DNA of 64,000 nt. Source: a virus. The notes under the pieces were generated by a model. It was not told the origin of the DNA, searched no databases, and was given only the letters and a program-made list of their open reading frames with translations. The position numbers and the translations under genes were made by a program. Each line of letters starts with the position of its first letter. The stretch's first letter is position 1. Below, piece by piece: positions 1 to 64,000 of the stretch. The stretch spans positions 1 to 64,000 of IMG/VR virus record IMGVR_UViG_3300050821_002494. One strand, given 5' to 3'.

Positions 1-1054
1 GCCACTGGTAGGCGTTGGCAGTATTAGATGCCCAGCCGGCGGTCTGGTACGGCCACTGCACGCCCGCCTCGAACTGCTGATAGGCGGCCGTGAGCGGGTT
101 CTGCGCGTTCTGCTGCATCTGGTTGCCAGTCTGCAGCAGCGCGTTCGCGCCGAGGAGGTTGTTGCTGAGGTAGCCGGTGCCGAGGCCCGCGTAGGCGTTG
201 GCATTGTTGATGTTCGCCTGATTGCCGGTCGCGGCGGTGTTGCCCATAGCTGAGCCGAGGCCGGTGTAGGCAGACAGCTGACTGTTCGCGAGAGAGCCCG
301 CCGAGCTACCGATGCCGGCCTGACGCGAGAGGTCGGTCTGGGCGTTGTTCATAGAGTTCTGGTAGCTGGACTGCAGCGCCGCCTGATCCGTGTTGCCGAG
401 GTTCTGATTGAAGTTGGTGAGCGCCCAGTTGCCGGCGTTGGCGGTCTGCGGCGAGAAGAGGCCGCCGCCGGAGGTCACGGCGTTGCTGGTGAGGCCCGGC
501 AGAGTGTTCTGCAGGAAGTTCTGCGTCTGCAGCTGATTGCCCGCCGCCACCGTGTTGTTGACGTTGGGGTTCAGATACGAGTTGATGACCGAGGGCGCGG
601 TCTGGTTGCCCTCGCCGAAGTACGGGTTCGCAGTGTTGAGCGCTGACGGCGTCGAAGACGCCGAGCCGTAGCCCGACGAGCCGGCTGCGACTGGATTAAA
701 TGAGGGGTTTTGGTTGTTGCCGAGGGCGTTGGCGGCTTGACCGAAGTAGGGCTGCCACGAGTTCTGCGCGTTCGCTACCTCGCCGAAGGCTTGGTTCTGT
801 GTGCCGTTGAGCGGCGCAAACATCGAGTTGACGTCGTAGGGACTGAACGGCTGCGTCGAGAGACCAGAGATATTGTTGAGCTGCTGGTTCTCGAAGTTGA
901 GATAGGGCGTGCCGAGCGCGGGGCCGCTCTGCTGCGAGGTGCTGCCGCCGCTTGCGGTCTGTCCCTGAGTTGTGCCCGAGCCGCTGAACAGCTTAGGGAC
1001 GAGTGAGGAGCCGACTGCGCCAGCTACGCCGGCTGCGGCTGCGATGCCAGTCAT
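1..1054 (-). CDS. Asn/Gln/Ala-rich virion protein, partial (possible DNA-ejection/tail protein)
   Basis: The reading frame is open for 351 codons from an ATG at 1054 to the window edge, so the C-terminus is missing. A GGGAG ribosome site lies 7 nt before the ATG, which follows the stop of the previous gene by one base. The sequence is low in charge and rich in Asn, Gln, Ala, Gly and Ser, with repeated NANAY/NNA-type segments. Such composition is common in podovirus ejection or tail-associated proteins that follow the fibre and nozzle genes. I see no enzymatic motif. The role is inferred from position and composition only. Confidence 0.6.
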   Translation of the reverse strand, partial: MTGIAAAAGVAGAVGSSLVPKLFSGSGTTQGQTASGGSTSQQSGPALGTPYLNFENQQLNNISGLSTQPFSPYDVNSMFAPLNGTQNQAFGEVANAQNSWQPYFGQAANALGNNQNPSFNPVAAGSSGYGSASSTPSALNTANPYFGEGNQTAPSVINSYLNPNVNNTVAAGNQLQTQNFLQNTLPGLTSNAVTSGGGLFSPQTANAGNWALTNFNQNLGNTDQAALQSSYQNSMNNAQTDLSRQAGIGSSAGSLANSQLSAYTGLGSAMGNTAATGNQANINNANAYAGLGTGYLSNNLLGANALLQTGNQMQQNAQNPLTAAYQQFEAGVQWPYQTAGWASNTANAYQW

Positions 1055-1055
1055 A

Positions 1056-1574
1056 CTATGCTCCCGTAATGGTCACGACGTGCTCCCACTCATGCGAGAG
1101 TGGCGGCAGCTGGTCGTACTCGTCGGTGAATTCTTTCTGGGCGGTCTCTACGTCTTTCGCGTCGGACGGGAATGACATAGTCGCCTGCAGCTCGCTGCGG
1201 GTGATCAGAGCGATCTTGCGGCCGGCGGCGCACGGCACGACGACGTGCGGGCCATTGACCTCGATCAGCTCATCGTTCGAGTAGACGGTGCAGGCACCGG
1301 AGATGATGAGTGACGTCGCGCGCTTGAACAGCACGGCGGCAACGAGTGTGTTGGCGGGCAGGCGCACGGTGCGGAGGTACTGACCGCCGTGCAGGAGGTG
1401 CTCAGTCACGAAGGGGACGGCAGGCAGGCGCTCGCGCATCGCGACGGTGAGGCGATTGACCTTCTCGATAGCCTCCGGCGTCGAGGGCTCGATGCTGACG
1501 TTGCGCCGCGCGGGGAGGCGTGTCGGCGTGTGAGGGACGACGATGCCGGGGCGAATGGGGACGAGTTCGTTCAT
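1056..1574 (-). CDS. Cupin-like conserved phage protein
   Basis: 172 aa. Residues about 58-135 contain HLLHGGQYLRTVRLPAN, then KRATSLIISGACTVYSNDE, then VVVPCAAGRK. This is the alternating strand and turn pattern of a small cupin-like barrel seen in podovirus accessory structural proteins. No full metal-binding HxH set is evident, so a structural or sugar-binding role is as likely as catalysis. It sits between two low-complexity virion proteins in the late leftward operon. Confidence 0.6.
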   Translation of the reverse strand: MNELVPIRPGIVVPHTPTRLPARRNVSIEPSTPEAIEKVNRLTVAMRERLPAVPFVTEHLLHGGQYLRTVRLPANTLVAAVLFKRATSLIISGACTVYSNDELIEVNGPHVVVPCAAGRKIALITRSELQATMSFPSDAKDVETAQKEFTDEYDQLPPLSHEWEHVVTITGA

Positions 1575-2666
1575 TTACGATCTCCCCTTCAGGTAGGCGC
1601 CCGGTGCCTTAGCGTCCGGTGAGAAGTGACCCTTCGCGAGGGCCTGACCCTTCTGCTTGCGAATGTTCTGCCTCATATGTTCAAGCTCGCGCGCTCCGGC
1701 GTCGCTGTCGCCGTTGCCGAGCAACGCAACCGTCTCTGCGTCCATCACGAACTCGCCGGGCGAGAGGCGCGCATCGACGTGATCTGAGCGGCCGTCGCCT
1801 TGGCCGTCGCTGGGCACGGGGCCCTCGTGTGCGTGTCGCTGAGGCATGCCCATCTCAAGGGGCGGATATCCGCCGCGCATCATGCGCAGCGCGCCGCCTC
1901 GGAAGTAGCCGAGGCCGGGCGGGAGAGCGGAGGGGCGGGCCTGCTGTAGCGGCTGCTGCATGATCGGGATGCCGGGGCCCTGAGGTGCCGGCGCACCGCC
2001 CTGCTGAGGCGCAGGAGCCGGCGCAGTGCCGGGCGCGCTAGCGCCGAACTTGCCACCGCCGAAGGTGTTGCCGCCGAACGTATTCCCACCGAAGGTGTTG
2101 CCGCCGTGACGCTGGTTGCCGTAGGGAGACTGCGCCGGAGGCGGCGCCTGCATGCCGGCCTGAGGAGGCGCGAGGGAGTTCTGGCCCTGCTGGAGCTTCT
2201 TCAGGAACTCCGGCATGGTGAGCTGCGTGCCGGGCACGAGCGGCTCGCCGTTGCCGTTGTGTGAGGCGGGGCCGTTGAGCAAGTTCGAGATGGTCTTCAC
2301 GAGGCCGGGCCCAGAAGAGAGCGGGCTGGCGTGCGCCGCCGACAGCTCGGTCGGCGGGTTGTAGATGTCGGAGGACGGCTCCGTCGAGGCTGTGGTCGTC
2401 GCGGTCGGGTTGGCTGGCGTCTTCGGCGCGTCTGGGGCGGGATTGACGGTCGTCGGGTCGGCGACGGTCGGCATGCCGGTCGAGGCCTCTAGTGCGGCCT
2501 GCTGGACGTCCTTCTTGTTGGCGCCACCGAAGAGGCGCTTGAAGATACCGTCGCTGGAGAACTGGCCGGGATTGCTGGCAGACAGGCGGTCGTAGTCGGC
2601 GGCGGCGTTATTCGTCGTGCCTGAGTAGACGTCTGCGTCCTGACCTGATGTATCGAAGAAACCCAT
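1575..2666 (-). CDS. Low-complexity virion-associated protein with conserved C-terminal domain
   Basis: 363 aa. The first 270 residues are Pro/Ala/Gly/Gln-rich and hold a short tandem repeat (three NTFGG units in a row). The last 85 residues are ordered and contain DARLSPGEFVMDAETVALLG followed by ANIRKHKG-like and HFSPDAKAPGAYL motifs. From memory this C-terminal block recurs in structural clusters of large podoviruses. Its function is not established. AGGAG lies 9 nt before the ATG. A likely extended -10 promoter sits just upstream. Confidence 0.65.
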   Translation of the reverse strand: MGFFDTSGQDADVYSGTTNNAAADYDRLSASNPGQFSSDGIFKRLFGGANKKDVQQAALEASTGMPTVADPTTVNPAPDAPKTPANPTATTTASTEPSSDIYNPPTELSAAHASPLSSGPGLVKTISNLLNGPASHNGNGEPLVPGTQLTMPEFLKKLQQGQNSLAPPQAGMQAPPPAQSPYGNQRHGGNTFGGNTFGGNTFGGGKFGASAPGTAPAPAPQQGGAPAPQGPGIPIMQQPLQQARPSALPPGLGYFRGGALRMMRGGYPPLEMGMPQRHAHEGPVPSDGQGDGRSDHVDARLSPGEFVMDAETVALLGNGDSDAGARELEHMRQNIRKQKGQALAKGHFSPDAKAPGAYLKGRS

Positions 2667-2747
2667 AGCGCACTGCTCCTGAAGGATCGAATGCCTTCAC
2701 AACAGCGCAAAGCCTCCAGAAGTGGGGCCTACCAGTGCTAGGCATTT

Positions 2748-2757
2748 ATTGTACCAC
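2748..2757 (-). promoter_or_regulatory. Extended -10 promoter inside an inverted repeat
   Basis: On the minus strand the bases read GTGGTACAAT, an extended -10 (TG-n-TACAAT). It is flanked by inverted CTAGGCA/TGCCTAG arms (about 2738-2767). It sits in the 97-nt gap before the 2666 gene. No clear -35 is seen. A 5-bp-loopless hairpin or operator role is equally possible. Confidence 0.4.
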
Positions 2758-2763
2758 AATTGC

Positions 2764-2979
2764 CTAGCTGCCGAGAACCAGCTTCAGGGCGGCCGCCCAC
2801 TCCTGCCATGTCTTATAGAGACCATCCCGGGGCGCCTGCGGCGTGATGATCGCTAGCCGTCGAGCGAAGGCGTGCCACCCCATCTGGGGATGCAGCACCT
2901 GAGAGTATGTCGGATTGAAGCCCGCGACGGTGGAGGCCCACGCCGTCCATGTCAGGCCCTCGGGGTCCGGGATGACCAC
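2764..2979 (-). CDS. Small protein of unknown function
   Basis: 71 aa from a GTG that shares its first base with the TAG of the upstream 647-aa gene (TAGTG), which implies translational coupling. AGGA lies 8 nt upstream. It is Trp-rich (DPEGLTWTAWASTVAGF and TWQEWAAALK). Such a short WxxWxxxL protein after a nozzle gene is common in podoviruses, but I cannot assign a role. Confidence 0.6.
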   Translation of the reverse strand: MVIPDPEGLTWTAWASTVAGFNPTYSQVLHPQMGWHAFARRLAIITPQAPRDGLYKTWQEWAAALKLVLGS

Positions 2980-4922
2980 TACGTCGTCCTGCGGTCGTCG
3001 GCCGGCATCATGTGGATCAACGGCGCGCCAGCGAAGTAATTGCCGCCGGTCACGTTCGAGGTGACCTTGAAGCTGGTTAGGCGCTGCGTCCACTGAAAGG
3101 TGATGCCGTCCGGCTCGGTCGGTGTCGGCGCCGCCGGAACCGTATAAGGCGACGTGTCGGGGCTGATGATGTTGGGGTCGCGGGCGGAGGAGCGCGAGTA
3201 GACGTCGAGCGTGAGGTTGCCGACCTGATTGAAGTCGGGCTCCATGACGCCGAAGGATACGCGCTTCGTGCTGGCTACTTGGCCAATCTGTGAGGGCTGG
3301 ATGAGGTTGAATTCGTGCGTCTGGAAGAACGCCATGATGGCCTTAGGCGTAGAGGCGGGTCCACTCACTTCGTCGAGGCCGAACTCGTGCTGCCAGATGC
3401 TGGTCGCGTTTGGACCGACGTCGGGGTTCGTCGCGACGCCGGCCATGATCGGGAAGTTGTAGGTGTTGTCGTAGAAGGCGGCGCTGCGGCCCGAGTTGGG
3501 CAGCGGCGTATCGAACCAGTAGTTCTTCTCGTAGTTAAAGATGACGGCGTGATTGCACTCCGTCGAGTTGCCGAACGGGAAACACCACCACAGCTCCTTC
3601 CACTGCGGTATCTTGAAAGCGAAACACTTTTGCCTTGCCGCGAAGTTCAGGTTCTGCAGGAAGTACTGCTGATTGTAGTCGTTGGGTATGTCGGCCATCG
3701 TGCCGGCGAACATCACGAAGCCGGAGGTCGTCGCCCAGTAGTAGACGCCGTTGTGCTCGATGACGGCGTTCTGCGACAGCAGCGAGCCCTCGGTGCTCAC
3801 GGTGTAGAAGTTCCAGAGGTTCGTGCCGCCGACGAAGTTGCCGACGATCAGCGACGACAGCGACCAGAAGATCGCGGCGGGGGCGGACTGACCGCGCAGC
3901 GGCAGGCCCTTGATGATCTTGTCAGGGACGGGCCGCGAGGAGCCGGCGAGGCCGGGGCTCGTAAAGTCGAGCGGGAAGCCGGGGTTACTCCACTGGATCA
4001 GGCCGTTCGCGCCGTAGAGGAATAGGTAGGGCCCGACTACGCAGAGGCCGCCCGTCGTAGCTAGCGGCGCGGAACCAGCGGCCCATCCGACCGAGATCGT
4101 GTTGGCACCCGAGCTGCCGGATATGAAGACGGAGGTTATCGTGCCGAATTGGCTACCGACGCTCGCTGTTGCGTTATTGGGCAGCGCGGCGGGGCCGACC
4201 GTGAGAGGCGCACCTGCGGGGTTCGTGCCGGTGATCGTGTAGTTGAGAGCCGTCAGGTTGCCGTTCGTCGTCACGGTGATGTTGCCGGCGCCGACAGGGA
4301 TGGGGGAGTTGACGGACAGAATGAGGTTGCCGGCACCTGAGATGGTTTGAGTGAAGGCAACGCCAGCAACTGACGCAACGATGGTGTTGATGGCGGGCTG
4401 CAGCTGCGCGGCTGATAGCACGTCGCCGTAGTAGACGGGTACAGACACGACGGCGGTGATGTCGTTCAGTGACTGAGGTGCAGCCGCGAAGATGTAGGTC
4501 GTGCCAGCCGAGGTGAGGTATATCTCGTCGCTGACCCATAGCGCATTAGGAGAGGAGACGTAGCCAGAGGGCGTGCGATCCACGAGGCCAGTGTTAGTGC
4601 CGTCCACGAGGCTAATCGAGTAGCGCTCGAAGGCGAGCGTGGAGCCCCCGTGAACATAGGAGAAGCCGCCTGAACCGAAGACGTTAAGGTGTCTGCAGAC
4701 GCCGGAGAAGTTGCGAACCTGCTCACGGTAACCGAGCATCTTCAGTGGCTTGTCCAGCCAGAAGCGGTTCCACTGCATATCGATGTAGGTCTGCTTCGCG
4801 AACTTAGTGCCGTCGCGGATACAGCCCGGCTGGGATAGCATCAGCTGCGGCTGATGCGTCGGCATCTTCTGCATCGCCTCTAGGAAGGCGGCGCTGGGGT
4901 CCTGCTGCGGCTGCGGTGGCAT
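2979..4922 (-). CDS. Tail nozzle-like (beta-propeller type) virion protein
   Basis: 647 aa. The N-terminus has QPGCIRDGTKFAKQTYIDMQW and a KMLGYREQVRNFSG segment. The second half repeats Trp/Gly/Tyr-rich blades (SSLIVGNFVGGTNLWNFY, EHNGVYYWATTSGFVMF, NYEKNYWFDTPLPNSGRS). This resembles the phage nozzle/stabilisation family and is comparable in size and position to T7 gp12. It follows the fibre gene by 4 nt. The propeller fold is inferred from blade-like repeats and not proved. It would form the distal tail channel. Confidence 0.55.
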   Translation of the reverse strand: MPPQPQQDPSAAFLEAMQKMPTHQPQLMLSQPGCIRDGTKFAKQTYIDMQWNRFWLDKPLKMLGYREQVRNFSGVCRHLNVFGSGGFSYVHGGSTLAFERYSISLVDGTNTGLVDRTPSGYVSSPNALWVSDEIYLTSAGTTYIFAAAPQSLNDITAVVSVPVYYGDVLSAAQLQPAINTIVASVAGVAFTQTISGAGNLILSVNSPIPVGAGNITVTTNGNLTALNYTITGTNPAGAPLTVGPAALPNNATASVGSQFGTITSVFISGSSGANTISVGWAAGSAPLATTGGLCVVGPYLFLYGANGLIQWSNPGFPLDFTSPGLAGSSRPVPDKIIKGLPLRGQSAPAAIFWSLSSLIVGNFVGGTNLWNFYTVSTEGSLLSQNAVIEHNGVYYWATTSGFVMFAGTMADIPNDYNQQYFLQNLNFAARQKCFAFKIPQWKELWWCFPFGNSTECNHAVIFNYEKNYWFDTPLPNSGRSAAFYDNTYNFPIMAGVATNPDVGPNATSIWQHEFGLDEVSGPASTPKAIMAFFQTHEFNLIQPSQIGQVASTKRVSFGVMEPDFNQVGNLTLDVYSRSSARDPNIISPDTSPYTVPAAPTPTEPDGITFQWTQRLTSFKVTSNVTGGNYFAGAPLIHMMPADDRRTT

Positions 4923-4926
4923 GGGT

Positions 4927-6894
4927 TTACAACTTCACGAAGACGTTCATCACCAGCGTAGACTGCACGATGCCGAAGGAGGCGGTTGTGCCGGACGACG
5001 TACCGCCGAGAGTGTTGCCGCCGTTGCTGGTGATGGCGGCCGTCGAACCGGACGCGGTGACGCCGTCACCAATGCCAGCAGCAAATATGACGCCGCCGGG
5101 GGCCGCGAGGCCGACGCTGGCCGCCGTGACTGAACCACCGACGGTTACTGATACGCCGCCACTATTCACCGTGACTGTGCCGGACACAGTCGCAGAGCCG
5201 GAGTAAGTCGTGGAGGTAGTGCCATTATTAGACAGCTGTGCGCCCGGCGTCGAGCTAGCAAACAGAGACGACAGGCGGTTCGCGTTGGCAGACGTGCCGA
5301 GCGTGTCCATGCCCGCGAGCACGACGCCACGAAGATCGGGGACGGTGATGGTCTTGTTGGCAGCGAAGTCAGCGGCAGCCGACGCGCCTCGGCCGCCCGA
5401 TACGGTAGCCTGCGCGTTGGCGTAGTTGTTCCACAGCGCCGTGAATAGATTGACGGTGTCTGCGGCGGCGCGGAGTGTAGCGACAGATGCGGCGTTGCCG
5501 ATAGTCAGGCCGTTGGAGAGCACCCAGCCGGGCTTCGATGAAGCGATGGAGTACTTGATGTCGCCGGGCTGGTCGCCGCCGTTGATGGACGGCACTAGGC
5601 CGTTGGCATCGAGCTGCAGCATGAGGCTGGCGTCCGCGAGGCCGACGCCAGCAGACTTGTTAACCGGCGCGGAGGTGCCGAGTGCGGCCGTGGTGACGGT
5701 CGTCAGTCGGCCGAAGGCATCGACCGTGATGACCGGGACGGCGGCGTTTGAGCCATAGGTGCCGGCAGTAACACCCGGATTTGACAGCTCGACAGAGCCC
5801 GTCGTGGTAAGTGTGAATGGGCCACCAGCGAAATTGGCAGAGAAGTTGATCGAGGTGACGGTACCGACTGCGCCAGAGAACGCAACGGCGACGTTAGAGC
5901 CGTTGCTGCGTAGGATAGAGAACGAGCCCTGCGGCACCGATACGCCGGGGTCGCTGCCGTTGGTCTGGAAGCTCAGTGAGAAGGCGCCGCTCGTGTTGTT
6001 GCGCACGAACCAGTAGCCGACGCCTGTGCCGAGCTGAACCATCACGTTGTTGACGAGCAGGCCGGAGTAGTCCTGAACCTGCGCGGCGATCTGGATGGAC
6101 GACAGCGGGAACGGCGTCGCTGCACCAGTCATGTTGATGGTGGTTCCAGTCACGGTGCTGACCACCGCGCGGCCGTAGCCGAGAGACCAGAAGTTGGTGC
6201 CGTCACTGAAGATGACGGCGCTCTCGGTGGGGTTCAGTATCTTGGTGGCGTTGTTGTCGATGAGCGCGCCGCCCGACGGCGTCCACGTCAGCGTGCCGGT
6301 GCCCTGATTGATGACGTACACGAACCAGCCGTTGCCCAGCGTAGCTGGCGCAGCGGGCGTGAACACCGTGGCGCCACCCTCTTCGAGCAGCACCTTAGCT
6401 CGGTCGGCGGGGCCCGGCGAGTAGTTGGAGATCAGGGTGACCGTCTGTAGGCTCTGGTTGAGCTGAGTGACGATGGCTTGCAGGCCCGCGCCGGCAAGCG
6501 CGGCGGCGTTGGCGTTAGAGACACCCGCACCGAACTGAACGCCTGCCCAGACGCCGGCCGCCGAGGTGTTGATCAGCAGCCAGAAGTACCACGCCTGCCC
6601 AGATGCGACGGTGCCGATGACGTTGCCGGCGTTGTCGGTGACCATGTAGGTATTGGCTCCGGTGTTACGGAAGAGAACGTCCTGACCCACTGAGACCTGT
6701 GTGGCGTCGGGCAACGCGACCTGCAGGTTGGTCGACTGCGCGAAGACGTCAATCTTCGATGCGGCGGGGTTGGAGCCCGGCGGCGCATTCATCGGCCACG
6801 TCAACGCGAGGTTGGCGTTGATGGTGTAGCTAACGTAGCTCAGCTGAGCGGGATCGATGGTCAAGCCACCGAAGAGTTCATTAAAGTTGGTCAT
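4927..6894 (-). CDS. Tail fibre / collar-domain protein
   Basis: 655 aa. The N-terminal 150 residues are a beta-rich attachment-like region. The middle is Thr/Ser/Gly/Asn-rich, including the fibre motif VITVDAFGRLTTVTT. The C-terminal part has GDIKYSIASSKPGWVLSNG and TITVPDLRGVVLAGMD, typical of a phage tail-collar domain, ending in a Gly/Thr-rich tip. It is likely the receptor-binding fibre. Its ATG overlaps the preceding stop (TAATG). Confidence 0.7.
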   Translation of the reverse strand: MTNFNELFGGLTIDPAQLSYVSYTINANLALTWPMNAPPGSNPAASKIDVFAQSTNLQVALPDATQVSVGQDVLFRNTGANTYMVTDNAGNVIGTVASGQAWYFWLLINTSAAGVWAGVQFGAGVSNANAAALAGAGLQAIVTQLNQSLQTVTLISNYSPGPADRAKVLLEEGGATVFTPAAPATLGNGWFVYVINQGTGTLTWTPSGGALIDNNATKILNPTESAVIFSDGTNFWSLGYGRAVVSTVTGTTINMTGAATPFPLSSIQIAAQVQDYSGLLVNNVMVQLGTGVGYWFVRNNTSGAFSLSFQTNGSDPGVSVPQGSFSILRSNGSNVAVAFSGAVGTVTSINFSANFAGGPFTLTTTGSVELSNPGVTAGTYGSNAAVPVITVDAFGRLTTVTTAALGTSAPVNKSAGVGLADASLMLQLDANGLVPSINGGDQPGDIKYSIASSKPGWVLSNGLTIGNAASVATLRAAADTVNLFTALWNNYANAQATVSGGRGASAAADFAANKTITVPDLRGVVLAGMDTLGTSANANRLSSLFASSTPGAQLSNNGTTSTTYSGSATVSGTVTVNSGGVSVTVGGSVTAASVGLAAPGGVIFAAGIGDGVTASGSTAAITSNGGNTLGGTSSGTTASFGIVQSTLVMNVFVKL

Positions 6895-7565
6895 TACTGG
6901 CTCGTCCTAGTCTGCGTCCGGTCGACGATCTTCGCGATCTCCTCGGCGTTGAGTGCATTCAGCTCCTGATCGAGCAGGAACTTCCACGTCGGGATACGAC
7001 TGTCGTCCTTCAAGAACGGTGCGAGATAGAGGAGGCACTGGAAGAGCAGCGCGTTGGGGATGAAGTCGGTGAGGTAGTTCGTCTGCACGCTCGCAGACAG
7101 CACGTTGGGGAGACGATAGCACGTCAGCTCGAAGGGGTAGGCTTGGTCCGGGGTCTGAGCGACGAGGAAGTTGTTGAGGTCGTAGTCGGTATAGAGCGTC
7201 GGCAGACCTACGACGGAGACGTCAGGATAGACCTGATTGATCAGCTCGAAGGAGCGCATGCGCAGGAGGTTGCGCACCGGGAATGTGCCGGTGCTAGGCT
7301 GCGTGGTGTAGTTGGAACGAACGACGAAGGTGATGGTGTTGCGCCAGCCCGTCGGCTTGACCAGCGTGCGATTGTTAGGCGTCAGCTGACCGACAACGAC
7401 GTCGCGGTAGCCCTGTATCTTCAGGCGATTGGCGAGCGAGAGCTGCGCCTGCGTGATGATCTGCGGGATTTGCTGCGCCAAGATCGTGTTGCTGACTGAG
7501 GACTGCTCGGAGTACTGCTGCAAGTCCTGAACCAGCGAACTGTAGGTCATACCATTCGCGGTCAT
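6894..7565 (-). CDS. Head-tail adaptor / tail tubular A-like protein
   Basis: 223 aa. Key stretches are PTLYTDYDLNNFLVAQTPDQ, AYPFELTCYRLP and FLKDDSRIPTWKFLLDQEL. They match the pattern of T7 gp11-type adaptor proteins (about 200 aa), which form the ring below the portal. Its place beside the fibre and nozzle genes fits. The start chosen gives MTANGM; MTYSSL six codons later is an alternative. Confidence 0.65.
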   Translation of the reverse strand: MTANGMTYSSLVQDLQQYSEQSSVSNTILAQQIPQIITQAQLSLANRLKIQGYRDVVVGQLTPNNRTLVKPTGWRNTITFVVRSNYTTQPSTGTFPVRNLLRMRSFELINQVYPDVSVVGLPTLYTDYDLNNFLVAQTPDQAYPFELTCYRLPNVLSASVQTNYLTDFIPNALLFQCLLYLAPFLKDDSRIPTWKFLLDQELNALNAEEIAKIVDRTQTRTSQ

Positions 7566-7567
7566 GT

Positions 7568-7924
7568 CTAGCTCGGTGGATCGTCAGGAGGGAAGGGCTC
7601 GCTCGGATCAGGCGTCACCAGCCAGTCGGGCTCGGGTACGAGGCCGTCATTGAGCGGAGTGTCGGGTCGCACGAACGGGAGGTTTATGACGTCGGCCTGA
7701 CGCGCAGGCATGCGATAGGGATCGAAGTCGTCGCGGTCGGCCTCGCACACCATCAGGCCCGGTATGTTGGGGTCCGGCTTCAGCATATTCAGCGGGAACT
7801 TAAAGCTGCAGCGGCCACAGATACCGATGCCCAGCGTCTGGTTCCCAGTCGTATCGAGGAAGCGTCCACTCGGGCGATCAGTGCGGCCGCCGCCGTGGGG
7901 CTTAGAGGTCCAGTCATTAACCAT
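7568..7924 (-). CDS. Conserved phage protein with CxxC...C metal-site pattern
   Basis: 118 aa. It has IGICGRCSFKFP, then PGLMVCEADRDDFDPYRMP and VRPDTPLNDG. Two close cysteines and a third 24 residues on suggest a small metal knuckle. The C-terminus is Pro/Asp-rich. Small proteins of this shape sit between adaptor genes in related podoviruses. The role is unknown, perhaps virion assembly. Confidence 0.6.
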   Translation of the reverse strand: MVNDWTSKPHGGGRTDRPSGRFLDTTGNQTLGIGICGRCSFKFPLNMLKPDPNIPGLMVCEADRDDFDPYRMPARQADVINLPFVRPDTPLNDGLVPEPDWLVTPDPSEPFPPDDPPS

Positions 7925-7932
7925 AGCAATTC

Positions 7933-9006
7933 CTATGCGGTGTAGTAGCGAACACCGAGATCGTAATTTACCGGCGCGATGTCTCGCTCCTCACTCTCAG
8001 CCAACCATACGGCCTCCTTCTCTTCGTTGACCAGCGTCTCGTAGCGCGAGAAGTCGGCCTCCTTGGGGAGGGAGCGGCATAGGCGCCGCGCAAGCATCGC
8101 AGTCAGGGCGTCGAACCAGCGCTGAGGCACCGGCAGGCCCTGCGTAAGCTGCGTCACCTGATCGAGGTACTCCGTAGTCCACACCACGAGCGTATCATAT
8201 CTCGCGGTCATGTCGGGAGTGGGCCACACGTAGAGCACGCTCGCTGAGATGTTGCGCTGCTGGTAGTAGTTGACTACCTGACCCGTCGCGAACTTGTTGG
8301 GCATGTTGCTGTAGTCGTCGAGGTTCCACGAGCCGAGGTAGATTTCATTGGGGTTGTTGCCGAAGAACAGCTCCTCGACCGAGAACGGCACGGTGCCGGA
8401 GGAGCGGACGCGCCAATAGAGCGCGCCAGACACCGGAGTACCTTGCATATCGAACCACTCCCACTCGCCTGCCTGATCAAAAGTGACAGTAGCTGAGGAG
8501 ACGGTCGTCCATGTGATGTTGTCATTGGAGTACTCGAAGAAGACGCCGAAGGAGCCGGCGCCGCCAGAGAGGATGCCTATCTGGGTGCAGACGGTAGCGG
8601 TCGCGCACTGGATGCCAATCGCGCCGTTGGGTGCCGTCTGAGTGCAGATGGTGGCGAAGTTGTCGTCAGTCGCGTTCGCGGCGACGCCGCCGCTGTCAGA
8701 GAAGGCGGTGCCGGCAATGCGGCTGAGAGAACGACGATTGAGCGTGGTGACGAGATTGGTTCCGGCCGGCAGCTGTATCTGATTGACCATCAGGTAGCAC
8801 GGCAGGATCAGCTGCTGCCGCTTCCACAGCTGGATGCCACGGTTCAGCAGCTGCGTCAGCGTTAGGTTGAGCTGATCGAGGAACTTGAAGACGACCTCGC
8901 CCGTGATCTTCTCGGGCGAGATGCCGGCGCGGCCACAGGCCTCCTCAAGTAGATTGAGTGCGGTGTAGGGGAGCAGAGCCCCGGTATTCGATCCTGAGAG
9001 CGACAT
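7933..9006 (-). CDS. Adaptor-like virion protein with an inserted beta-sandwich domain
   Basis: 357 aa. Residues 1-85 are helical and then reach QLPAGTNLVTTL. Residues about 90-235 look like an inserted carbohydrate-binding or discoidin-like sandwich (ATDDNFATICTQ, WTTVSSATVTF, YWRVRSSGTVPFSVEELFFG). The adaptor-like part resumes with NKFATGQVVNYYQQ, LVVWTTEYLDQV and VPQRWFDALTAMLARRLC. Strong GGGAGGGG ribosome site. It is likely part of the portal-tail connector, with the insert exposed. Confidence 0.6.
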   Translation of the reverse strand: MSLSGSNTGALLPYTALNLLEEACGRAGISPEKITGEVVFKFLDQLNLTLTQLLNRGIQLWKRQQLILPCYLMVNQIQLPAGTNLVTTLNRRSLSRIAGTAFSDSGGVAANATDDNFATICTQTAPNGAIGIQCATATVCTQIGILSGGAGSFGVFFEYSNDNITWTTVSSATVTFDQAGEWEWFDMQGTPVSGALYWRVRSSGTVPFSVEELFFGNNPNEIYLGSWNLDDYSNMPNKFATGQVVNYYQQRNISASVLYVWPTPDMTARYDTLVVWTTEYLDQVTQLTQGLPVPQRWFDALTAMLARRLCRSLPKEADFSRYETLVNEEKEAVWLAESEERDIAPVNYDLGVRYYTA

Positions 9007-9021
9007 CGCGATGCCCCTCCC

Positions 9022-9336
9022 TTAGAGCACACCCTGTACTGTAGCCAACCCGGTCGTGCCGGTCTTCGTCACCTGAATGAACGGCCACGGGATAGTCCAT
9101 GTGACCTGACCGGGCGCGGTGAGCGCGGCGCCGATGGGCACGAAGGTGATGTTGTCGATTGAGCCGCTGACCTGAATGCTGTCGGCGGCGTTCACCACCA
9201 GCACCTGCACGAAGCGGGTCTGGGTCTGAACGTCGTTGCGGAAGTCGGTGGGGAACACTACGCTCCCCGCCGCCGTCTGGTTCATGAGGCCCGGTGTGCC
9301 GGTTGCGACGTCGGGCCGTGGCTTGAGGACGCCCAT
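9022..9336 (-). CDS. Small beta-rich structural protein
   Basis: 104 aa with RFVQVLVVNAADSIQVSGSI and FVPIGAALTAPGQVTWTIPW. Hydrophobic strands alternate and there are no catalytic residues. It lies between two virion genes in the late operon. A minor capsid or decoration part is plausible but unproven. Confidence 0.55.
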   Translation of the reverse strand: MGVLKPRPDVATGTPGLMNQTAAGSVVFPTDFRNDVQTQTRFVQVLVVNAADSIQVSGSIDNITFVPIGAALTAPGQVTWTIPWPFIQVTKTGTTGLATVQGVL

Positions 9337-9348
9337 GGCGAGCCTCCC

Positions 9349-10113
9349 TTAACCGATGGTCTGGTTATTCGTGAACGGTGACTGCCTGACCTTCGAGACG
9401 AAGAAGTAATCCACGATCAAAGTGTGAGCGGCGGCGCTCGCGTTGAGCAACGCGATGGTCATCGTCAGCGGGTTGGTTGAGGTGCCGGCAGACTGCGCGG
9501 CAGTCAGCGAGCCCTGATAGTTGGCGTTGACCCACGCGCGCCAGATGCCATCGACGGCGGTGTAGGCGAGGACGCAATCGTACTGCGTCGCGGCCACAAC
9601 CGCACCGAGGTTGGTGCACGGGATCGTCACGGTCGTGCCGCCCGACTTGAACTGAGCCACGAGGGCGGTGCCGCCCGAGGCCTTGTAGAAGCCGACGCTG
9701 TCGAGGAAGGTGAACGGGGTCGCCGTTACCTGTTCGAGACCGAGGAAGACGCTGGAGTTCGTGGCGTCGTCCACATTGAAAGTGAACTGCAGGAACATAT
9801 CGAACGACGCACCCCACGCCCACGTAGTAACGGAGGCGCCTGAGCCGCCCGCCCACTGCATGTAGGAGAAGTCGGTCGCGCCCGCGCCCGCGTTGTTGAG
9901 CTTGAGCAGCCCGCCGTCACCCGAGACGATGACAGGAGCAGACGAGCCGGCGCTCTTGGTGACGGTGAAGTCACCCGAGATCAGGTCGTCGAAGTCATTC
10001 CAGTAGTCGTGATAGCGGAAGGGGCGGTAGCCGGCGTAGTCGCCGAGCGGCCCGACCTCTTGGCTGTCAGACTGACCGTTAGGAATGCGAGTTACGAAAC
10101 GATTGGCGGTCAT
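9349..10113 (-). CDS. Virion-associated beta-sandwich (lectin-like) protein
   Basis: 254 aa. It contains YHDYWNDFDDLISGDFTVTKS, a long set of strands (GASFDMFLQFTFNVDDATN, SVFLGLEQV), and DGIWRAWVNANYQGSL near the C-terminus. The pattern resembles concanavalin-type jelly rolls found in phage head or fibre decorations. It lies directly after the major capsid gene but beyond a hairpin terminator, which should lower its expression relative to capsid. Confidence 0.55.
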   Translation of the reverse strand: MTANRFVTRIPNGQSDSQEVGPLGDYAGYRPFRYHDYWNDFDDLISGDFTVTKSAGSSAPVIVSGDGGLLKLNNAGAGATDFSYMQWAGGSGASVTTWAWGASFDMFLQFTFNVDDATNSSVFLGLEQVTATPFTFLDSVGFYKASGGTALVAQFKSGGTTVTIPCTNLGAVVAATQYDCVLAYTAVDGIWRAWVNANYQGSLTAAQSAGTSTNPLTMTIALLNASAAAHTLIVDYFFVSKVRQSPFTNNQTIG

Positions 10114-10137
10114 GATGAACCTTCGTATAAAAGTGGT

Positions 10138-10182
10138 GAGGGAGAGAGCCGTTAGGCTCCGGGACTTCCGGCTCTCTCCCTC
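10138..10182 (-). terminator. Hairpin downstream of major capsid gene
   Basis: A perfect 14-bp inverted repeat (GAGGGAGAGAGCCG / CGGCTCTCTCCCTC) encloses a 17-nt loop between the capsid stop and the next start. There is no long T run on the minus strand. It may be an attenuator or mRNA stabiliser rather than a full terminator. Confidence 0.65.
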
Positions 10183-10209
10183 GGGACCTCACTTACGCGA
10201 GGCTATTCA

Positions 10210-11124
10210 TTACGCGCCGGGCGTGCCGTAGAGAGCACGGAAGTTCGTCCAAGACGTATCCCAACGCGAGGTCACCTTGTACCTCATGCTGTCCGTCTCG
10301 AAGTCGCCTTCCATGGACTTCTCGGCCATGCGACGGGTCACGAACTGGAGACCCATGCGCTCGTCGGTGACGATCCACCAAGCGGTGGTAGACGTCAGTC
10401 GAGTGATGACCGTATAACCCTTCGGCAGGATTTTCGTGCTCATCACGGGGTTGATGTCGTTGTTCGCCTGACCAGTACGAAGCGCGGACTTGGTGATCAC
10501 CTCGGCTTGGAATTCGTTGTCCGGGGAGACCACGAGGCCCTGCGGCGAGATACGCACCTTCTTCGTGTCGTTGTCCTGAGCCTTGCGGATTTGGATCAGC
10601 AAGTTCTCGACAGACGTCTGCGAGAGTGCAGCGTTCGTCGGCAGAATGTTGGAGACCGTGCCACCCGAGATCGGATGCGCAGAGTTCACCATCGAGACGC
10701 CGTCGCCACCCGGGAACGAACCCGAGAAGCTGTTGTTCAGCACGTTCGCCGTAGCGGTCTCTTCCGTCTCGATCATCGCCTGACCGAGCTGCTCGGCGAA
10801 AATCTTGCCGAGATTGATATGATCACCGTCCTCGACCAACACCTTCGTCAGAGCGAAGGCGCAGCCATAGACGCGGAAGACGTAGCGCTTGTCGAACAGG
10901 ACGCCACCCGACTTGTAGGTGACCGGCATTCCGTCCGGCATAACCGGCGCGGCGCCGAGACCGAACAGCACGGGCTCGTCATGGTAGGCTCTCTTGATAC
11001 CGGGCTTCACGCGGAAAATCTGTCGATACTCGTCCTTACGAATATCGTAGACGCCGTTGAAGTGCTGGTTCAAAATTGGTTCCACGATCACGCGGAACTG
11101 GGTGGAATTCATCGGGGCAGCCAT
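10210..11124 (-). CDS. Major capsid protein
   Basis: 304 aa, in the HK97-fold size range. The order is an N-terminal helix (MNSTQFRVIVEPILNQHF), a central region with ISPQGLVVSPDNEFQAEVI, then STKILPKGYTVITRL, WWIVTDERMGLQF and the C-terminal block DFETDSMRYKVTSRWDTSWT. The RYK..SR..TSW.N.R..YG.PG ending is typical of podovirus capsid proteins. It lies behind scaffold and the PYGLRPV protein, as in many phages. Its C-terminal block is partly duplicated in a small gene at 32903-33184. Confidence 0.85.
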   Translation of the reverse strand: MAAPMNSTQFRVIVEPILNQHFNGVYDIRKDEYRQIFRVKPGIKRAYHDEPVLFGLGAAPVMPDGMPVTYKSGGVLFDKRYVFRVYGCAFALTKVLVEDGDHINLGKIFAEQLGQAMIETEETATANVLNNSFSGSFPGGDGVSMVNSAHPISGGTVSNILPTNAALSQTSVENLLIQIRKAQDNDTKKVRISPQGLVVSPDNEFQAEVITKSALRTGQANNDINPVMSTKILPKGYTVITRLTSTTAWWIVTDERMGLQFVTRRMAEKSMEGDFETDSMRYKVTSRWDTSWTNFRALYGTPGA

Positions 11125-11154
11125 TTTACATACTCCTCAAAAAGCAGCCGCCGA

Positions 11155-11730
11155 CTAGGCGATCTGGCCCTGATAGGTCGATATTGCGACGCGCAGCTCA
11201 GTGAAGGCGTCGCCCCACTGGTTGAAGTCGTAGGGCGCGCGGTCCTGCACGATGAAGGTGGCGGCGCTGGCGCCGGTCACAGTCGCGTTGAGGGCCTGCG
11301 TGGAGATGCCGTTGGTGCTGGTGTTGCCAGTAACCGAGCCGACGAGGTTGACGCCCTGACCGACGGCGGTAGCAGCGACCGAACCGTTAGCCTGAGCCTC
11401 GAAGATCATGCCCTTGTCGTAGTTGTAGTAGGCTCGCATCGGACCGAGGGCGTCATACGTCTGACCCGAGGGCCAATACGGCAGGACGAAGTAGCGGCCG
11501 GCGCTGGAGAACATGCAGCCAGCGAAGACGCCGATGCAGACGTCCGCGCCCGCGACGCACGCAATCAGCGTGCCGGGGTTCGTGGTGCCGTCAAACTTGA
11601 CGGGGGTCTGCGTAAAGAGAGAGCTGGAAGACATGCCGGAGGCGACGCCGTTGAGCAGCTCGACCTGACGGATGGTGCCCGACGGATGGGCAACGGGGCG
11701 AAGCCCGTATGGATTGAGCGTAGCAGTCAC
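11155..11730 (-). CDS. Head structural protein (PYGLRPV family)
   Basis: 191 aa. It begins TATLNPYGLRPVAHPSGTIR, a start seen repeatedly in podovirus head clusters between scaffold and capsid genes. Cysteines occur in IACVAGADVCIGVFAGC. The rest is beta-rich and low in charge. It is probably a capsid decoration or assembly protein. The enzyme-free assignment is by position and N-terminal motif. Confidence 0.6.
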   Translation of the reverse strand: MTATLNPYGLRPVAHPSGTIRQVELLNGVASGMSSSSLFTQTPVKFDGTTNPGTLIACVAGADVCIGVFAGCMFSSAGRYFVLPYWPSGQTYDALGPMRAYYNYDKGMIFEAQANGSVAATAVGQGVNLVGSVTGNTSTNGISTQALNATVTGASAATFIVQDRAPYDFNQWGDAFTELRVAISTYQGQIA

Positions 11731-11883
11731 TGTGGTAACTCCTAGGAATGGGATTGAGAAGACGAAACACCAACCGAGCGCGCACGCTCAGCTTGCCTGT
11801 TCCAGCTACCAACCTGCCTAGAGTTACACCGCCTTACCGGAGGGCGACGCCTACACTACTCAGTGAGCCCGAATACTAGCTAC

Positions 11884-11900
11884 CATTAATCGTTGCATAT
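11884..11900 (-). promoter_or_regulatory. Late motif ATATGCAACGATTAATG (copy 1)
   Basis: The minus strand reads ATATGCAACGATTAATG, matching the motif at 15561-15577 at 16 of 17 positions. It lies 154 nt before the 11730 start and just downstream of a terminator. A promoter or activator site is inferred from the repeat and its place. No other copy was noticed. Confidence 0.4.
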
Positions 11901-11912
11901 GTCGGCGGACAA

Positions 11913-11953
11913 AGTAAAGGCCCCGGGTCTTTCACACCTACGGGGCCTTTACT
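11913..11953 (-). terminator. Perfect 13-bp stem between the 208-aa gene and capsid genes
   Basis: AGTAAAGGCCCCG and CGGGGCCTTTACT pair around a 15-nt loop in the 281-nt gap. The outer end of the stem is A/T-rich, as in rho-independent terminators. With the motif just downstream it would separate scaffold transcripts from capsid transcripts. The rest of the gap holds no ORF. Confidence 0.7.
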
Positions 11954-12011
11954 GACGGAGACGACGCGCTATTGTCCGGGGCGCTCGGCCGAAGCCTTTT
12001 TACTCCGCCTA

Positions 12012-12638
12012 CTACTCGAATTGCTTCGGCTGTCGCCTGAACTTCTGCATTTCCTTGAAGCCGTCGCCGACCATCATCCGGCCACCCTGATCCATCGCGC
12101 GCTCTCGCAGCTCGGCCAGCGGCTCGTAGATGTCGCGGGCCATGTCGCGCGGCATGTCGTGATGGAACTCACGCATATAGTCTTGGTAGTACTCCTCGGG
12201 GCACTCCATGCCGATCATCTCGCGCCAGCGCACGGCGCCGTCGAGAGAGCCGGCGTCCTTAACAGACGACGCCTCGGGGGCCCAACCGGCACCCTCGGCC
12301 ACCAGCTGTTCGAGCTTCAGGATGCTGAAGCCCAGCGCGAGGCGGCGAGCGGGGGTGTCGGTCGGGTGGGAGGTGCTCACCCAGCAGCGATGGAAGCCCT
12401 CCCTCTTCGGGAGGTTGGGGAGGTGGGACTGCGCCCACTTCTCGCGGAAGGCACGCCTGCGGGCGCTGTCAGTCGGGGCGTTGGCGTTCTCCCAGTCGCG
12501 GTTCGAGTACTCGCGGCTGTTATAGCGCGAGCCGCGATCTTCGTATTCGTCGTCGCGGTCGCGGCGGTTGAGGCGCTCGTCTTGCTCCTCCGCGCCCTCG
12601 GCCGTCATGTCGTCGTCCAGCTTGCGTCTGACCATCAT
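12012..12638 (-). CDS. Conserved protein next to scaffold
   Basis: 208 aa. It starts with an acidic, Arg/Asp-rich tract (RLNRRDRDDEYEDRGSR). A folded part follows, with FHRCWVSTSHPTDTPARRLA and a helical C-terminus ending RRQPKQFE. HRCW.ST.H.TD.P.RR is a recurring motif of podovirus proteins encoded beside scaffold. No known activity; head assembly is likely. Confidence 0.6.
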   Translation of the reverse strand: MMVRRKLDDDMTAEGAEEQDERLNRRDRDDEYEDRGSRYNSREYSNRDWENANAPTDSARRRAFREKWAQSHLPNLPKREGFHRCWVSTSHPTDTPARRLALGFSILKLEQLVAEGAGWAPEASSVKDAGSLDGAVRWREMIGMECPEEYYQDYMREFHHDMPRDMARDIYEPLAELRERAMDQGGRMMVGDGFKEMQKFRRQPKQFE

Positions 12639-12644
12639 TAACTC

Positions 12645-13847
12645 CTACAGCTTGCCTTCGGCGCGGGCTTTCTTGAGGCCCTTCCGCCATGTGTTGATGT
12701 AGCCCTGCCGCTCCTTCAGCTGGTCCTCATTGAGGCCATCCTTCTCAAGCAAGCCGAGGGCGTCGAGAGTTTCCTTCGCCAGAGGCGGGAGGTCACGGTC
12801 GCCTGCGTTGTTGCCGCCACGATTGCCACCCGAGCCTCTGCGGCTGCGGGGAGGCAGGCCACCAGAGCGGCGCTGCGGCGCGACGCGGCGCGGTGCGGGC
12901 TCGTCGTTATCGTCATCGTTGTGGTCGTAACTCACTTCGGCACCCAATCCTCTAGCGCGCACGCGGCTCTCAAGCTCGACCCAGTAGCGCTTGGTGCGGG
13001 GGTTGTAGCCTTCATTTACCAGCGTGTCGTCGATGGCCTTGACCATCTGGCTGTCCTCGTCGGTGTTATCCTTCGGATCGAACCAGTCGTGGCGCTTCAT
13101 GAAGATGCGGCTATATCGCTCGGCGTCGGGATCGACGTCGACTACGCCTTGGCGCTGCTGGCGCTGTTGTGTCTGCTGGCCCTGTGGTACCTGCTGCGCG
13201 ACCACTTCGAGGCGACGACGCTCTGCCCCCAATAGTGCGAGGCGCGCGTTGGCCTCGTCGCGGAGCTTCAGGGCCTTGCGCATCAATGCGCCGTTCTGCT
13301 CCGTCATAGCGCGCTCTACGGCACCATCGATGGTCTCAAGCTGGCCTTGGATGCCTGCGATCTGGGCGTCGATGTCTCCGGCATGGAGGCCAAGCTGGGC
13401 GCGACCCATGTCAGTGACTGCGCCCTCCAGCTGACGGATGCGTGCCTCCTGCTGCTGGATAACGGCCGCGCTTTGGCTGCGGGCCTCCCGGCGGGCGCGG
13501 TTGCGGCGCGCCCGGCGCGAGCCGCGCGGGGCGTCGTAGTCGTCGTCCTCGTCGTCATCATAAGCAACACGGGCCTCGATCTCGTCGTCTACGTCGCCGT
13601 CCTCGTCGTCGACCTTGCCGCCGCGAGCCTTATTGCGGCGAGCCTCGTCGCGGGCGGCCTGCTCGCGGGCGATGCGGTTGTCGTCGCCCTCATCGAAGTC
13701 GTCGTCATCCGTCAGGGTGTCGTCGTTCGAGAGGTCGGTGTCCTTGACCAATGTGCCGTCGGCGTTGAAGTCGCCAGCCTTCTTGGAGGTCTTGTCGTCT
13801 GTACCGAAGTCGTCGTCTTCGACTTCGCGTTCGCGCTGGCGGGCCAT
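12645..13847 (-). CDS. Scaffolding protein
   Basis: 400 aa. The N-terminal 130 residues are strongly acidic (DTLTDDDDFDEGDDNRIA). A coiled-coil follows at about 130-215 (QQEARIRQLEGAVTDMG, KALKLRDEANARLALLGAER). The C-terminus is basic (TWRKGLKKARAEGKL). This acidic-coil-basic order is the hallmark of phage scaffolds, whose basic tail contacts capsid. It lies two genes upstream of the capsid cluster. GGAGTAGCC precedes the ATG. Confidence 0.7.
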   Translation of the reverse strand: MARQREREVEDDDFGTDDKTSKKAGDFNADGTLVKDTDLSNDDTLTDDDDFDEGDDNRIAREQAARDEARRNKARGGKVDDEDGDVDDEIEARVAYDDDEDDDYDAPRGSRRARRNRARREARSQSAAVIQQQEARIRQLEGAVTDMGRAQLGLHAGDIDAQIAGIQGQLETIDGAVERAMTEQNGALMRKALKLRDEANARLALLGAERRRLEVVAQQVPQGQQTQQRQQRQGVVDVDPDAERYSRIFMKRHDWFDPKDNTDEDSQMVKAIDDTLVNEGYNPRTKRYWVELESRVRARGLGAEVSYDHNDDDNDEPAPRRVAPQRRSGGLPPRSRRGSGGNRGGNNAGDRDLPPLAKETLDALGLLEKDGLNEDQLKERQGYINTWRKGLKKARAEGKL

Positions 13848-13857
13848 CGGCTACTCC

Positions 13858-14325
13858 TTACGAGGTCTTGATAGTGAGCGGATCGCCGACCACGGGGGCC
13901 ACGGCGTCTGCGTCTTTGATGAACATGAAGGTGACCTTCTGGCCGCCGACACCAAGCTCGATGTCGAAGCGGTCGCCGCCATACATCGGGCAGCGGATGA
14001 AGTCGCCGGGCTTGTACCACGCGCCCTCGGACCACGGCTTGCCGTTCTGGCGGTCGTGGAAGGCCATCGGTGCGCAGGCTCGCACGAGGGCGGACTGGGT
14101 GCGGTACTGCTCGATGTCCTTCACGTCGTCGGGCATGAAGAAGCTGCCGACCTTGTCGCGTGGCATGCGGAGCTGCAGGAGCGCGAGGTAGCCGAAGGGC
14201 ACGCCATACGGGAGCGGCACGTCGGGGAAGGCCTGCTTCATCTCTGCGGTGTAGCGGTCGCCGAGAACTTCGGCGACAGTCGGCACGAGCTTAAAGGACG
14301 TAGCCGGCGTCTTTGTCTTCGTCAT
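13858..14325 (-). CDS. GroES-like (co-chaperonin fold) protein
   Basis: 155 aa from the ATG at 14325 (GAGGAACACC upstream), nested in the end of the previous gene. The pattern VGSFFMPDDVKDIEQYRTQS, ALVRACAPMAFHDR, YKPGDFIRCPMYGGDRFDIE and VTFMFIKDADAVAPVVGDP runs parallel to GroES (mobile loop, VGDIV.F..YGG, ...DILA.V). At this place it could assist GroEL-dependent capsid folding. The match is by pattern only. Confidence 0.5.
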   Translation of the reverse strand: MTKTKTPATSFKLVPTVAEVLGDRYTAEMKQAFPDVPLPYGVPFGYLALLQLRMPRDKVGSFFMPDDVKDIEQYRTQSALVRACAPMAFHDRQNGKPWSEGAWYKPGDFIRCPMYGGDRFDIELGVGGQKVTFMFIKDADAVAPVVGDPLTIKTS

Positions 14326-14551
14326 TGGTGTTCCTCTTCTCTCGGAGCGATAGGGACAGGTCGTCCCCATCAGAAGTGTCACGTTGATTTACTGCGTCGT
14401 TGAAACGCTCGACCATCTCGTTGATGGCCTTCATCTGACCGTGGAGTGTGCCGAAGCCAAACTCGGTCGGATTGCCGGGCGAGGCGAGGCCATCGATAGT
14501 CTCAGCTCGTAATGCGTCCAAGATAGCGAGGACGAGTTCTAAGGGGATCAA
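14291..14551 (-). CDS. Small protein of unknown function
   Basis: 86 aa if the TTG at 14551 is used. No good ribosome site is visible, and an internal ATG (MKAINEMVERF) could be the true start. It is helical with a charged tail (LREKRNTNDEDKD). It overlaps the GroES-like start by 35 nt, so coupling is likely. Confidence 0.45.
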   Translation of the reverse strand: MIPLELVLAILDALRAETIDGLASPGNPTEFGFGTLHGQMKAINEMVERFNDAVNQRDTSDGDDLSLSLREKRNTNDEDKDAGYVL

Positions 14552-14575
14552 GGGTTTCGGAGCCTTTGAGGGGTT

Positions 14576-14761
14576 TTAGCGGTTAGAGCCGCGCGAGAGG
14601 TCCTTCTTGCTGCCGCCGATGCGGCGCTCGGATCGGCTTTGCTCAAGGCTCTCGCCAGTCGCGAGCGTCTTGTGCGGATCGACCGGGCCGGCGGGGTACT
14701 TGCCGGGGTTCACCTTCGAGCTTGAGAACTTCGCTTCGTTCTTGTTCTTACGGAAAGTCAT
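14576..14761 (-). CDS. Small basic protein
   Basis: 61 aa, rich in Lys, Arg, Ser and Gly (MTFRKNKNEAKFSSSKV, SRSERRIGGSKKDLSRG), and probably disordered. It is the first of four small basic head-cluster genes. It could bind DNA or portal, but nothing in the sequence decides. Confidence 0.5.
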   Translation of the reverse strand: MTFRKNKNEAKFSSSKVNPGKYPAGPVDPHKTLATGESLEQSRSERRIGGSKKDLSRGSNR

Positions 14762-14772
14762 CGGAGCCTTTC

Positions 14773-14982
14773 TTAGAGTATGCCCTTGCCTTTGAAGCCG
14801 CGCTGAGTGTGCTCATCGCCGCCGTAGGGCTTGGACTGCGGACCCGGATCGGGAACGCGGGTTGCGGTGTCGCGGCCGACGCCGCCCTTGGTTGAGGCCT
14901 TCGGCTTCGCGTTATTTCCCACGCCGGATTTGCGGAGTTCCGCGCCGCCGGCCGGGGTCTTGTAGGAGAAGCCCGACGCCAT
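14773..14982 (-). CDS. Small basic protein, paralog A
   Basis: 69 aa with GFSYKTPAGGAELRKSGVGN then KASTKGGVGRDTATRVPDPG. It aligns with the next gene upstream (GFPTKNPVGGVESRKSASGN, KAS...GRGRDT), so the two arose by tandem duplication. It looks disordered and basic. Likely virion-associated by position only. Confidence 0.55.
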   Translation of the reverse strand: MASGFSYKTPAGGAELRKSGVGNNAKPKASTKGGVGRDTATRVPDPGPQSKPYGGDEHTQRGFKGKGIL

Positions 14983-14984
14983 GA

Positions 14985-15233
14985 CTACTTGACGCCTTTA
15001 TCGCGAAAGCTGCCGCCCGAACCGGGCCAGCTATTTTCCTTGGTCGCCTCGCCGGCATACTTGCGGGCGAACTCGGCAGCAGAGAGGCCGGTGTCGCCAC
15101 CAGTCTTCAAGCCGGTGTCGCGGCCACGGCCACCGTCGCGGAGATTGGCCGAGGCCTTGTCCCGCTTGTCGTTGCCGCTCGCTGACTTACGGCTCTCAAC
15201 ACCCCCAACGGGGTTCTTGGTCGGAAAACCCAT
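14985..15233 (-). CDS. Small basic protein, paralog B
   Basis: 82 aa from the ATG at 15233, chosen because AGGAG lies 7 nt upstream. It shares the GF..K.P.GG.E.RKS..GN...KAS...GRDT pattern with the 69-aa neighbour and has an extra C-terminal segment (AAEFARKYAGEATKE). Function unknown. Confidence 0.55.
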   Translation of the reverse strand: MGFPTKNPVGGVESRKSASGNDKRDKASANLRDGGRGRDTGLKTGGDTGLSAAEFARKYAGEATKENSWPGSGGSFRDKGVK

Positions 15234-15235
15234 GA

Positions 15236-15544
15236 CTAGCTCCTGCCTCCGCGACACATCTTGGCGAAGTGCGCGTCACTCGAATTGAACCCGTTCTCGC
15301 CACGTGAGCGTGACATCTTGGCGTCGTCGTGATAGTGGGCTACCTTGCCGCCGCGCCGGAAGGCGGCACCGGGAACCTGCGTCTGGAGGCCCTGCATCGG
15401 GCCCGCGCCGCCGCCGGGAATGCCGGAGGGCTGGCCGAGCGCGCCTGCGCGAGCTGCGCCGGCCGGATGGGGCATCACGCCCTTGGACGCCAAGCCCATA
15501 TTGGGCGGACGACCTACGCGTGCGAAGACGTTTTTCCTAGCCAT
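15236..15544 (-). CDS. Small Gly/Pro-rich basic protein
   Basis: 102 aa. It has AGALGQPSGIPGGGAGPMQG, then AAFRRGGKVAHYHDDAKM and a CRGGRS tail. The RRGGKV element recalls the GG-linkers of the 1222-aa protein. TCAGGAG precedes the ATG and the late motif ATATGCAACGATAAATG lies a few bases further up. Unknown role in the head cluster. Confidence 0.55.
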   Translation of the reverse strand: MARKNVFARVGRPPNMGLASKGVMPHPAGAARAGALGQPSGIPGGGAGPMQGLQTQVPGAAFRRGGKVAHYHDDAKMSRSRGENGFNSSDAHFAKMCRGGRS

Positions 15545-15560
15545 TCAAAAATACTCCTGA

Positions 15561-15577
15561 CATTTATCGTTGCATAT
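15561..15577 (-). promoter_or_regulatory. Late motif ATATGCAACGATAAATG (copy 2)
   Basis: Same motif as at 11884-11900, here 17 nt upstream of the 15544 start and just after the portal stop. Two near-identical copies in otherwise compact DNA suggest a regulatory site for the head genes. Confidence 0.4.
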
Positions 15578-15592
15578 TCCGGGGTCTGAAGT

Positions 15593-18364
15593 CTACTTCG
15601 CGGGCTTGGGCTTGGGCTTCGCTTTCGCGGCCGCGACCTTGGCCTCGTTGTTCTTGTCGGCGATCTCCAGCTTCACGGCGTTGTCCTCGCGTGTCTGCTG
15701 GAGGTCGGCGGCCGTCGTGTGGGCGGCGATGGCCTGCTTGCTGCCTTCGGCATCGGCCGCAGTTGCGGCTTGCGTCTGCTGGCCATGGATGGCGACGTGG
15801 GCGTTGACCATCCCGGCCTCGGCTTCTGCGTCCGCATTCGACTGGTCGACGACGGCCTTACGCTCGGCCTCCTCCGATTTCTGCTGGAGTTCACCCTGCG
15901 CGATGCCGTCCTTGTGCTGCAGCTCGGCCTGCTTAAGCTCGGTCGTGTCGGCCTGATCCTTCGCAGCGAGGGCGTTCTTCTGCTGGCTGTCCTGCGACTT
16001 GTGCTGCAGGTCGGCCTGATCCTTCGCGGCCTTGGCCTTGTCGGCCTCGGTCTGGCGCTCGACGTCCTTCATCGCGACGATGGAGGGGTCCATCGGCTGC
16101 GGGGGCTGCAGCTGCTTCAGCAGCGCCTGTGCCTTCTGGATAGTCTGAAGGATGGGCGACAGCTCCTGCTTGGCGTGGTTCATCACGGCCGGAGTGAGAA
16201 TTGCCATAAGGCGGTCGAGCTGCACCTCAAGGCCGGAGACGGTCTCCAGCGCATCGACGGTTATGCGGGGGTCGTGGAGCTTCTGACGCAGGACTTCGTT
16301 CATCGAGAGCTTCATGGCGTTGTCATACCACAACGCTAGATGCTCCCCAAGGTGCGCGATGAGCGGCGGTAGCAGCTTCATGGCCACGATCTGATTGGAG
16401 CCGAAGATGGGGCTGTCGATGAATGCAGAGTGCTGCGCGAGGTGGGCCTCGTGGTCCTGACCCGGGTAGGCCTTGATCGGCAAACCCATCGCGGCGGCGA
16501 CGTTCTCGCTGGCGGCTGTCATCTGCGTAGGCTCGGGAGCGTCGGAGAGGAACTGCTCGGGGTCCGGCACCTTCGCGTTGCGCATCAGGAACAGCTCTAC
16601 CTCGCGGGCCTTGTAGAGCGGGATGCCGGCGGTGGTGTAGACCTGTGCGCGGTTGGCGACGAGCTGCGCACCCGCCATACGCTGCGCGTCTGTGAAGATG
16701 TTGGGGTCAGAGACCGGCACCACAGTCATCGGGCCCTTGAAGTCGTCCTTCGTGACGACAAGCTCGCCGAAGTCGTCGACGATCTGCTCGTCTTCGACTG
16801 TGTGCTGATTGATGTACCAGAGCTGATTGAGGAAGCGGCGCAGCGCGCGGTGCTGGCGGCCATAGATCGAGCCGAAGGTTGTGAGGCCCTGCTCGATCAT
16901 CATGTTGGCGGTGCCGACCGGCATCTCGCCATTCATCTTGTTGAACTCGTCGAAGGTGGTGCGGACGACGCCCTTGCCTGCGTCAACGAGGAAGCCCAGC
17001 AGCTGGAACAGGACCGTATTCGGCTCTGGGAACGGCAGCGGCATGTAGGTCTTGCGGATGTCGGGGTCCTGCGCGAGCGAGCCCTGAACCTCAGTAGTCT
17101 GGGCGGGGTTCACGCGGATATTCTGGCCGCCAACCGTCGTGCCGCCCTTGAGCTTCACACCCGTCTGCATGCAGTTGAGGAAGGCGGCGTCGAGTAGGGC
17201 GCGCAGCGCACCAGATGCGGCACCAGAGAGGCCGCCAATCATGCGGCCGAAGCCGATGGGGTAGCCGCCGCGCCACGGAATGAAGGGCCACTCGATCAGG
17301 AAGTCGAGGCGGAAGTAGTTGGGGTCGCCCTCCTTCCAGTTGCGGTAGATCGCGAGCACCTTCTGCGTCTGCTCGTCGATGGTCAGCAGGTACGGCAGCA
17401 CCTTGGTGTCCTCCTCGATGTCGCTCTCTGGATCGAGCGCCATGCGGGTGGAAATCTCGTAGACGGTGCGGTTCTCGTCGATGTTCTGGATCGGCTGGTT
17501 CTGACCGATGATGCGGTCGTTGGCGGTCTCGGCGTCCGTCAGCTCCAGCATGTCGTGCGACGTCTCGGGATTGAGCGCATCGAGCCAGAGGCCGCTCTCG
17601 ACGTTGTCGCGGAATGTGTGCTTGTCGACCAGCATCTCGTGGGTGATGCGGTTCTGCGTGTAGAAGTCTCCGTCACCCCACGGGCGGTGGACCTTATCGG
17701 AGAACACAACCTCAAGAGCGGGCTTGCCGTCGCCGACAACCATCTTGGTGTAGAAGGCGCCGGAGAGGGCCTCCTGCGGCAGGCCGACCTCGATCTCGTT
17801 GTAGGCCGACTGCATCTGCTGCGTCAGCTGCCAATTCATGTAGCGGGCGACGCGGTCACCCTGTGAGGTCTTGTCGTTGGTGTACTTGCCGACCACGACC
17901 GCCGACTTGACTGGACCGCCAGCCGGCAGCAGCTCGCGCACGACACGCGCCGAATAGTCGACGATGGCCTCGGTGAGCATGGGATGGACGGCGCGGGAGG
18001 CGCCGCTGAAGGGCGCGCCACCGGGCGCGTCGTCACCTAGCCCGGTGCGTCGAAGGGCGTCCTCGTAGTGCTTATCGGACTTCTTGTGGGCCTCGATGTC
18101 GATGTCGACCATATCGAGATAGTCCATCGCGATGGCGGTCAGGCGCTCTGGCGACAGGAACTCAGCGAGGTTCTCGGCGTGGTCGTCTTCTGCGGCGTCT
18201 TCGCTCTTGTTGGGCTCATCGACGATGGTCATCGAGCCGTCGTCGTTCAGCGTGAGCGTAGAGCCCTCTGGCTCGGCCGGCTTGATGCGGGAGGCGGGAT
18301 CGGAAAGTGTCTCGGCGTAGGGATCGGATGCGGTGGCGTCGCGGCCTTCACGAATATCTGACAT
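15593..18364 (-). CDS. Portal protein
   Basis: 923 aa, long for a portal. The core (about 40-690) has EAIVDYSARVVRELLPAGGP, GVVRTTFDEFNKMNGEMPVG, GRQHRALRRFLNQLWYI and MIEQGLTTFGSIYG, typical of large podovirus portals. Residues about 700-923 form a Gln/Ala/Lys-rich helical barrel-like tail (QPPQPMDPSIVAMKDVERQ, ending AAKAKPKPKPAK). The dodecamer would gate DNA and seat the terminase and adaptors. AAGG precedes the ATG at good spacing. Confidence 0.8.
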   Translation of the reverse strand: MSDIREGRDATASDPYAETLSDPASRIKPAEPEGSTLTLNDDGSMTIVDEPNKSEDAAEDDHAENLAEFLSPERLTAIAMDYLDMVDIDIEAHKKSDKHYEDALRRTGLGDDAPGGAPFSGASRAVHPMLTEAIVDYSARVVRELLPAGGPVKSAVVVGKYTNDKTSQGDRVARYMNWQLTQQMQSAYNEIEVGLPQEALSGAFYTKMVVGDGKPALEVVFSDKVHRPWGDGDFYTQNRITHEMLVDKHTFRDNVESGLWLDALNPETSHDMLELTDAETANDRIIGQNQPIQNIDENRTVYEISTRMALDPESDIEEDTKVLPYLLTIDEQTQKVLAIYRNWKEGDPNYFRLDFLIEWPFIPWRGGYPIGFGRMIGGLSGAASGALRALLDAAFLNCMQTGVKLKGGTTVGGQNIRVNPAQTTEVQGSLAQDPDIRKTYMPLPFPEPNTVLFQLLGFLVDAGKGVVRTTFDEFNKMNGEMPVGTANMMIEQGLTTFGSIYGRQHRALRRFLNQLWYINQHTVEDEQIVDDFGELVVTKDDFKGPMTVVPVSDPNIFTDAQRMAGAQLVANRAQVYTTAGIPLYKAREVELFLMRNAKVPDPEQFLSDAPEPTQMTAASENVAAAMGLPIKAYPGQDHEAHLAQHSAFIDSPIFGSNQIVAMKLLPPLIAHLGEHLALWYDNAMKLSMNEVLRQKLHDPRITVDALETVSGLEVQLDRLMAILTPAVMNHAKQELSPILQTIQKAQALLKQLQPPQPMDPSIVAMKDVERQTEADKAKAAKDQADLQHKSQDSQQKNALAAKDQADTTELKQAELQHKDGIAQGELQQKSEEAERKAVVDQSNADAEAEAGMVNAHVAIHGQQTQAATAADAEGSKQAIAAHTTAADLQQTREDNAVKLEIADKNNEAKVAAAKAKPKPKPAK

Positions 18365-18372
18365 GCGCTACC

Positions 18373-21300
18373 TTAAAACTGCGATAGGTGATGCAGATCG
18401 AGGTCGTCGTCGATCCTACTCTTCAATGGTACCACATTGCCGCCTCTTGCGTAGAATTGGCTCACGCGGTGCAGATCGAGGTCGCCATCAACCCGGCCGC
18501 CCTTGGCGAACGGGGGCTGCCACGAGCCGGCGCCGCCGATACGGCCCTGCAGCAGCAAGTCGCGGGCCTCCTCGGGGTGGATACCGAGCTTGTCGGCGGT
18601 GTCCTTCATGTAGTCCGAGATCATCTCCAGCTTCGAGGGCCCGATGTAGCGCACGCCCGTCTGTGGGCCGCCGAGGTTCCACAGCATCGCCTGCGCGTCG
18701 CGGGGTCGGAGGTCAGTCGCATCAGCGACGTGCTTGTTGAACCACGGCACGATGTCGCTGTACTCAGTCAGTGACGGTACTCCGTTGCGCACCGACTTCG
18801 TGGAGGCGGTGGCGACATCCGGGTAGCCGAGGATGCGATTGAAGTGGCTATCGGCCACAGGGCGCGCGGAGTAGGGGTCCCTCGGATCGGTCGCGGCGGC
18901 GTAGGTCGGTACCTTGTGGATACCCTCGCCCGGCCAAAGTCTGCCTGAAGTTTCGTTGTCCAGCAAACCCGGCACTTGAGCGCTCTCGTGATAACTGTGA
19001 CCCTTCAGGTCCCGCAAATCGTGCGGAAACCAGTCGCCGCGATCCTCGTCTTTAACACCGCCGTACTTTACGAAGTCTTCTAGGCGGCCCTCGTTGGCTA
19101 GCCAGTTAGCGTGGAAGCCGCGATTGATCTCTGTACGAGGGTCACTGCCGGCAGACATCACGGCCATTCGGTTGTTGAGATTACTCATGCCACGGTCGCC
19201 GAGACCAAGATCGTTCATGCGATCCCACAGCGGAGACATCTCGTACCAAGAACGAGTGCGAGCTAGCTCTGGGTCCTTCAATCCCTCACCAAGCATGTCG
19301 ACGAGACGTCCCGCGTTCTTGGGGAGCAGAACCCGGGGACTTGTCTTGGCCGTACCACTCAGATTGACGGGATGACGCGGCCCAAGTAAAGGTTGAATGC
19401 TATCGAGGTCGCGGTTGCCCTGCGCTAAGTCGTCTAGGCTCTCTCGGGTGTGGCCGAAGAGCTGATACATGGGGCCCTCTTTGCCGGGGTCCTCAACAAG
19501 ATGGCGCCGTGCCTCAGATGCAATAACGTCTGGGTCTTTGTAGATGCCGGGGAAGCTCTCACGCACGGGGTTCTTGAGGAAACGCTTCGCGAGCTTCAGC
19601 GCGACGTCGCCGCCTTCGCGGTAGCCGGGTCGTCGCAGAAAGTCGTCGGCGGTATCGTAGCCCATCGCCTTCGGATATTCTTTAAGCAAGTCCTGCAGAG
19701 GCACGCCACCAGAGGCCGTACCGGCTGGGTCCATAGATACATCGAGACCGAAGCGACGGGAGAGGGCGTCGTTTATCATGGCGGCGTAGCCGGAGTGGTC
19801 CGCCTCATTCATCCCGAGGGTGTTGTTGGCTTTCTGCATCAGGTCACGGCTCTCGCGAGTGGGTATATTGCGATTGACCCAATTTACGGCGCCACCTACG
19901 TCCGACTTATCGCCCTGCTGTTGCAGCAACACCCGCACGTCAGGCGAGCCGGCACCTTCAATCAGCGATGAGAACGAGGGGCCAAGTCGGCCTAGAAGCG
20001 ACAAGTCAGCCGGAGACGGATACACCATGCCGGGCGTGCCCGTCTCCTTCATAAACTTCGCGCCGGTCTTGGCGTTTATGTTGCGATTGTTCAAATGAGA
20101 CGCGATGGGCATATTAGAGATGACCGGATGCGGATGCGCGATGAAGAACGGCTTGCGCTGTGTCGCTAGGGCGATCAAAGTGGCGGCATCGTCGCCCTTA
20201 ATAGAGGTCTCGGTCTGTCGGCCCTTTACGAAGCCAACATTCTCTGGGTCGTAGTCTGGTGTGCCCCACGACGACGCCTCGCGCCCCGTCTTCTCTGCGT
20301 GAGCGCGAACCTTCGCGGCTGCGGCCTCACCAGCGGGGCCAAGCCTCTCACTTACCAAATTGCTCAGCCACTTTATTGGGCCGCCTGCAACCACGCCGCC
20401 GTCGGCGTAGCCGGGGCCGTAGGTTTCCGGGACGCGCAGTGGCTCGCCAGTGCCACCGACATCAATCGAGTTGAAATTGTTCAAATCGAAGATCGCCTTC
20501 TGATTAGCGGCGCGGCCGATGTGAGCTATTTCTTGTTCATCAGGACCAACCTTAGATACATCTAAATATACGTTGTGGCTCTCTGGATCATGCCACGCCC
20601 CCAAGTGATGTCCCGGATCGCGCAACAAATCGTAGTTGCCCATCTGATACTTCCACAACTCTTCGGCTGTAACTTTATCGGCGGGCAATATCTTACTGCG
20701 CTCTGGATAAGGCGAAACGGCGTAGCCACCAGACGGCTCATGCGGTTCATGGAATGGCTGATAGGTAAACCCGCCATCGGGTTTCTTGAGCCGGTCCACA
20801 AGCGCCTTAAATGCGGGCTTCACAGTTCGCTCTATCACCTTGCCACCATCGGCGTATGGCTCGCTGTAGATCGGACGTGGTAGACGGGGCTGGGTCTCCA
20901 TTTTACCGCTACTGGTGCTGAATGCCCCATAGCCTTCCGGCACAACTAGTTGGCCGGACCCGTGAGGGAAATACTTTTGCATCAACCAGTCAGTATGCTC
21001 TTCAGGGTCCATCGACTTCCAATCGAATGGACGTTGATTGGCACGCAGCTGCACCAAAGAGCGATCATCGCCCATGCGATCCATAGCCATCATGCGATGT
21101 CGGCCTTCGTGCTGGATCACATTCGTCAGATCATCGTTGGTGCGACCTATAGCCAACTCGGGCGCCGCATACATGCCCTTTGTGTCGAGCAGATCACGCA
21201 TTTTGTCTAGGTACCAATCCTGCGTCTGCTGATCTTTTGGCACGCGGCCCACACCCGGCACATTGTGAGCCCTCGGATATGGAGCACTGGCCGCTACATT

Positions 21301-22041
21301 AGGCGGAATTCGGTTAGCGTAGTCTTGAAAATCGGAGGGCGGCATGCTCACGAACAAGCTGTTATCACGAGGATTGAACATCGACTTCAGTCCCTCGGGA
21401 TGTATGCGTTCGAGGTTCGTCTCGTCGGCGGCACGCTCCATACGGGAGGCTTGGTAGTCGCCGAACTTGTTTGCGACAGAGCGGATAATCTTGGAGACCT
21501 TGCCGCCGTCGGCGTAGCCCTGTTCGCGCCAGCCGAACATGCGCTCGGCGGCCTCGGGGGTCTTCATCAGGCCGCGCACAAGGGGCGTGGCGGCGCCAGC
21601 GAGCAGCTTCTGGCCGCCCTCCATGCCGGGGATCATGTTGGCGGTGGTGCTGAGGGCGTCAGCAAATTGGCCGGGCAGGCCGTACTTGTCACCAAGCTCG
21701 TGATTGGGGGCCGCGAGGTCGGCGGCGGCGCGCGCAATCTTGTCGGCGTCGTAGATGTTGTTCTCGCCTTGACTGGCGGCACCTGCGGAGTTGTCGAGGC
21801 GGCTCAGCGCCTCCATGCCATAGCTGAGGGGATTGAAGCCGTGGACATCACGGAGGCGGTCCCACTCCTCGCTGCGCTCGGGGACGTGGGTGGCGTGGCG
21901 GCTCTCGCGCAGGGCGGCGCGTTCGGCGGGCGTGCGAGAGATGCGGCCCTCGGCATCGCCGGATCGCTGATCGATGGCGTCGTCGAGATGCTTGGCGTAG
22001 ATGCCGTGCAGCTGGGAGACATCAGGCAGGAGGTCAGACAT
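18373..22041 (-). CDS. Large multi-module protein with repeated GG-linkers (polyvalent-type)
   Basis: 1222 aa. Modules are separated by near-identical linkers: GYADGGKV (about 175), PYADGGKV (about 400), GYADGGVV, GYREGGDV and FAKGGRV/YARGGNV near the end. Module 1 has VIQHEGRHRMMAMDR, a ParB/polyvalent-type motif. Module 2 has HHLGAWHDPESHNVYLDVSK and a following ANQKAIFDL. Module 3 has KPFFIAHPHPVISNMP. The C-terminal module has YEMSPLWDRMNDLG and PWFNKHVADATDL. It ends in two DLDLH..SQF repeats. Encoded between terminase and portal, it is probably packaged and delivered with the DNA. No module has a proven activity here. Confidence 0.6.
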   Translation of the reverse strand: MSDLLPDVSQLHGIYAKHLDDAIDQRSGDAEGRISRTPAERAALRESRHATHVPERSEEWDRLRDVHGFNPLSYGMEALSRLDNSAGAASQGENNIYDADKIARAAADLAAPNHELGDKYGLPGQFADALSTTANMIPGMEGGQKLLAGAATPLVRGLMKTPEAAERMFGWREQGYADGGKVSKIIRSVANKFGDYQASRMERAADETNLERIHPEGLKSMFNPRDNSLFVSMPPSDFQDYANRIPPNVAASAPYPRAHNVPGVGRVPKDQQTQDWYLDKMRDLLDTKGMYAAPELAIGRTNDDLTNVIQHEGRHRMMAMDRMGDDRSLVQLRANQRPFDWKSMDPEEHTDWLMQKYFPHGSGQLVVPEGYGAFSTSSGKMETQPRLPRPIYSEPYADGGKVIERTVKPAFKALVDRLKKPDGGFTYQPFHEPHEPSGGYAVSPYPERSKILPADKVTAEELWKYQMGNYDLLRDPGHHLGAWHDPESHNVYLDVSKVGPDEQEIAHIGRAANQKAIFDLNNFNSIDVGGTGEPLRVPETYGPGYADGGVVAGGPIKWLSNLVSERLGPAGEAAAAKVRAHAEKTGREASSWGTPDYDPENVGFVKGRQTETSIKGDDAATLIALATQRKPFFIAHPHPVISNMPIASHLNNRNINAKTGAKFMKETGTPGMVYPSPADLSLLGRLGPSFSSLIEGAGSPDVRVLLQQQGDKSDVGGAVNWVNRNIPTRESRDLMQKANNTLGMNEADHSGYAAMINDALSRRFGLDVSMDPAGTASGGVPLQDLLKEYPKAMGYDTADDFLRRPGYREGGDVALKLAKRFLKNPVRESFPGIYKDPDVIASEARRHLVEDPGKEGPMYQLFGHTRESLDDLAQGNRDLDSIQPLLGPRHPVNLSGTAKTSPRVLLPKNAGRLVDMLGEGLKDPELARTRSWYEMSPLWDRMNDLGLGDRGMSNLNNRMAVMSAGSDPRTEINRGFHANWLANEGRLEDFVKYGGVKDEDRGDWFPHDLRDLKGHSYHESAQVPGLLDNETSGRLWPGEGIHKVPTYAAATDPRDPYSARPVADSHFNRILGYPDVATASTKSVRNGVPSLTEYSDIVPWFNKHVADATDLRPRDAQAMLWNLGGPQTGVRYIGPSKLEMISDYMKDTADKLGIHPEEARDLLLQGRIGGAGSWQPPFAKGGRVDGDLDLHRVSQFYARGGNVVPLKSRIDDDLDLHHLSQF

Positions 22042-22089
22042 TCAGGGCACTCAGGAAGGGCTTAGAGGACCCTTCCAGCGTACCATAAT

Positions 22090-22794
22090 TTAGGCCTTCG
22101 GAGCTATCTGCTTGATGTAGCGAGCGATGCCTTGGCCGGCAGCAATCATGGCCTCACGGCGCCGCTTGTCCTCGACTGCCTTAGCGAGGCGGTCGTAGAT
22201 TGTGAAGTCGTGGGCGTAGCTGGAGACGGCGGCTGCGATGGCCTCGCTGTCGTTGTAGCGCAGCGTCCCGGTCGTGTAGTCGTCAATGTGTGAGATCAGG
22301 CGGGACGGCTTGTCGAAGCCGACGCGGTCGGCGCAGAAGAACTCCCACACGAGGCGGCAGAGAGACTTCTTGCTGTCGTGAACGCCGCAGACCTTACCCA
22401 GCGACGCCATCGTCTCGATGCCGAAGGGCTGCGTGCGCTTCCAGTTGCGGTACGGCAGCGGCGCGAAGGGCTGCGTATCGCATCGCATGAACGTCAGCAG
22501 AGACTTGCCGAACGTGCCAGCCGGGAAGCCGTCGTCACAAATTGAAATCCAGTTGCGGCCAAGGATTTCCTTGGGCTCGGGCTGGAATATCATCTCTGCG
22601 CCCTTGTTGACGAACTCGACAGGGATTTGGTCTCGTCTGGCGATCTGCGAAACAATCCAAGCAGCAGTAAAGCCATCCATACTATCAGGATAAGATACGA
22701 GAAGGACGTCAGTCGGATTAGGCTCCACAGGACCCTGAAGACTAGGGCGCGGAGCAGGAGCGTCCGAAGTAAGCGCACTGTGGCGGTCCTCCAT
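22090..22794 (-). CDS. DHH-phosphoesterase-like protein, degenerate active site
   Basis: 234 aa. LVSYPDSMDGFTAAWIVSQI matches the N-terminal DHH-family pattern (H.n.PDGf.AAW). GVHDSKKSLCRLVWEFF stands where DHH-K-S is expected, and PSRLISHIDDYTTGTLRYND resembles the following I.D.D.W...DSE block. The key DHH triplet reads VHD, so metal catalysis may be lost or changed. The gene lies between TerL and the large module protein, where such an enzyme is not expected. The ATG has GGAGGAG upstream. Confidence 0.55.
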   Translation of the reverse strand: MEDRHSALTSDAPAPRPSLQGPVEPNPTDVLLVSYPDSMDGFTAAWIVSQIARRDQIPVEFVNKGAEMIFQPEPKEILGRNWISICDDGFPAGTFGKSLLTFMRCDTQPFAPLPYRNWKRTQPFGIETMASLGKVCGVHDSKKSLCRLVWEFFCADRVGFDKPSRLISHIDDYTTGTLRYNDSEAIAAAVSSYAHDFTIYDRLAKAVEDKRRREAMIAAGQGIARYIKQIAPKA

Positions 22795-22795
22795 T

Positions 22796-23158
22796 TTAGT
22801 ACTCCTCCTGCTTGTCGTCGGTGCCGCCGATGCCGGCGAAGGGGTCGGGCTTGGGCGTAGGCGGCGTGGGTTCTGCGACGAATGGCACGACGTGGGGGTT
22901 CACGATCTCGCATCGGACAGGCGGCTGGTCGGGCTGCGTGAGATGGAACTGCGAGGCGATCAGCTCGAAGGCCTCACTCACCTCGAAGGGGCTCTCGGTC
23001 GCCAACCCCTCGATCAGGTGGAGGATGGCCTCCCTGTAGATGCGGTTGCGGGCGCGACGCGGCTTGCTGAGGTGCTCGTCGTCACTCAGACGCGAGATAT
23101 TGCGGCGGACGTGGTCATCGAATTCCCACGCATTGTCGATTGCTGATGGATTGAACAT
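22796..23158 (-). CDS. Small protein of unknown function
   Basis: 120 aa. Helical N-terminal half (DDHVRRNISRLSDDEHLSKP, REAILHLIEGLA) and a Pro-rich C-terminus (EPTPPTPKPDPFAGIGG). GGAGG 7 nt before ATG. It overlaps the next start by a base or two. Unknown; it is co-transcribed with terminase. Confidence 0.55.
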   Translation of the reverse strand: MFNPSAIDNAWEFDDHVRRNISRLSDDEHLSKPRRARNRIYREAILHLIEGLATESPFEVSEAFELIASQFHLTQPDQPPVRCEIVNPHVVPFVAEPTPPTPKPDPFAGIGGTDDKQEEY

Positions 23159-23185
23159 TTGGGAGCCTCCTATGCCATGGTAGGC

Positions 23186-24814
23186 CTAGCCGTATGGATT
23201 AGTCAATTCCTCGTCGTAGCGCGATAGGTCGCCGGGGATGTGGTCTTCTCCATCGATGAATTCCGGGTTGTCCCCCGTCGCCATGTTGAAGTGGACCTTC
23301 TGGCTGTCGGCGACGTGCATGCCCTCATAGCCGGCGGTCATCCAGTTGTCAGCGAAGAAGCGGGACGCCATCGACCAGCAGTCTACGTCATCGTCGTGCT
23401 CAGTCGTGCCGGGGCCGGAGTAGGTGCAGACCTCAGCGAGGCAGGGCTCGTACCACGACTTCGGATTGCCGGGGCCGCCGTGGCCGTGCTTGTCAGGCTT
23501 GGACATATCGCTCTCAAGTAGCCAGCAGCGGCCGCGTGTGCCTCTGAAGACGCCGTCGCGGTCTGGTCCACCGGAGGCGACGTGCGAGGAACCATGTAGA
23601 CGAGAGAGCTTGTCGGCCTTGCCGGGGTTGTAGGGGAAGCACTCGATGCCCTCGTTGGCGAGCATCTGACGCAAAGAGATGCCGGAGCCCTTGTCTTCCA
23701 CAATCAGGATGTCGGGACGCTTCTCTTGGTAGGCGGCGGAGAACGTCTCGCCCAAGATCGGGTTGCCGAACGACGGGAGGTCGCGGCTTCCATAGACGTG
23801 TTTAAGCTCCTGCTTGGCGCGCTTGATCAGCTCGGGCATGCCGACGTGGTCTTTCCAGTGCTGCAGCAGCATCATATTCCAGCGGCGGTCGTGACTGAAT
23901 ACGCCCCACACCTGACACGCCGTCGGATCAGCCTTAAATTCTTTTTTGTCGAATGTCTTCTCAGTCAGTGCGGTGTCCATCACGATCATGATGTAGTCGA
24001 ACCATGGGAGGGCCTTGTCATGCGGCCAGAGACGCAGCCAGCTGCGCTTGATGATCGCCGCCTCGCCGGGATCGAGCATCTCGCCGTAGATTTCTTGGCG
24101 GCCAATCTCGGTGCCTTCGTATTGCTGGATGTCGCGGAAGAAGTCTTCGGCGAGGTTCTCGCGGTTCTCATACGTCGAGCCGATTATCTCGATGTCGGCG
24201 CGCTTGATCAGCTTCGCCAGCCAGTCGAGCGGCTTCGGTGTAGTGGTGTAGAGCTTCTGCGGCTGCACGAGCGTGCCGTCGGCGCACTTGTAGGCGATGC
24301 GGGTGCTCATATCGATGTTGCTGAGGGTGTCCTTCGCCTTCTGCTTGCCGTTGGCGGCCCACGCCGCGATCTCGTCGCCCCACAGCATCGTACATTGCGG
24401 GCCGCGCAGTCGCTCGGGGCTCTGGGCGGAGAAGCCGCGCACGATGGAGCCGTTCCTGAATTTGATCACCGGGATGGCGGCAGACACGTTCACGCTCTCG
24501 ATCAGCTCGGGCGGGCAGACGGCAACGATGCCAGATATGCCGTTGAACATCGTGCCTGTTAAGTCGGCGTGCGATGGCGCGACGGCGTGGATGATGATGC
24601 CGGGATAGAGACCCGCCTGTCGGACGATCCAGTTGGCGCCGACCTCGGTCTTACCCCAGCCGCGACCGGCGCGTGCTATGGCTAGGTTCCAGCCATCAAT
24701 GGGCAGGACTTGCTTGTCTCGGGCCTTTGATAGCCACTTCTGCTCGCGATCTAGGAACGCCAGAGCGAGCGGGTCGGTCAGCTCACCAACCCGCCCAATT
24801 AGGTCATCGTGCAT
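23186..24814 (-). CDS. terL: Terminase large subunit
   Basis: 542 aa. Walker A is at residues 47-56 (ARAGRGWGKT). The Walker B-like stretch is CTMLWGDEIAAWAANGK. Further blocks are TPKPLDWLAKLIKRADIEII and the nuclease-domain acidic motifs IMIVMDTALTEK and ILIVEDKGSG. It drives DNA into the prohead through the portal and cuts the concatemer. The candidate small subunit is encoded about 1 kb upstream. The ATG is the only in-frame start after a stop. Confidence 0.85.
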   Translation of the reverse strand: MHDDLIGRVGELTDPLALAFLDREQKWLSKARDKQVLPIDGWNLAIARAGRGWGKTEVGANWIVRQAGLYPGIIIHAVAPSHADLTGTMFNGISGIVAVCPPELIESVNVSAAIPVIKFRNGSIVRGFSAQSPERLRGPQCTMLWGDEIAAWAANGKQKAKDTLSNIDMSTRIAYKCADGTLVQPQKLYTTTPKPLDWLAKLIKRADIEIIGSTYENRENLAEDFFRDIQQYEGTEIGRQEIYGEMLDPGEAAIIKRSWLRLWPHDKALPWFDYIMIVMDTALTEKTFDKKEFKADPTACQVWGVFSHDRRWNMMLLQHWKDHVGMPELIKRAKQELKHVYGSRDLPSFGNPILGETFSAAYQEKRPDILIVEDKGSGISLRQMLANEGIECFPYNPGKADKLSRLHGSSHVASGGPDRDGVFRGTRGRCWLLESDMSKPDKHGHGGPGNPKSWYEPCLAEVCTYSGPGTTEHDDDVDCWSMASRFFADNWMTAGYEGMHVADSQKVHFNMATGDNPEFIDGEDHIPGDLSRYDEELTNPYG

Positions 24815-24820
24815 CCCTCA

Positions 24821-24830
24821 ATTCTAGCAC
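24821..24830 (-). promoter_or_regulatory. Extended -10 promoter at the terL start
   Basis: The minus strand reads TGCTAGAAT (TG-n-TAGAAT) just 6-7 nt before the terL ATG. A T/A-rich stretch lies upstream. If used, transcription would start about at the ATG, giving a leaderless mRNA. Confidence 0.4.
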
Positions 24831-24837
24831 GATTTTT

Positions 24838-25080
24838 TTAATCTATGTCGTACCTCACCGGCACTCGCCGGAGGCCGCCGTCGTATAAGGCCTCGTAGCT
24901 GGGGTCCTTAGCCGGCCGGTTGTCGCCTTCGAGGTCGTTCAGGTCGTCGAAGACCTTCTGCTCGACCGTCCATGCGCGCTCGATCTCTTGATCGATCAGG
25001 ACGTCTCGCGAAGTACGGACGCGACGCTGAACGTGGTTCTTGCGTCCGTACCACGGGTGGTCCGGTCTGGGCGTCGGCAC
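24838..25080 (-). CDS. Small protein of unknown function
   Basis: 80 aa, charged, starting PTPRPDHPWYGRKNHVQRR and containing DQEIERAWTVEQKVFDDLND. It ends a base before the terL promoter and directly follows the 87-aa gene. No known motif. Confidence 0.5.
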   Translation of the reverse strand: MPTPRPDHPWYGRKNHVQRRVRTSRDVLIDQEIERAWTVEQKVFDDLNDLEGDNRPAKDPSYEALYDGGLRRVPVRYDID

Positions 25081-25344
25081 TTAGGCGACGCCGCCCTTTC
25101 CAACGAACACATCGCGGGTGGCTCCATGACGCGGCTTGTCCAGCAGCGACAGCTCGACGGTGTGGTCCTTATTGAACCGAATGCCGAGGCCCTTGTTGCC
25201 CAGCATCTCTTCGAGATCGGCGAGAACGATCTTCGCCTTCTGGCCCGGCAGCGGCGCCAGCACGGCGGCGATCAGCATGTGCAGGAACTCGGGGTTGCTG
25301 GTGGCTTGGTTCAGCGTGTCTTCCGCCTGTTCAGGTGTCATCAT
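25081..25344 (-). CDS. Small protein, helix-then-strand family
   Basis: 87 aa from an ATG 6 nt after AGGAG. Pattern: FLHMLIAAVLAPLPGQ, KAKIVLADLEEMLGN, GIRFNKDHTVELSLL. The same layout (helix, short GG-type turn, V.hTh.E strand-helix) recurs in five small proteins between 35.4 and 38.8 kb. Unknown function. Confidence 0.55.
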   Translation of the reverse strand: MMTPEQAEDTLNQATSNPEFLHMLIAAVLAPLPGQKAKIVLADLEEMLGNKGLGIRFNKDHTVELSLLDKPRHGATRDVFVGKGGVA

Positions 25345-25346
25345 AG

Positions 25347-25571
25347 CTAGCTCCTCACTTCTGATCCACACCGCTCACACCAGATGACTGCTCGGTCGCG
25401 GCGTCTCTCGTAGCAGCCTCCGCACGCCTCGCAGCGTACAACTTCTCTGATCGACGAGCGATCAGCATCACTATGCCCAGCGTAGCCAAGCCGCACAGGG
25501 CGAGTGTACTCAGCGTCACCGCCCCTACGAAGACAGCCAAGACGGCGCACCAATGCCTCGCTAGGTCGCAT
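25347..25571 (-). CDS. Possible zinc-ribbon protein overlapping a membrane-protein frame
   Basis: 74 aa. VRCEACGGCYERRRDRAVIW then CERCGSEV give CxxCxxC...CxxC. The ATG at 25571 has GGAG 7 nt upstream, a better site than the competing frame. The N-terminal half is Arg-rich and looks like shadow sequence. One or both of the overlapping frames may be used. Confidence 0.4.
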   Translation of the reverse strand: MRPSEALVRRLGCLRRGGDAEYTRPVRLGYAGHSDADRSSIREVVRCEACGGCYERRRDRAVIWCERCGSEVRS

Positions 25572-25576
25572 GTCAC
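25355..25576 (-). CDS. Possible single-pass membrane protein overlapping the zinc-ribbon frame
   Basis: 73 aa from GTG. A clean hydrophobic helix (about residues 9-38: VLAVFVGAVTLSTLALCG...) is followed by charged residues (RRSEKLYAARRAEAATRD). The GTG overlaps the previous stop, but its ribosome site is only 2 nt away. The membrane profile is strong. Confidence 0.45.
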   Translation of the reverse strand: MTCDLARHWCAVLAVFVGAVTLSTLALCGLATLGIVMLIARRSEKLYAARRAEAATRDAATEQSSGVSGVDQK

Positions 25577-26172
25577 TTCTCCACCTTCACGAGTTTTGCC
25601 TCTACGTCGATGGCGTCGACTTGTTTGTCCCGGATGCGGGCGTCGGTAAGGGCGCGTACCGTCTGGTCGACGATGGCGCGCGTCTCGCGGGCTCGCTGGG
25701 GATCAGATGGGTCTATGTCGTCCCTGCGCAAGCCCGCCTTGCCCTCAATTCGGTCGGCGATCTGCTGGAAGGCGGAGGCGTCACCCTTCAGCGCCTGCGC
25801 CACGAGGCGGCGCGCAATGGAGACGATGGCGGGCTTGTGGCTGCCATCAACCACGCGGGTGCCGGTCACCAGCGCCTGCCGGAAGCGGCGATCCATCTCG
25901 TCGTCGTAGAGGACGTCGCTATCGTCGCTCAGCAGAGCGAGCCAGAGCGCGTCCGTCATGGGGTTGTGTCTCTCCAGAAACTTGATGTGGTCTCGCTGCA
26001 GCGCCTTGAGACGGGCGTCGGTCGCATCGATCTTCGGGTTGGCGGGCGACTTCGCTGCGCCCTTGCGGAAGCCCTCGGTGCAGAATAGCTCGGTGGCACG
26101 GCGCCACGCCTCGATCTCTTGCGGCGTGGCGTTCTCTGGGCAGGGCCCGGGGTCTGGATACTCTTTGGTCAT
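25573..26172 (-). CDS. Probable terminase small subunit
   Basis: 199 aa. The N-terminal helical half leads to RRLVAQALKGDASAFQQIAD and RIEGKAGLRRDD. ALKGD..A...IADR.EGKA is the pattern of small-terminase-like proteins (DUF5681 type) found one to four genes before terL. A charged tail ends KLVKVEK. It would recognise the packaging site and hand DNA to TerL. Assigned from pattern and gene order. Confidence 0.5.
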   Translation of the reverse strand: MTKEYPDPGPCPENATPQEIEAWRRATELFCTEGFRKGAAKSPANPKIDATDARLKALQRDHIKFLERHNPMTDALWLALLSDDSDVLYDDEMDRRFRQALVTGTRVVDGSHKPAIVSIARRLVAQALKGDASAFQQIADRIEGKAGLRRDDIDPSDPQRARETRAIVDQTVRALTDARIRDKQVDAIDVEAKLVKVEK

Positions 26173-26387
26173 GCAGAGAGCCTACCATATTTCTTGGCCC
26201 AGCCGGGAGTGATCGGCGCACCGACGGCGGTGTCGCCCTTGAACTGGTTGCGATTGCGCGGTACGTAGGCTGAGGTATCATTCTTCGCGGCGTCGTTGAT
26301 GCCGAGATGAACGGGGCACTGCTTGCGGAGGTCTCGTCCCCTGACGTTGGGGACGCGAGCTACAGTTACTTGCCGAATGCCGCGCAT
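26169..26387 (-). CDS. Small basic protein of unknown function
   Basis: 72 aa from the ATG 2 nt after the upstream stop. Contains RGRDLRKQCPVHLGINDAAK and APITPGWAKKYGRL. Basic and probably folded only in part. It is likely coupled to the 159-aa gene and the small-terminase candidate. Confidence 0.5.
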   Translation of the reverse strand: MRGIRQVTVARVPNVRGRDLRKQCPVHLGINDAAKNDTSAYVPRNRNQFKGDTAVGAPITPGWAKKYGRLSA

Positions 26388-26389
26388 GA

Positions 26390-26869
26390 CTACTCGGTGG
26401 CGCCGGCCGCGAGCAGGCGTTCGATCATCGCATCGAAGGCGGCGTTCTCGATGGCCTCGTAGGCCTCCGGGGTCGCGAACTTCTGATGAATGGGGCCATC
26501 TGGGTCTTCGACTTCGCGGGTGCCGCAGATGAAGCATTCCGGCAGCGCGCGGACCTCATTCGGGACGTCGTCGTCCTGCTGGCCGACTGGCATCTCGACG
26601 TCGTCTGGCGACACCGGGTTCGTGCCGAGCGGGCCCGTCACGTCGCGGGCGAAGCGGCCGGTCGAGGGCTCGTAGAATTCGAGCGGCTTGCCGGCGATGG
26701 CACGCACGCCGAGGCCGTCGGGGACGTCGATGGAGCCGTTGTGGTAGTCGATGGCGACTTCCCAGCCGTTGGCGCGGAAGGCGTCTTCGATGGTCTTGAG
26801 CGACTGCTTGAACTGCCCGAGGCCGAGGGCGTCGAGGGTCTCGTCGGCGTACTGCTGCATGGTTCTCAT
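26390..26869 (-). CDS. Protein of unknown function
   Basis: 159 aa. Helical N-terminus (MQQYADETLDALGLGQFKQS), a beta segment (GWEVAIDYHNGSIDVPDG), ECFICGTREV (single CxxC), and a helical end AIENAAFDAMIERLLAAG. Unknown. Confidence 0.55.
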   Translation of the reverse strand: MRTMQQYADETLDALGLGQFKQSLKTIEDAFRANGWEVAIDYHNGSIDVPDGLGVRAIAGKPLEFYEPSTGRFARDVTGPLGTNPVSPDDVEMPVGQQDDDVPNEVRALPECFICGTREVEDPDGPIHQKFATPEAYEAIENAAFDAMIERLLAAGATE

Positions 26870-26900
26870 GTGATGTTCCTCTTCACGGTTGCGCTGGGGA

Positions 26901-27044
26901 TTACTTGATGCAGAACTCGGTCACCGACCCCAGCAGGGCGATGATGACAGCGAACTCTCCAAGCACGAAGCCCAGAGAGATGTTTAGTGCGCGCTGATGG
27001 CGCTCGATGGCTTGCCGGTAGTTGTCATCGATTTTAGACAACAT
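26901..27044 (-). CDS. Small single-pass membrane protein
   Basis: 47 aa from the ATG at 27044 (AAAGGA upstream). A cytoplasmic-like charged start (DDNYRQAIERHQRA) leads to one helix (LGFVLGEFAVIIALLGSV). It overlaps the 72-aa gene by 11 nt. Membrane role unknown. Confidence 0.5.
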   Translation of the reverse strand: MLSKIDDNYRQAIERHQRALNISLGFVLGEFAVIIALLGSVTEFCIK

Positions 27045-27252
27045 CTTGGTTTCCTTTCGATGAGTAGTCTTCCAGAGCCCAAGCCACATGGAGGGCGGCC
27101 TCGGCGGCGCGGGCGAGCAGGCTCTCCTGCTGTGCCTTGTTGGGCCACTTAGTGCTGTCGACTACGTCGGTCGTCGGCAGGTGGCTGATGCGGCTCGCCA
27201 TATGCTGGGCAAGTTCGATCAGCTGGCCTGCGGTCATGGTCTCGATGTTCAT
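27034..27252 (-). CDS. Small helical protein
   Basis: 72 aa, starting MNIETMTAGQLIELAQHMAS after GGGGAAGTGAG. Includes NKAQQESLLARAAEAALHVA. All helical. Unknown. Confidence 0.5.
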   Translation of the reverse strand: MNIETMTAGQLIELAQHMASRISHLPTTDVVDSTKWPNKAQQESLLARAAEAALHVAWALEDYSSKGNQDVV

Positions 27253-27253
27253 C

Positions 27254-27478
27254 TCACTTCCCCTTGTACTGCATGTCGAGCTTCTCGTGTTCCTTCCACC
27301 ACTCCTCAAGCTCGGCGATGGTGACGCCGGATTGCTTCTCGTCGTAGTCCGAGAGGGTGAGACACTCGGTGGCGTGGAGAACCATACAGAGCATCGCCTC
27401 CGTCTTCCTCAGCTTGCGCTGGAGTTCGTTGTGGATGCGTCGATCTTCGTCTTCGGCTTGTGCGTCGTAGCAAGGCAT
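27254..27478 (-). CDS. Small charged coiled-coil-like protein
   Basis: 74 aa beginning MPCYDAQAEDEDRRIHNELQ, a start seen in other small phage proteins, then RKLRKTEAMLCMVLH and a Lys-rich tail. Probably helical. Unknown function. About 165 nt of mostly empty DNA lies upstream. Confidence 0.5.
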   Translation of the reverse strand: MPCYDAQAEDEDRRIHNELQRKLRKTEAMLCMVLHATECLTLSDYDEKQSGVTIAELEEWWKEHEKLDMQYKGK

Positions 27479-27643
27479 CTCGGGCTCCTGTGTTCTAGGC
27501 GGCTAGCGCGGTGTGCCTTCGCGAGGGCGCGGCGTCGCTGCACTGGCGTGGAATTGGAGCTAAGCACCCCTAAGGGCTTGGTGGTGGCAGGGCGGCTCAG
27601 CTGCGCCCCCGGAAGGTGGAGAAGGCCTCCCATCGGGTGATCC

Positions 27644-28012
27644 TTAGTAAACGCAGGAGCGGCTATAGGCGGGGCTGTCCTTGTCGACTTCCTCCGGGAC
27701 AATGCGTATCGAACTGTAGGTGCCGAAGTCGAGGCTCTCAGCAAACTTCTGGGCGTCGGTGCGGCTCCGATACGGAGCAAAGTGGCCGAGCTTCTCCTCG
27801 ACGGCGGCGCGATGATTTAAGGCGACGCGGACGTGGTAGATCATGGCCTTCTCGGGCACCTTTGGCAGCTGCGCCAGCCGCTCGCGGGCGGCCGCGAGTA
27901 GCGTCTGCATGTGCTCGTAGCCGGGGTTGTCGCGGTGCTCGTACTCCGCGATGGCGGCGGCAAGCAGCTTCGCGCGGATTTGGTCTGTGCTCATTTTGAA
28001 ATCTGATTGCAT
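27644..28012 (-). CDS. Protein of unknown function
   Basis: 122 aa from the ATG after AAAGGAG. Helical (STDQIRAKLLAAAIAEYEHR, LLAAARERLAQLPKV) and then RVALNHRAAVEEKLGHFA. Unknown early or middle protein. Confidence 0.5.
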   Translation of the reverse strand: MQSDFKMSTDQIRAKLLAAAIAEYEHRDNPGYEHMQTLLAAARERLAQLPKVPEKAMIYHVRVALNHRAAVEEKLGHFAPYRSRTDAQKFAESLDFGTYSSIRIVPEEVDKDSPAYSRSCVY

Positions 28013-28023
28013 GGTGTGCTCCT

Positions 28024-28224
28024 TTACTTCTGTGGATAGCCGCCGGGCCACGGCTGGCTTGAGGTGATGATCGAGCCGATCATCGCGACGTTGCCGTCGC
28101 GGTCGCGGCCCATCACGGGCTCTACTCGGGCGACTTGTCTGCCCCAGTAGTTGTTAATGATGCGCGCCCAGTCGTGGTTGGTACGATGCTGGGCGACGTT
28201 CATGCGGACGAGGTTCTCGGCCAT
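28024..28224 (-). CDS. Small protein of unknown function
   Basis: 66 aa with NVAQHRTNHDWARIINNYWG and VARVEPVMGRDRDGNVAMIG. Mixed fold. Immediately follows the 66-aa gene at 28226. Confidence 0.5.
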   Translation of the reverse strand: MAENLVRMNVAQHRTNHDWARIINNYWGRQVARVEPVMGRDRDGNVAMIGSIITSSQPWPGGYPQK

Positions 28225-28225
28225 G

Positions 28226-28426
28226 TTACTTCAGCTGCCCGTCGGTGGCGATCTGTTCGAGGCGAGCGCATACGGCGCTCCAGAAGTCTGCGCCTTCGGC
28301 AGTCTTGTAAAACGGGAAGGCGCCATAGATGTTGGTGGCAGCGGTGCGGAGGCTGCCCCGCTGCTTCTCCGACGGCGGCGAAGTCTCGCTGGCGGTGGTA
28401 TAGAGTGGGGCGGGGATTTTTACCAT
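28226..28426 (-). CDS. Small protein of unknown function
   Basis: 66 aa. SETSPPSEKQRGSLRTAATN then FYKTAEGADFWSAVCARLEQ. One Cys. No family recognised. Confidence 0.5.
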   Translation of the reverse strand: MVKIPAPLYTTASETSPPSEKQRGSLRTAATNIYGAFPFYKTAEGADFWSAVCARLEQIATDGQLK

Positions 28427-28450
28427 CGTGGTCTCCGTTCTTTGATTGGG

Positions 28451-28879
28451 TTACGCCGACTTCCTCGGCAGCATCGACTTCGCAGTGCGCAGCAGCTTGC
28501 GTATGTCGAGCACGCTTGCGGCACTATAGTCATTGAAACCAATGCCCGAGCCACAGGAAGTGGAGAAGCCGCTGTTGTCCAGCTTCGCTGCGGCCTTATC
28601 GAGCAGACGCTCCAGCGCCCTCTCCTGCTTGTCATTGCGGCTCACAAGATAGACACCACCGAACAAACAGAACTGGCACGCATTCGGATCGGTAACGTCG
28701 CATGCCAAGTATCCGCTCTTGTCGGCGTAGGCGGCTCTGGCGTAGGACCGTTGTGTCCAGCGCCCACCCTTCTGTGAAAACAGGCGGCTCAGAGCCGCGA
28801 GGCCGTCCGACACAGAAGTCCCCTTGGCAATGAACTTGGCCATCGGGGACTTCTTCTTGAGGTGCATAGGTGCAAACAT
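28451..28879 (-). CDS. DUF6197-like protein
   Basis: 142 aa from the ATG with GAAGGAACC upstream. RAAYADKSGYLACDVTDP, NACQFCLFGGVYL and SGIGFNDYSAASVLDIRKLL match the pattern A.D..G.....P.A..FCl.GA...I..wND.....V...lr.A. This family turns up in phages and actinobacteria. No activity is known to me. Confidence 0.5.
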   Translation of the reverse strand: MFAPMHLKKKSPMAKFIAKGTSVSDGLAALSRLFSQKGGRWTQRSYARAAYADKSGYLACDVTDPNACQFCLFGGVYLVSRNDKQERALERLLDKAAAKLDNSGFSTSCGSGIGFNDYSAASVLDIRKLLRTAKSMLPRKSA

Positions 28880-28910
28880 TTTACGGTTCCTTCTCGTTGG
28901 GGTTCTAGGT

Positions 28911-29096
28911 TCACTCGGCGATCTGGGGATCGATGGGCAGCTGCGCAAGGGCCTCCCCGTGCATTTCTTCTGCATCAAGCCAGCCGCACTCCCATCGGTC
29001 GAATACGACCGACTGCGCCATCGCGTCGTATGGGTTGGCGGTGCGGAGCTTGCCGGAGTAGAACGCGAAGAAGCCCCCCTCGTAGTCGTCCATCAC
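28911..29096 (-). CDS. Rmf/CrpP-like small protein
   Basis: 61 aa: FYSGKLRTANPYDAMAQSVV then DRWECGWLDAEEMHG. The G....NPYd......W..GW..A pattern is that of ribosome-modulation-factor-like proteins. In a phage this could touch ribosomes, but the family is broad. The pattern match is moderate. Confidence 0.45.
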   Translation of the reverse strand: MMDDYEGGFFAFYSGKLRTANPYDAMAQSVVFDRWECGWLDAEEMHGEALAQLPIDPQIAE

Positions 29097-29753
29097 TCAG
29101 CTCCTCTTCAACATTGAACGGATGGCAGACGGGCCGTAGGCCTTGCCGGAGGCGGTGACGTAGCCGTCGGTCGCAAGAATGTCAGCGACCGCGCGAAGTG
29201 ACAACAGGCCCGTCTTGTACAGACGCTGCGCCATCGCGGCGGCGGGGTCAGGTATCGTAGGCTTGCGGCCCTCGCATCGGCCGGTGGCGGCGCGCACGGC
29301 GTCGCGGGCGTGCTTCAGCTTGGCTACTAGGGCAGCCTTCTCGAATTGTGAGACGGCGCCCAAGATTTGCCGCACCAGCTCGGCGGTCGGCGAGGGGTCG
29401 GTGAAGTACGTCGGGGCGTCGACCGGGATCAGCTCGATGCCGCGCGCCTTGAGCATCGCGTGCCCGGCCAGCTGTACCGCTAGGTCGCGCGCGAAGCGGG
29501 AGGCATTCTCGACGAGGATGACCTTGACGCCGTGGGCTTCGACGTACTCCAGCATCTTCGCGAAATCTGGTCGCGTGTCGACCGGGTCCGCGCCAGAGAC
29601 GGCGGCGTCGTAGAAGCTGCACTCGATAGAGTAATCAGCGCCGGGGGCACCAGCATAAGCCCAGACGGCTTCCTTCTGTCGCCCCATGCTGTCGCCACCG
29701 ACGTTGGTGGCCGAGCTGGTGCGGTAGTAGGCGACTGCGGGGGTCACGACCAT
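29097..29753 (-). CDS. Serine recombinase (resolvase/invertase family)
   Basis: 218 aa, the usual size of small serine recombinases. AYYRTSS holds the likely catalytic serine (S13). VENASRFARDLAVQLAGHAM and SQFEKAALVAKLKHARDAV match the E-helix and following residues. The C-terminal 45 residues form the expected HTH (SLRAVADILATDGYVTASGK). It could do site-specific inversion, resolution or integration. No att site or invertible segment was found. Confidence 0.75.
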   Translation of the reverse strand: MVVTPAVAYYRTSSATNVGGDSMGRQKEAVWAYAGAPGADYSIECSFYDAAVSGADPVDTRPDFAKMLEYVEAHGVKVILVENASRFARDLAVQLAGHAMLKARGIELIPVDAPTYFTDPSPTAELVRQILGAVSQFEKAALVAKLKHARDAVRAATGRCEGRKPTIPDPAAAMAQRLYKTGLLSLRAVADILATDGYVTASGKAYGPSAIRSMLKRS

Positions 29754-30004
29754 GGTCCGACGAATACGCGATGCTGGGCCGCGACGCCGCCCTTGGTCAC
29801 CTCGACCAACTCTTTCAGCTCGACGAGGCGGTCGATGCAGGCGAGCATCGTCCAGCTGTCGCCAGTCACGCCATTCAGCAAGTTGGCAGCCATCACTGCC
29901 CCAGAGGTCTTCAGCATGGACTTGGCGTTGTCCCTGATCTTGAGGAACATCACCTGACCATCCTCGGTGAAGATGGCGGCGCGATCTCTGATGTAGTCGT
30001 ACAT
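29744..30004 (-). CDS. Small helical protein ahead of the recombinase
   Basis: 86 aa. YDYIRDRAAIFTEDGQVMFL, then AANLLNGVTGDSWTMLACID and LVELKELVEVTKG. The middle looks like a small winged helix. It overlaps the recombinase by 10 nt, so coupled. AGGAG precedes ATG, behind a long structured leader. Confidence 0.5.
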   Translation of the reverse strand: MYDYIRDRAAIFTEDGQVMFLKIRDNAKSMLKTSGAVMAANLLNGVTGDSWTMLACIDRLVELKELVEVTKGGVAAQHRVFVGPWS

Positions 30005-30023
30005 TGCGGTCTCCTAGTTAGGA

Positions 30024-30080
30024 GGGACCGAGAGCTTCGTGGCTTCTACCGTCATCGGGTGTGTCCACTCTCGGTCCCGG
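30024..30080 (-). promoter_or_regulatory. Hairpin in the leader of the 86-aa gene
   Basis: GGGACCGAGAG and CTCTCGGTCCC (11 bp, perfect) flank about 35 nt that includes inner GTGG/CCAC. The right arm ends just before the AGGAG and ATG. It may control translation or end short transcripts. Confidence 0.55.
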
Positions 30081-30098
30081 GGCGCGGCCGGTCTTCAG

Positions 30099-30127
30099 CT
30101 ACATGGGGGCTGGGCCCCGCGGTGTCA
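30099..30127 (-). promoter_or_regulatory. Sigma-70-like promoter P2
   Basis: Minus strand TTGACA, 17-nt spacer, CATGTA. It points to the 86-aa gene and recombinase. The -35 is perfect and the -10 moderate. Confidence 0.45.
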
Positions 30128-30429
30128 AGCTCTAAAGTAGTAGGCTTCCCTCATCGACCCTCTCGCGTGGAGGATTTGCACCTTGGAAGTCCGCCTTCGG
30201 CGGCCAAGCCTCGGGGGTCCTTCTTCGATATGGCCCGATCCATCTCGACGTGAGATGGCGTTGGCCTAGAACGGTCGCATGTAGGAAGCCTATCTCGAAT
30301 TCAGCATCGGTCGGCTACGCCCGCCATCGGCATCCCCTCCCACATCACCCTGACAGGCTAGAGGTCCAGAGAGGCGGGGAACGATCCCGCCGCGCATCGT
30401 GTCAGCGACTGCGCCGACCGACAGGAATG

Positions 30430-30458
30430 TATATGCTCTCATCGGGTCCAAGTGTCAA
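30430..30458 (-). promoter_or_regulatory. Sigma-70-like promoter P1
   Basis: Minus strand TTGACA, 17-nt spacer, CATATA. It would give a transcript with about 420 untranslated bases before the 86-aa gene, so a small RNA or regulated leader is possible. Confidence 0.6.
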
Positions 30459-30582
30459 CCCGTGCGGGTGAATTTTTCGCGTATTATTTTGGAGACGCGG
30501 GCGGTAGGGGGAGGTGTCGATATGGGACCCGCTCGACTTTCTCGCGAAAGGGGATGGCCGGGCGCCGGTCGTCACCTACCAG

Positions 30583-30671
30583 CGTTCAGTTGACAATCGC
30601 TCTCAACTGACCAGCGTTAAGCTGCGTGCGGGCTGCACATTAACAGTGATCACACATGAATGATCATTCAT
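30583..30671. repeat. Operator/origin-like repeats and 16-nt palindrome
   Basis: ACCAGCGTT occurs twice, CAGTTGA/TCAACTG form inverted arms, and ATGAATGATCATTCAT (30656-30671) is a perfect palindrome with a second TGATCA nearby. The segment is AT-rich for this genome. A repressor site or replication element is inferred. Confidence 0.5.
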
Positions 30672-30691
30672 TTGTTCTTGATACTCCGGTT

Positions 30692-30919
30692 TCAAGAACG
30701 TGGTGGGCGCGCACCCTCAGTGATGTAGGCGCTATCCCAGTAGGTCTCGATAGCCACGCGCGCCGCACTCAGATGCCACAGTGCCTGCTGTATCTCAGCA
30801 CTGTCGCGCGCCTCGGGGTGCAGCTCACCCAGCCTCGCCGCTACCTGCTCGATGGACTGCCGTAGCTGCCGGCGCAGATGCCCTAGCTCGCTGATGGTCA
30901 TTACTACATCTTGTGTCAT
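30692..30919 (-). CDS. Small helical protein
   Basis: 75 aa from the ATG with GAGGAATGCC upstream. TISELGHLRRQLRQSIEQVA then SAEIQQALWHLSAARVAIE. Coiled-coil-like, four-helix type. It lies between the palindrome region and the iterons, so a DNA-region partner is conceivable. Confidence 0.5.
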   Translation of the reverse strand: MTQDVVMTISELGHLRRQLRQSIEQVAARLGELHPEARDSAEIQQALWHLSAARVAIETYWDSAYITEGARPPRS

Positions 30920-30967
30920 GGCATTCCTCGTGCAAAAGGGTGGACTTATCGCAGTGGCGATGCAGCT

Positions 30968-31176
30968 GTTACGCATGTTACGCGTTACGCATCTGAGGTC
31001 TGGAGGCGCGGCGCGCGGTGTAGGGTGCTGCGCTGTGCAGGCGTAGTGCTAGCGTGTGCTCTGTCCTCACATAATGATAGGTTGAAGATGCGTAACATGC
31101 GTAACAGAGCCCTTAAATGCACGCCCGCTTGAACCCATTTGTTACGCATCGATGTGTAACAAAATAGATGCGTAAC
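30968..31176. repeat. Iteron-like array of GTTACGCAT
   Basis: Eight full or near copies of GTTACGCAT in both orientations: 30968, 30977 (GTTACGC), 30984, 31088 and 31097 (as ATGCGTAAC), 31141, 31152 (ATGTGTAAC) and 31168. A further copy is at 31310 inside the helicase gene. The 264-nt gap has no ORF. The arrangement fits a replication origin or an autoregulator array beside a helicase. Confidence 0.6.
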
Positions 31177-31183
31177 AGACCTT

Positions 31184-32902
31184 TTAGGCATCTAAGCCTT
31201 TGAATGGCAACAGCTTTTGGTCACTTGAGCACTCAGCGACATCCGTAACAACCCAGCACCTAACTAGCTTCACCTTGGATGCACGAACTGGCTGCTGCTC
31301 GAAGCCCATGTTACGCATGATGGTGGCCACACGGTTGGCCACCCTCTTGTCGTGCCGCTCAATTGGCAGCTTGAGGCACTCCTCCAAGATACGAGATGTA
31401 GTAATCACCGTCCCCCAGTGCTTATGCAATTCAAGCTCGCTGGGGTCACCAAACACCTTCGGGGCGTCGCACGTCGGCGCCCCAGTCCACAGCTCGCTGG
31501 CCTCGATCCATGACTGGATGCGGTCGTCCCATGGGTCTGCTGTCAGGTGCTCCATCACGCGCCGGTTGGCTTCCTCCTCAGGCACGACATCCCATCTCTC
31601 GCCCCTCTGGAACAGCACCATCGCCTCAGCGAATAGCTGGTCTCTGTTCTCCCTCAGCCACTCGGTGTCGCACTTGCCTTGCGTGACGATGGACCAGAAC
31701 CTGCGGCCGCCGCTCTCGTCGCCGTGCCACTTGCTGTCGTTGGTCGAGCCACACATCACTGCGGTGCGTTTGAACGTGGCGACCGTGCGGCCGTAGGGTG
31801 GCCTGTAGACATCCTCAGCTGTGCTCAGCAGCGCCTTGACGCGCGTCTTGGCTGTCCCCTTGATGGCGTCTAGCTCAGCGATCTCGGCCACCATGAGGCC
31901 TCTCAGCGACATCAGGAAGTCCTGCATCTTGTCGGCGCTCGTGTTGATGGTGGCGTACCACTTGCCACCTAGGATGCTCAGCGAGGTGGACTTGTAGTTG
32001 CCCTGAGGGCCCAGCAGAACAGGCATCGTATCGCACTTGCAGCCGGGGCTCATGATGCGCGCAACCATGCTCACAATCCAATTGCGGCCCACGGCGCGGT
32101 GGTATCCTGCGTCGTCATCCTCTACGCCATAGACCGTCATCAGCCACGTCGCTAGGCGCAGCTTGCCGTCCCACTCAAGGCCCCTCAGCCACTCCTGTGG
32201 CTCGTTGCGTTCGTCCTGATTAGCGAAGTTGTGTATCGCTGCCTCTGTCTCTGTGCGTGAGAGCCCGGTGGATAGCCTTATGTCCGACATGAGCAGCCAC
32301 TCGTATACGTTGAGTAGGAACGTGTCGTCGACCGGCCTGACAGCTATCACTCTGTCATCCTCACGGCCACCCCAATCAGTGAGATAGTTATTATGAAATG
32401 TGTCCTTCCAGATGCGTCCCTTGCGCCGCGCCTCCAGTATACCGAGCGACTTGAGATGCGTAGCATTCGACGCGAGCTTTGCCGCTAGCTCCTGCTTGCC
32501 TCCTGCGGCCCTCTCGTGCTCAGCGACCTCACTGTGTGGCACACTGGGGTCGTCATCCATCTTGTTGCGTAGCTTGATGCGTGCGCTGATGGCGGTCTGC
32601 TCAGCTAGCTGAGTGCGTATCTGCTTGGCCTTCTTGCGGTACAACATTAGGTTGAAGCGCCGCGCAGTAGGCTCTCCGTCTCCACGCAGCCTGATGGCGT
32701 CGCGGACGTGCATCTCCAGCTTGCTCAGTGCGTAGTCGTCGTTGAACGCGAGCCTGATGAGCAGCTTGTCTTGCTCGTCGCTCAGCGTCATGAGTGGGTC
32801 GCCTATCGAGCGCTGTATCGCACTCACTAGGTGAGACTTGAGGGCCTCGTAGTCATCCTCGAATATGTCTTCTGGGCGCTCGATCTGGTCTAGCTCAGCC
32901 AT
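31184..32902 (-). CDS. VapE/VirE-family P-loop replication protein
   Basis: 572 aa. Walker A: TMPVLLGPQGNYKSTSLSIL. Walker B: GLMVAEIAELDAIKGTAKTR. Arg-finger-type segment: KRTAVMCGSTNDSKWHGDES, GGRRFWSIVT. This order is that of VapE (virulence-associated E) proteins, the helicase part of phage and satellite primase-helicases. The N-terminal 150 residues are helical and carry no primase zinc motif; a separate primase lies at 51 kb. The ATG follows the upstream TAG directly, with GAGGAG. Iterons adjoin its 3' end. Confidence 0.7.
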   Translation of the reverse strand: MAELDQIERPEDIFEDDYEALKSHLVSAIQRSIGDPLMTLSDEQDKLLIRLAFNDDYALSKLEMHVRDAIRLRGDGEPTARRFNLMLYRKKAKQIRTQLAEQTAISARIKLRNKMDDDPSVPHSEVAEHERAAGGKQELAAKLASNATHLKSLGILEARRKGRIWKDTFHNNYLTDWGGREDDRVIAVRPVDDTFLLNVYEWLLMSDIRLSTGLSRTETEAAIHNFANQDERNEPQEWLRGLEWDGKLRLATWLMTVYGVEDDDAGYHRAVGRNWIVSMVARIMSPGCKCDTMPVLLGPQGNYKSTSLSILGGKWYATINTSADKMQDFLMSLRGLMVAEIAELDAIKGTAKTRVKALLSTAEDVYRPPYGRTVATFKRTAVMCGSTNDSKWHGDESGGRRFWSIVTQGKCDTEWLRENRDQLFAEAMVLFQRGERWDVVPEEEANRRVMEHLTADPWDDRIQSWIEASELWTGAPTCDAPKVFGDPSELELHKHWGTVITTSRILEECLKLPIERHDKRVANRVATIMRNMGFEQQPVRASKVKLVRCWVVTDVAECSSDQKLLPFKGLDA

Positions 32903-33184
32903 CTATCGGCTCCTCTTGAGATCACTGCATGGCCAATAGGGCGTGCAGACGCGCGCCATCCGCTTGGCTAGGTGCATCACGTAAGCTATCTGGTGGCGTC
33001 GCATGCCATCCCAGCATCGATCAGGCGTCGTGCCGTAGATCGGGCTGCCGCCGATGCAGCGCGTGTTGACGATGGCGTAGGCGATGCGCTCGCTGGCCTT
33101 GTAGCGCATGCTATCGGTCTCGAAGTCTTCGTCGAAGTCGTGTGCCATCAGACCATGGTAGCGTCGCTGCCGAGCGGCGGTCAA
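32903..33184 (-). CDS. Small protein resembling the major capsid C-terminus
   Basis: 93 aa from TTG at 33184, or 81 aa from ATG at 33148, which sits at the expected start point of the overlapping promoter. DFETDSMRYK is identical over 10 residues to the capsid protein near its C-terminus, followed by SER....NTR..GGSPIYGT like the capsid end. DNA identity over that stretch (33098-33127 against 10276-10305) is 26 of 30. The last 40 residues (RRHQIAYVMHLAKRMARVC) are different. Function unknown; a decoy or assembly modulator is conceivable. Confidence 0.55.
   Translation of the reverse strand: MTAARQRRYHGLMAHDFDEDFETDSMRYKASERIAYAIVNTRCIGGSPIYGTTPDRCWDGMRRHQIAYVMHLAKRMARVCTPYWPCSDLKRSR
33155..33184 (-). 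promoter_or_regulatory. Sigma-70-like promoter with TACCAT -10
   Basis: Minus strand TTGACC, 18-nt spacer, TACCAT. The 17 nt AGCGACGCTACCATGGT are shared exactly with the promoter at 48878-48894. Start of transcription would fall at about the ATG at 33148. Confidence 0.55.
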
Positions 33185-33610
33185 CTAGCGCTTGATCCGT
33201 CGAGGCTTGCGCACAAGGGATGGTATATAGAGATACATCGGGTCACCCTTGAATGCGTGCTTTGGTCTGCCTGCGGGATCGTAGTAGAGGGCGCCGTCAC
33301 GATAGAGCGCCATGTGGGCGGTGCCCACCGCGTGCGTGCCATAGGCTAGGTAGGTGCTCCCGCGATGTCGAGTGAAGCGCTCGCGTGTGAGCTTGTATCC
33401 CCGGCGCCTGAAGAAGGCCGCCATCGCAGCCTCCCAGCCACATCGGCCCTTATCGATGAAGTGAGGCACACGCGAGGGGTGTATGTTGAAGAAGCACGCC
33501 ACCGCGTCGCTGGCGCAGTGGCCAGCCCTAATCCTTCTGGGCTTGATCACGTTGCATCCACGCGAGTAGGGCGCCCTCGTCGCCTTGCTGCGAGGTAGGG
33601 CCACGCGCAT
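33185..33610 (-). CDS. Papain-like/C39-like candidate cysteine protein
   Basis: 141 aa. GHCASDAVACFFNIHPSRVP, HFIDKGRCGWEAAMAAFFRR, TYLAYGTHAVGTAHMALYRD and LYYDPAG follow the layout C...A..l....vPhF...W...l..G.....H..ly.dG..yDP seen in papain-fold phage proteins. Possible Cys/His/Asp triad. The start may be the GTG at 33550, since the first 20 residues overlap the zinc-ribbon gene. Role unknown. Confidence 0.45.
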   Translation of the reverse strand: MRVALPRSKATRAPYSRGCNVIKPRRIRAGHCASDAVACFFNIHPSRVPHFIDKGRCGWEAAMAAFFRRRGYKLTRERFTRHRGSTYLAYGTHAVGTAHMALYRDGALYYDPAGRPKHAFKGDPMYLYIPSLVRKPRRIKR

Positions 33611-33704
33611 TGCAGCCGAGGCAGATCACCTGACTGCGTATCCCGGTGTGCAGCACCTCATAGTAGCGGCCACCGCAGTGTGGGCAGCCCACTGGCGCGA
33701 TCAC
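33528..33704 (-). CDS. Lar-like zinc ribbon, short
   Basis: 58 aa from GTG. GCPHCGGRYYEVLHT, VICLGCNARGPTSQQ and GALLAWMQRD give CPxCGG....ICxxCxARGP....A...W, the Lar/restriction-alleviation zinc-ribbon pattern. The GTG overlaps the stop of the longer Lar-like gene. It could modify restriction behaviour of the host (known for Lar) or simply bind DNA. Confidence 0.55.
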   Translation of the reverse strand: MIAPVGCPHCGGRYYEVLHTGIRSQVICLGCNARGPTSQQGDEGALLAWMQRDQAQKD

Positions 33705-34279
33705 GGCTTCTTACCTTCGTGTAAAGGGGAGAGGGCGGCCTCAGCTAATTCCAACGCCAGCATTTGCGATGGGTCCGAGAAGTGAGGTTTCGCGAGCGCT
33801 ATTAGGTTCCGCAGCGCTTCCCTCACTCCCTCACCGTCCTCTGCTGGCGCGGATGGGCGTGCTGGGGCATCGTTAGGATCACAGTCGCACTCGCCACGAC
33901 ACGCGGGGTAACGGCAACGCGCGGATGGGCGTGTGAGAGCGCGGATGTCTCTCGTGATTGCAGCGGCAGCGGCTCGATATCCTTTGTCCCAAGGCTCAAC
34001 CGACTGCGGATTGACCACCGCATATTTCATCGACGCGCTTGCCGCCGCCTCTATCGCCTCGCCCCAGGATGGGCGTGCTTCGTCGCTGCGCTGGGCGCGG
34101 AGGTTCCAAGCGGCGATGGATGCAGCTTGCGTTGGAGCGAGAACTTGGCCCTGACAATCATCGCAAGCGACATACCATTCGGTGGCTGTGTCTGCGCCCT
34201 CCACGATGTTTGCACCACCGCAAAACGGGCACGGCTCCAGCCGCTCGACGATATCCGGCAGCTTCTTGTGCGAGGTCAT
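33701..34279 (-). CDS. Lar-like zinc-ribbon protein with long C-terminus
   Basis: 192 aa. Residues 15-63 are LEPCPFCGGANIVEG, WYVACDDCQGQVLAPTQAAS and AAWNLRA, a Lar-type ribbon. A second, Cys-rich patch (ARCRYPACRGECDCDPNDAP) sits in the middle, then a helical end (EALRNLIALAKPHF). Phage proteins of this build are common in early operons. An anti-restriction role is inferred from family only. Confidence 0.6.
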   Translation of the reverse strand: MTSHKKLPDIVERLEPCPFCGGANIVEGADTATEWYVACDDCQGQVLAPTQAASIAAWNLRAQRSDEARPSWGEAIEAAASASMKYAVVNPQSVEPWDKGYRAAAAAITRDIRALTRPSARCRYPACRGECDCDPNDAPARPSAPAEDGEGVREALRNLIALAKPHFSDPSQMLALELAEAALSPLHEGKKP

Positions 34280-34476
34280 GGGATGTCCTTGTAGCGAGCG
34301 TTCTCCAGCGCAGCGATGCGCCGCTCTAGGCGACCAAGCTCCAGATCATGCCGCAGCCCAGTGCCCCTGACGTCTTGAATAAGTGGCGCCCAGATGGTGT
34401 TGAGCTGATCGCTGGCACGACAGTAGCCTGTGTGGTGATCGAGCCCCAGCCAGCGCCTAATAGCTTCCTTGATCAT
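34276..34476 (-). CDS. Small protein of unknown function
   Basis: 66 aa from the ATG after GGAGGGATACCG. IRRWLGLDHHTGYCRASDQL then HDLELGRLERRIAALENARY. The second half is a likely coiled coil. ATGA overlap with the Lar-like gene. Confidence 0.55.
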   Translation of the reverse strand: MIKEAIRRWLGLDHHTGYCRASDQLNTIWAPLIQDVRGTGLRHDLELGRLERRIAALENARYKDIP

Positions 34477-34630
34477 CGGTATCCCTCCAATGAGCGACAA
34501 CCCAAGCGAACGGCTCACGCCACTCTGCTGCGTAAGCCATCTGCTCCAGCTTCTTGTTGGCGTACTTTGAGCGCGCGACGCTGCGACCCCACTTGATCTC
34601 TTCGAGGCTCTTGCGGGTGGTGTCTCTCAC
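34457..34630 (-). CDS. Small basic helical protein
   Basis: 57 aa from GTG overlapping the previous TGA. TTRKSLEEIKWGRSVARSKY and NKKLEQMAYAAEWREPFA. It overlaps the next gene by 20 nt. Likely DNA- or RNA-binding from charge, not proven. Confidence 0.5.
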   Translation of the reverse strand: MRDTTRKSLEEIKWGRSVARSKYANKKLEQMAYAAEWREPFAWVVAHWRDTDDQGSY

Positions 34631-34815
34631 TCGCCGCTCTCTATGCGCTCGATCATGCGCAGCTCGGCGTCACGCCGGTAGCAGGCGACGATGCGCTCCA
34701 GCTGATGCAGCTCCTCGATCAGCCGCGTCACCACTTCACGATGCAGCGCGGCTTGCTGTTCAAGCGCCCACTTTGGGTCTATCTCGGGCTCCTGCTTAGG
34801 AATTCGCTTTGCCAT
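34627..34815 (-). CDS. Small coiled-coil-like protein
   Basis: 62 aa from the ATG with GAGGAGAAC upstream. WALEQQAALHREVVTRLIEE then RIVACYRRDAELRMIERIES. Helical. Overlaps both neighbours. Confidence 0.5.
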   Translation of the reverse strand: MAKRIPKQEPEIDPKWALEQQAALHREVVTRLIEELHQLERIVACYRRDAELRMIERIESGE

Positions 34816-35002
34816 CGTTGTTCTCCTCATCAATCATCTCTATGTAGATGCGGTACGGGCGATCAGGGTGAGGCCACAGCGCATCCTCCAGCTTGTCTCG
34901 GCGGTACATCACAGGGGTGCCTCGCACATCGTCTTGTGCTCGCTGATAGAACATCACGCGGCCGGGCTCGACGTCCATCAGCTCATGCATGCGTCTACTC
35001 AT
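34796..35002 (-). CDS. Small protein of unknown function
   Basis: 68 aa: MHELMDVEPGRVMFYQRAQD then PHPDRPYRIYIEMIDEENND. Beta-rich, acidic end. The start overlaps the stop of the 100-aa gene (ATGAGTAG). Confidence 0.5.
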   Translation of the reverse strand: MSRRMHELMDVEPGRVMFYQRAQDDVRGTPVMYRRDKLEDALWPHPDRPYRIYIEMIDEENNDGKANS

Positions 35003-35297
35003 CTTTCCACCCCATGCGCTGCCTTGCGCCCTTGATGGCGCGGCTGCGTGCGTGCTTGTGCTCCTCACAGAGGCGCTTGTAGAGGCCGACTGTCTCTTGG
35101 CTGCCCGATGTCACAACGAGCGCGAGCAGTGCCGCATCGTAGGAGTTGAGTGCGTCCTCAAGCTCGGTCGTGTAGGCGTCGACCGAGAGCGGATTGTAGT
35201 CTGAGCGTGTGTTCATGCTGTCCTCGTCTATTCTGATCTTGATTTTGTCCCGCTCACACATCTCTCTGATGTTGCGCAGACACTCCTCTAGTGTCAC
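34995..35297 (-). CDS. Small protein of unknown function
   Basis: 100 aa from GTG. EECLRNIREMCERDKIKIRI, EDALNSYDAALLALVVTSG and KRLCEEHKHARSRAIKG. Mostly helical. Unknown; part of the overlapping small-gene operon. Confidence 0.5.
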   Translation of the reverse strand: MTLEECLRNIREMCERDKIKIRIDEDSMNTRSDYNPLSVDAYTTELEDALNSYDAALLALVVTSGSQETVGLYKRLCEEHKHARSRAIKGARQRMGWKDE

Positions 35298-35431
35298 AGC
35301 ATCACCACGAATATTAGTACGAACAGTGAGGCCGCCCCAACGATCACGCCGATGCTAGAGCCGACGATCATGCCGCGTAGCCACGGCGGCATATCTATGC
35401 CGCAGTCTCTGTCGTTGTCTCTATCAGTCAT
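35294..35431 (-). CDS. Small single-pass membrane protein
   Basis: 45 aa. After MTDRDNDRDCGIDMPPWLR comes one long hydrophobic helix (MIVGSSIGVIVGAASLFVLI...). ATGA overlap with the previous gene. Negative N-terminus outside or inside cannot be decided. Confidence 0.55.
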   Translation of the reverse strand: MTDRDNDRDCGIDMPPWLRGMIVGSSIGVIVGAASLFVLIFVVML

Positions 35432-35628
35432 GGCTTGCGCTCCGTTATAACTACGTCGGACGGCGTGAGGGTTACGTCCAGTGTGAATTCACCCTGCGCC
35501 AGCATCTCTCGTGGGTACTTGAGTGTGCCACCGTGTGCTCGCACGAGCGCGAGCACCACAGAGTTGATTGCTGACTGTGCGTCGAGCGGCTTCGGCTGAG
35601 GTGCCGACTTAGCCTTTGCACGAGCCAT
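35428..35628 (-). CDS. Small protein, helix-then-strand family
   Basis: 66 aa: AINSVVLALVRAHGGTLKYP, EMLAQGEFTLDVTL, PSDVVITERKP. Same helix-GG-strand layout as 36042, 37841, 38231 and 38497. Basic start (ARAKAKSAPQPKP). Confidence 0.5.
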   Translation of the reverse strand: MARAKAKSAPQPKPLDAQSAINSVVLALVRAHGGTLKYPREMLAQGEFTLDVTLTPSDVVITERKP

Positions 35629-36070
35629 ATTCGGCCTCCTCGCGCGCGGCCGCATCTTCTACGTCCTGCGCTTCCCGCTTGGCTCTGATCTCTGCTCGAT
35701 CCAGCCGCTCGATCTCCGCGATGCAGAGTGCCGCCGACTTCACGAGGTCACGTCGCGCCGTCGTGGGCTTGTATTGAGCGAAGTCCCACGAGCTAGGCCA
35801 CATCTCATAGACGCGAGAGGTGCGGCCGCTGTGATCCTGATTGAGCGCGAAGCCACGGGAGTAGTCGTTGTAGTTGGCGCCGAAGGCGTAGGTTGCGGCG
35901 GCCGCAGCAAGCTCGCGGTCGTCATTCACGTCATCATCGAATGAGGGCGTGAACTTCTCTTCGGTTGCCTGTCGCGTGCGCTCGTTGATGATCTCCTGCA
36001 CTACATTGGAGATGATCGTGGTGGTGTAGGGGACGGGCTTCTTAGCAGTCACGGCACTCTCCTTCGTCAT
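35609..36070 (-). CDS. Conserved phage protein (AELERLDR-type)
   Basis: 153 aa from the ATG with GAGGAGG upstream. EIINERTRQATEEKFTPSFD, DRELAAAAATYAFGA, WPSSWDFAQYKP and RRDLVKSAALCIAEIERLDR match a widespread phage family (ER..Q...E..tp.hDd....eLa.Aaa.YA...wp...dLvkA.Al..AEierLdR). No enzymatic role is known to me. Confidence 0.6.
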   Translation of the reverse strand: MTKESAVTAKKPVPYTTTIISNVVQEIINERTRQATEEKFTPSFDDDVNDDRELAAAAATYAFGANYNDYSRGFALNQDHSGRTSRVYEMWPSSWDFAQYKPTTARRDLVKSAALCIAEIERLDRAEIRAKREAQDVEDAAAREEAEYGSCKG

Positions 36071-36275
36071 CGCAATCCTCCTCAGGCAGCAGCGAGACAG
36101 TGACTTCGTGTTCACCACAGTCGCCGCTGAAGTAGACGCCGAGGACGTAGCCACGAGTGACTTCCACAAGCTCGTCTTCGGTTACGGTGACGTGCGGCAG
36201 CTCGCCGTCTGTGCGGCTCCGCTGAAGCAGTACGGCCACCAATGCGGACAGCAGATCGTAGTCGTCGCGTTCCAT
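36042..36275 (-). CDS. Small acidic protein, helix-then-strand family
   Basis: 77 aa: YDLLSALVAVLLQRSRTDGE, LPHVTVTEDELVEVTRGYVL, EHEVTVSLLPEEDCDDEGEC. AGGAGG before ATG. Shares helix, VT.te.El strand-helix and HxVTVSLL with paralogs. Cys-rich end. Confidence 0.5.
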   Translation of the reverse strand: MERDDYDLLSALVAVLLQRSRTDGELPHVTVTEDELVEVTRGYVLGVYFSGDCGEHEVTVSLLPEEDCDDEGECRDC

Positions 36276-36276
36276 C

Positions 36277-36450
36277 TTAGCCTCCTGTAGTCAGTGTGTG
36301 AACGAATGCGAAGTAGTTGTCGAAGAACTTGAAGAACCAGACGAGCGCCCACCACAGCCACGGCAGGATCATCAGGCAGACAGCGGCGCCACCGAAGCCT
36401 ACAGCGAGTACCTTAGCAATCCACAGCAGAGCGTCGCCTAGGGCTCTCAT
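36277..36450 (-). CDS. Small membrane protein with two helices
   Basis: 57 aa: LLWIAKVLAVGFGGAAVCLM and ILPWLWWALVWFFKFFDNYF. Two adjacent hydrophobic helices, Trp-rich. Its stop is just before the next RBS. Membrane function unknown (early, so perhaps superinfection or signalling). Confidence 0.55.
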   Translation of the reverse strand: MRALGDALLWIAKVLAVGFGGAAVCLMILPWLWWALVWFFKFFDNYFAFVHTLTTGG

Positions 36451-36629
36451 TAGAAGCCTCCGCCGGCTTTCTTCAGCGTCGCATAGAGCTTAGAGAACTG
36501 CTCTGGTGATATGCCACTGATGTTTTTAGCCTCAAGGCCACTCTTCTCGCCGAGCACGCGAGTTATCAGCTGGAACTCCTGCAGCGTTAAGCCGGTGATG
36601 ATGTAATGCGACGTTGTAACTTTTGCCAT
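36450..36629 (-). CDS. Small protein of unknown function
   Basis: 59 aa: SHYIITGLTLQEFQLITRVL, LEAKNISGISPEQFSKLYAT. ATG and stop overlap neighbours (TAATG). Folded small domain. Unknown. Confidence 0.5.
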   Translation of the reverse strand: MAKVTTSHYIITGLTLQEFQLITRVLGEKSGLEAKNISGISPEQFSKLYATLKKAGGGF

Positions 36630-36638
36630 CGTAGCCTC

Positions 36639-36932
36639 CTATTTACCGAGCTTTACCCAGCCCTGCTGCTCGATCCAGCCGAGGGCGGCACGACACATGG
36701 TGACGTAGGGGGCTCGCGCCTCGTCGCTGAGTGCAGCGAAGTGTACGGCGTCCTTGTCACCCTCCCAGCGCGCCTTGTAGATCGCGTTGGACATCTCGTT
36801 GATGACCCACTGCGGCCACGCTACGTTGGTGGCTGGTGCGTATGTGACGTCGGGGCTCGGGGCGTCGATGAGCTTCGTGGGCTCTGTGCCACGGGTGCCG
36901 TTGGTCACCATGCGTTGCTTTGCTTGTCCCAT
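36639..36932 (-). CDS. Small protein of unknown function
   Basis: 97 aa: WPQWVINEMSNAIYKARWEG, DEARAPYVTMCRAALGWIEQ. Helical C-terminal half, disordered start (MGQAKQRMVTNGTRG). MGQAKQR starts occur on several small phage proteins. Confidence 0.5.
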   Translation of the reverse strand: MGQAKQRMVTNGTRGTEPTKLIDAPSPDVTYAPATNVAWPQWVINEMSNAIYKARWEGDKDAVHFAALSDEARAPYVTMCRAALGWIEQQGWVKLGK

Positions 36933-36934
36933 GT

Positions 36935-37135
36935 CTACTCCACGTCTGTCCTGAGTGGTGTCACTAGCGTGCCGAGGCGTTCCAGCTGATCGACGTCGAT
37001 GCCAAGCTCATGCAGCAGCGCCGACGCCGTAGCGAGGTCTCGTGCCGCGATGAACTCCTCACCGAGGGCGCCTTGGCGCCTGAAGCGATAGAGGTTGGTG
37101 CGCCGCACCTTGCCGTTGAAGGTGATGTCGGTCAT
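36935..37135 (-). CDS. Small protein of unknown function
   Basis: 66 aa from the ATG with GGAAAGGCAA upstream. TDITFNGKVRRTNLYRFRRQ, FIAARDLATASALLHELGID. It may be a small ferredoxin-like fold. Overlap with the next gene upstream. Confidence 0.5.
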   Translation of the reverse strand: MTDITFNGKVRRTNLYRFRRQGALGEEFIAARDLATASALLHELGIDVDQLERLGTLVTPLRTDVE

Positions 37136-37497
37136 TTGCCTTTCCTCTTCTCTTCGTCGATCTGACACAACGCGAGGATGCGCCACGCCGCGTGAGCGAG
37201 ATGCGTCTCGCCGTCTTCCGGGTCGATCTCGTTGCGAGTGGCCATGTGACGCACGACGCAGTTGGCGTGGTCGTTGCTCTTGCCTCGCGTCCACTGCAGC
37301 GGCGTGCCTACGCCGTTGTGTTTCGCGTTGCCCTTGTAGCTCACGCGCGCCACCGCCGCGATAGCGTCGGGGAAGTAGTCGAGGACGCCCTCGCACATCG
37401 GTGTCTCTTTGCGCCGCTGGCTTTCGCTGACTGCAGAGGGCTCGCCCTTGATCTTGTAGATGATGATGTCGTCGTCGACTTTCATGGTCTTGCTCAC
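37132..37497 (-). CDS. dATP/dGTP diphosphohydrolase-like (DUF5664/MazZ-like) protein
   Basis: 121 aa from GTG (GAGGTACAT upstream), or 117 aa from the ATG at 37485. VLDYFPDAIAAVARVSYKGN, AKHNGVGTPLQWTRGKSNDH and HLAHAAWRILALCQIDEE match the DUF5664 pattern (P.Al..va....g..KHn.g..pl.W..G.s..h...lrH.......iD.e.g..HlaHaaW..laL). Related MazZ proteins hydrolyse dATP/dGTP. No PurZ gene is seen here, so base replacement is not implied. Confidence 0.55.
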   Translation of the reverse strand: MSKTMKVDDDIIIYKIKGEPSAVSESQRRKETPMCEGVLDYFPDAIAAVARVSYKGNAKHNGVGTPLQWTRGKSNDHANCVVRHMATRNEIDPEDGETHLAHAAWRILALCQIDEEKRKGK

Positions 37498-37844
37498 ATG
37501 TACCTCACCACAAGTCCGAGGGCGTTGGCGGTCGCTAATTCGGCTCGGGCGCCCTTGCTGTTTTCCCAGCCCGGCAGCAGAGCAATGCACTCCGCCTCCG
37601 CACAGATATAGGCGAGGTCTTGACCTAGCGCCACACGAAGATTGAAGCCGTGCTCCTTAGCGCTCTGGGCCTCGTCACCTGTCGCGTTGCCCTTCGAGAT
37701 GTCGGTGCCGTGGCGCTCGATGTCCTTCTCTGCGGGATTGAAGACCTCGTGGCCTTCGGCCCTCAGCTTGGCCGCCGCCGCGTGGAACGCCGGAAAGTTG
37801 AATTCCGGGATGCCACGCATGGGGCCAGCGAGATAGAACTTCAC
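37494..37844 (-). CDS. DUF4406 / nucleoside 2-deoxyribosyltransferase-like protein
   Basis: 116 aa from GTG. KFYLAGPMRGIPEFNFPAFH, RAEGHEVFNPAEKDIERHG and ECIALLPGWENSKGARAELA are textbook for this Rossmann-like family (aGPM.g....n...F......l...G..V.nP....D......i..LpgWe.S.Ga..E). It may cleave or transfer nucleoside bases. It lies next to the diphosphohydrolase. Confidence 0.7.
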   Translation of the reverse strand: MKFYLAGPMRGIPEFNFPAFHAAAAKLRAEGHEVFNPAEKDIERHGTDISKGNATGDEAQSAKEHGFNLRVALGQDLAYICAEAECIALLPGWENSKGARAELATANALGLVVRYM

Positions 37845-38221
37845 TTCTGCACCATAGACGTGCCGTCGATGGCCGGTATGGCTTCGCCGGGCTTCTTGAC
37901 GACGACGGAGAATTCTTGGCTGTCGCCGTATGGGTCACCCACCATCGCCATCGTGCAGTCGTTGATGGATTTCAGCTCGTCGTGGGTGAACGTCACCTCG
38001 CCACCGGCCTTGACGATCATCCATGCCAACAGATAGGCCGTGAGGTCGGGGTTGTTTTGGAAGATGTCGATCACCCGGCCCAGACGGCTGCCGTCTTCTG
38101 AGACGTAGTCGGCGGCCGCCGCGACCTTGTCGTTATCGAACATCGGCACCACTCCCTTCTCGGCCATCTCTTTGAGTATGCCTTGGACTACGTTTTCCTG
38201 TTCCTTGGTGAGCTTGGGCAT
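37841..38221 (-). CDS. Small protein, helix-then-strand family
   Basis: 126 aa: TAYLLAWMIVKAGGEVTFTH, DELKSINDCTMAMVGDPYGD. The middle matches the paralog layout of its neighbours. N-terminal helices precede it. Its ATG-GTG overlap couples it to the DUF4406 gene. Confidence 0.5.
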   Translation of the reverse strand: MPKLTKEQENVVQGILKEMAEKGVVPMFDNDKVAAAADYVSEDGSRLGRVIDIFQNNPDLTAYLLAWMIVKAGGEVTFTHDELKSINDCTMAMVGDPYGDSQEFSVVVKKPGEAIPAIDGTSMVQK

Positions 38222-38230
38222 GATGTACTC

Positions 38231-38500
38231 CTAGTTCAGCTGGGTTTTGCCGGGCTTGGCATTGAAAGTATAGTCGAGACCTGAGGTTGCGCGCGAGGCG
38301 GCCTCGGGGTTGGTGAGTAGCGTGATGTCCATCTTCTGCATGTCGGCGTGAGTGTGCAGACCGATGCCGTATGCGCTGGCTTCCTCCATCTCTGCCAGCG
38401 TTATCGTTACCTTCTCGGTGCCTAGGCGACGCATCAGCGCCGCACAGAGCGCGATGAAGTACTCGGGGTGCTCTTCCACGATGTTATTGTTCTGGTTCAT
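38231..38500 (-). CDS. Small protein, helix-then-strand family
   Basis: 89 aa: EYFIALCAALMRRLGTEKVT, ITLAEMEEASAYGIGLHTHA, DMQKMDITLLTNPEAA. Close in layout to the 87-aa gene at 25.1 kb. Unknown. Confidence 0.5.
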   Translation of the reverse strand: MNQNNNIVEEHPEYFIALCAALMRRLGTEKVTITLAEMEEASAYGIGLHTHADMQKMDITLLTNPEAASRATSGLDYTFNAKPGKTQLN

Positions 38501-38778
38501 TGGGCTTCACCTTGTAGTCCCCTAGCGATCACCTCTCGGATGATCTTCTCTCGCATCTCCTCCCGCGTGATGGCACCGATGTGCAGCACGTTTGGGTTGT
38601 TGGGGCTGTCGGCCAGCGTCAGCACGTAGTCTCGCATCTCCGCCAGCTCACTTTTGTTCAGCCGCAACGTGCCACCCTTTTTAATCATAAGGGCCACGAC
38701 TGCGGCCGCTATGGTCGGCTTCTCGGGCTCCGGCAGCGGCGGCATCTCGGTCGCAACCACTAGTTGATCAGTCGTCAT
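38497..38778 (-). CDS. Small protein, helix-then-strand family
   Basis: 93 aa: IAAAVVALMIKKGGTLRLNK, SELAEMRDYVLTLADSPNNP. ATGA overlap with the 89-aa gene. A clear example of the helix, KKGG, strand, EL..m layout. Confidence 0.5.
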   Translation of the reverse strand: MTTDQLVVATEMPPLPEPEKPTIAAAVVALMIKKGGTLRLNKSELAEMRDYVLTLADSPNNPNVLHIGAITREEMREKIIREVIARGLQGEAQ

Positions 38779-39073
38779 CGGGGACCTCCATCACGCCGCC
38801 GATCTGGATGCCGGTTACGCCCTCGGCCAGCCGCGCCTCGACGAAGCCACCGACGAGCCGCGCCTCGACATATTCAACTGAGCCCATGCCGTCGCCCGGC
38901 CTCTGCCAGTAGACACGGTGCTGTCGCTTCATCTTCTTCGGCAGCCTCTCGCTGACGTAGGTCATCACGCGCTGCAGTGCGCGGTCGAAGACACCGCAGC
39001 CTCGATCAACGGCGCGTACTACTCGCAGCGTCTTGAGGTCTTCGCGGACTTGCTCATCTGTGGTGAGTGGCAT
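38768..39073 (-). CDS. Protein of unknown function
   Basis: 101 aa from the ATG at 39073 (GAGGAGTAAGTG upstream). TDEQVREDLKTLRVVRAVDR, RALQRVMTYVSERLPKKMK and two VEARL repeats. Mixed fold. Unknown. Confidence 0.5.
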   Translation of the reverse strand: MPLTTDEQVREDLKTLRVVRAVDRGCGVFDRALQRVMTYVSERLPKKMKRQHRVYWQRPGDGMGSVEYVEARLVGGFVEARLAEGVTGIQIGGVMEVPDDD

Positions 39074-39399
39074 CACTTACTCCTCTTCGCAGGAAGCCCA
39101 TATAGTGCGCGCAACTCCTTTTGCCTAGTGGCTTCATGATGGAGCACGTCGGCCGCCATCTTAAGCACCTCCGCCTCTGTGTGCTTGCGCACGCCGACGC
39201 GGATGAAGCCCTTCAGCCGGGGGTCGTCGATGCCTGCATTGTAGACCTCGACGCCTGTACGCCTCAGGACGTTCTTGGCGGCCTCTAGGCGGCTGCGCTG
39301 ACCGCGCTTGGCGTCGCCTGCCTTCCGCTTCCTCCGTTGCTTGCGTGCGGCGGCGCTGCGCTGCCCCACAGTGAGGTTATTCCGGTTGCGTCCATCCAT
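39073..39399 (-). CDS. Basic, possibly nucleic-acid-binding protein; first gene of the leftward operon
   Basis: 108 aa. It starts with a Lys/Arg block (SAAARKQRRKRKAGDAKRGQ) and then RVGVRKHTEAEVLKMAADVL. As the first gene after the divergent promoter it would be made earliest from the minus strand. A regulatory role is inferred from charge and place. Confidence 0.5.
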   Translation of the reverse strand: MDGRNRNNLTVGQRSAAARKQRRKRKAGDAKRGQRSRLEAAKNVLRRTGVEVYNAGIDDPRLKGFIRVGVRKHTEAEVLKMAADVLHHEATRQKELRALYGLPAKRSK

Positions 39400-39421
39400 C
39401 TGTCCATTACTCCCATATACT

Positions 39422-39451
39422 GGGGTAAGGCCGCGCGATGGGGCTTGTCAA
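39422..39451 (-). promoter_or_regulatory. Leftward promoter of the divergent pair
   Basis: TTGACA, 18-nt spacer, TACCCC on the minus strand, matching the TACC-type -10 of other leftward promoters here. Its -35 overlaps the rightward -35 in the palindrome CTTGTCAAG. Confidence 0.5.
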
Positions 39452-39473
39452 GCGGCTGCGAGAGGCGTATATG
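39445..39473 (+). promoter_or_regulatory. Rightward promoter of the divergent pair
   Basis: TTGTCA, 17-nt spacer, TATATG. It points to the 39500 gene 27 nt beyond and thus starts the rightward early region. Confidence 0.65.
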
Positions 39474-39499
39474 GTTGGGCTCACTGCTGGAGGCAAGTC

Positions 39500-39910
39500 A
39501 TGAAGATACCCGACAGACAGCTTTATCCCGACCCCGTGACTGCCTTCGAGTTCGGGCAGCGCTGCGCCCGCAACTTCGCGGACATGGACCGCCCCGTGAC
39601 CGACTTCCGCTGGATGTTCGACAACCGCGACGGCACCGAGGGGACGTGGGAGGACTTCTGCGAGGGCTTCAACGGCTTCAGGCCCTGCACCCACTTCGTG
39701 GGCTTCAGGGGCGAGGAGTTCTGGTCAGCGGTGCGCGTGTGGGGCCGCCCCGACTTCACGCACCGCCACTGGGACCGCCGCGTGCCCGGCGACGTCGCGC
39801 CCGGCGACACGGTGGTGTTCGCGCGAGGCACCGATCAGGACCCCTTCGTGCCGTTCGTGTTCAACGACAGCGACGTGGATGTGCAGGCCTTTGAAAATAA
39901 ATCGCGCTAG
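39500..39910 (+). CDS. First rightward gene, unknown function
   Basis: 136 aa after GGAGGCAAGTC. FEFGQRCARNFADMDRPVTD, TWEDFCEGFNGFRPCTHFVG, HRHWDRRVPGDVAPGDTVVF. It has three Cys and a Trp/His-rich end. The stop TAG lies inside cassette A. Unknown host-takeover candidate from position. Confidence 0.6.
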   Translation: MKIPDRQLYPDPVTAFEFGQRCARNFADMDRPVTDFRWMFDNRDGTEGTWEDFCEGFNGFRPCTHFVGFRGEEFWSAVRVWGRPDFTHRHWDRRVPGDVAPGDTVVFARGTDQDPFVPFVFNDSDVDVQAFENKSR

Positions 39911-39943
39911 GGTGTTGACGACCCCGCCAAGAGGGAGTAAGTA
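39893..39943 (+). promoter_or_regulatory. Cassette A: promoter plus reverse terminator
   Basis: GAAAATAAATC, then a GGGT/ACCC stem around TTGACG (39915), 17-nt spacer, TAAGTA (39938). On the minus strand the stem is followed by GATTTATTTT. The promoter serves the 51-aa gene. Confidence 0.65.
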
Positions 39944-39949
39944 GAGGTC

Positions 39950-40105
39950 ATGTTTGATTTTCCCCTCGCCTTCTTCGATGCGATCCGGCTTCGGATCGAG
40001 TTCGAGATGTTCCGGTCTCTCAGCCGGAACCACCACTTCGACGACGCCACCGGCCGGAGGCACTTCGTTGCGGCCCGGCTGGCGGCCTTCAAGAGGGCAA
40101 AATAA
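39950..40105 (+). CDS. Small aromatic/basic protein
   Basis: 51 aa: MFDFPLAFFDAIRLRIEFEM then HHFDDATGRRHFVAARLAAF. GTAGAGGTC before the ATG. It ends AAA TAA in the next cassette. A short GR.HFVAA tail; unknown. Confidence 0.5.
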   Translation: MFDFPLAFFDAIRLRIEFEMFRSLSRNHHFDDATGRRHFVAARLAAFKRAK

Positions 40106-40148
40106 ATCGCGCTAGGGGGTTGCAATCCCCTAGCTTCGGGCGCATATT
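40098..40148 (+). promoter_or_regulatory. Cassette B: promoter plus reverse terminator
   Basis: An 8-bp perfect stem GCTAGGGG/CCCCTAGC carries TTGCAA (40120) in its loop, then 17 nt and CATATT (40143). The reverse strand has stem then GCGATTTATTTT, a good intrinsic terminator for leftward transcripts. Confidence 0.7.
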
Positions 40149-40176
40149 AAAGGCTCACCAGCCGGAGATCGCCACC

Positions 40177-40674
40177 ATGGCCAAGTCATTCTACGCAGTC
40201 GACCCTCAGGGCGTCGTCCACATCCGCAAGAGCCAGAACCGTACCTACGTCGCGACCGTGGTCGTCCGCGTCGGTCGTACACAGGTCGACCGCTACTTCG
40301 CCCGCGTCGAGGCCGAAGGCAAGCGGGCCGGCGAGAGCTACGACCGCACGGTCGACGAGAGCAAGGGCATCTTCCCGAAGCGCGAGCAGTGGCGCGGACC
40401 GGAGGCCCTCAAGAGCTGGCAGGACTTCGCCGTCAAGTACCTCGTCAAGCCTGACGGCTACGGCCCCGGCCGCGACGCCGCCATCGCGAAGGCGAAGGCG
40501 CACGCCCTCAAGGTGGCGGAGGAGTACGAGGCCAGCGGCCGCTGGGACCGCTATGAGAACGCCGGCTGGACCAGCCGCACTGACCTCGCGCAGAAGCTGG
40601 CGGCCCAGACGGGCGGCGAGCAGGTGGTCATCCTCGAAGCCATCGAGGGCAAGCCACCGAAGGCCGCAAAATAA
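40177..40674 (+). CDS. Protein of unknown function
   Basis: 165 aa from the ATG with GGAGATCGCC upstream. SFYAVDPQGVVHIRKSQNRT, YVATVVVRVGRTQVDRYFAR, SKGIFPKREQWRGPEAL and HALKVAEEYEASGRWDRYEN. One alpha/beta domain, Lys-rich end. Ends AAA TAA in cassette C. Confidence 0.6.
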   Translation: MAKSFYAVDPQGVVHIRKSQNRTYVATVVVRVGRTQVDRYFARVEAEGKRAGESYDRTVDESKGIFPKREQWRGPEALKSWQDFAVKYLVKPDGYGPGRDAAIAKAKAHALKVAEEYEASGRWDRYENAGWTSRTDLAQKLAAQTGGEQVVILEAIEGKPPKAAK

Positions 40675-40721
40675 ATCTCCCAGACCCCTTGTGCGGCCCG
40701 GCGAACGGGAGTACAAGGGGT
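40668..40721 (+). promoter_or_regulatory. Cassette C: promoter plus reverse terminator
   Basis: TTGTGC (40689), 17 nt, TACAAG (40712). The two boxes lie in opposite arms of a perfect 9-bp stem ACCCCTTGT/ACAAGGGGT. Reverse strand: CTCCC...GGGAG then ATTTATTTT. Confidence 0.65.
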
Positions 40722-40749
40722 CCTCGCCACCAACAACTAGGAGTTCACC

Positions 40750-41004
40750 ATGTCTGTATTCAATCGCGATATGAACCTGATGGCACGCGGCAACCCCGGC
40801 GTCGCCGAGCGCGTGCTGGGTGCCCCCGCCCTCGACCGGGACCCGATGCCGGCCTCGCCGGTCGAGCGCCTGATGAAGCAGGCCCAGACCGCCATCGAGC
40901 AGGCGATGCACGACGACGACAGCATCGAGGCGGCCATCGCCGTGGATGACGCCATGAGCTTCCTGCGGAGGGCGCAGGAGCTGATCCGAGAGGAGATGCA
41001 GTGA
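40750..41004 (+). CDS. Small helical protein
   Basis: 84 aa: NLMARGNPGVAERVLGAPAL, PVERLMKQAQTAIEQAMHDD, AMSFLRRAQELIREEMQ. The ARGN.GV start recurs in the 56-aa gene at 42645. TAGGAGTTCACC upstream. Confidence 0.55.
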   Translation: MSVFNRDMNLMARGNPGVAERVLGAPALDRDPMPASPVERLMKQAQTAIEQAMHDDDSIEAAIAVDDAMSFLRRAQELIREEMQ

Positions 41005-41186
41005 TGAGCGACCTCACCCTAGCCACCTATCTGGAGGGCAACTATCAGGCCTATGCGAGCGATCCTCGCATGGTCGTGCCCTTCACCCGTGACGTGTGGC
41101 TGCGCAGCCACACCGAGGAGCGCTACCACAACGGCCGCGTGATCCGGGTCGGCAACTGGCAGCGGATGGAGGACGTCGACGCCTGA
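41004..41186 (+). CDS. Small protein of unknown function
   Basis: 60 aa from the ATG overlapping the previous TGA. LATYLEGNYQAYASDPRMVV then RYHNGRVIRVGNWQRMEDVD. Unknown. Ends just before cassette D. Confidence 0.5.
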   Translation: MSDLTLATYLEGNYQAYASDPRMVVPFTRDVWLRSHTEERYHNGRVIRVGNWQRMEDVDA

Positions 41187-41236
41187 AAATAAATCGGGTG
41201 GGGGGTATTGCAATCCCCACCCAGAGGGTTTAAGTA
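41185..41236 (+). promoter_or_regulatory. Cassette D: promoter plus reverse terminator
   Basis: GGGTGGGG/CCCCACCC (8 bp, perfect) around TTGCAA (41208), 17 nt, TAAGTA (41231). Reverse strand: stem then GATTTATTTT. Confidence 0.7.
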
Positions 41237-41281
41237 GAGTTCTCCACCGCGTAGAGTTCCACCCCACACCGGAGTTCCCGG

Positions 41282-41830
41282 ATGTCCTACCCTCACGTCG
41301 ACAACACTCTCGCCAAGGCGACCAAGGAGATCGTCTCGGCGATCATGCCCGCCGGCTTCGATACGGCGCACGACGATGCGGCCCCCGGCTCGCTGGAGGC
41401 CTGCACCGACTACTTCAAGAGCCACGGCCGGATGTGCGTCGGTGAGGGCTTCAATGCCCGCACCTCCATCTTCGCCGACGCATGGACGACCCACGCCTTC
41501 GCGGCGTGGCACGACTTCTGCCACGTTCAGGGGCAGTGCGCATTCGACCCGGCCGGCGAGCGCCGCGTCGACGAGATCATGCAGCAGCATCTGGCTCGGT
41601 GGTGGACGACCTCCGCCCGCCCGGTGACGCAGGACGCCTTCCTGAGGGCCAGCGCGGTCCTCAAGATGTTCAATCTCGGCCGGCTGGAGTACTGGCTGGA
41701 GTACGGCGAGCAGCCGGCAGACCCCCGCCAGTTCCTCTACGGCTACCTGACGGCGCAGGCGCGCATCGCCCAGCCGGAGCCCTGCAGCAAGCAGAGCGAC
41801 ACCGTGATACCGATGGTGAGGGCCCTCTAG
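41282..41830 (+). CDS. Conserved phage protein with WHxxxH motif
   Basis: 182 aa. TTHAFAAWHDFCHVQGQCAF then PAGERRVDEIMQQHLARWW gives H....WHdfcH....F...GE..v..Q, a pattern I associate with phage proteins of unknown role that may bind metal. The first 60 residues hold DYFKSHGRMCVGEGF. No catalytic assignment. Confidence 0.55.
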   Translation: MSYPHVDNTLAKATKEIVSAIMPAGFDTAHDDAAPGSLEACTDYFKSHGRMCVGEGFNARTSIFADAWTTHAFAAWHDFCHVQGQCAFDPAGERRVDEIMQQHLARWWTTSARPVTQDAFLRASAVLKMFNLGRLEYWLEYGEQPADPRQFLYGYLTAQARIAQPEPCSKQSDTVIPMVRAL

Positions 41831-41865
41831 GCCCTCACTTCCACCCCACCCAACAGGAGATTGTC

Positions 41866-42057
41866 ATGACCAAGGAATACATGGAGCTGCTGCTCAGAGA
41901 AGCCGCAGAGGCCCACCACACCTACGAGGCCACACTCGGCCACCCCGACGAGAACTGGCAGGGCTGGTACGCCCAGCACATGGTCGAGCAGCTGGACCGC
42001 GACGCGGCCACGCTCGACGCCCCTGCCAACTTCGGCTACCGCTTCGCGAACCACTAA
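41866..42057 (+). CDS. Small helical protein
   Basis: 63 aa after AACAGGAGATTGTC: TKEYMELLLREAAEAHHTYE, GWYAQHMVEQLDRDAATLD. Unknown. Confidence 0.55.
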   Translation: MTKEYMELLLREAAEAHHTYEATLGHPDENWQGWYAQHMVEQLDRDAATLDAPANFGYRFANH

Positions 42058-42073
42058 ACCAACGGAGACTACG

Positions 42074-42616
42074 ATGATCGACCAGACATTTGCAGACGTC
42101 GCTACGCCGCTGATCCGCGCCCGGCTGGAGAAGGTTCTCGGCATCGAGTTCCCAAAGGTGCCTGTCGTCGTGAAGGAGCACCTCACATGGGAGGACAGCT
42201 GGGGCTACACCCCAGAAGACGTCGCCGAGTACCCCGCCGGCCCCGAGGGCGTCGCGATGGGCATCACCAACTTCGATCAGGACGAGGTGGCCGCCCCCAA
42301 CCATGTGATCCTGTACGCCAAGCAGCTGAGCCCTAGCTACAACATGATGGCGGCACTGATGACAGGCGTGGGTCCATTCGATGAGTACGCGTGGGCAGCT
42401 GCCGTGCTGGCGCACGAGCTGATCCACACCACCCTGCCGGCCTACTATGGCCATGTGGGAGCCTTCGTTGACCGCGCGCGCCGCGCCGGCCTCATTGGTC
42501 CCCCGACGTCTTCCTTCCCGGGGTCAGACTTCGCGCAGTGGGTCGAGCAGGTGGTCGTGCCGGCCTATAAAAAAGTGGCCAGCCCTATTGCAATCTCCCG
42601 CGTGATGGGAGTATAA
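42074..42616 (+). CDS. SprT-like metallopeptidase A
   Basis: 180 aa. VLAHELIHTTLPAYYGHVGA FVDRARRAG carries HExxH and the downstream GHxxxF of SprT/zincin-type phage proteins. The N-terminal 100 residues resemble those of the second copy at 42819. The C-terminal 15 residues (KKVASPIAISRVMGV) are encoded by cassette E, so the gene lost its usual stop. It may cut or bind a host protein. The family role in phages is unclear. Confidence 0.6.
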   Translation: MIDQTFADVATPLIRARLEKVLGIEFPKVPVVVKEHLTWEDSWGYTPEDVAEYPAGPEGVAMGITNFDQDEVAAPNHVILYAKQLSPSYNMMAALMTGVGPFDEYAWAAAVLAHELIHTTLPAYYGHVGAFVDRARRAGLIGPPTSSFPGSDFAQWVEQVVVPAYKKVASPIAISRVMGV

Positions 42617-42617
42617 G
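42567..42617 (+). promoter_or_regulatory. Cassette E: promoter plus reverse terminator
   Basis: TTGCAA (42588), 18-nt spacer, TATAAG (42612). CTCCC/GGGAG stem between them. Reverse strand: GGCTGGCC then ACTTTTTT. Confidence 0.65.
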
Positions 42618-42644
42618 AGGGCTCCAACAACGGAGTGACCCGAG

Positions 42645-42815
42645 ATGATGCTCTCTTTCGTAGCTGCCCAGATGCTCCTCGCCCGCGGCAACGCAGGCGT
42701 CGAGGCGGAGTTTGAGGCCCGCGAGCAGGCCGACATCGAGGCGCGGGCGGTGCGCAACGCGCCCGCGCAGTACTCCCGCCTGCCGGCGGCTCGTGAACAG
42801 ATGGACCCGGAGTAG
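42645..42815 (+). CDS. Small Ala/Glu/Arg-rich protein
   Basis: 56 aa from the first of two ATGs: FVAAQMLLARGNAGVEAEFE, EARAVRNAPAQYSRLPAARE. Shares M.LARGN.GV with the 84-aa protein at 40750. Helical. Confidence 0.5.
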   Translation: MMLSFVAAQMLLARGNAGVEAEFEAREQADIEARAVRNAPAQYSRLPAAREQMDPE

Positions 42816-42818
42816 ATC

Positions 42819-43340
42819 ATGCAGCTCTATCCACACATCCTGATCGACGCCATCGCCAACGCGGCGCGTCGTGACCTCTTCGAGCCGGCGGGGGTTGACC
42901 TCCCGCCGGTGCCGATCCAGATCGGGCTGGTCGGCAAGGTCAGCGCCGAGGATCGCGTCGATGCCCAGACCCAGTACATGCCGGCCCCCTCTGACATGAC
43001 GCGCCCCTCGAAGCGCGTGCTAGCGATTCTGGAGGCGGCCACTGTCCCGGTCCATGCGCCGTTCTTGCTGGCTATCACCAATGACCTAGAAGACTTCTAC
43101 GGCGGTCCCAAGGGCCGCCTCACGCTGGCCTCGACGCTGGTGCATGAGATGGTCCACACCGCCTTCGACAGCGCCGTAGGTCACGGCCCCCGCTTCGTGC
43201 GGCTGATGCACAAGGTCGGCCTCACCGGCACGCCGGAGAAGAGCGTCGCCAGCCCACGCTTCGAGCGCTGGTTCGACAAAACTGTGATGCCTGAATACGA
43301 GGCTCAGGTGGCCCGCATGGAGGAGATGATCAATGGATGA
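42819..43340 (+). CDS. SprT-like metallopeptidase B
   Basis: 173 aa. TLVHEMVHTAFDSAVGHGPR FVRLMHKVG shows HExxH plus GHGpxF, the SprT pattern. PSPRFERWFD-type C-terminal segment aligns with the FAQWVEQ segment of copy A, so they are paralogs. ATG 4 nt after the previous stop. Confidence 0.6.
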   Translation: MQLYPHILIDAIANAARRDLFEPAGVDLPPVPIQIGLVGKVSAEDRVDAQTQYMPAPSDMTRPSKRVLAILEAATVPVHAPFLLAITNDLEDFYGGPKGRLTLASTLVHEMVHTAFDSAVGHGPRFVRLMHKVGLTGTPEKSVASPRFERWFDKTVMPEYEAQVARMEEMING

Positions 43341-43638
43341 CCTGACTATCCCCGACTTCCTCCGGGGCTCCAGAGAGGGCCCCAAGCCTCGCTGGACTAC
43401 GCCGTGGAAGCGGATGGTCGCCCAGCGACCGGACTGCATCAAGTGGGATAACGCCGAGCGCTGGGAGGTGACCATTCCTAAGACCATGACTGGCGCCGGC
43501 CAGCCCGCCTTCGGAACCCGCTACGTGTGGGTGATCCCGGGCCGCAAGTGGACCGAGATCAGAGACGCCGAGGGCTACGCCAAGATCGCAACCGCCGACT
43601 GGAACCGTATGTCGGCAAAAGGAAGGAAAGTGTCATGA
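43333..43638 (+). CDS. Protein of unknown function
   Basis: 101 aa: DFLRGSREGPKPRWTTPWKR, ERWEVTIPKTMTGAG, YVWVIPGRKWTEIRDAEGYA. Beta-rich, Trp-rich. Overlaps the metallopeptidase stop. Confidence 0.55.
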   Translation: MDDLTIPDFLRGSREGPKPRWTTPWKRMVAQRPDCIKWDNAERWEVTIPKTMTGAGQPAFGTRYVWVIPGRKWTEIRDAEGYAKIATADWNRMSAKGRKVS

Positions 43639-43892
43639 ACGACAAGCTCCCGATGCGGGCCGCCGTGATGGTGCCCGGACAGAACCTCGTCGGTCTCGTG
43701 GATCGAGGCGACAAGGGCTACTACCCGATGCCTAGCTGGACGGCCAAGACTGCCGACGGCTGGAATGAACGCCACGGCGTGAGCCACGCCCAGCGCGAAG
43801 CGATGCTGGTTGGATCGATGTTCGGTTGGGATGTCCCCGGCGCGGACCCTGATCTCTACCCCAACGAGGGGCCACTGGAAGGGCGCTCGTGA
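43635..43892 (+). CDS. Protein of unknown function
   Basis: 85 aa from the ATG after AAGGAAAGTGTC: RAAVMVPGQNLVGLVDRGDK, GVSHAQREAMLVGSMFGWDV. Unknown. Confidence 0.55.
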   Translation: MNDKLPMRAAVMVPGQNLVGLVDRGDKGYYPMPSWTAKTADGWNERHGVSHAQREAMLVGSMFGWDVPGADPDLYPNEGPLEGRS

Positions 43893-44089
43893 GCGCCAAC
43901 GTCCCCTGCCGCTGCAAGCCGGTCGACCGGAGCCAGTGGCGGGTGAGGCAGCGTAAGTGCAATCACTCGGCATTCTCCGGCGGACGCTACACCCCGAGCG
44001 ACTACTCGGAGGTGACGTGCCTAAAGTGCCTCGGCAGCTGGCGCACGAAGGCGGACTACGCCGACAAGTTACCTGACTATTATATGTAG
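43889..44089 (+). CDS. Small zinc-ribbon protein
   Basis: 66 aa from GTG. NVPCRCKPVDRSQW, RKCNHSAFSGG and EVTCLKCLGSWRTKADYADK give C.C...C.H...C..C, a likely zinc ribbon. Unknown partner. Confidence 0.55.
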   Translation: MSANVPCRCKPVDRSQWRVRQRKCNHSAFSGGRYTPSDYSEVTCLKCLGSWRTKADYADKLPDYYM

Positions 44090-44098
44090 GAGAAATGC

Positions 44099-44260
44099 AT
44101 GCCAGCAGAACACAAACGTCCCGACGGATCGTGGGCTCAGGGCTATTATTGCATGCGCTGCGGCGCGGCTGGGCTCAATCTCTATGGGAGTGGCCACGAG
44201 AAGTGCCCACTCAATCCCGAGCTGGTCAAGCAATTGATCGAAGCCAACAAAAGGAAATAG
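44099..44260 (+). CDS. Small CxxC/HxxC protein
   Basis: 53 aa from the second ATG (GGAG 7 nt away). GYYCMRCGAAGLNLYGSGHE KCPLNPELV has CMRC...GH.KC, a zinc-knuckle. Lys-rich tail. Confidence 0.55.
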   Translation: MPAEHKRPDGSWAQGYYCMRCGAAGLNLYGSGHEKCPLNPELVKQLIEANKRK

Positions 44261-44262
44261 TT

Positions 44263-44592
44263 ATGCGTACCGAAATGAACGACCGCACGCTGGCGCGCTA
44301 CCTCGGGCTCGACCGCGAGGAATTCGATTGGCTGAAGCTCCGGCTGACGCCGGAGAAGCTGGAGGACTATCGGCTGCTCGCGGAGGTCGCTGTGACGCTG
44401 GAGCAGTACGCCACCCGCTACAACCGGCCGCCGAAGGCGACGGAGGAGAGCGACGCCGCCCTGATGGCCGCCCAGAGCCGCGCATTTGCCCGCCTAGAGC
44501 AAAACGCTCAGCACGGGGCCGGTCACCGCCAAGAGAGGGGCGACCGGCCTCTACGGCCAATTATGGGCGTCTGCTACCTTACGCGAAAATAA
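44263..44592 (+). CDS. Protein of unknown function
   Basis: 109 aa: RTLARYLGLDREEFDWLKLR, VAVTLEQYATRYNRPPKATE, then a Gln/Arg-rich end. Ends in cassette F (CGA AAA TAA). The helical N-terminus may be a small HTH. Confidence 0.5.
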   Translation: MRTEMNDRTLARYLGLDREEFDWLKLRLTPEKLEDYRLLAEVAVTLEQYATRYNRPPKATEESDAALMAAQSRAFARLEQNAQHGAGHRQERGDRPLRPIMGVCYLTRK

Positions 44593-44635
44593 ATCGCGGT
44601 GAGGGCTTGAAATTGGGGCCCAGAGGGCGTATCTC
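44585..44635 (+). promoter_or_regulatory. Cassette F: promoter plus reverse terminator
   Basis: TTGAAA (44607), 17-nt spacer, TATCTC (44630). Reverse strand: GGGC...GCCC stem, then GCGATTTATTTT. Confidence 0.65.
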
Positions 44636-44660
44636 TAGGTCTCGCCAACAGGAGCACCCC

Positions 44661-44864
44661 ATGGAACGCACATTCCGCGTCGACTACGATAACGGCTTCG
44701 AGGTCGTCCGCGCCAAGGACATCTTCTCCGCCGCCGCGCAGCTGAAGCGCGCCTACAAGCGGTTCTTCAAGATGCCGATCAGCATCACCGAGACCACGCG
44801 CTGCAGCGCTCCGGTTGAGCCCCGCGAGGGCATGGACAAGCCCTATCCCCGTCACGCCCGCTAG
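44661..44864 (+). CDS. Small protein of unknown function
   Basis: 67 aa after AACAGGAGCACCCC: TFRVDYDNGFEVVRAKDIFS, AAQLKRAYKRFFKMPISITE. Small alpha/beta fold, basic. Unknown. Confidence 0.55.
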   Translation: MERTFRVDYDNGFEVVRAKDIFSAAAQLKRAYKRFFKMPISITETTRCSAPVEPREGMDKPYPRHAR

Positions 44865-44873
44865 GAGCGCCAC

Positions 44874-45203
44874 ATGATCGTCTACCAGATCGCTCTGCCC
44901 ATCATGTCGAACGACGGCCTGACGGAGTACTCCCACAATCTGCACGAGTGGGAGCAGATCGCCCTCGACGAGGTCGGCGGCTATACTGACCTCGGCATCC
45001 GCCACGGTGTGTGGCGCGACGTCGGCCGCACCTACAGCGAGAACATGCAGGGCTACCAGCTCGCCATCGACAGCGACCGCCCCTTCGCGCTGGGGCGCCT
45101 GATAGACGCCGCCAAGCGGCTGTTCCCCGATCAGGTCGCCTTCTATCTGGCGAAGGTCGGCACCGCCGAAATTATTTACAACAATCAGGTCGCGGTAGCT
45201 TGA
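44874..45203 (+). CDS. Protein of unknown function
   Basis: 109 aa: EWEQIALDEVGGYTDLGIRH, RTYSENMQGYQLAIDSDRPF, RLIDAAKRLFPDQVAFYLAK. Its last base is shared with the Mom-like start. Unknown partner. Confidence 0.55.
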   Translation: MIVYQIALPIMSNDGLTEYSHNLHEWEQIALDEVGGYTDLGIRHGVWRDVGRTYSENMQGYQLAIDSDRPFALGRLIDAAKRLFPDQVAFYLAKVGTAEIIYNNQVAVA

Positions 45204-45723
45204 TGGCCGCCCGCATCCTCGCTGGAGAGGCCCTCGCGGCTGCCAAGGCGACCATACGGGCCCAGCACTACACCCACACGGTGCCGAGCGGGAAGAGCCA
45301 CTACGTGGCCTTCGGTGACGCCATCGTGGTGTGGTCGATCCCAGCGAACAAGAACATCGCCAACTACGTTGGCGGCGGCCGCGTCTGGGAGTTGGCCCGC
45401 CTGTGGGCGCCCGACGGGCACCCGCCAAACCTGTTGACGCAGGCCATATCCGCCGGCGTGAAGGAGCTTCAGCGTCTGTATCCAGACCTCGACGCCGTCG
45501 TGTCCTACGCTGACCCCAATCAGGGGCACCTAGGCGGCATCTATCGGGCTGCCACTCTGGCTCTAGGGGCATGCGCAAGGCCGAGATCGAGGCGCTGGGC
45601 TACACCCAGCTGAAGCTGCCGGGGAAGCACCGCTTCATGCGGTGCTTGTCTCGCCGCTCCAAGCGGGCCTACAAAATAATTCGTCCGGGGCTATTGATTT
45701 CTGGCCCCGGCGAGCGTATCTAG
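45203..45723 (+). pseudogene. Mom-like DNA-modification acyltransferase gene, apparently -1 frameshifted
   Basis: Frame 1 runs from the ATG at 45203 to 45613 (136 aa): AQHYTHTVPSGKSHYVAFGD, IVVWSIPANKNIANYVGGGR, VWELARLWAPDGHPPNLLTQ, VVSYADPNQGHLGGIYRAA. This is the Mu Mom-like GNAT-fold pattern (vPsGk..., EL.RL..pd..p.N..., SYADP..GH.G..Y.A). After YRAA it turns into Arg-rich shadow sequence. The expected C-terminus (GMRKAEIEALGYTQLKLPGK, FMRCLSRRSKRAYK) lies in the -1 frame from about 45560 to 45723. Either a decayed gene or a programmed -1 shift. Frame 2 ends in cassette G. Confidence 0.6.
45672..45722 (+). promoter_or_regulatory. Cassette G: promoter plus reverse terminator
   Basis: CCGGGGC/GCCCCGG around TTGATT (45694), 17 nt, TATCTA (45717). 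Reverse strand: 7-bp stem then ACGAATTATTTT. Confidence 0.65.
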
Positions 45724-45750
45724 AGCGGGCGATAACAACCGGAGACTTCT

Positions 45751-45948
45751 ATGAACGACTTCACTCTCTACAACCACGGCTCCATCGTCGTCCTGACGCC
45801 GATGACTGAGGCCGCTCGCAGCTGGATGCAGGACAACATCGACGTCGAGAACGCCCAGATGTGGGGCAAGGGCGTCGTGGTCGAGCCCCGCTACGTGGGC
45901 TCCATCCTCGACGGCCTCACGGTCGACGGCCTCACGGTGTCGCTGTGA
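45751..45948 (+). CDS. Small conserved phage protein, paralog 1
   Basis: 65 aa: IVVLTPMTEAARSWMQDNID, GVVVEPRYVGSILDGLTVDG. LTP.T..A..W...N pattern, shared with the gene two downstream. Unknown. Confidence 0.55.
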   Translation: MNDFTLYNHGSIVVLTPMTEAARSWMQDNIDVENAQMWGKGVVVEPRYVGSILDGLTVDGLTVSL

Positions 45949-46112
45949 GCGGCCCCAATGGCTACCTCTTCCAGCTGCTGACCGGCGTGCTGGTCCCGGC
46001 CGCCCTGATCGGGATGCTGGTGTGCCTCCTCGCCATGGGACGCAACTTCGTCAACGACCCCCAAATATGCACTACGTGCGGACCAACCTACAGCCAAGGG
46101 TGGACACTGTGA
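45945..46112 (+). CDS. Small membrane protein
   Basis: 55 aa from GTG. FQLLTGVLVPAALIGMLVCL LAMG is one helix, then a CTTCGPTYSQGW tail with CxxC. Overlaps both neighbours. Confidence 0.5.
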   Translation: MSGPNGYLFQLLTGVLVPAALIGMLVCLLAMGRNFVNDPQICTTCGPTYSQGWTL

Positions 46113-46348
46113 GCGACTTCCTGATCGACGACCAAGTCACGACGCTGCTGATCACGGCGCAGAACCAGAGCGCCAGCGACTGGCTCGACCACTTCATGTC
46201 TGGTCGCGGCCACGAGGGCCCCAACGCCGTCCGGGTACCGCCGGGCTACGCCGCCCACGTCATCCTGCCCGGCATGCGCGAGGCCGGCTTCACGGCCGGC
46301 GGCGACGTCAACGAGAAGGGCGAGATCGTCCTGCGGGTGCAGACATGA
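46109..46348 (+). CDS. Small conserved phage protein, paralog 2
   Basis: 79 aa from GTG. LLITAQNQSASDWLDHFMSG, VRVPPGYAAHVILPGMREAG. Same layout as the 65-aa protein. Unknown. Confidence 0.55.
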   Translation: MSDFLIDDQVTTLLITAQNQSASDWLDHFMSGRGHEGPNAVRVPPGYAAHVILPGMREAGFTAGGDVNEKGEIVLRVQT

Positions 46349-46437
46349 TCGAGCTAGCTGAAGTCCTCGGCATCTGTATCGCCATGGCGGCCTGCGGGCC
46401 GATCCTCCACTTCCTTATCTGCAGGAGCTGCAAGTGA
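46345..46437 (+). CDS. Tiny membrane peptide
   Basis: 30 aa: IELAEVLGICIAMAACGPIL then HFLICRSCK. One hydrophobic helix with four Cys. ATGA/GTGA overlaps with both neighbours support translation. Confidence 0.45.
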   Translation: MIELAEVLGICIAMAACGPILHFLICRSCK

Positions 46438-46568
46438 GCACAGTAACCACGAGATCAGTACGCCGCGTCGCCCAGAAGATGAACGGCGACATCCTAGGCC
46501 ACAAGCGCGGCGAGAAGCGCAAGCGGCCCATCGCAACCAAGCGGCGCACCAAAGGGAGGCTTGCATGA
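46434..46568 (+). CDS. Tiny basic protein
   Basis: 44 aa from GTG: TRSVRRVAQKMNGDILGHKR, EKRKRPIATKRRTKGRLA. Strongly basic, likely nucleic-acid binding by charge. Overlaps neighbours. Confidence 0.45.
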   Translation: MSTVTTRSVRRVAQKMNGDILGHKRGEKRKRPIATKRRTKGRLA

Positions 46569-46777
46569 GACCCGGACAGAAGATCGTCGCGTATCGCGTC
46601 GATGAGAAGCTAGCGAATGCACTCGCTCCATTCGTCGCGGCCTACGAGAAGGCTGCCTGCCCGGTCGGTGACAGCGACCTCTACAACGAGCAGCCGCGTT
46701 CGGTCTCCGTCACGCTCGGCGATTGCCGCCGCGCGGCGGCGGTGCTGCACGCACACCAGAAGGGAGTGCTGCGATGA
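46565..46777 (+). CDS. Small protein of unknown function
   Basis: 70 aa: KIVAYRVDEKLANALAPFVA, DLYNEQPRSVSVTLGDCRRA. Alpha/beta. Part of an overlapping run of genes. Confidence 0.5.
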   Translation: MRPGQKIVAYRVDEKLANALAPFVAAYEKAACPVGDSDLYNEQPRSVSVTLGDCRRAAAVLHAHQKGVLR

Positions 46778-46989
46778 AGACCGTCATCCATGTAAACCGC
46801 CAGAACCTCGCACGCAATCGCAAGGGCGAGAGCCTGCCGGTATTCACCGCGAAGGACTATAAGCAGAACCGGCGCGGCACGCGCGTCGAGGTGCTCGGGC
46901 CCTCCACCTTCGTCTACAGCCCAGAGAAGCCGCTCAAGTGCGGCGCCATCGCGTGGGTTGAGACCGACGCAGAAGTGAGGGTGTCATGA
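46774..46989 (+). CDS. Conserved small phage protein
   Basis: 71 aa: KTVIHVNRQNLARNRKGESL, GPSTFVYSPEKPLKCGAIAW. The pattern i.VN.......n.k....p......V...g...vy.p..PL.CGA..W is recurrent in phages. Beta-rich. Unknown. Confidence 0.55.
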   Translation: MKTVIHVNRQNLARNRKGESLPVFTAKDYKQNRRGTRVEVLGPSTFVYSPEKPLKCGAIAWVETDAEVRVS

Positions 46990-47231
46990 AAAAGCGATGG
47001 TACGTCGTGAGTTGGGAGGCCTTCAACGATAAGGAGCTGACCGACGCCAAGGGCGACCGCATCTGGACTGTGTCACGCGATCCCGACGCCACAGGCTGGG
47101 AGACGGACTGTGGCTACGACGGCTATGGCCTGACGTGGGACGAAGCCACAGAGCTTGCATCCGCCGCGAATAGCATCCATGAGATACATGAGGAGAGACT
47201 AGCATGTCTGAAGAGAGCCTCGAAGACGTGA
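46986..47231 (+). CDS. Small protein of unknown function
   Basis: 81 aa: RWYVVSWEAFNDKELTDAKG, WETDCGYDGYGLTWDEATEL. Trp-rich beta start, helical end. Unknown. Confidence 0.5.
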   Translation: MKKRWYVVSWEAFNDKELTDAKGDRIWTVSRDPDATGWETDCGYDGYGLTWDEATELASAANSIHEIHEERLACLKRASKT

Positions 47232-47446
47232 TCGCCCGCACGCTGGCGCAGCGTGACCCGGAGGCGCAGAGGCGCACCGGCAAGGCTCGCGTGGGCAGCC
47301 GGCCGCGCGGCCCCAACCACGCCCGCTACTCGCCGAGGATCGCGCAGGAGACCAACGACCGCCTCGGCATCGGGACGCCACGCAAGGTGTCGCCGAAGAC
47401 CGAAGACATCGAGCGGCACCGGGAGATGGATCGATGCGACGGCTGA
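47204..47446 (+). CDS. Small basic protein
   Basis: 80 aa after GGAGAGACTAGC: LEDVIARTLAQRDPEAQRRT, GSRPRGPNHARYSPRIAQET. Overlaps 28 nt with the previous gene. Unknown. Confidence 0.5.
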   Translation: MSEESLEDVIARTLAQRDPEAQRRTGKARVGSRPRGPNHARYSPRIAQETNDRLGIGTPRKVSPKTEDIERHREMDRCDG

Positions 47447-47799
47447 TGTTTGTGCCACCTGTGCATCCTCAGTCGGAATTTGACCCGGATGCGATTGCCG
47501 GCGTGAAGGGCGACCCGTGGCCCTTCGACGGCTCGATGACGTATCGCCAGCTGCGCGCCCGCATCGCTGGCGATCAGGAGGAATTCGACAAGCTGCCGGC
47601 ACGTTTCAAGGCGCAGGCACAGGACTTGATCACGCAGATGCTGTACGAAGAGACGCGGCCGGCGATCCCGCTTGAGTACCGCACCAACAACTTGAGGAGC
47701 ACACCATGTCCCATCACCTCGACGTCGGATACGAGAAGTACCACTTCCTCCTCGACGAGGGCATCCCGGCCTCGGAGAAGTTCCAAGCCTTTCGAGTGA
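47434..47799 (+). CDS. Protein of unknown function with odd C-terminus
   Basis: 121 aa. Residues 1-88 look normal (KGDPWPFDGSMTYRQLRARI, FDKLPARFKAQAQDLITQML). The last 30 are Ser/Thr/Arg-rich and overlap the next gene by 94 nt, so the original stop has probably been lost. Confidence 0.5.
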   Translation: MRRLMFVPPVHPQSEFDPDAIAGVKGDPWPFDGSMTYRQLRARIAGDQEEFDKLPARFKAQAQDLITQMLYEETRPAIPLEYRTNNLRSTPCPITSTSDTRSTTSSSTRASRPRRSSKPFE

Positions 47800-47918
47800 G
47801 GCACGGCCGCTTCGTCACGAAGTCCGAGAAGTTCGCAACCGAGAAGGAAGCAGACGACTGGATCGAGTTTCAGCGCACGCTTGATGAGGACGATCTCCAG
47901 AGAGCGAGGACGAAGTGA
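47706..47918 (+). CDS. Small protein of unknown function
   Basis: 70 aa: YEKYHFLLDEGIPASEKFQA, FATEKEADDWIEFQRTLDED. GAGGAGCACACC before ATG. Unknown. Confidence 0.5.
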   Translation: MSHHLDVGYEKYHFLLDEGIPASEKFQAFRVRHGRFVTKSEKFATEKEADDWIEFQRTLDEDDLQRARTK

Positions 47919-48139
47919 GCGTCAATCCAGTCTGCCGGCTGTGCGGCTTCATCCATCACAACGCAAACGTGGAGGGCGAGTGCCGCCGCTTCGGCGTCTT
48001 CACGAAGGCCGAGCTGGAGATCGCGAAGCTGCGGCAGCAGATCGACCGACTGACCTACAGGCCGTCGGGTCCGTCGTCCTCGTCTTCAGGCTCTGCGTCT
48101 GACCGCACGCCACCGCGTGGCGGAGGCGACGCGACTTGA
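47915..48139 (+). CDS. Small Cys/His protein, tail overlaps the opposite-strand gene
   Basis: 74 aa from GTG. NPVCRLCGFIHHNANVEGEC RRFGVF gives CxxC...C. The last 28 residues (Ser/Gly/Pro-rich) are antisense to the end of the minus-strand gene. The tail may be an accident of convergent packing. Confidence 0.45.
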   Translation: MSVNPVCRLCGFIHHNANVEGECRRFGVFTKAELEIAKLRQQIDRLTYRPSGPSSSSSGSASDRTPPRGGGDAT

Positions 48140-48795
48140 AGGGCCGGCATCTGGGAGAACATCCACTGCGGGATGCGCTCCGCGAGCCGTACCGCCGCCT
48201 CAGTAACGAGGACGCTGCCCGAGATGGTAGCGATGGTCGCGTCACGCGCCCGGAACTCTTCCGGCTGCTCTGTCTCGCTGTATGGCATGAAGGCTGCGGT
48301 GAATGGGAGAAGATGCGCCGCCTCGACGTCGCTGTCGGCGAGTGAGAGAGCAGCGATACCTTGCGCGACGCGCTGCTCGAAGCCGTTCACGCTCTCGGCA
48401 CCTGCCGCCGTCATGATGTCTTCAGCGATCTTGCGCCGCATGGCCTGCGCGACACCCGCCGGGTGCTGCGTCGAAATGAACTGCATCGCGTTGTTGCAGA
48501 CTTCTGCTAGCTTGGGGTCTCGGACGCCAGCCAGAGCGATTGAGGCCATGCGGAACACGCAGCGCCAGCGCGTCGCGGCGTCGACCATGCCGACACAGCT
48601 TTCGAGCTTGTCGGCCGGCGTCATGGACGTGAGCGGCGTCCCATCGACAGAGCGAATGCGGAACAACAGAGACGGTGGTGCAAGCCGCGAGGCCTCCCAT
48701 ATGTCCTGCTGTGTGAGGCGCACCGGCAAGTAGTTCGCCTTGAACTGCGCGGGCGCCTTGATGCCGGGGTAGAGCACGAAGAATGAGCGAGCCAT
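48055..48795 (-). CDS. Lone reversed gene, unknown function
   Basis: 246 aa. ARSFFVLYPGIKAPAQFKAN, WRCVFRMASIALAGVRDPKL, RKIAEDIMTAAGAESVNGFE and a Pro/Glu/Asp-rich end. Folded alpha/beta start, helical middle. The only minus gene in a 20-kb plus block, with its own promoter and GAAGGG ribosome site, so it behaves like an inserted extra gene. No family recognised. Confidence 0.6.
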   Translation of the reverse strand: MARSFFVLYPGIKAPAQFKANYLPVRLTQQDIWEASRLAPPSLLFRIRSVDGTPLTSMTPADKLESCVGMVDAATRWRCVFRMASIALAGVRDPKLAEVCNNAMQFISTQHPAGVAQAMRRKIAEDIMTAAGAESVNGFEQRVAQGIAALSLADSDVEAAHLLPFTAAFMPYSETEQPEEFRARDATIATISGSVLVTEAAVRLAERIPQWMFSQMPALQVASPPPRGGVRSDAEPEDEDDGPDGL

Positions 48796-48880
48796 TGGTG
48801 TCCCTTCTGGAATTTGGCGGCGGGGTGATCATGGTGCCACTGGCGACTGAGGCCTACGCTGCGCCTGCCCGCCAGTCACC

Positions 48881-48910
48881 ATGGTAGCGTCGCTAGGGCT
48901 CGCTTGACAA
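48881..48910 (-). promoter_or_regulatory. Promoter of the lone reversed gene
   Basis: TTGTCA, 18-nt spacer, TACCAT on the minus strand, sharing 17 bases exactly with the promoter at 33152. A TTGACA faces right in the same palindrome (48904), although its -10 is weak. Divergent layout as at 39.44 kb. Confidence 0.6.
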
Positions 48911-48986
48911 GACCCCTCGATCTGAGTTTCCATGGGAATAGCGCCAGAGACATCCCGTTAGGCGCTTAATAAATACGAGGTGCAGA

Positions 48987-49559
48987 GTGATCGATAAGAT
49001 ACCCGTCTTCAATACGCCCGCCGAGGGCGTCGACTTCCTAGATGCTGTAGATCAGCAGGAAGCCTACCTCAAGAAAGAACTTGAGGCCACCAGAGCCCTA
49101 CGCCACGAGCTTGAGACACTGCAGCTGCCGGAGCTGTTCGACCGCTTCGAGCAGCCCGAGGCGGTGTCCAACTCCGGCGCGAAGGCCATCAAGAAACTGG
49201 ACGTCGCCGGCTCGCTGCCGAAGGTGGGCGAGAAGGACACGCCTCAGGAGGCCGAGCTGCATCGACAGCAGCGCGAGGCCGCCATCAAGCTCGCCGAGAG
49301 CTACGAGTGGCAGCCCTTCATCAAGTCCACCGTCACTGCTAAGTACGACAAGGGCGACCAAGAGAAGGCCCGCGAGGCCTACCGTCTGCTGCGCGGCGAC
49401 AACTCCGCAGAGGTCGACATCACCGAAGGCATCCACGCCCAGACGCTGTGTGCGCAGGTACGCAAGCGTCTGCGCGAAGGCAAAGAGGTCGCGCTCGACG
49501 TGCTCGGCGTGACTGCGATACCGTCCGTCCTACTCACCAAGAAATCTCCGAGGAGTTAG
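48987..49559 (+). CDS. Protein ahead of SSB, unknown function
   Basis: 190 aa: FNTPAEGVDFLDAVDQQEAY, LKKELEATRALRHELETLQL, EWQPFIKSTVTAKYDKGDQE, CAQVRKRLREGKEVALDVLG. Long helical N-terminus. First gene of the replication block. Unknown, probably replication-linked. Confidence 0.55.
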   Translation: MIDKIPVFNTPAEGVDFLDAVDQQEAYLKKELEATRALRHELETLQLPELFDRFEQPEAVSNSGAKAIKKLDVAGSLPKVGEKDTPQEAELHRQQREAAIKLAESYEWQPFIKSTVTAKYDKGDQEKAREAYRLLRGDNSAEVDITEGIHAQTLCAQVRKRLREGKEVALDVLGVTAIPSVLLTKKSPRS

Positions 49560-49561
49560 CA

Positions 49562-49771
49562 ATGGCAAAGAAATCGAATACACCGAAGCAGCCGGAATTC
49601 CCATATGAGATTGTCGTCCGCTACGAGGACGACGGCGAAGGCAACTTCTATTTCGTGACCGGCAAGGACGAGGAAGACGTCGGCGTGGATGGCAGCAACA
49701 AGCCCACGCGCATCGCTCGCTACGAGCTGATCGACGAAAACGAATTCGTTCAGAAGATCGTGAGGGTTTAA
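49562..49771 (+). CDS. Small protein of unknown function
   Basis: 69 aa: FPYEIVVRYEDDGEGNFYFV, KPTRIARYELIDENEFVQKI. Beta-rich. AGGAGTTAGCA before ATG. Sits between two replication-block genes. Confidence 0.5.
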   Translation: MAKKSNTPKQPEFPYEIVVRYEDDGEGNFYFVTGKDEEDVGVDGSNKPTRIARYELIDENEFVQKIVRV

Positions 49772-49773
49772 CC

Positions 49774-50754
49774 ATGAGCAAGAAACACATCGACGTCGAC
49801 TACGAAGACACCGTCAAGGATACCTCAGCGAACGTCCCTGCGGTGCAGTCGGCCCCGAATGCGCTGGTCGTTGGAGGCCTCGCTGACGACGACCACGACT
49901 ACCTGATGGGCCAGAAGACCGACGATTTTGGCGCCGGAGATATGGTCGTGCCGTGGCTAACGCTGGTGCAGGGCACCTCCGGCTACGTCAAGCGAAACGA
50001 CCCCAACTACAACCCCGAGGCGCGCGAGGGCGACATCACCGACAACCTCACGAAGCGGCTGCGTGCGTCTCAGTCGGTGATCCTCTGCCGCTACGAGGTT
50101 CACTATACGACGTGGCGTCCGAACGGCGGCAAGATCGTCGCGCAGCACTACCAAGACCCGACGGCCTACAACGCCGCCAAGTTCCCGATCAACAAAAAGA
50201 CCGGGAAGCCGAACAACTTCGGCAAGAAGATCGATGCCGACGGCAACGAAGTGAAGCCGACGGCCGTCTACTACGTCCTCGCGGTCGACCGCAAGACAGG
50301 CGTCTTCACGCCGATGGTGTGGGGCCTCGGCTCTACGCAGTTCAGCAAGTCGAAGAAAATCAACTCGCTCGCTCGCGAGATGATGATGTCTCCGAAGGGG
50401 CCCTACATCCCGCCCATCTATGCCCGCATCTTCGATCTCACGACGTGCGGTGAGCAGGGCGAAGTCGACGGCCAGATGAAGTACTGGTCTGGCTGGGTTG
50501 CGAACCCCGGCGAGGCGGTGCTGGCCCGCGACGCCGAAGGCAACTACGTCAATCCCTATGGCAAGATGTGGCTGACGGCGGCGGTCGAGTTCCGCGACGC
50601 CGTGATGAAGGGCCAAGTGCGGCCGGCGCTGCCGGAAGAGACCGCCGAAGCGACGCCGAGCGATGACGACGACCGGGGCGACGAGCGCGACCATCAGGGT
50701 GGCCGCTACGCGCAGAAGGTGCCTGCGGTTGCTGACGACGACATCCCCTTCTAG
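49774..50754 (+). CDS. Single-stranded DNA-binding protein (phage SSB-like)
   Basis: 326 aa. FGAGDMVVPWLTLVQGTSGY, RASQSVILCRYEVHYTTWRP, VYYVLAVDRKTGVFTPMVWG, then an acidic, disordered tail ending DDDIPF, like the DDDIPF tip of bacterial SSB that recruits partners. The OB-fold is inferred. Likely coats ssDNA during replication, with the polymerase and primase encoded next. Confidence 0.6.
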   Translation: MSKKHIDVDYEDTVKDTSANVPAVQSAPNALVVGGLADDDHDYLMGQKTDDFGAGDMVVPWLTLVQGTSGYVKRNDPNYNPEAREGDITDNLTKRLRASQSVILCRYEVHYTTWRPNGGKIVAQHYQDPTAYNAAKFPINKKTGKPNNFGKKIDADGNEVKPTAVYYVLAVDRKTGVFTPMVWGLGSTQFSKSKKINSLAREMMMSPKGPYIPPIYARIFDLTTCGEQGEVDGQMKYWSGWVANPGEAVLARDAEGNYVNPYGKMWLTAAVEFRDAVMKGQVRPALPEETAEATPSDDDDRGDERDHQGGRYAQKVPAVADDDIPF

Positions 50755-50839
50755 ACCGGACCCGAGGGGAACTAACCGCCTCACCCGACGACCGCCTAAC
50801 GTCGAGATATAGAGGCGGAGAAATGTGTGGTTGATACCC

Positions 50840-50879
50840 ACCTTGAAACTGGGGCCCTGAGTACCATATTCAGGGCCCC
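50840..50879 (+). terminator. Perfect 10-bp hairpin overlapping a promoter-like site
   Basis: GGGGCCCTGA/TCAGGGCCCC (loop 9 nt) is followed by TACTTTTC. TTGAAA lies 7 nt before the stem and CATATT lies in the loop, so a promoter may overlap. Placed between SSB and primase genes. Confidence 0.6.
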
Positions 50880-50900
50880 TACTTTTCTCAGGAGAGATCG

Positions 50901-50987
50901 ATGATCAACGAATTCAGGGTCGGCTTCATTTGTGGCATCGGCTTCACTGCCGCGCTCATCGCCATCGTAACGATCTTCGGCGCCTAG
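50901..50987 (+). CDS. Tiny membrane peptide
   Basis: 28 aa: FRVGFICGIGFTAALIAIVT is a single hydrophobic helix. CAGGAGAGATCG before ATG. Sits directly before the primase, whose ATG follows the stop at once. Confidence 0.5.
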   Translation: MINEFRVGFICGIGFTAALIAIVTIFGA

Positions 50988-51923
50988 ATGGACGCAGCAG
51001 AGAACTTCGCTCGCAAGGTTGCGGCCTCGTGGCAGGCGCAACCGCAGCGCATGGGCCGCGAGTGGCGCACCTTCTGTCCGGTCCACGAGGCCGACGGCGG
51101 GATGCATAAGCCCTCGCTTGCTATCTGGCCGAACGGCGAGCGCTTCCACTTCAAGTGCATGACCGGCTGCACGAACGCCTCCGTGGCTGAGGCGCTGCGC
51201 GAGCGCGGCGTCGCGACCGGCTTCCATGGCCCGGTGACGCAGGAGAGCAAGTTCCTCGCGGCCCAGCGCCGCGAGCAGCACCGCGTCACCCAGATGATGA
51301 AGGCGCAGGAGATACTGAGCGAGGCTGAGCCGCTGCTGCCGGGCTCGGATTGCGCCTCGATGCGTTACCTTGACGGTCGCCGACTTCCGCTGGCAGCTAC
51401 TCAGCTACCTACGCTCTGTGAGGCCGTCGACCCCGTCTGGCCGAGCGGCAAGGCATTCGTGGGCGTCATCTGCGATATGACGACACTCACTGAGACGCCA
51501 CGCTGCGTTGGCCTGACGATGCTGAGCCTGCAGGGCGACGGCACGGCACGCATCGGCGACAAGACTGGCAAGAAATTCCGCTCGATCCTCGGGGCCTCGA
51601 AAGGCTTCGGCGTGCCTTACGGTGTTCCGGGACGACACCTACTTATCGCGGAGGGCGTGGAGAGCATGCTCGCTGGATTGTATCTAGAGCACATGCCCTT
51701 CGGCGTAGCGACGCTGGCGGCACCCAACATGCCGGCAGTCGTGATCCCGGAGTATGTGCGGTCGGTCACCATCTGCGCCGACAACGACACCCCCGGCATG
51801 GAGGCCGCCGCCGCGCTAGGCACCGAGCTAGGACACATCGGCCTGAAGGTCGAGATAAAGGTCTACGGTGAACCCAACAGCGGCTTCGATGCCGCAGACG
51901 AATTGAAGAGGAGGCAGTCATGA
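50988..51923 (+). CDS. DNA primase (CHC2-like zinc and Toprim domains)
   Basis: 311 aa. FCPVHEADGG, with FHFKCMTGCT, gives CxxH...CxxxC (C30, H33, C57, C61). The Toprim domain has LLIAEGVESMLAGLYLEHMP and VTICADNDTPGMEAAAALG. These are the primer-making units of phage primases. No helicase domain is fused. A VapE-like helicase lies on the other operon. Confidence 0.75.
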   Translation: MDAAENFARKVAASWQAQPQRMGREWRTFCPVHEADGGMHKPSLAIWPNGERFHFKCMTGCTNASVAEALRERGVATGFHGPVTQESKFLAAQRREQHRVTQMMKAQEILSEAEPLLPGSDCASMRYLDGRRLPLAATQLPTLCEAVDPVWPSGKAFVGVICDMTTLTETPRCVGLTMLSLQGDGTARIGDKTGKKFRSILGASKGFGVPYGVPGRHLLIAEGVESMLAGLYLEHMPFGVATLAAPNMPAVVIPEYVRSVTICADNDTPGMEAAAALGTELGHIGLKVEIKVYGEPNSGFDAADELKRRQS

Positions 51924-52177
51924 TCGAAGTCAGCATCAGGAAGTTCTACGTGATTGAGGAAGACGGCGCCGACATGGTTCCACGCGTCGGCATTAATCGC
52001 CTGCCCACGCCCGAGGAGACGGCGCAAGCCGAGAAGGTCTTCGACGACATGGCGCGCGAGCTTGGCGCCCGCGAGATGACGGACGACGAGCGTAAGGACT
52101 ACATCGCCGCCGAGCAGGCCGCCGAGGATGAGGCCGACGATGGCGTTACCAGCTTCACCTTGCGGAGGCCTGCGTGA
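51920..52177 (+). CDS. Small acidic protein
   Basis: 85 aa: IEVSIRKFYVIEEDGADMVP, EKVFDDMARELGAREMTDDE. Helical and acidic. ATGA overlap with primase. Unknown. Confidence 0.5.
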   Translation: MIEVSIRKFYVIEEDGADMVPRVGINRLPTPEETAQAEKVFDDMARELGAREMTDDERKDYIAAEQAAEDEADDGVTSFTLRRPA

Positions 52178-52914
52178 TGGACTTCATCGAATTCCCCAAG
52201 ATCGCGCGCCTGAGCCGCGATATCGTGATCACCGAGAAGCTCGACGGCACGAACGCACAGGTGCTGATCATGCCTGACGACACCGGCGGCGTAGCTTATA
52301 GCGGCGCGGCCGACGAGCGCGTCGCCACCGTTGGCAACTACCTTGTGTTTGCCGGCTCTCGCTCCCGCTGGGTGACGCCGGAGCAGGACAACTACGGCTT
52401 CGCGGCGTGGGTCCGGGAGCATGCCTACGAGCTGTTCGACGCCCTCGGCGAGGGGCAGCACTTCGGCGAGTGGTGGGGGCGGGGTATCCAGCGCAACTAC
52501 TCCCAGACGGAGCGCCACTTCTCGCTCTTCAACACGAAGCGCTGGGGCACGCACTACAACGATAAGGGCCGCGTCGGTCCCTGCCGTGTTGTGCCTACGC
52601 TCTACAAGGGCCCTCTCGAAGACCACGGCGTGATGAAGGGCCTACGCTTCGCGATGACGCAGCTGCAGAACGGGGGCTCTGCGGCGGCGCCGGGCTTCAT
52701 GAAGCCCGAGGGCGTGGTGATATATCATCCTCAGGGCAACGTCCTCTTCAAGAAGACGCTGGAGAAGGACGAGGAGCCGAAGAGTAAGGCCTCTGCACTT
52801 GGTGAACTATTGACTATGCCATTCCCCACTCGTGACCAACTAGAGAAGATGGCTCAACAGGTCGCGGATGACGAGTGGCCCGGTGCCACACAGGCGGCGG
52901 AGGGCGGACGATGA
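52177..52914 (+). CDS. RNA ligase (nucleotidyltransferase superfamily, Rnl2-like)
   Basis: 245 aa. Motif I is KLDGTN at about 21-26 (VITEKLDGTNAQVLI). Motif III-like: GEWWGRGIQRNYSQTE. IIIa: HFSLFNTKRWG. Motif IV: MKPEGVVIYHP. Motif V: LFKKTLEKDEEP. It would seal RNA (or nicked nucleic acid) ends after covalent AMP attachment to Lys. Repair of cleaved RNA is one possible role. No partner kinase gene was noticed. Confidence 0.7.
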   Translation: MDFIEFPKIARLSRDIVITEKLDGTNAQVLIMPDDTGGVAYSGAADERVATVGNYLVFAGSRSRWVTPEQDNYGFAAWVREHAYELFDALGEGQHFGEWWGRGIQRNYSQTERHFSLFNTKRWGTHYNDKGRVGPCRVVPTLYKGPLEDHGVMKGLRFAMTQLQNGGSAAAPGFMKPEGVVIYHPQGNVLFKKTLEKDEEPKSKASALGELLTMPFPTRDQLEKMAQQVADDEWPGATQAAEGGR

Positions 52915-53123
52915 GGATAGAGGGCATGGAGCTGCCGTCACCACACGACATCGCGCTAGCCAACTTCGAGGATGTCATGAAGAACGGCAGCTTTCGCCAG
53001 AAGGAGGCGCTGTGCATGGTTTTGTCTCACATGGCTCGCCTCAATGTCGGGCCGCGCTGTGCGCCGATGGCCAAGGGCATAGCTGACTACTGGCTGGCAG
53101 TGCAGAGCGGCGATATCAAATGA
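52911..53123 (+). CDS. Small protein ahead of DNA polymerase
   Basis: 70 aa: ELPSPHDIALANFEDVMKNG, FRQKEALCMVLSHMARLNVG. Helical. Overlaps polymerase ATG. Unknown. Confidence 0.5.
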   Translation: MRIEGMELPSPHDIALANFEDVMKNGSFRQKEALCMVLSHMARLNVGPRCAPMAKGIADYWLAVQSGDIK

Positions 53124-55069
53124 TCCTCAAGGGCCTCGTAGGCAACTTCACGCTCGATCTCCCGGAGCCGGCGCGCAAGATCAGGATCGCGCCGGCCGAC
53201 TGGAAGCCGATTAACGACTACCCCGAGCTGCACGGCTTCGTGGGGCTCGACACCGAGACCGATGATCCCGGCCTAGCCGGCGGCCTCGGTTCGTCGTGGG
53301 CGCGCGAGGGCGAGGGCTCCATCTGCGGCTTCTCTATCGCACAGCGCGGCATCGAGCCCTTCTATGTAGGCCTCAATCACGCCGGAGGAAACAGTGACCC
53401 AGTCAAGGCCCTCAGCTGGCTCAAGCATCAGGCAGCCAAGCCCGACGTCACGTTCGTTTACGCCAACGCCATCTACGATCTTGGCTGGCTACGCCGCAAT
53501 GGTATCGTCCCGGCGAATGCACCGATTGATGTTCAGGGCATGGCTGCGCTACTGGACAGCGAGCGATACAGCTACTCCCTCGACGCGCTCATGTGGGAGT
53601 TCCTCCAGCGCCGCAAGTCGACGGACGGACTGAAGGGGCGCGCTCGTGAGTATGGCATCATGAACCCCTACCTCCACATGCTGCGGCTGCCTGCGTGGGA
53701 CGTCGCGCCCTACGCCGTAGACGACGTCGTCGGCACACTCGATCTCTACTATCACCTGATGCCGATGATCGAGGAGCAAGACCTCGTGCGCCTCCTGAAG
53801 GTCGAGAGCGGCAACCTGCTGGTGGCGCTCGATCTGCGGTGGAACGGGGTCCGCGTCGATATGGACAAGCTCAATGACGTCCACAACCTCTTCAAGGGCA
53901 AGCGCGACGGCGCCATCGACGAGATCAAGAGACTGACCGGCGTCGCCATCGGCGTGAACGACACTACCTCCATCGCTCGCGCCCTGCAGGCCGAGAACTC
54001 CGGCGTCGAGATCGAGTACACCAGCAAGGGCGTCCCGGCGGTGCGTGTGGGCCTTCTGGACGCCCTAGGGACGCCTGTGGCGGGGCTGGTACGCGAGGCC
54101 CGCCAGTACGAGAAAGCGATTGGTACGACGCTTATGGGCCTCCAGCACTACGTTGGCCGCGACGGCAGGGTCCACGGCGAATTTCACCCACTGAGGAGAA
54201 GCCGCGATGAAGACAAAGGTGAAGGTAAGGGCACGCAAGGCGTCGGCCCGGGACGTTACGCGTCGAGCAACCCCAACCTCCAAAACATCCCGCGTCGCGT
54301 CCCGGAGATCGCCGTCCCCATCCGCGAGTGCTTCCTCCCGGAGGAAGGCGAGCGCTGGGCGAAGCTCGACTACTCCAGCCAAGAGCCGCGCCTTGCGACG
54401 CACTTTGCGTACTTGGCCGGACTTGCAGGGGCTGATGCGATGGTGGGACGCTATCGCGAAACGCCCGGGCTTTCTCTCCACAAAGAGACTGCCAAGCTCA
54501 TGGGCCTCGAAAACTACGACAAAGCCAAGATCATCAACCTCGCCATCCTCTATGGAGCGGGCGGAGCCAACATTGCCGGGCAGCTTGGCCTCCCGACGAA
54601 AGTCATCACGACGCGCTCGGGCCGCGAGCTTGAGGTAGCGGGCGACGAGGCGCAGGCGCTGATGGACCTCCACTTCAAGTCGCTGCCGTGGATCAAGAAA
54701 CTGCAGGAGCTTGCGAAGTACCGCGCCGAGACGAGAGGCTACGTCACCTCGATCCTTGGGCGCCGCCAGCGCTTCGACCGCAAGTTCGCCGACGGCCGCC
54801 GAATGTGGACGCATAAGGCCCTCAATTGGGTGATCCAGCCCTCGGCGGCCGACCAGATGAAGGTCGCCCTCGTTGGCATGAGAGACGCAGGCGTCAACCC
54901 CCTTGTAGTAGTCCACGACGATGCCAATATCTCCATCCCACAGGGCGAGGCGGGCGACCGCCTCCTCAAACAGACGAACGACATCATGGTCCACGCCATC
55001 GAGTTGGTGGTGCCCACGGTGGTGGACGCCTCGGTTGGCGACAACTGGGGCGACGTCAGCAAGAAATAG
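53120..55069 (+). CDS. Family A DNA polymerase with 3'-5' exonuclease
   Basis: 649 aa. Exonuclease: GFVGLDTETDDPGL, VTFVYANAIYDLGWL, YAVDDVVGTLDLY. Polymerase: motif A AKLDYSSQEPRLATH, motif B NLAILYGAGGANIAGQLG, motif C VVVHDDANISI. Full-length and without a 5' nuclease domain, as in T7-type enzymes. Motif A reads DYSSQEPR rather than the usual DYSQIELR, and motif C HDD replaces HDE. It copies the phage genome. Confidence 0.85.
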   Translation: MILKGLVGNFTLDLPEPARKIRIAPADWKPINDYPELHGFVGLDTETDDPGLAGGLGSSWAREGEGSICGFSIAQRGIEPFYVGLNHAGGNSDPVKALSWLKHQAAKPDVTFVYANAIYDLGWLRRNGIVPANAPIDVQGMAALLDSERYSYSLDALMWEFLQRRKSTDGLKGRAREYGIMNPYLHMLRLPAWDVAPYAVDDVVGTLDLYYHLMPMIEEQDLVRLLKVESGNLLVALDLRWNGVRVDMDKLNDVHNLFKGKRDGAIDEIKRLTGVAIGVNDTTSIARALQAENSGVEIEYTSKGVPAVRVGLLDALGTPVAGLVREARQYEKAIGTTLMGLQHYVGRDGRVHGEFHPLRRSRDEDKGEGKGTQGVGPGRYASSNPNLQNIPRRVPEIAVPIRECFLPEEGERWAKLDYSSQEPRLATHFAYLAGLAGADAMVGRYRETPGLSLHKETAKLMGLENYDKAKIINLAILYGAGGANIAGQLGLPTKVITTRSGRELEVAGDEAQALMDLHFKSLPWIKKLQELAKYRAETRGYVTSILGRRQRFDRKFADGRRMWTHKALNWVIQPSAADQMKVALVGMRDAGVNPLVVVHDDANISIPQGEAGDRLLKQTNDIMVHAIELVVPTVVDASVGDNWGDVSKK

Positions 55070-55079
55070 GAGCACGAAG

Positions 55080-55277
55080 ATGGCTAAGGATTTTGAAGAC
55101 ATCGAGATCGATATGGATGACTACGAGCTGCTGGAGCGCCGCAAGGCGGCTTTGACCGCAGCGATCACCTATACCTCTCAGTGGCATGCGCCGCCGTCGC
55201 CGCTCGAAGTCACCACAGTCGCCTCTCAGTTTGAGGCGTGGCTGAACCGGAAGGAGAAGTCAGATGGAAACGATTAG
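55080..55277 (+). CDS. Small acidic protein
   Basis: 65 aa: FEDIEIDMDDYELLERRKAA, VTTVASQFEAWLNRKEKSDG. Helical. AGGAGCACGAAG before ATG. Unknown. Confidence 0.5.
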   Translation: MAKDFEDIEIDMDDYELLERRKAALTAAITYTSQWHAPPSPLEVTTVASQFEAWLNRKEKSDGND

Positions 55278-55575
55278 GAAGAACCTCACCGAGGCCGAGA
55301 TCAAGGCTCGCTCGCGGGCCCGCATGCTCGACGCCGCGCGGCTCTACGCCAAGGCCGACCGCACCGACCCCTTCGCGATGATGCGGATGGTCACCCACAT
55401 CGACAACGGCGTCGCGTCGGTGCATCGCTCCGCGAACGCGGAGTATGAGCTGTCCCCGGGCCCGGCCTTCTACAACGCCGAGCAGCACCGCGAGCAGTAT
55501 CAGGTCTTCCAGCACGGCAGCACGACACCCGTGACTGTCGACCGCGTCGTCTATCGCAACGTGGTGCGGCCGTGA
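55264..55575 (+). CDS. Protein of unknown function
   Basis: 103 aa: KNLTEAEIKARSRARMLDAA, DPFAMMRMVTHIDNGVASVH, AEQHREQYQVFQHGSTTPVT. Mixed fold. Unknown. Confidence 0.5.
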   Translation: METIRKNLTEAEIKARSRARMLDAARLYAKADRTDPFAMMRMVTHIDNGVASVHRSANAEYELSPGPAFYNAEQHREQYQVFQHGSTTPVTVDRVVYRNVVRP

Positions 55576-55790
55576 GCTGGTTTACTGGAGCACTGTTGCT
55601 CCTCCTAGCGGCTGCGCTGTTGTTCCCTATTCCCAGTGGCGGCCGCAACGTGTCCGATGGAAACCGCGAGCTGGCGCTGCGGTGCAACCAACTGGGCGGC
55701 ACCGTGACCCGCGCCTACGTCTATGCAGACGACAACGAGAGCTACGTCTGTCTGAAGGCAGAACAGCTTCATCCGCCGGGCTGGCGATGA
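55572..55790 (+). CDS. Small exported or membrane-anchored protein
   Basis: 72 aa from GTG. WFTGALLLLLAAALLFPIPS is a signal-like helix, then RCNQLGGTVTRAYVYADDNE and YVCLKAEQ with two cysteines for a possible disulfide. Likely faces the periplasm. Unknown. Confidence 0.5.
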   Translation: MSWFTGALLLLLAAALLFPIPSGGRNVSDGNRELALRCNQLGGTVTRAYVYADDNESYVCLKAEQLHPPGWR

Positions 55791-55933
55791 ACAAGGGCCT
55801 GACGTGGGAGGCCCTCTGGCAGCTGCTGGCCCTCGCATGCGCTATACCGTCATTTCAGAAGAGGGAGGAGCCATGTCCATCATCAACGCCGACGCCAAGC
55901 ACCTCGAAGACCTCGTCAGAGAGTGGGCCTTAG
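55787..55933 (+). CDS. Possible small protein, weak evidence
   Basis: 48 aa from an ATG overlapping the previous TGA: NKGLTWEALWQLLALACAIP is a plausible helix. The C-terminal half is Ser/Thr/Pro-rich and overlaps the next gene, so it may be shadow sequence. Confidence 0.3.
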   Translation: MNKGLTWEALWQLLALACAIPSFQKREEPCPSSTPTPSTSKTSSESGP

Positions 55934-56037
55934 CGCGACGAGCGTGGCTGATCAACATCGACGAAGCTTATGGTAAATTCACCGACGCCGAGATCAGGCT
56001 AGGTGCATTCGCTCAAGAGCTTGGGTTGCTCGTATGA
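55873..56037 (+). CDS. Small helical protein
   Basis: 54 aa after GGGAGGAGCC: IINADAKHLEDLVREWALAR, DAEIRLGAFAQELGLLV. Unknown. Confidence 0.5.
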   Translation: MSIINADAKHLEDLVREWALARRAWLINIDEAYGKFTDAEIRLGAFAQELGLLV

Positions 56038-56150
56038 CCGAGCTGGCGAAAGCCATCGTGTTCGAGGCCGCGTACCAATACTGGCACGCGGTCTGTGGGT
56101 CACCCACGCGCGAGGTCTACATGCGTTCGTTTCTACAGCGAGGGAAATGA
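56034..56150 (+). CDS. Tiny protein before the helicase
   Basis: 38 aa: TELAKAIVFEAAYQYWHAVC, PTREVYMRSFLQRGK. ATGA overlaps on both sides support translation. Unknown. Confidence 0.45.
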   Translation: MTELAKAIVFEAAYQYWHAVCGSPTREVYMRSFLQRGK

Positions 56151-57901
56151 CAATCACCGTAGACGTCCAGCCCAATGCGGCTAGGATTGCGGGCCTCGAC
56201 CCGCTCGCGCTAAACGACTTGTTGATGGAAGCCCCGGAGCCGCCTCCTCCGGGGTTTGGTGCGTTGAGGCCGGTCACCTCGAACCTGCTGTACCTCTTCG
56301 AGAGGCTCCCGGGCGCCTTCTTCGATGACCCCGGCGGCTTGCTCATGCAGGCCCGCGCGCACCGCTTCATCGAGCGGCTGCACCGCGAGGAGCCCGGCGA
56401 CTACGAGAGGGACTGGCCGTTCAAAGTCACCCCGCTGCCGTATCAGCTGAAGGTCTTCACAGTCGCACGCAAGCTACAGCACTTCGCGCTCGCACCTACG
56501 GCGCCCGGCACCGGCAAGTCTAAGATGGTGATCGACATTGCTGCCGACAAATTCATGCGTGGTGAGATCGACTGCGTTGCAGTCATCTGTTCACCCCGTG
56601 GCGTGGCCCGCCAGTGGGTCAATAGAGCGATCCCGGAGCATATCACCGACAAGGTCCGGTGGTCGGCGGACTTCTGGCGCGCGACGAAGAAGCACTACGA
56701 CGTGGCGTATCCTAACACGAAGGTGTTGCGGTGGATGACGTTTCCCATAGAGGCTTTCTCGGGTACGACCGGCGCAGCGGCGGCCGCCCTAACGGCCTTC
56801 ATGCAGTCCGGCCGTTGCTTGCTCGTGGAAGACGAAAGCTCCCGCATCAAGGACCCCAAGGCTAAGCGCACGAAGGCACTCATAGGCGAGTGGAAGAGAG
56901 GCAAGCACGTTCCGGGCCTCGCGGAGATGGCGACGTGTAGAGCCATCCTCACTGGGACGCCGATCACGAAGGGCATCGAAGACCTCTGGGCGCAGTACGA
57001 ATTCGTCGACCCCCTGATCCTCGGCATGAGCAACTACAAGGCCTTCGAGGCGCGCTACTGCGTGCTGGTGCCGGCCTTCTGGCGTGCGCCCGCGTGGCAG
57101 ACCAAGGTCGCGGGCTACCGCAACACCGAGGAGTTCATCCGCAAGATCGCACCCGTTACCTTCGTCGTGCCTAAGGACGTCCTAGGGCTGCCGCCTAAGA
57201 GCTACGAGACCATCCCGGTGGAGCTGACGAAGGAGCAGCGGGCCGCCTACAAGGTGCTCCACAAGGGCACCGTGGAGGCCCTGAGAGATATGGGCATAGC
57301 GAACCCGAAGATCGCGATGACCAAGCTCACGCGCCTGCAGCAGCTGCTCTGCGGCCGCATTTACGCCCCCGGCGAGACGCTCGAAGAGCCGCCTGTCCTG
57401 AAGTCCATCCCGTCCAACCGCATCTCGACGCTGACGCAGTACATCGACGACAACGCACGCGACCGACCGACGATTGTCTGGTCTCGCTTCACGGCCGACA
57501 TCGAGGAGATCGCGGCGGCGCTGCGCAAGATGGGCCGTAACCCCGTTACCTACTATGGAGGCACAGATGACGACGCAAGAGACGCCGCAGTCGAAGCCAT
57601 CCGCCGAGGAGTTGCTACAGACTTTGTCGCGAACCCTGCTTGCGCGGGCATGGGCATCGACGGACTTCAGGAGACGGTCGAGCTGGCCATCTACTATACT
57701 AACTCGTTTAACCGTGAGCACAGATGGCAATCCGAGGATCGAATTCATCGACTGGGAATGTGTGGCACGGCCCTCTACGCTGACATGGTCGCACCCGGTA
57801 CCGTAGACGAGCTGCCACTCGCGGCCTTCAAGACGACGGCCGACTTGATCCAGTCACTGATGGATCGCCCAGAGATGATCCCCTATTTGAATGAGGACTG
57901 A
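56147..57901 (+). CDS. SNF2-type helicase/ATPase
   Basis: 584 aa from the ATG overlapping the 38-aa stop. Motif I: APTAPGTGKSKMVIDIAADK. Motif II-like: CLLVEDESSRIKDPKAKRTK. Motif III: RAILTGTPITKGIEDLWAQY. C-terminal domain: TIVWSRFTADIEEIAAALRK and HRWQSEDRIHRLGM (motif VI). This is the SNF2/DEAD-type layout used by phage replication or recombination helicases. It follows polymerase and precedes a nuclease-like gene. Confidence 0.75.
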   Translation: MTITVDVQPNAARIAGLDPLALNDLLMEAPEPPPPGFGALRPVTSNLLYLFERLPGAFFDDPGGLLMQARAHRFIERLHREEPGDYERDWPFKVTPLPYQLKVFTVARKLQHFALAPTAPGTGKSKMVIDIAADKFMRGEIDCVAVICSPRGVARQWVNRAIPEHITDKVRWSADFWRATKKHYDVAYPNTKVLRWMTFPIEAFSGTTGAAAAALTAFMQSGRCLLVEDESSRIKDPKAKRTKALIGEWKRGKHVPGLAEMATCRAILTGTPITKGIEDLWAQYEFVDPLILGMSNYKAFEARYCVLVPAFWRAPAWQTKVAGYRNTEEFIRKIAPVTFVVPKDVLGLPPKSYETIPVELTKEQRAAYKVLHKGTVEALRDMGIANPKIAMTKLTRLQQLLCGRIYAPGETLEEPPVLKSIPSNRISTLTQYIDDNARDRPTIVWSRFTADIEEIAAALRKMGRNPVTYYGGTDDDARDAAVEAIRRGVATDFVANPACAGMGIDGLQETVELAIYYTNSFNREHRWQSEDRIHRLGMCGTALYADMVAPGTVDELPLAAFKTTADLIQSLMDRPEMIPYLNED

Positions 57902-57902
57902 C

Positions 57903-58259
57903 ATGGCCGGCTTCAAGGACGAGAAGGAGATGTGGCAGTACCAGTCGAAGAAGTTCGTTGGAAAGTGGGACCGCTACGAGCTGTTCATGCCGAGCGGTCA
58001 CCCCGACGTGAAGGGCTCCTACCTGAAGGACATCTACTACGTCGAGAACAAGGTCGGGACGCCCAGCTACAACTCCCTCGAAGAGAGCCAGAAGGAGTAC
58101 CTGAACTGGCTCGTCGAGTGTCACCAGAGGGTCTACATCTGCTGGGGCAGCGCGACCGAGAAGTCGCTGCGGTTCACGTTGCTGCACCACGACTTCCTGC
58201 TGTTCCCCATCGTCACCTTCGTTGTGCCGCCCTTCTTCACGGGCAAGGTCACCCGCTAG
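57903..58259 (+). CDS. PD-(D/E)XK-like nuclease (VRR-type candidate)
   Basis: 118 aa from the ATG at 57903. SGHPDVKGSYLKDIYYVENK VG holds a D...ExK core, then SYNSLEESQKEYLNWLVECH and QRVYICWG. This is the build of small phage resolvase/recombination nucleases. Substrate unknown; branched DNA is likely in this context. Confidence 0.6.
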   Translation: MAGFKDEKEMWQYQSKKFVGKWDRYELFMPSGHPDVKGSYLKDIYYVENKVGTPSYNSLEESQKEYLNWLVECHQRVYICWGSATEKSLRFTLLHHDFLLFPIVTFVVPPFFTGKVTR

Positions 58260-58294
58260 ACAAAGCCGACAGGATCGCGTTACCATCGGATATG

Positions 58295-58349
58295 TGGGGT
58301 ACCGTAGCGCTCGCGGCTTAGGGAGGGATGCGACCTCCCGCCCCAGCCA
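58295..58349 (+). other. tRNA-3'-end-like fold
   Basis: A 5-bp stem GGAGG/CCTCC with a 7-nt loop is followed by seven acceptor-like bases, a G and CCA, and TGGGGT upstream can pair with GCCCCA. This copies the geometry of a tRNA 3' half. The loop GATGCGA is not a normal T-loop, and there is no room for an anticodon arm. It may be a tRNA relic or just a terminator. Confidence 0.35.
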
Positions 58350-58373
58350 TTCTCTAGCCTCCGAAGGAACCCC

Positions 58374-58709
58374 ATGAAGATCACCAACGCGACCCTCAAG
58401 AAGCTCGACGGCGTCGACCCGATCCAGAACTCCAGCAACCCGCCGGGCTATGAGCCCAAGACCGATGACCCCGTGCTGCTGATCTCCGACGTGGTCTCAA
58501 ACGTCTGCATGGCGCCGGTCCAGCAGGGCCACGCCCCCTACGATCCCTCGAAGGCGGCCGCCCGCTACAAGCTCGCGGTGGCGACCTTCAACCTCGCCGA
58601 GGGCGCGGAGTTCGAGGTGCCGGCGGAGATGGTGGTCGAGTTGGATCGCGACATCGCGCGCTGCTATCCGATCATCGTCGCCGGCCAGATGCATCTGCTG
58701 CTGAAGTAA
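58374..58709 (+). CDS. Protein of unknown function
   Basis: 111 aa: VLLISDVVSNVCMAPVQQGH, ARYKLAVATFNLAEGAEFEV, MVVELDRDIARCYPIIVAGQ. Mixed alpha/beta, two Cys. Unknown. Confidence 0.55.
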   Translation: MKITNATLKKLDGVDPIQNSSNPPGYEPKTDDPVLLISDVVSNVCMAPVQQGHAPYDPSKAAARYKLAVATFNLAEGAEFEVPAEMVVELDRDIARCYPIIVAGQMHLLLK

Positions 58710-59153
58710 ATGAGCCCGTGGTGGAAGGCGGCGTGGATTGCCTACGCCGTCCTCATCGTGGTCATCGTCAGCGCGTTCACGCTACTGGGCTGCGCTCCGA
58801 TCACAATCGAGGGCCCATTCGTTAACGACACCCCGATTGAGTGGAGTACGGCCTACGATCAGGCAGGCAACATATACCCCCTCGTCTGCCTAGGCCACAT
58901 CGAGGACGGCCTCGATGTGGACATTCAACCCGTCTCGCATGCGACGCTGCAGGCGATGCTGCCGCCGGGTACGCCGCCCTTCATTGAGCTGCGCGGTCAC
59001 TGGACGGGGCCCGCGAAGGGCTCCGTCCATAGAGACGGCACGATCCTGATCGACCGAGAGCTGACGCCGCATCTCTACAACGACGCCGTGAGGCACGAGA
59101 TGTGTCACGCGAAGATGTATCGCCTCACTGGCTCGGCGTCGTGGCACCCGTGA
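58710..59153 (+). CDS. Membrane-anchored HExxH metalloprotease-like protein
   Basis: 147 aa. AYAVLIVVIVSAFTLLGCAP is a hydrophobic start with a lipobox-like LLGC. RHEMCHAKMYRLTGSASWH ends the protein with HExxH and a second His. It would face the periplasm. It may process envelope or virion proteins; substrate unknown. Confidence 0.55.
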   Translation: MSPWWKAAWIAYAVLIVVIVSAFTLLGCAPITIEGPFVNDTPIEWSTAYDQAGNIYPLVCLGHIEDGLDVDIQPVSHATLQAMLPPGTPPFIELRGHWTGPAKGSVHRDGTILIDRELTPHLYNDAVRHEMCHAKMYRLTGSASWHP

Positions 59154-59365
59154 TCTACATCCTTCTGATCTTCGGCATGCACGGCACAGTCACCCCGGTC
59201 GAGATGTCCGGCCAGCTGGCGTGCGAACAAGCGAAGGCGGCCATCGTTGCCAATGGCCGCCTCAGTATCCAAGACGTGATGTGCATCCCGAAGTCGGTGC
59301 TACTTCCCGTACCGGATGCTAAGCTGCGTTCCAATCCAGCTGCCAACGGCGGCCGGGATCGCTAG
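59150..59365 (+). CDS. Small membrane/exported protein
   Basis: 71 aa from GTG: MIYILLIFGMHGTVTPVEMS, then CEQAKAAIVANGRLSIQDVM. Short hydrophobic start, two Cys. Its last 66 nt overlap the converging minus gene. Unknown. Confidence 0.5.
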   Translation: MIYILLIFGMHGTVTPVEMSGQLACEQAKAAIVANGRLSIQDVMCIPKSVLLPVPDAKLRSNPAANGGRDR

Positions 59366-59542
59366 CCAGTAGTCCGCGACTACATTCACCACCACGAAGA
59401 CGCCCACTAGGTAGAGCGCGACGGCCCAACAGCTGGCGCGATTGGCTGCTCGATCAGCGCACGACTTCGTGTATTCGCCGTAGCAGAAATCCAACACCGC
59501 CATCGCGACGCAGATCAGTGGTACAAGAATATAAATATCCAT
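59300..59542 (-). CDS. Conserved small phage membrane protein
   Basis: 80 aa from the ATG with AGGAGAGCC upstream. ILVPLICVAMAVLDFCYGEY TKSCADRAANRASCWAVALY and GTQLSIRYGK fit a family of small phage membrane proteins with a Y.EY.K motif and GT..s. end. Two or three helices. Role unknown. Confidence 0.6.
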   Translation of the reverse strand: MDIYILVPLICVAMAVLDFCYGEYTKSCADRAANRASCWAVALYLVGVFVVVNVVADYWLAIPAAVGSWIGTQLSIRYGK

Positions 59543-59715
59543 GGCTGGCTCTCCTCTAGTCGACCGAACTTGTTGCGTTGTAGACCGAGACGCGACGCCT
59601 GCTTGTCGGTGATCAGTACGGCGGGCGAGGTGTCGTAGCTGATGGCGCCACAGAGGGCGCACTTGAGGGCGTCGCTGCCTTCACGCAGAGCCTCCCAGTC
59701 GTGGCGACAGGTCAC
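59515..59715 (-). CDS. Small Cys protein
   Basis: 66 aa from GTG overlapping the previous TGA. TCRHDWEALREGSDALKCAL CG gives C...H....C..C, a small zinc site, then TDKQASRLGLQRNKFGRLEE. Unknown. Confidence 0.5.
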   Translation of the reverse strand: MTCRHDWEALREGSDALKCALCGAISYDTSPAVLITDKQASRLGLQRNKFGRLEESQPWIFIFLYH

Positions 59716-59816
59716 GGCTTGATCCTCCGCAAGAGGAAGTCGTTGATGTTCTGCGACCAAAACATTGGGCAATGCCAGTACAGTCGGTCGTGCATATCGA
59801 GCAGAAAGAACCACAT
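59712..59816 (-). CDS. Tiny aromatic protein
   Basis: 34 aa: WFFLLDMHDRLYWHCPMFWS QNINDFLLRRIKP. Very aromatic, with a basic end. ATG overlaps the previous stop. Possibly membrane-associated. Confidence 0.4.
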   Translation of the reverse strand: MWFFLLDMHDRLYWHCPMFWSQNINDFLLRRIKP

Positions 59817-60181
59817 CACTTGATCCCCCGAGCGGCGTGTAGCCGCATGATGGCCTTGTGCTCTTCGATGCCTAGCTGCTTGTCGCTCTCGGGCTCGCTG
59901 CCGCGCACATGCAGCGCGCACCAGATGACGTCGGCCAGCAGGAGATGGCATATCTCGTGGTAGGCGACGTCGCTGGGATGCATCGCGTCCTCTACGCCCA
60001 TGTTGTAGGTTATGGTGGCGTAGCGGGTCTCGCAGTCAAGGTCGGTTTCGGCCTCGTGCTGCTGATCAGGCGTGGCCTTCTCCACCTTGATGTGGATGAT
60101 CCAGTCGATCAGTCCGAAGGCCTGCTGCCAGCGGAGGCACTCGGTGCGGAAGAGTGCCGCCTCCTCGGGTTCAGTTTTCAC
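59816..60181 (-). CDS. HExxH zincin-like phage protein
   Basis: 121 aa. RWQQAFGLIDWIIHIKVEKA, ETRYATITYNMGVED, VAYHEICHLLLADV. The w...FgL.dW.i......A.i.......d.a.HEicHLLL layout is a known phage SprT/zincin-like family. Substrate unknown. Confidence 0.6.
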   Translation of the reverse strand: MKTEPEEAALFRTECLRWQQAFGLIDWIIHIKVEKATPDQQHEAETDLDCETRYATITYNMGVEDAMHPSDVAYHEICHLLLADVIWCALHVRGSEPESDKQLGIEEHKAIMRLHAARGIK

Positions 60182-61467
60182 CCCGGCACCACAAACATCT
60201 CGGGCCGCACGGTGCGTCGGTCTATCTCACCGAATTCCTTATGCAGGACGAGGGCGATCATCGCACGCTCGGACTTGTAGCCGGAGCGAGCCGCGAAGGC
60301 ATCGGACGGCGGCAGCACACTCAGCGTCTCGACCGAGCAGCCTCTGAACTCCTGTACCGACTTGTGATGGACGTGGCCAGTGAACCAGACGCGGTGCGTC
60401 GTGTCGCCCCACTCCTTCGGCCACGTCGCCGCCATAACGCTGGGCAGCTCGGCGATCTTGCAGTTGTTGCCGTGAGTGACGCCGATGAGGTTCTTACCGA
60501 AGACGAACTTGTGGTACCACGCCGGGCCGTCGTCGATATGGACGCGGGGGTTGTCACGGTAGAGGCGCTTGAGGAATTGGGACGTGACCTGCGCGGTGCT
60601 TGGGTCGTGGTTGCCCTTCTCGAATACGACGTGGACGTTGTTGTGCCGCAGCAGGGCAGCGTCTATCATGCCCTCGATGATCTCCCAGCCGACCTTGATC
60701 ATCTTGGGCATGCGGCCCTCGGCGTCGAGGAGGTTGTGGTGCTCCGGTGTCTCGGGGCGGTAGCCGTCGTAGTGGAAGAAGTCGCCCATGAAGGGGATGA
60801 AGCACGTATCACACGGCGGGCTTGTGTCCATCAGGTAGGTGGTGGCCTGCCGAATGAGAGAGGCAGTGATGGGGAGGTCCCAGTTCTCCGCCAGCGTCTC
60901 CAGTGCCCACGCCAGCATGCCGCAGTGGAGGTCGCCGATGGGATAGACCGCCAGCTGATCCTTGTAGTGGAAGGCCTGCTTCGGTGCGAGAGGCTTGACG
61001 TACTCGATGCGATTGTTCAGCTGCTCGACGAACTGCTCGAACAGCTCGACGCGCTGCGCCTCGGTGCGCTTCTCGGTCGTCCATTGACCGATCACGCGGC
61101 CCTGTCCGTTGGTATAGGTCGCGACCTTATCAACCACCTTCGGGTCCGGCATCACGAAGGCGAGCGATGGGTCCATGCCGGCGTCGCGTTCGAGCGTCCA
61201 CGTCGCGCTCTCACCCTTGCTGTTCTCGTATGTGGAGACGCCCTTAACCGCAAGGTCTGGGGCGGGCGTGGGCCGCCAGCGGTAGCCCTGCTCCCACGCC
61301 ACGTCGCCGATGGCCATGATGCTCTGACGGATGCGGCCCCGGCTGGTGCCAGCCAGCACGGCGGCTTCATTCAGGGTATCGCACTCGCACCACGCGAGGT
61401 AGTGCCGCCACTCGGTGTCGTTGGCGTAGAGGCGGAGGCCTTCGTCCAGTGTTTTGGGAGGGAGCAT
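60178..61467 (-). CDS. Metallophosphoesterase with N-terminal HTH
   Basis: 429 aa. N-terminal 60 residues include a HTH-like NEAAVLAGTSRGRIRQSI. Catalytic motifs in order: YPIGDLHCGML, FMGDFFHYDG, FEKGNHDPSTAQ, IGVTHGNN, WFTGHVHHKSV. All five metal-site blocks are present, so it should be active, perhaps as nuclease or phosphatase of the calcineurin-like family. Its place next to the lysis module is unusual. Confidence 0.75.
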   Translation of the reverse strand: MLPPKTLDEGLRLYANDTEWRHYLAWCECDTLNEAAVLAGTSRGRIRQSIMAIGDVAWEQGYRWRPTPAPDLAVKGVSTYENSKGESATWTLERDAGMDPSLAFVMPDPKVVDKVATYTNGQGRVIGQWTTEKRTEAQRVELFEQFVEQLNNRIEYVKPLAPKQAFHYKDQLAVYPIGDLHCGMLAWALETLAENWDLPITASLIRQATTYLMDTSPPCDTCFIPFMGDFFHYDGYRPETPEHHNLLDAEGRMPKMIKVGWEIIEGMIDAALLRHNNVHVVFEKGNHDPSTAQVTSQFLKRLYRDNPRVHIDDGPAWYHKFVFGKNLIGVTHGNNCKIAELPSVMAATWPKEWGDTTHRVWFTGHVHHKSVQEFRGCSVETLSVLPPSDAFAARSGYKSERAMIALVLHKEFGEIDRRTVRPEMFVVPG

Positions 61468-61525
61468 CAGGTCACCTATATTGGGCTGGAGAGAAAGGAG
61501 TTGACCTACAAAACCGGAATGTAGG

Positions 61526-61984
61526 TCATGTGCCGCCGACGGGTGGCCGCCAGCAGAATATCTGATCGGTGTAGGGGTTCTGACAGAGGTGGCCGCGTGT
61601 GCCGGTCTCGTCGGGGTTGATCTCGTGGACTTCCTTGTCTTCCGGCATCTCGATCATGACGCCGTGCTGGTCTCTCAGGAACCACTTGCCGTTGCGCAGC
61701 TCGCCGTCGGTCGGGAAGCAGTCACCGGAGCCGTCGTGCTTCTCCTTGCAGCAGGAGTTGACGTAGAGGCAAGGCTTCGGGTAGCCCGGCTGGCACCAGC
61801 CCACGTAGTGGTCGTGGAACTCGGCGTGCCCTTCATGGATGGCGCGGTCGTGCTGGCTCATGTCCCGCATCTCTGAGCCTTCTTGCGCGTGCGCGTGGTT
61901 CGTGGCGGCGATGGAGATCAGGGCGAAGGCCGCCATCGCCGCCACGCAGCACAGGATCATCAGCCAGTCGGTCAGCTTACGCAT
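61526..61984 (-). CDS. Exported Cys/His-rich protein
   Basis: 152 aa from the ATG at 61984. Signal peptide: WLMILCCVAAMAAFALISIA then cut after AHA. The mature part has HEGHAEFHDHYVGWCQPGYP, VNSCCKEKHDGSGDCFPTDG and HLCQNPYTDQIFCWRP, with seven or more Cys. Probably disulfide-bonded in the periplasm. Unknown. Confidence 0.6.
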   Translation of the reverse strand: MRKLTDWLMILCCVAAMAAFALISIAATNHAHAQEGSEMRDMSQHDRAIHEGHAEFHDHYVGWCQPGYPKPCLYVNSCCKEKHDGSGDCFPTDGELRNGKWFLRDQHGVMIEMPEDKEVHEINPDETGTRGHLCQNPYTDQIFCWRPPVGGT

Positions 61985-62333
61985 CGCCGCACCCAACCTT
62001 CTGGTACTTCTCGACGATGGGGCCTAGCCAGTTAAGTACGTGTGCGGCGCCGACGTCGCCCGCCTTCGCGGCCTCTTCGAGTGACTTGCCTAGCGCCATC
62101 AGTTCGTCGGGCGGCTTGTGGACCGTCGCGCAGAACTCGCTGTACTGCAGCTGGGCGATCTGCTTCTTGAAGAGACGCAGCTGAGCTATGCCCTGCTCGT
62201 CGAGGGTGATCGTCTTAGGCTGCTCTATATCCTTCGAGAAGGCGGTGTGTGAGCACCACCCCAGCAGGAAGTTACAGATGAAGAGCAGTGCCAATACGAG
62301 ACAGAAGGCTCGGAGAATTGGGTGTCGCTGCAT
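61977..62333 (-). CDS. Exported or membrane-anchored protein
   Basis: 118 aa. AFCLVLALLFICNFLLGWCS is a signal anchor. Helical periplasmic part (LDEQGIAQLRLFKKQIAQLQ). Overlaps neighbours. Possibly lysis-linked by place. Confidence 0.5.
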   Translation of the reverse strand: MQRHPILRAFCLVLALLFICNFLLGWCSHTAFSKDIEQPKTITLDEQGIAQLRLFKKQIAQLQYSEFCATVHKPPDELMALGKSLEEAAKAGDVGAAHVLNWLGPIVEKYQKVGCGDA

Positions 62334-62631
62334 CGGGGGCCCCCGCCTTGATTGGATTGCCGACCGTCACGGTCGCGGTCTTGCCGACGCACTTCGCGGC
62401 CTTGTAGGTGTCGTTGTGGTCGGCGATCTGCTCGACGAGCGCGCGCCACTTCTGTTCGTTGCCGAGCATCTCGTCGGCCTGATCCTTCGTGGCTTGGATG
62501 TAGCGTGCGCGGTCGCAGTAGGTGTCGCCAGATACGACGGGCGGTGTAGGACTACCGCAGCTTGTCAATAAGAGCAGGGTAAGTAGCGGAGCTATTCTTC
62601 TGCTCGACCGTAGAGCGTTGCTTGAGGGCAT
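62272..62631 (-). CDS. Outer-membrane spanin (Rz1-like) lipoprotein
   Basis: 119 aa from the ATG at 62631. APLLTLLLLTSCGSPTPPVV has a signal plus lipobox LTSC, followed by Pro residues. The start is nested in the i-spanin gene, as expected for Rz/Rz1. Longer than classic Rz1, with a YCDRARYIQATKDQADEML helix. Would bridge to the inner spanin during lysis. Confidence 0.65.
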   Translation of the reverse strand: MPSSNALRSSRRIAPLLTLLLLTSCGSPTPPVVSGDTYCDRARYIQATKDQADEMLGNEQKWRALVEQIADHNDTYKAAKCVGKTATVTVGNPIKAGAPDAATPNSPSLLSRIGTALHL

Positions 62632-62785
62632 TGGCTTGGTCCTTCTGGGCCTGCTGGAGTTGCGCATTCGACTGCTGCAGCGATCCGTTGAGCGTCAGCT
62701 GCTGGCTATAGAGGTGGAAGAGTAACGCCGCGACCCCGATAAGGATCGCGACGCCTACTGCCTCTATGACTGAGAGTGACGGCAT
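62552..62785 (-). CDS. Inner-membrane spanin (Rz-like)
   Basis: 77 aa from the ATG at 62785. IEAVGVAILIGVAALLFHLY is an N-terminal membrane helix, then a coiled coil (QQSNAQLQQAQKDQANALKQ). It overlaps the o-spanin frame. Typical i-spanin build, at the short end of sizes. Confidence 0.65.
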   Translation of the reverse strand: MPSLSVIEAVGVAILIGVAALLFHLYSQQLTLNGSLQQSNAQLQQAQKDQANALKQRSTVEQKNSSATYPALIDKLR

Positions 62786-62786
62786 C

Positions 62787-63071
62787 CTAGAAGATGTTGA
62801 GCAGGAAGTGCGGGTCGGCGAAGGCGGCCGCGCCGAGCACGACGAGCACGACGAGCACGGGGTGCGCCGCGAGCTTCTGCCAGAACGTCTGTGCCTTCGC
62901 CTCGACGGCCTTGAAGTCGGTCTCGACTTGGGCGAATATGCCGGTGTTGCCACTCACTCCGGCGGGGTTGGAAGAGACCACGACGGGGGTGGAGGGCGGC
63001 AGAGAGACGGCGGCGACCACTACGGGGGCCGGCGTAGCGGGCGGGGTAGATGTAGGAGTTGGGTCAGTCAT
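62787..63071 (-). CDS. Holin candidate with C-terminal membrane helix
   Basis: 94 aa. The first 45 residues are Pro/Ser/Thr/Val-rich; then FAQVETDFKAVEAKAQTFWQ and a single helix LVVLVVLGAAAFADP. Encoded between endolysin and spanins, the usual holin slot. Only one clear helix, so holin type is unclear. Confidence 0.5.
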   Translation of the reverse strand: MTDPTPTSTPPATPAPVVVAAVSLPPSTPVVVSSNPAGVSGNTGIFAQVETDFKAVEAKAQTFWQKLAAHPVLVVLVVLGAAAFADPHFLLNIF

Positions 63072-63087
63072 GTAGCACCTATAGTGT

Positions 63088-63732
63088 CTAGAGTGAAGAG
63101 AGCACTTTACTTATGCTCTCACTGAGAGAGGGAGCCGTCAAGGAGCGGAGGTCCCACTGAGACCACCACTTCGCGTTCTTGCTGGAGCACCAGTCGTTGC
63201 GGTTTAGCCAGCCCGTCAGGTACTGCGGCATGCCGAGGGACCGGAAGTAGGCCTCCTTCGTGGAGTGCATCAGCTGCATGGCGGCCGCCCAGCCGACGCT
63301 CTTAATCCACGCATTGTAGTGAGCTATAGTGTCGGGTCCTATAACTCCATCTGCGGTGGCGCCGCAGAGTGTCTGGGTGTGACGGATGGGGTTCGTCGGG
63401 CCAGCCATCCAGCCCCAGTCGAGCAGGGCCGCCGTTACAGGGCCCCACGCCAGCTGGTTCTCATGGACGGCCGCGAAGTACTGGCTCTCACCGATGTCCG
63501 CCGCCTCCTTCAGCGTCACCGTCTCCATCATTTCGGGCGTGACAGACGATGTGGGGATGCCTCGATGCTGCGCAAGGGCCGGCGCCGTGACGCCGTGCTG
63601 CGAGCCAATGAGGACGCCGTCGTACCAGTTGCCGCTGTCGTTGGGGTCGAGCGAGAGGACCTGACGTCCGTCCTCGTCTTCCCACGTATTGATGACGTCC
63701 TCTAAGAACGTCTCGGGTGTCGGGTTTGACAT
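63088..63732 (-). CDS. Endolysin, GH108-type muramidase
   Basis: 214 aa. NTWEDEDGRQVLSLDPNDSG holds the likely catalytic Glu, followed by NWYDGVLIGSQHGVTAPALA. The later half has the peptidoglycan-binding pattern of this family (AALLDWGWMAGPTNPIRHTQ, GATADGVIGPDTIAHYN). It should cut cell-wall glycan. No signal peptide is seen, so release depends on a holin. Confidence 0.7.
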   Translation of the reverse strand: MSNPTPETFLEDVINTWEDEDGRQVLSLDPNDSGNWYDGVLIGSQHGVTAPALAQHRGIPTSSVTPEMMETVTLKEAADIGESQYFAAVHENQLAWGPVTAALLDWGWMAGPTNPIRHTQTLCGATADGVIGPDTIAHYNAWIKSVGWAAAMQLMHSTKEAYFRSLGMPQYLTGWLNRNDWCSSKNAKWWSQWDLRSLTAPSLSESISKVLSSL

Positions 63733-63830
63733 GCCTGTGCCTTTCTGAGCTTGCGTTGATGGAAGTATTCACGCACGCCGTGACCGATAGCGAGGGCTGA
63801 CAGGACTAGAAGACTAGTCGTGCTTATCAT
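63702..63830 (-). CDS. Small membrane protein before endolysin
   Basis: 42 aa: ISTTSLLVLSALAIGHGVRE YFHQRKLRKAQACQ. One hydrophobic helix then a basic tail. AGGAGG 9 nt before ATG. It overlaps the endolysin start by 31 nt. A holin or antiholin is possible. Confidence 0.5.
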   Translation of the reverse strand: MISTTSLLVLSALAIGHGVREYFHQRKLRKAQACQTRHPRRS

Positions 63831-64000
63831 CTGGTTTGTCCTCCTTTCTCGGAGTGTCGTGGACTTTGATGTCGTCAGGAAGCTCCCGGATGGGGCGCCC
63901 CAGAACTACATCAATCCAGCGTCCTGCGGTGGTGGAGGGATGAAGTATTCCCTCGCGGAGTGCGGACATGACGTATGCGACGATCTCCATCCCTACGGAG
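63814..64000 (-). CDS. Partial gene at window edge
   Basis: At least 58 codons, open toward the right edge; the first visible ATG (63990) lacks a good ribosome site, so the start is probably outside. YVMSALREGILHPSTTAGRW, IDVVLGRPIRELPDDIKVHD. Acidic/basic end. Unknown, just upstream of the lysis genes. Confidence 0.5.
   Translation of the reverse strand, partial: SVGMEIVAYVMSALREGILHPSTTAGRWIDVVLGRPIRELPDDIKVHDTPRKEDKPDDKHD

What the first reader, a model, noticed from the sequence alone, without database searches (positions are those of the whole stretch)
39893..45723. Seven matching promoter/reverse-terminator cassettes between accessory genes
Seven intergenic segments (starts 39893, 40098, 40668, 41185, 42567, 44585, 45672) share one plan: AAAATAAAT or a close variant, a GC-rich hairpin, a -35 (TTGACG, TTGCAA, TTGTGC, TTGAAA, TTGATT), a 17-18 nt spacer and a -10 (TAAGTA, CATATT, TACAAG, TATAAG, TATCTC, TATCTA). 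Read on the minus strand, the hairpin is followed by ATTTATTTT-like T tracts, so each unit can start rightward RNA and stop leftward RNA. The hairpin sequences differ but the pairing is kept, which suggests selection on structure. The genes between them look like interchangeable cargo, so the unit may be a moron-like loading site or an antisense firewall.
Basis: partly seen in the sequence, partly recalled or inferred. Interest (0 to 1): 0.82.

Follow-up and report, generated by a model that had tools for sequence, protein, structure and literature searches.

The report
Repeated promoter linkers between phage genes
A bacteriophage places near-identical promoter-plus-hairpin linkers between small optional genes, and distant relatives show genes being swapped behind such linkers while the linkers stay, much like the known T4-phage shuffling cassettes but with the hairpin wrapped around the promoter's -35 element.

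Summary
All seven sites are real. Each has an AT-rich box (AAAATAAATC exact in five, one mismatch in one, degenerate in site 5), 11-12 nt, TTGnnn, 17-18 nt and a -10-like hexamer, at the start of the rightward early module of a 69-kb phage record (nearest isolates: Caulobacter phages, terminase 44%). The exact box followed by TTG at this spacing occurs nowhere else in the record. The hairpin is strong at three sites, weak at three and absent at site 5. Distant IMG/VR relatives (G010, L211, L215-L226, G007) carry the same plan. There the AT box keeps register with the -35, but in G010/L211 its strand bias is reversed, giving no leftward U-tract. This favours an UP-like promoter element over a reverse terminator; the firewall stays possible at sites 2, 4 and 7 here. 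Cargo exchange is supported in relatives. G010/L211 and L218/L222/L223 keep the cassette and the next conserved gene while the genes between are unrelated, with borders at or inside the linker. Best reading: insulated early-promoter linkers that let small genes be exchanged, working like T4-type PeSL cassettes. Transcription, termination and recombination are inferred, not shown.

The parts
39893..39949 (+). Cassette 1: AT box 39894-39903, -35 TTGACG 39915-39920, -10 TAAGTA 39938-39943; ATG at 39950, so the transcript may be leaderless; only a 4-bp dyad; upstream gene 39500-39910 ends inside it
40098..40176 (+). Cassette 2: AT box 40099-40108 (contains the TAA stop of ORF 39950-40105), dyad 40111-40134 around -35 TTGCAA 40120-40125, -10 CATATT 40143-40148; gene starts 40177
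40668..40749 (+). Cassette 3: AT box 40668-40677 (contains stop of ORF 40177-40674), -35 TTGTGC 40689-40694, -10 TACAAG 40712-40717, leader CCAACAACTAGGAG; gene starts 40750; dyad only with G-U pairs on the minus strand
41185..41281 (+). Cassette 4: AT box 41186-41195 just after TGA stop of ORF 41001-41186, dyad arms 41196-41203 and 41215-41222 around -35 TTGCAA 41208-41213, -10 TAAGTA 41231-41236; gene starts 41282
42566..42644 (+). Cassette 5: degenerate AT box TATAAAAAAG 42566-42575, -35 TTGCAA 42588-42593, 18-nt spacer, -10 TATAAG 42612-42617 (holds the stop of ORF 42074-42616), leader CCAACAACGGAG; no dyad around the -35
44585..44660 (+). Cassette 6: AT box 44586-44595 (contains a TAA stop), weak dyad 44603-44621, -35 TTGAAA 44607-44612, -10 TATCTC 44630-44635, leader CCAACAGGAG; gene starts 44661
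45672..45750 (+). Cassette 7: AT box AAAATAATTC 45673-45682, dyad 45685-45710 around -35 TTGATT 45694-45699, -10 TATCTA 45717-45722, leader ATAACAACCGGAG; gene 45751-45948 follows
41815..41865 (+). Promoter-less linker of related look: hairpin GGTGAGGGCCCTCTAGGCCCTCACT plus leader CCCAACAGGAG before the ATG at 41866
   Evidence: counterpart of the hairpin-leader linkers of G010
45751..45948 (+). Gene behind cassette 7; the one gene of the cargo region with detectable homologues in cassette-bearing relatives
   Evidence: 48% identical to L197:12142-12333
48055..48910 (-). Leftward gene 48055-48795 inside the rightward module, with promoter-like site TTGTCA-18-TACCAT at 48910-48881: a possible source of leftward transcription towards the cassettes

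Best explanation
Each cassette is a compact expression linker. It ends the upstream reading frame, places a GC dyad that can fold in RNA over the -35, and starts a new rightward early transcript from a sigma-70-type promoter (AT-rich UP-like box at about -57 to -47, TTGnnn, 17-18 nt, -10), usually followed by a short ribosome-binding leader. It serves one to seven small optional genes. Because the linkers are alike, recombination can exchange the genes between or behind them, so the region acts as a plug-in site. Shown: anatomy, fixed register, uniqueness in the genome, the same plan in relatives, and cargo turnover bordered by linkers in relatives. Inferred: transcription initiation, contact of the AT box with polymerase, the role of the hairpin (probably insulation or 3'-end protection of the upstream mRNA), and homologous recombination as the route.
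For: AT box ends 11-12 nt before TTG and the -10 lies 17-18 nt after it at all seven sites. In 43 unique IMG/VR sites chosen only for AAAATAAATCG-GGG-TTG, 9 have a good -10 at 17 nt, against an average of 1.0 at 25 other spacings, so the box marks promoters. UP elements lie at -40 to -60 and T4 early promoters combine UP, -35 and -10 elements (PMC2988021). Same plan in G010 (four sites), L211, L215-L226 and G007. AT content is kept while A/T polarity flips in G010/L211. G010 and L211: cassette 1 orthologous, the genes between it and the next conserved stretch unrelated, similarity resuming inside cassette 2. L218, L222 and L223: near-identical cassette and downstream gene with different cargo between. 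Unrelated cargo genes share one leader.
Against: No RNA data. The -35/-10 hexamers fail a generic sigma-70 scan, and an alphaproteobacterial host is only inferred. The dyad is weak or missing at four of seven sites, so one hairpin function for all seven is doubtful. Cargo exchange was seen in relatives, not around the window's own cassettes, because no relative near enough was found. Other large indels in L211 (7700-10464) are not bordered by promoter cassettes.
Confidence: 0.62

Rival explanations
1. Antisense firewall: read leftwards, the dyad followed by TTTATTTT is an intrinsic terminator, so each unit starts rightward RNA and stops leftward RNA.
For: All seven AT boxes are T-rich on the minus strand (6-7 T of 8); sites 2 and 3 pass a terminator scan; the stem at site 4 is followed by GA and then TTTATTTT. 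Leftward sources exist: the gene at 48055-48795 with its promoter-like site, and leftward genes right of 60.1 kb. G007 also has a stem followed by a T-rich tract.
Against: No usable stem at site 5, weak at 1, 3 and 6; terminator-like sites not enriched. In G010/L211 the tract is A-rich in leftward RNA; in L215/L219 the T-run lies about 6-8 nt from the stem.
Confidence: 0.2
2. The dyad is an operator: a phage regulator binds around the -35 and switches these early promoters together.
For: The related Caulobacter phage RLK has a sequence-conserved dyad TGCAAC-N7-TTGCAA, with TTGCAA at the -35 position, in several early gaps on both strands. ATTGCAAT is shared by cassettes 4 and 5, and TTGCAAT also by cassette 2.
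Against: Arm sequences differ between cassettes and even swap from G-first to C-first in G007, unlike a protein site.
Confidence: 0.12
3. Rightward insulator in the strict PeSL sense: the hairpin terminates upstream transcription before the new promoter.
For: The hairpin follows the upstream stop codon. G010 has promoter-less linkers with UUCG-capped hairpins in the same place. In relatives the stem is better kept on the + strand than on the minus (z 5.6 against 2.6).
Against: No U-tract follows the hairpin on the + strand at any of the seven sites.
Confidence: 0.15
4. Chance plus shared GC-rich composition: ordinary promoters with fortuitous stems.
For: Stems of this size are common in this 62% GC genome; four of seven are not above shuffles.
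Against: Pooled own-arm pairing exceeds 20000 permutations; AT box and spacing are far above chance.
Confidence: 0.08

Closest known systems
PeSL (promoter-early stem-loop) mobile regulatory cassettes of T4-type phages (Arbiol et al. 2010, doi 10.1093/gbe/evq006; text not held, known from memory and from PMC3950731)
   Same: Small repeated intergenic units with a promoter and a stem-loop between optional genes; gene content shuffles between them.
   Different: Not a T4-type phage; the stem-loop surrounds the -35 instead of being a separate U-tract terminator; an AT box at fixed distance; no evidence for mini-circles.
Promoter/inverted-repeat motifs before most left-side ORFs of haloarchaeal virus HGTV-1 (PMC3950731)
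   Same: Repeated promoter-like element with an inverted repeat before many small genes, compared by its authors to PeSLs.
   Different: Archaeal TATA-box promoter, unrelated virus; sequences not compared here.
Start-associated sequences (SAS/ESAS) of Cluster K mycobacteriophages (PMC3203893)
   Same: Repeated short elements, some with inverted repeats, before a subset of small genes.
   Different: SAS are 13-bp translation-start repeats with 17-bp conserved inverted repeats; here the arms are not conserved in sequence and the constant parts are promoter elements.
T4 early promoters of UP/-35/TGn/-10 type (PMC2988021)
   Same: A/T-rich element between -40 and -60 combined with -35 and -10.
   Different: No TGn element; poor -10 matches; -35 nested in a dyad.
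Morons of lambdoid phages (from memory)
   Same: Accessory genes with their own promoter inserted between phage genes.
   Different: Here one repeated linker serves runs of one to seven genes and no forward terminator is seen.

Membership tests
PeSL cassettes of T4-type phages | sigma-70-like early promoter inside each unit | tested here: inconclusive
   Spacing and AT box fit, but hexamers fail a generic scan; no activity data
PeSL cassettes of T4-type phages | stem-loop that is an effective terminator | tested here: inconclusive
   No forward U-tract; leftward U-tract with a good stem only at sites 2, 4 and 7
PeSL cassettes of T4-type phages | units lie between small optional genes of a variable region | tested here: met
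   Cargo shares no detectable gene with relatives except the gene at 45751
PeSL cassettes of T4-type phages | gene exchange bordered by the units | tested here: met
   In relatives G010/L211 and L218/L222/L223, not in the window's own lineage
PeSL cassettes of T4-type phages | member of the T4-type phages | tested here: not met
   69-kb record; terminase and virion proteins nearest to Caulobacter phages RW/RLK/KcrB/GB2A; so it is said to work like, not to be, a PeSL
PeSL cassettes of T4-type phages | mini-circles from recombination between units | not testable with these tools
   needs DNA from infected cells
UP-element promoters | A/T-rich element between -40 and -60 at fixed distance from the -35 | tested here: met
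Intrinsic terminators (leftward) | GC-rich stem followed at once by a U-tract | tested here: inconclusive
   Sites 2, 4 and 7 roughly; not sites 1, 5 and 6; not in G010/L211
Start-associated sequences of Cluster K | conserved 13-bp sequence GGGATAGGAGCCC near starts | not tested
   No dedicated search was run; the leaders seen here read CCAACAAC...GGAG

The most novel reading that the evidence does not exclude
A one-way traffic valve that doubles as a plug-in site: the same short DNA starts rightward transcription from a -35 nested in a hairpin, stops leftward antisense RNA, closes the upstream frame, and provides the homology for cargo exchange. Structure, not sequence, of the -35 flanks is selected.
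Probability: 0.15. Interest if true: 0.7.

Novelty: new variant of a known kind. Interest (0 to 1): 0.45.

Why it matters
It extends the PeSL idea (repeated promoter/stem-loop linkers that let phages trade small genes) to an unrelated phage lineage, gives nucleotide-level examples of cargo replaced between unchanged linkers, and suggests how to find such linkers: an AT box at fixed distance from a -35 that sits inside a variable GC dyad. Most of the cargo is unknown early genes, so the linkers are useful signposts to the exchangeable gene pool.

Tried and rejected
Direct blastn of 39.8-46.0 kb against phages: none. Single-protein searches with gp34-like and polymerase proteins: no relatives. 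Polymerase-alignment relatives (30-37%) lack the AT box. AAAATAAATCG-N-TTGCAAT in IMG/VR: 9 single hits, mostly in AT-rich contigs. The consensus-promoter pattern in bacterial genomes returned mostly AT-rich Clostridia and is not informative. Rfam: no match in 39-47 kb at E<=1. PADLOC: no defence-type hit for ten proteins of the region. Rejected: conserved T-tract as the general meaning of the AT box; hairpin present at all seven sites.

Full report
What the window is. The window is bases 1-64000 of a 69,246-base IMG/VR virus record, 62% GC. Terminase and a virion protein are nearest to Caulobacter phages RW/RLK/KcrB/GB2A (44% and 37% identity), so an alphaproteobacterial host is likely but inferred. 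Leftward genes fill 1-39.4 kb and again from 60.1 kb on; a rightward early/replication module runs from 39.5 to 60 kb and includes a polymerase and a helicase. The seven sites lie at the start of this module.

Check of the observation. All seven sites share an AT box, an 11-12 nt gap, TTGnnn, 17-18 nt and a -10-like hexamer. The box is far above chance. The hairpin is not uniform: strong at 2, 4 and 7, weak at 1, 3 and 6, absent at 5. Generic promoter and terminator scans are not enriched here. Upstream reading frames end inside the cassette, or at its AT-box edge, at every site: at the AT box (2, 3, 4, 6), shortly after it (1), or in the -10 (5, 7).

What the AT box is. Its distance to the -35 is constant, which places it at about -57 to -47. 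In IMG/VR contigs found with AAAATAAATCG-GGG-TTG, 43 unique sites show good -10s at 17 nt nine times, against an average of 1.0 at other spacings. UP elements are A/T-rich sequences between -40 and -60 (PMC2988021). In relatives G010 and L211 the box is AT-rich but with T on the top strand, which an UP-like element tolerates and a leftward U-tract does not.

What the dyad is. Own arms pair better than permuted arms (window 190 of 5040; pooled with 12 relatives' cassettes 0 of 20000). The pooled test is inflated by relatedness, because homologous cassettes of G010/L211 and of the L215-L221 group are included. The dyad can differ in sequence and even in polarity (CCCC-TTGCAA-GGGG in G007). Its function is open. 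Promoter-less linkers in G010 and the L215-L226 group carry UUCG-capped hairpins after stop codons, and one similar hairpin-leader linker lies at 41815-41865 in the window, so insulation or mRNA 3'-end protection is a reasonable guess.

Relatives and cargo. G010 (32 kb) has four cassettes, L211 two more with AT box and dyad, a third with a broken stem, and a fourth (near 6815) that lost its AT box; L215-L226 carry one each where checked; G007 has one. Of the window's early genes only 45751-45948 (and the helicase 56003-57901 weakly) has a detectable homologue in them, so the plan is shared while cargo is not. Between G010 and L211, cassette 1 is orthologous (80% over 128 bp), the genes after it are unrelated, and similarity resumes inside cassette 2, whose left half in L211 lacks the AT box. 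L218, L222 and L223 share the cassette and the same next conserved gene; the two to three genes between differ in identity and order, with the left border near the start codon or in the leader. Different cargo genes share leaders such as ATCAGCAACACAGGAG.

The Caulobacter phage RLK has a different repeated element, TGCAAC-N7-TTGCAA followed at about 17 nt by a -10-like TA, in several early gaps; the paper on this genus does not mention promoters (PMC11053796). Repeated early promoters may be common in this lineage while their upstream parts differ.

Verdict. The sites most likely are early-promoter linkers that insulate and exchange small genes, working like PeSL cassettes (PMC3950731; Arbiol et al. 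2010 not held) but not members of that T4-type family. The antisense firewall is possible at three sites and not supported as the general role. No transcription start, stop or recombination event has been measured.

Noticed in passing
window 45203-45723: Mom-like DNA modification gene (phrog_1384, 9e-23) appears split: ORF 45203-45613 matches only the first part of the profile and an overlapping ORF 45571-45723 in another frame runs through cassette 7. Frameshift, sequencing error or recoding not decided.
   Followed up: partly
window 42074-42616 and 42819-43340: Two related HExxH metallopeptidase-like genes (34% identity over 58 aa; both phrog_6361) lie on either side of cassette 5.
   Followed up: partly
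L104 3132, 5684, 7568, 9179, 10393, 11930: Caulobacter phage RLK carries a repeated promoter-like dyad TGCAAC-N7-TTGCAA in early gaps, also on the minus strand in the terminal repeats.
   Followed up: partly
L028, L038, L043, L054: Polymerase relatives including Bordetella phage CN1 carry repeated CTTTACTTCTTC and CTATACTTCTTC boxes, often paired about 23 bp apart, before genes.
   Followed up: partly
L197 11180, 11436, 11673: Promoter-less intergenic linkers with hairpin GGGGGCTTCGGCCCCC and leader CACCAACCAAAGG between early genes of G010.
   Followed up: partly
window 39445-39473: Possible first rightward promoter TTGTCA-17-TATATG without an AT box; its -35 lies in GCTTGTCAAGC, so a leftward -35 TTGACA overlaps it.
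   Followed up: no
window 39938-39950: At cassette 1 the -10 ends 6 nt before the ATG, so the mRNA of 39950-40105 may be leaderless.
   Followed up: no
window 52174-52914: RNA ligase domain gene (PF09414) between a Toprim gene and the polymerase.
   Followed up: no
L211 7700-10464: About 2.6 kb more DNA than G010 at the same place, not bordered by a promoter cassette; G010 has a long stem-loop there.
   Followed up: no
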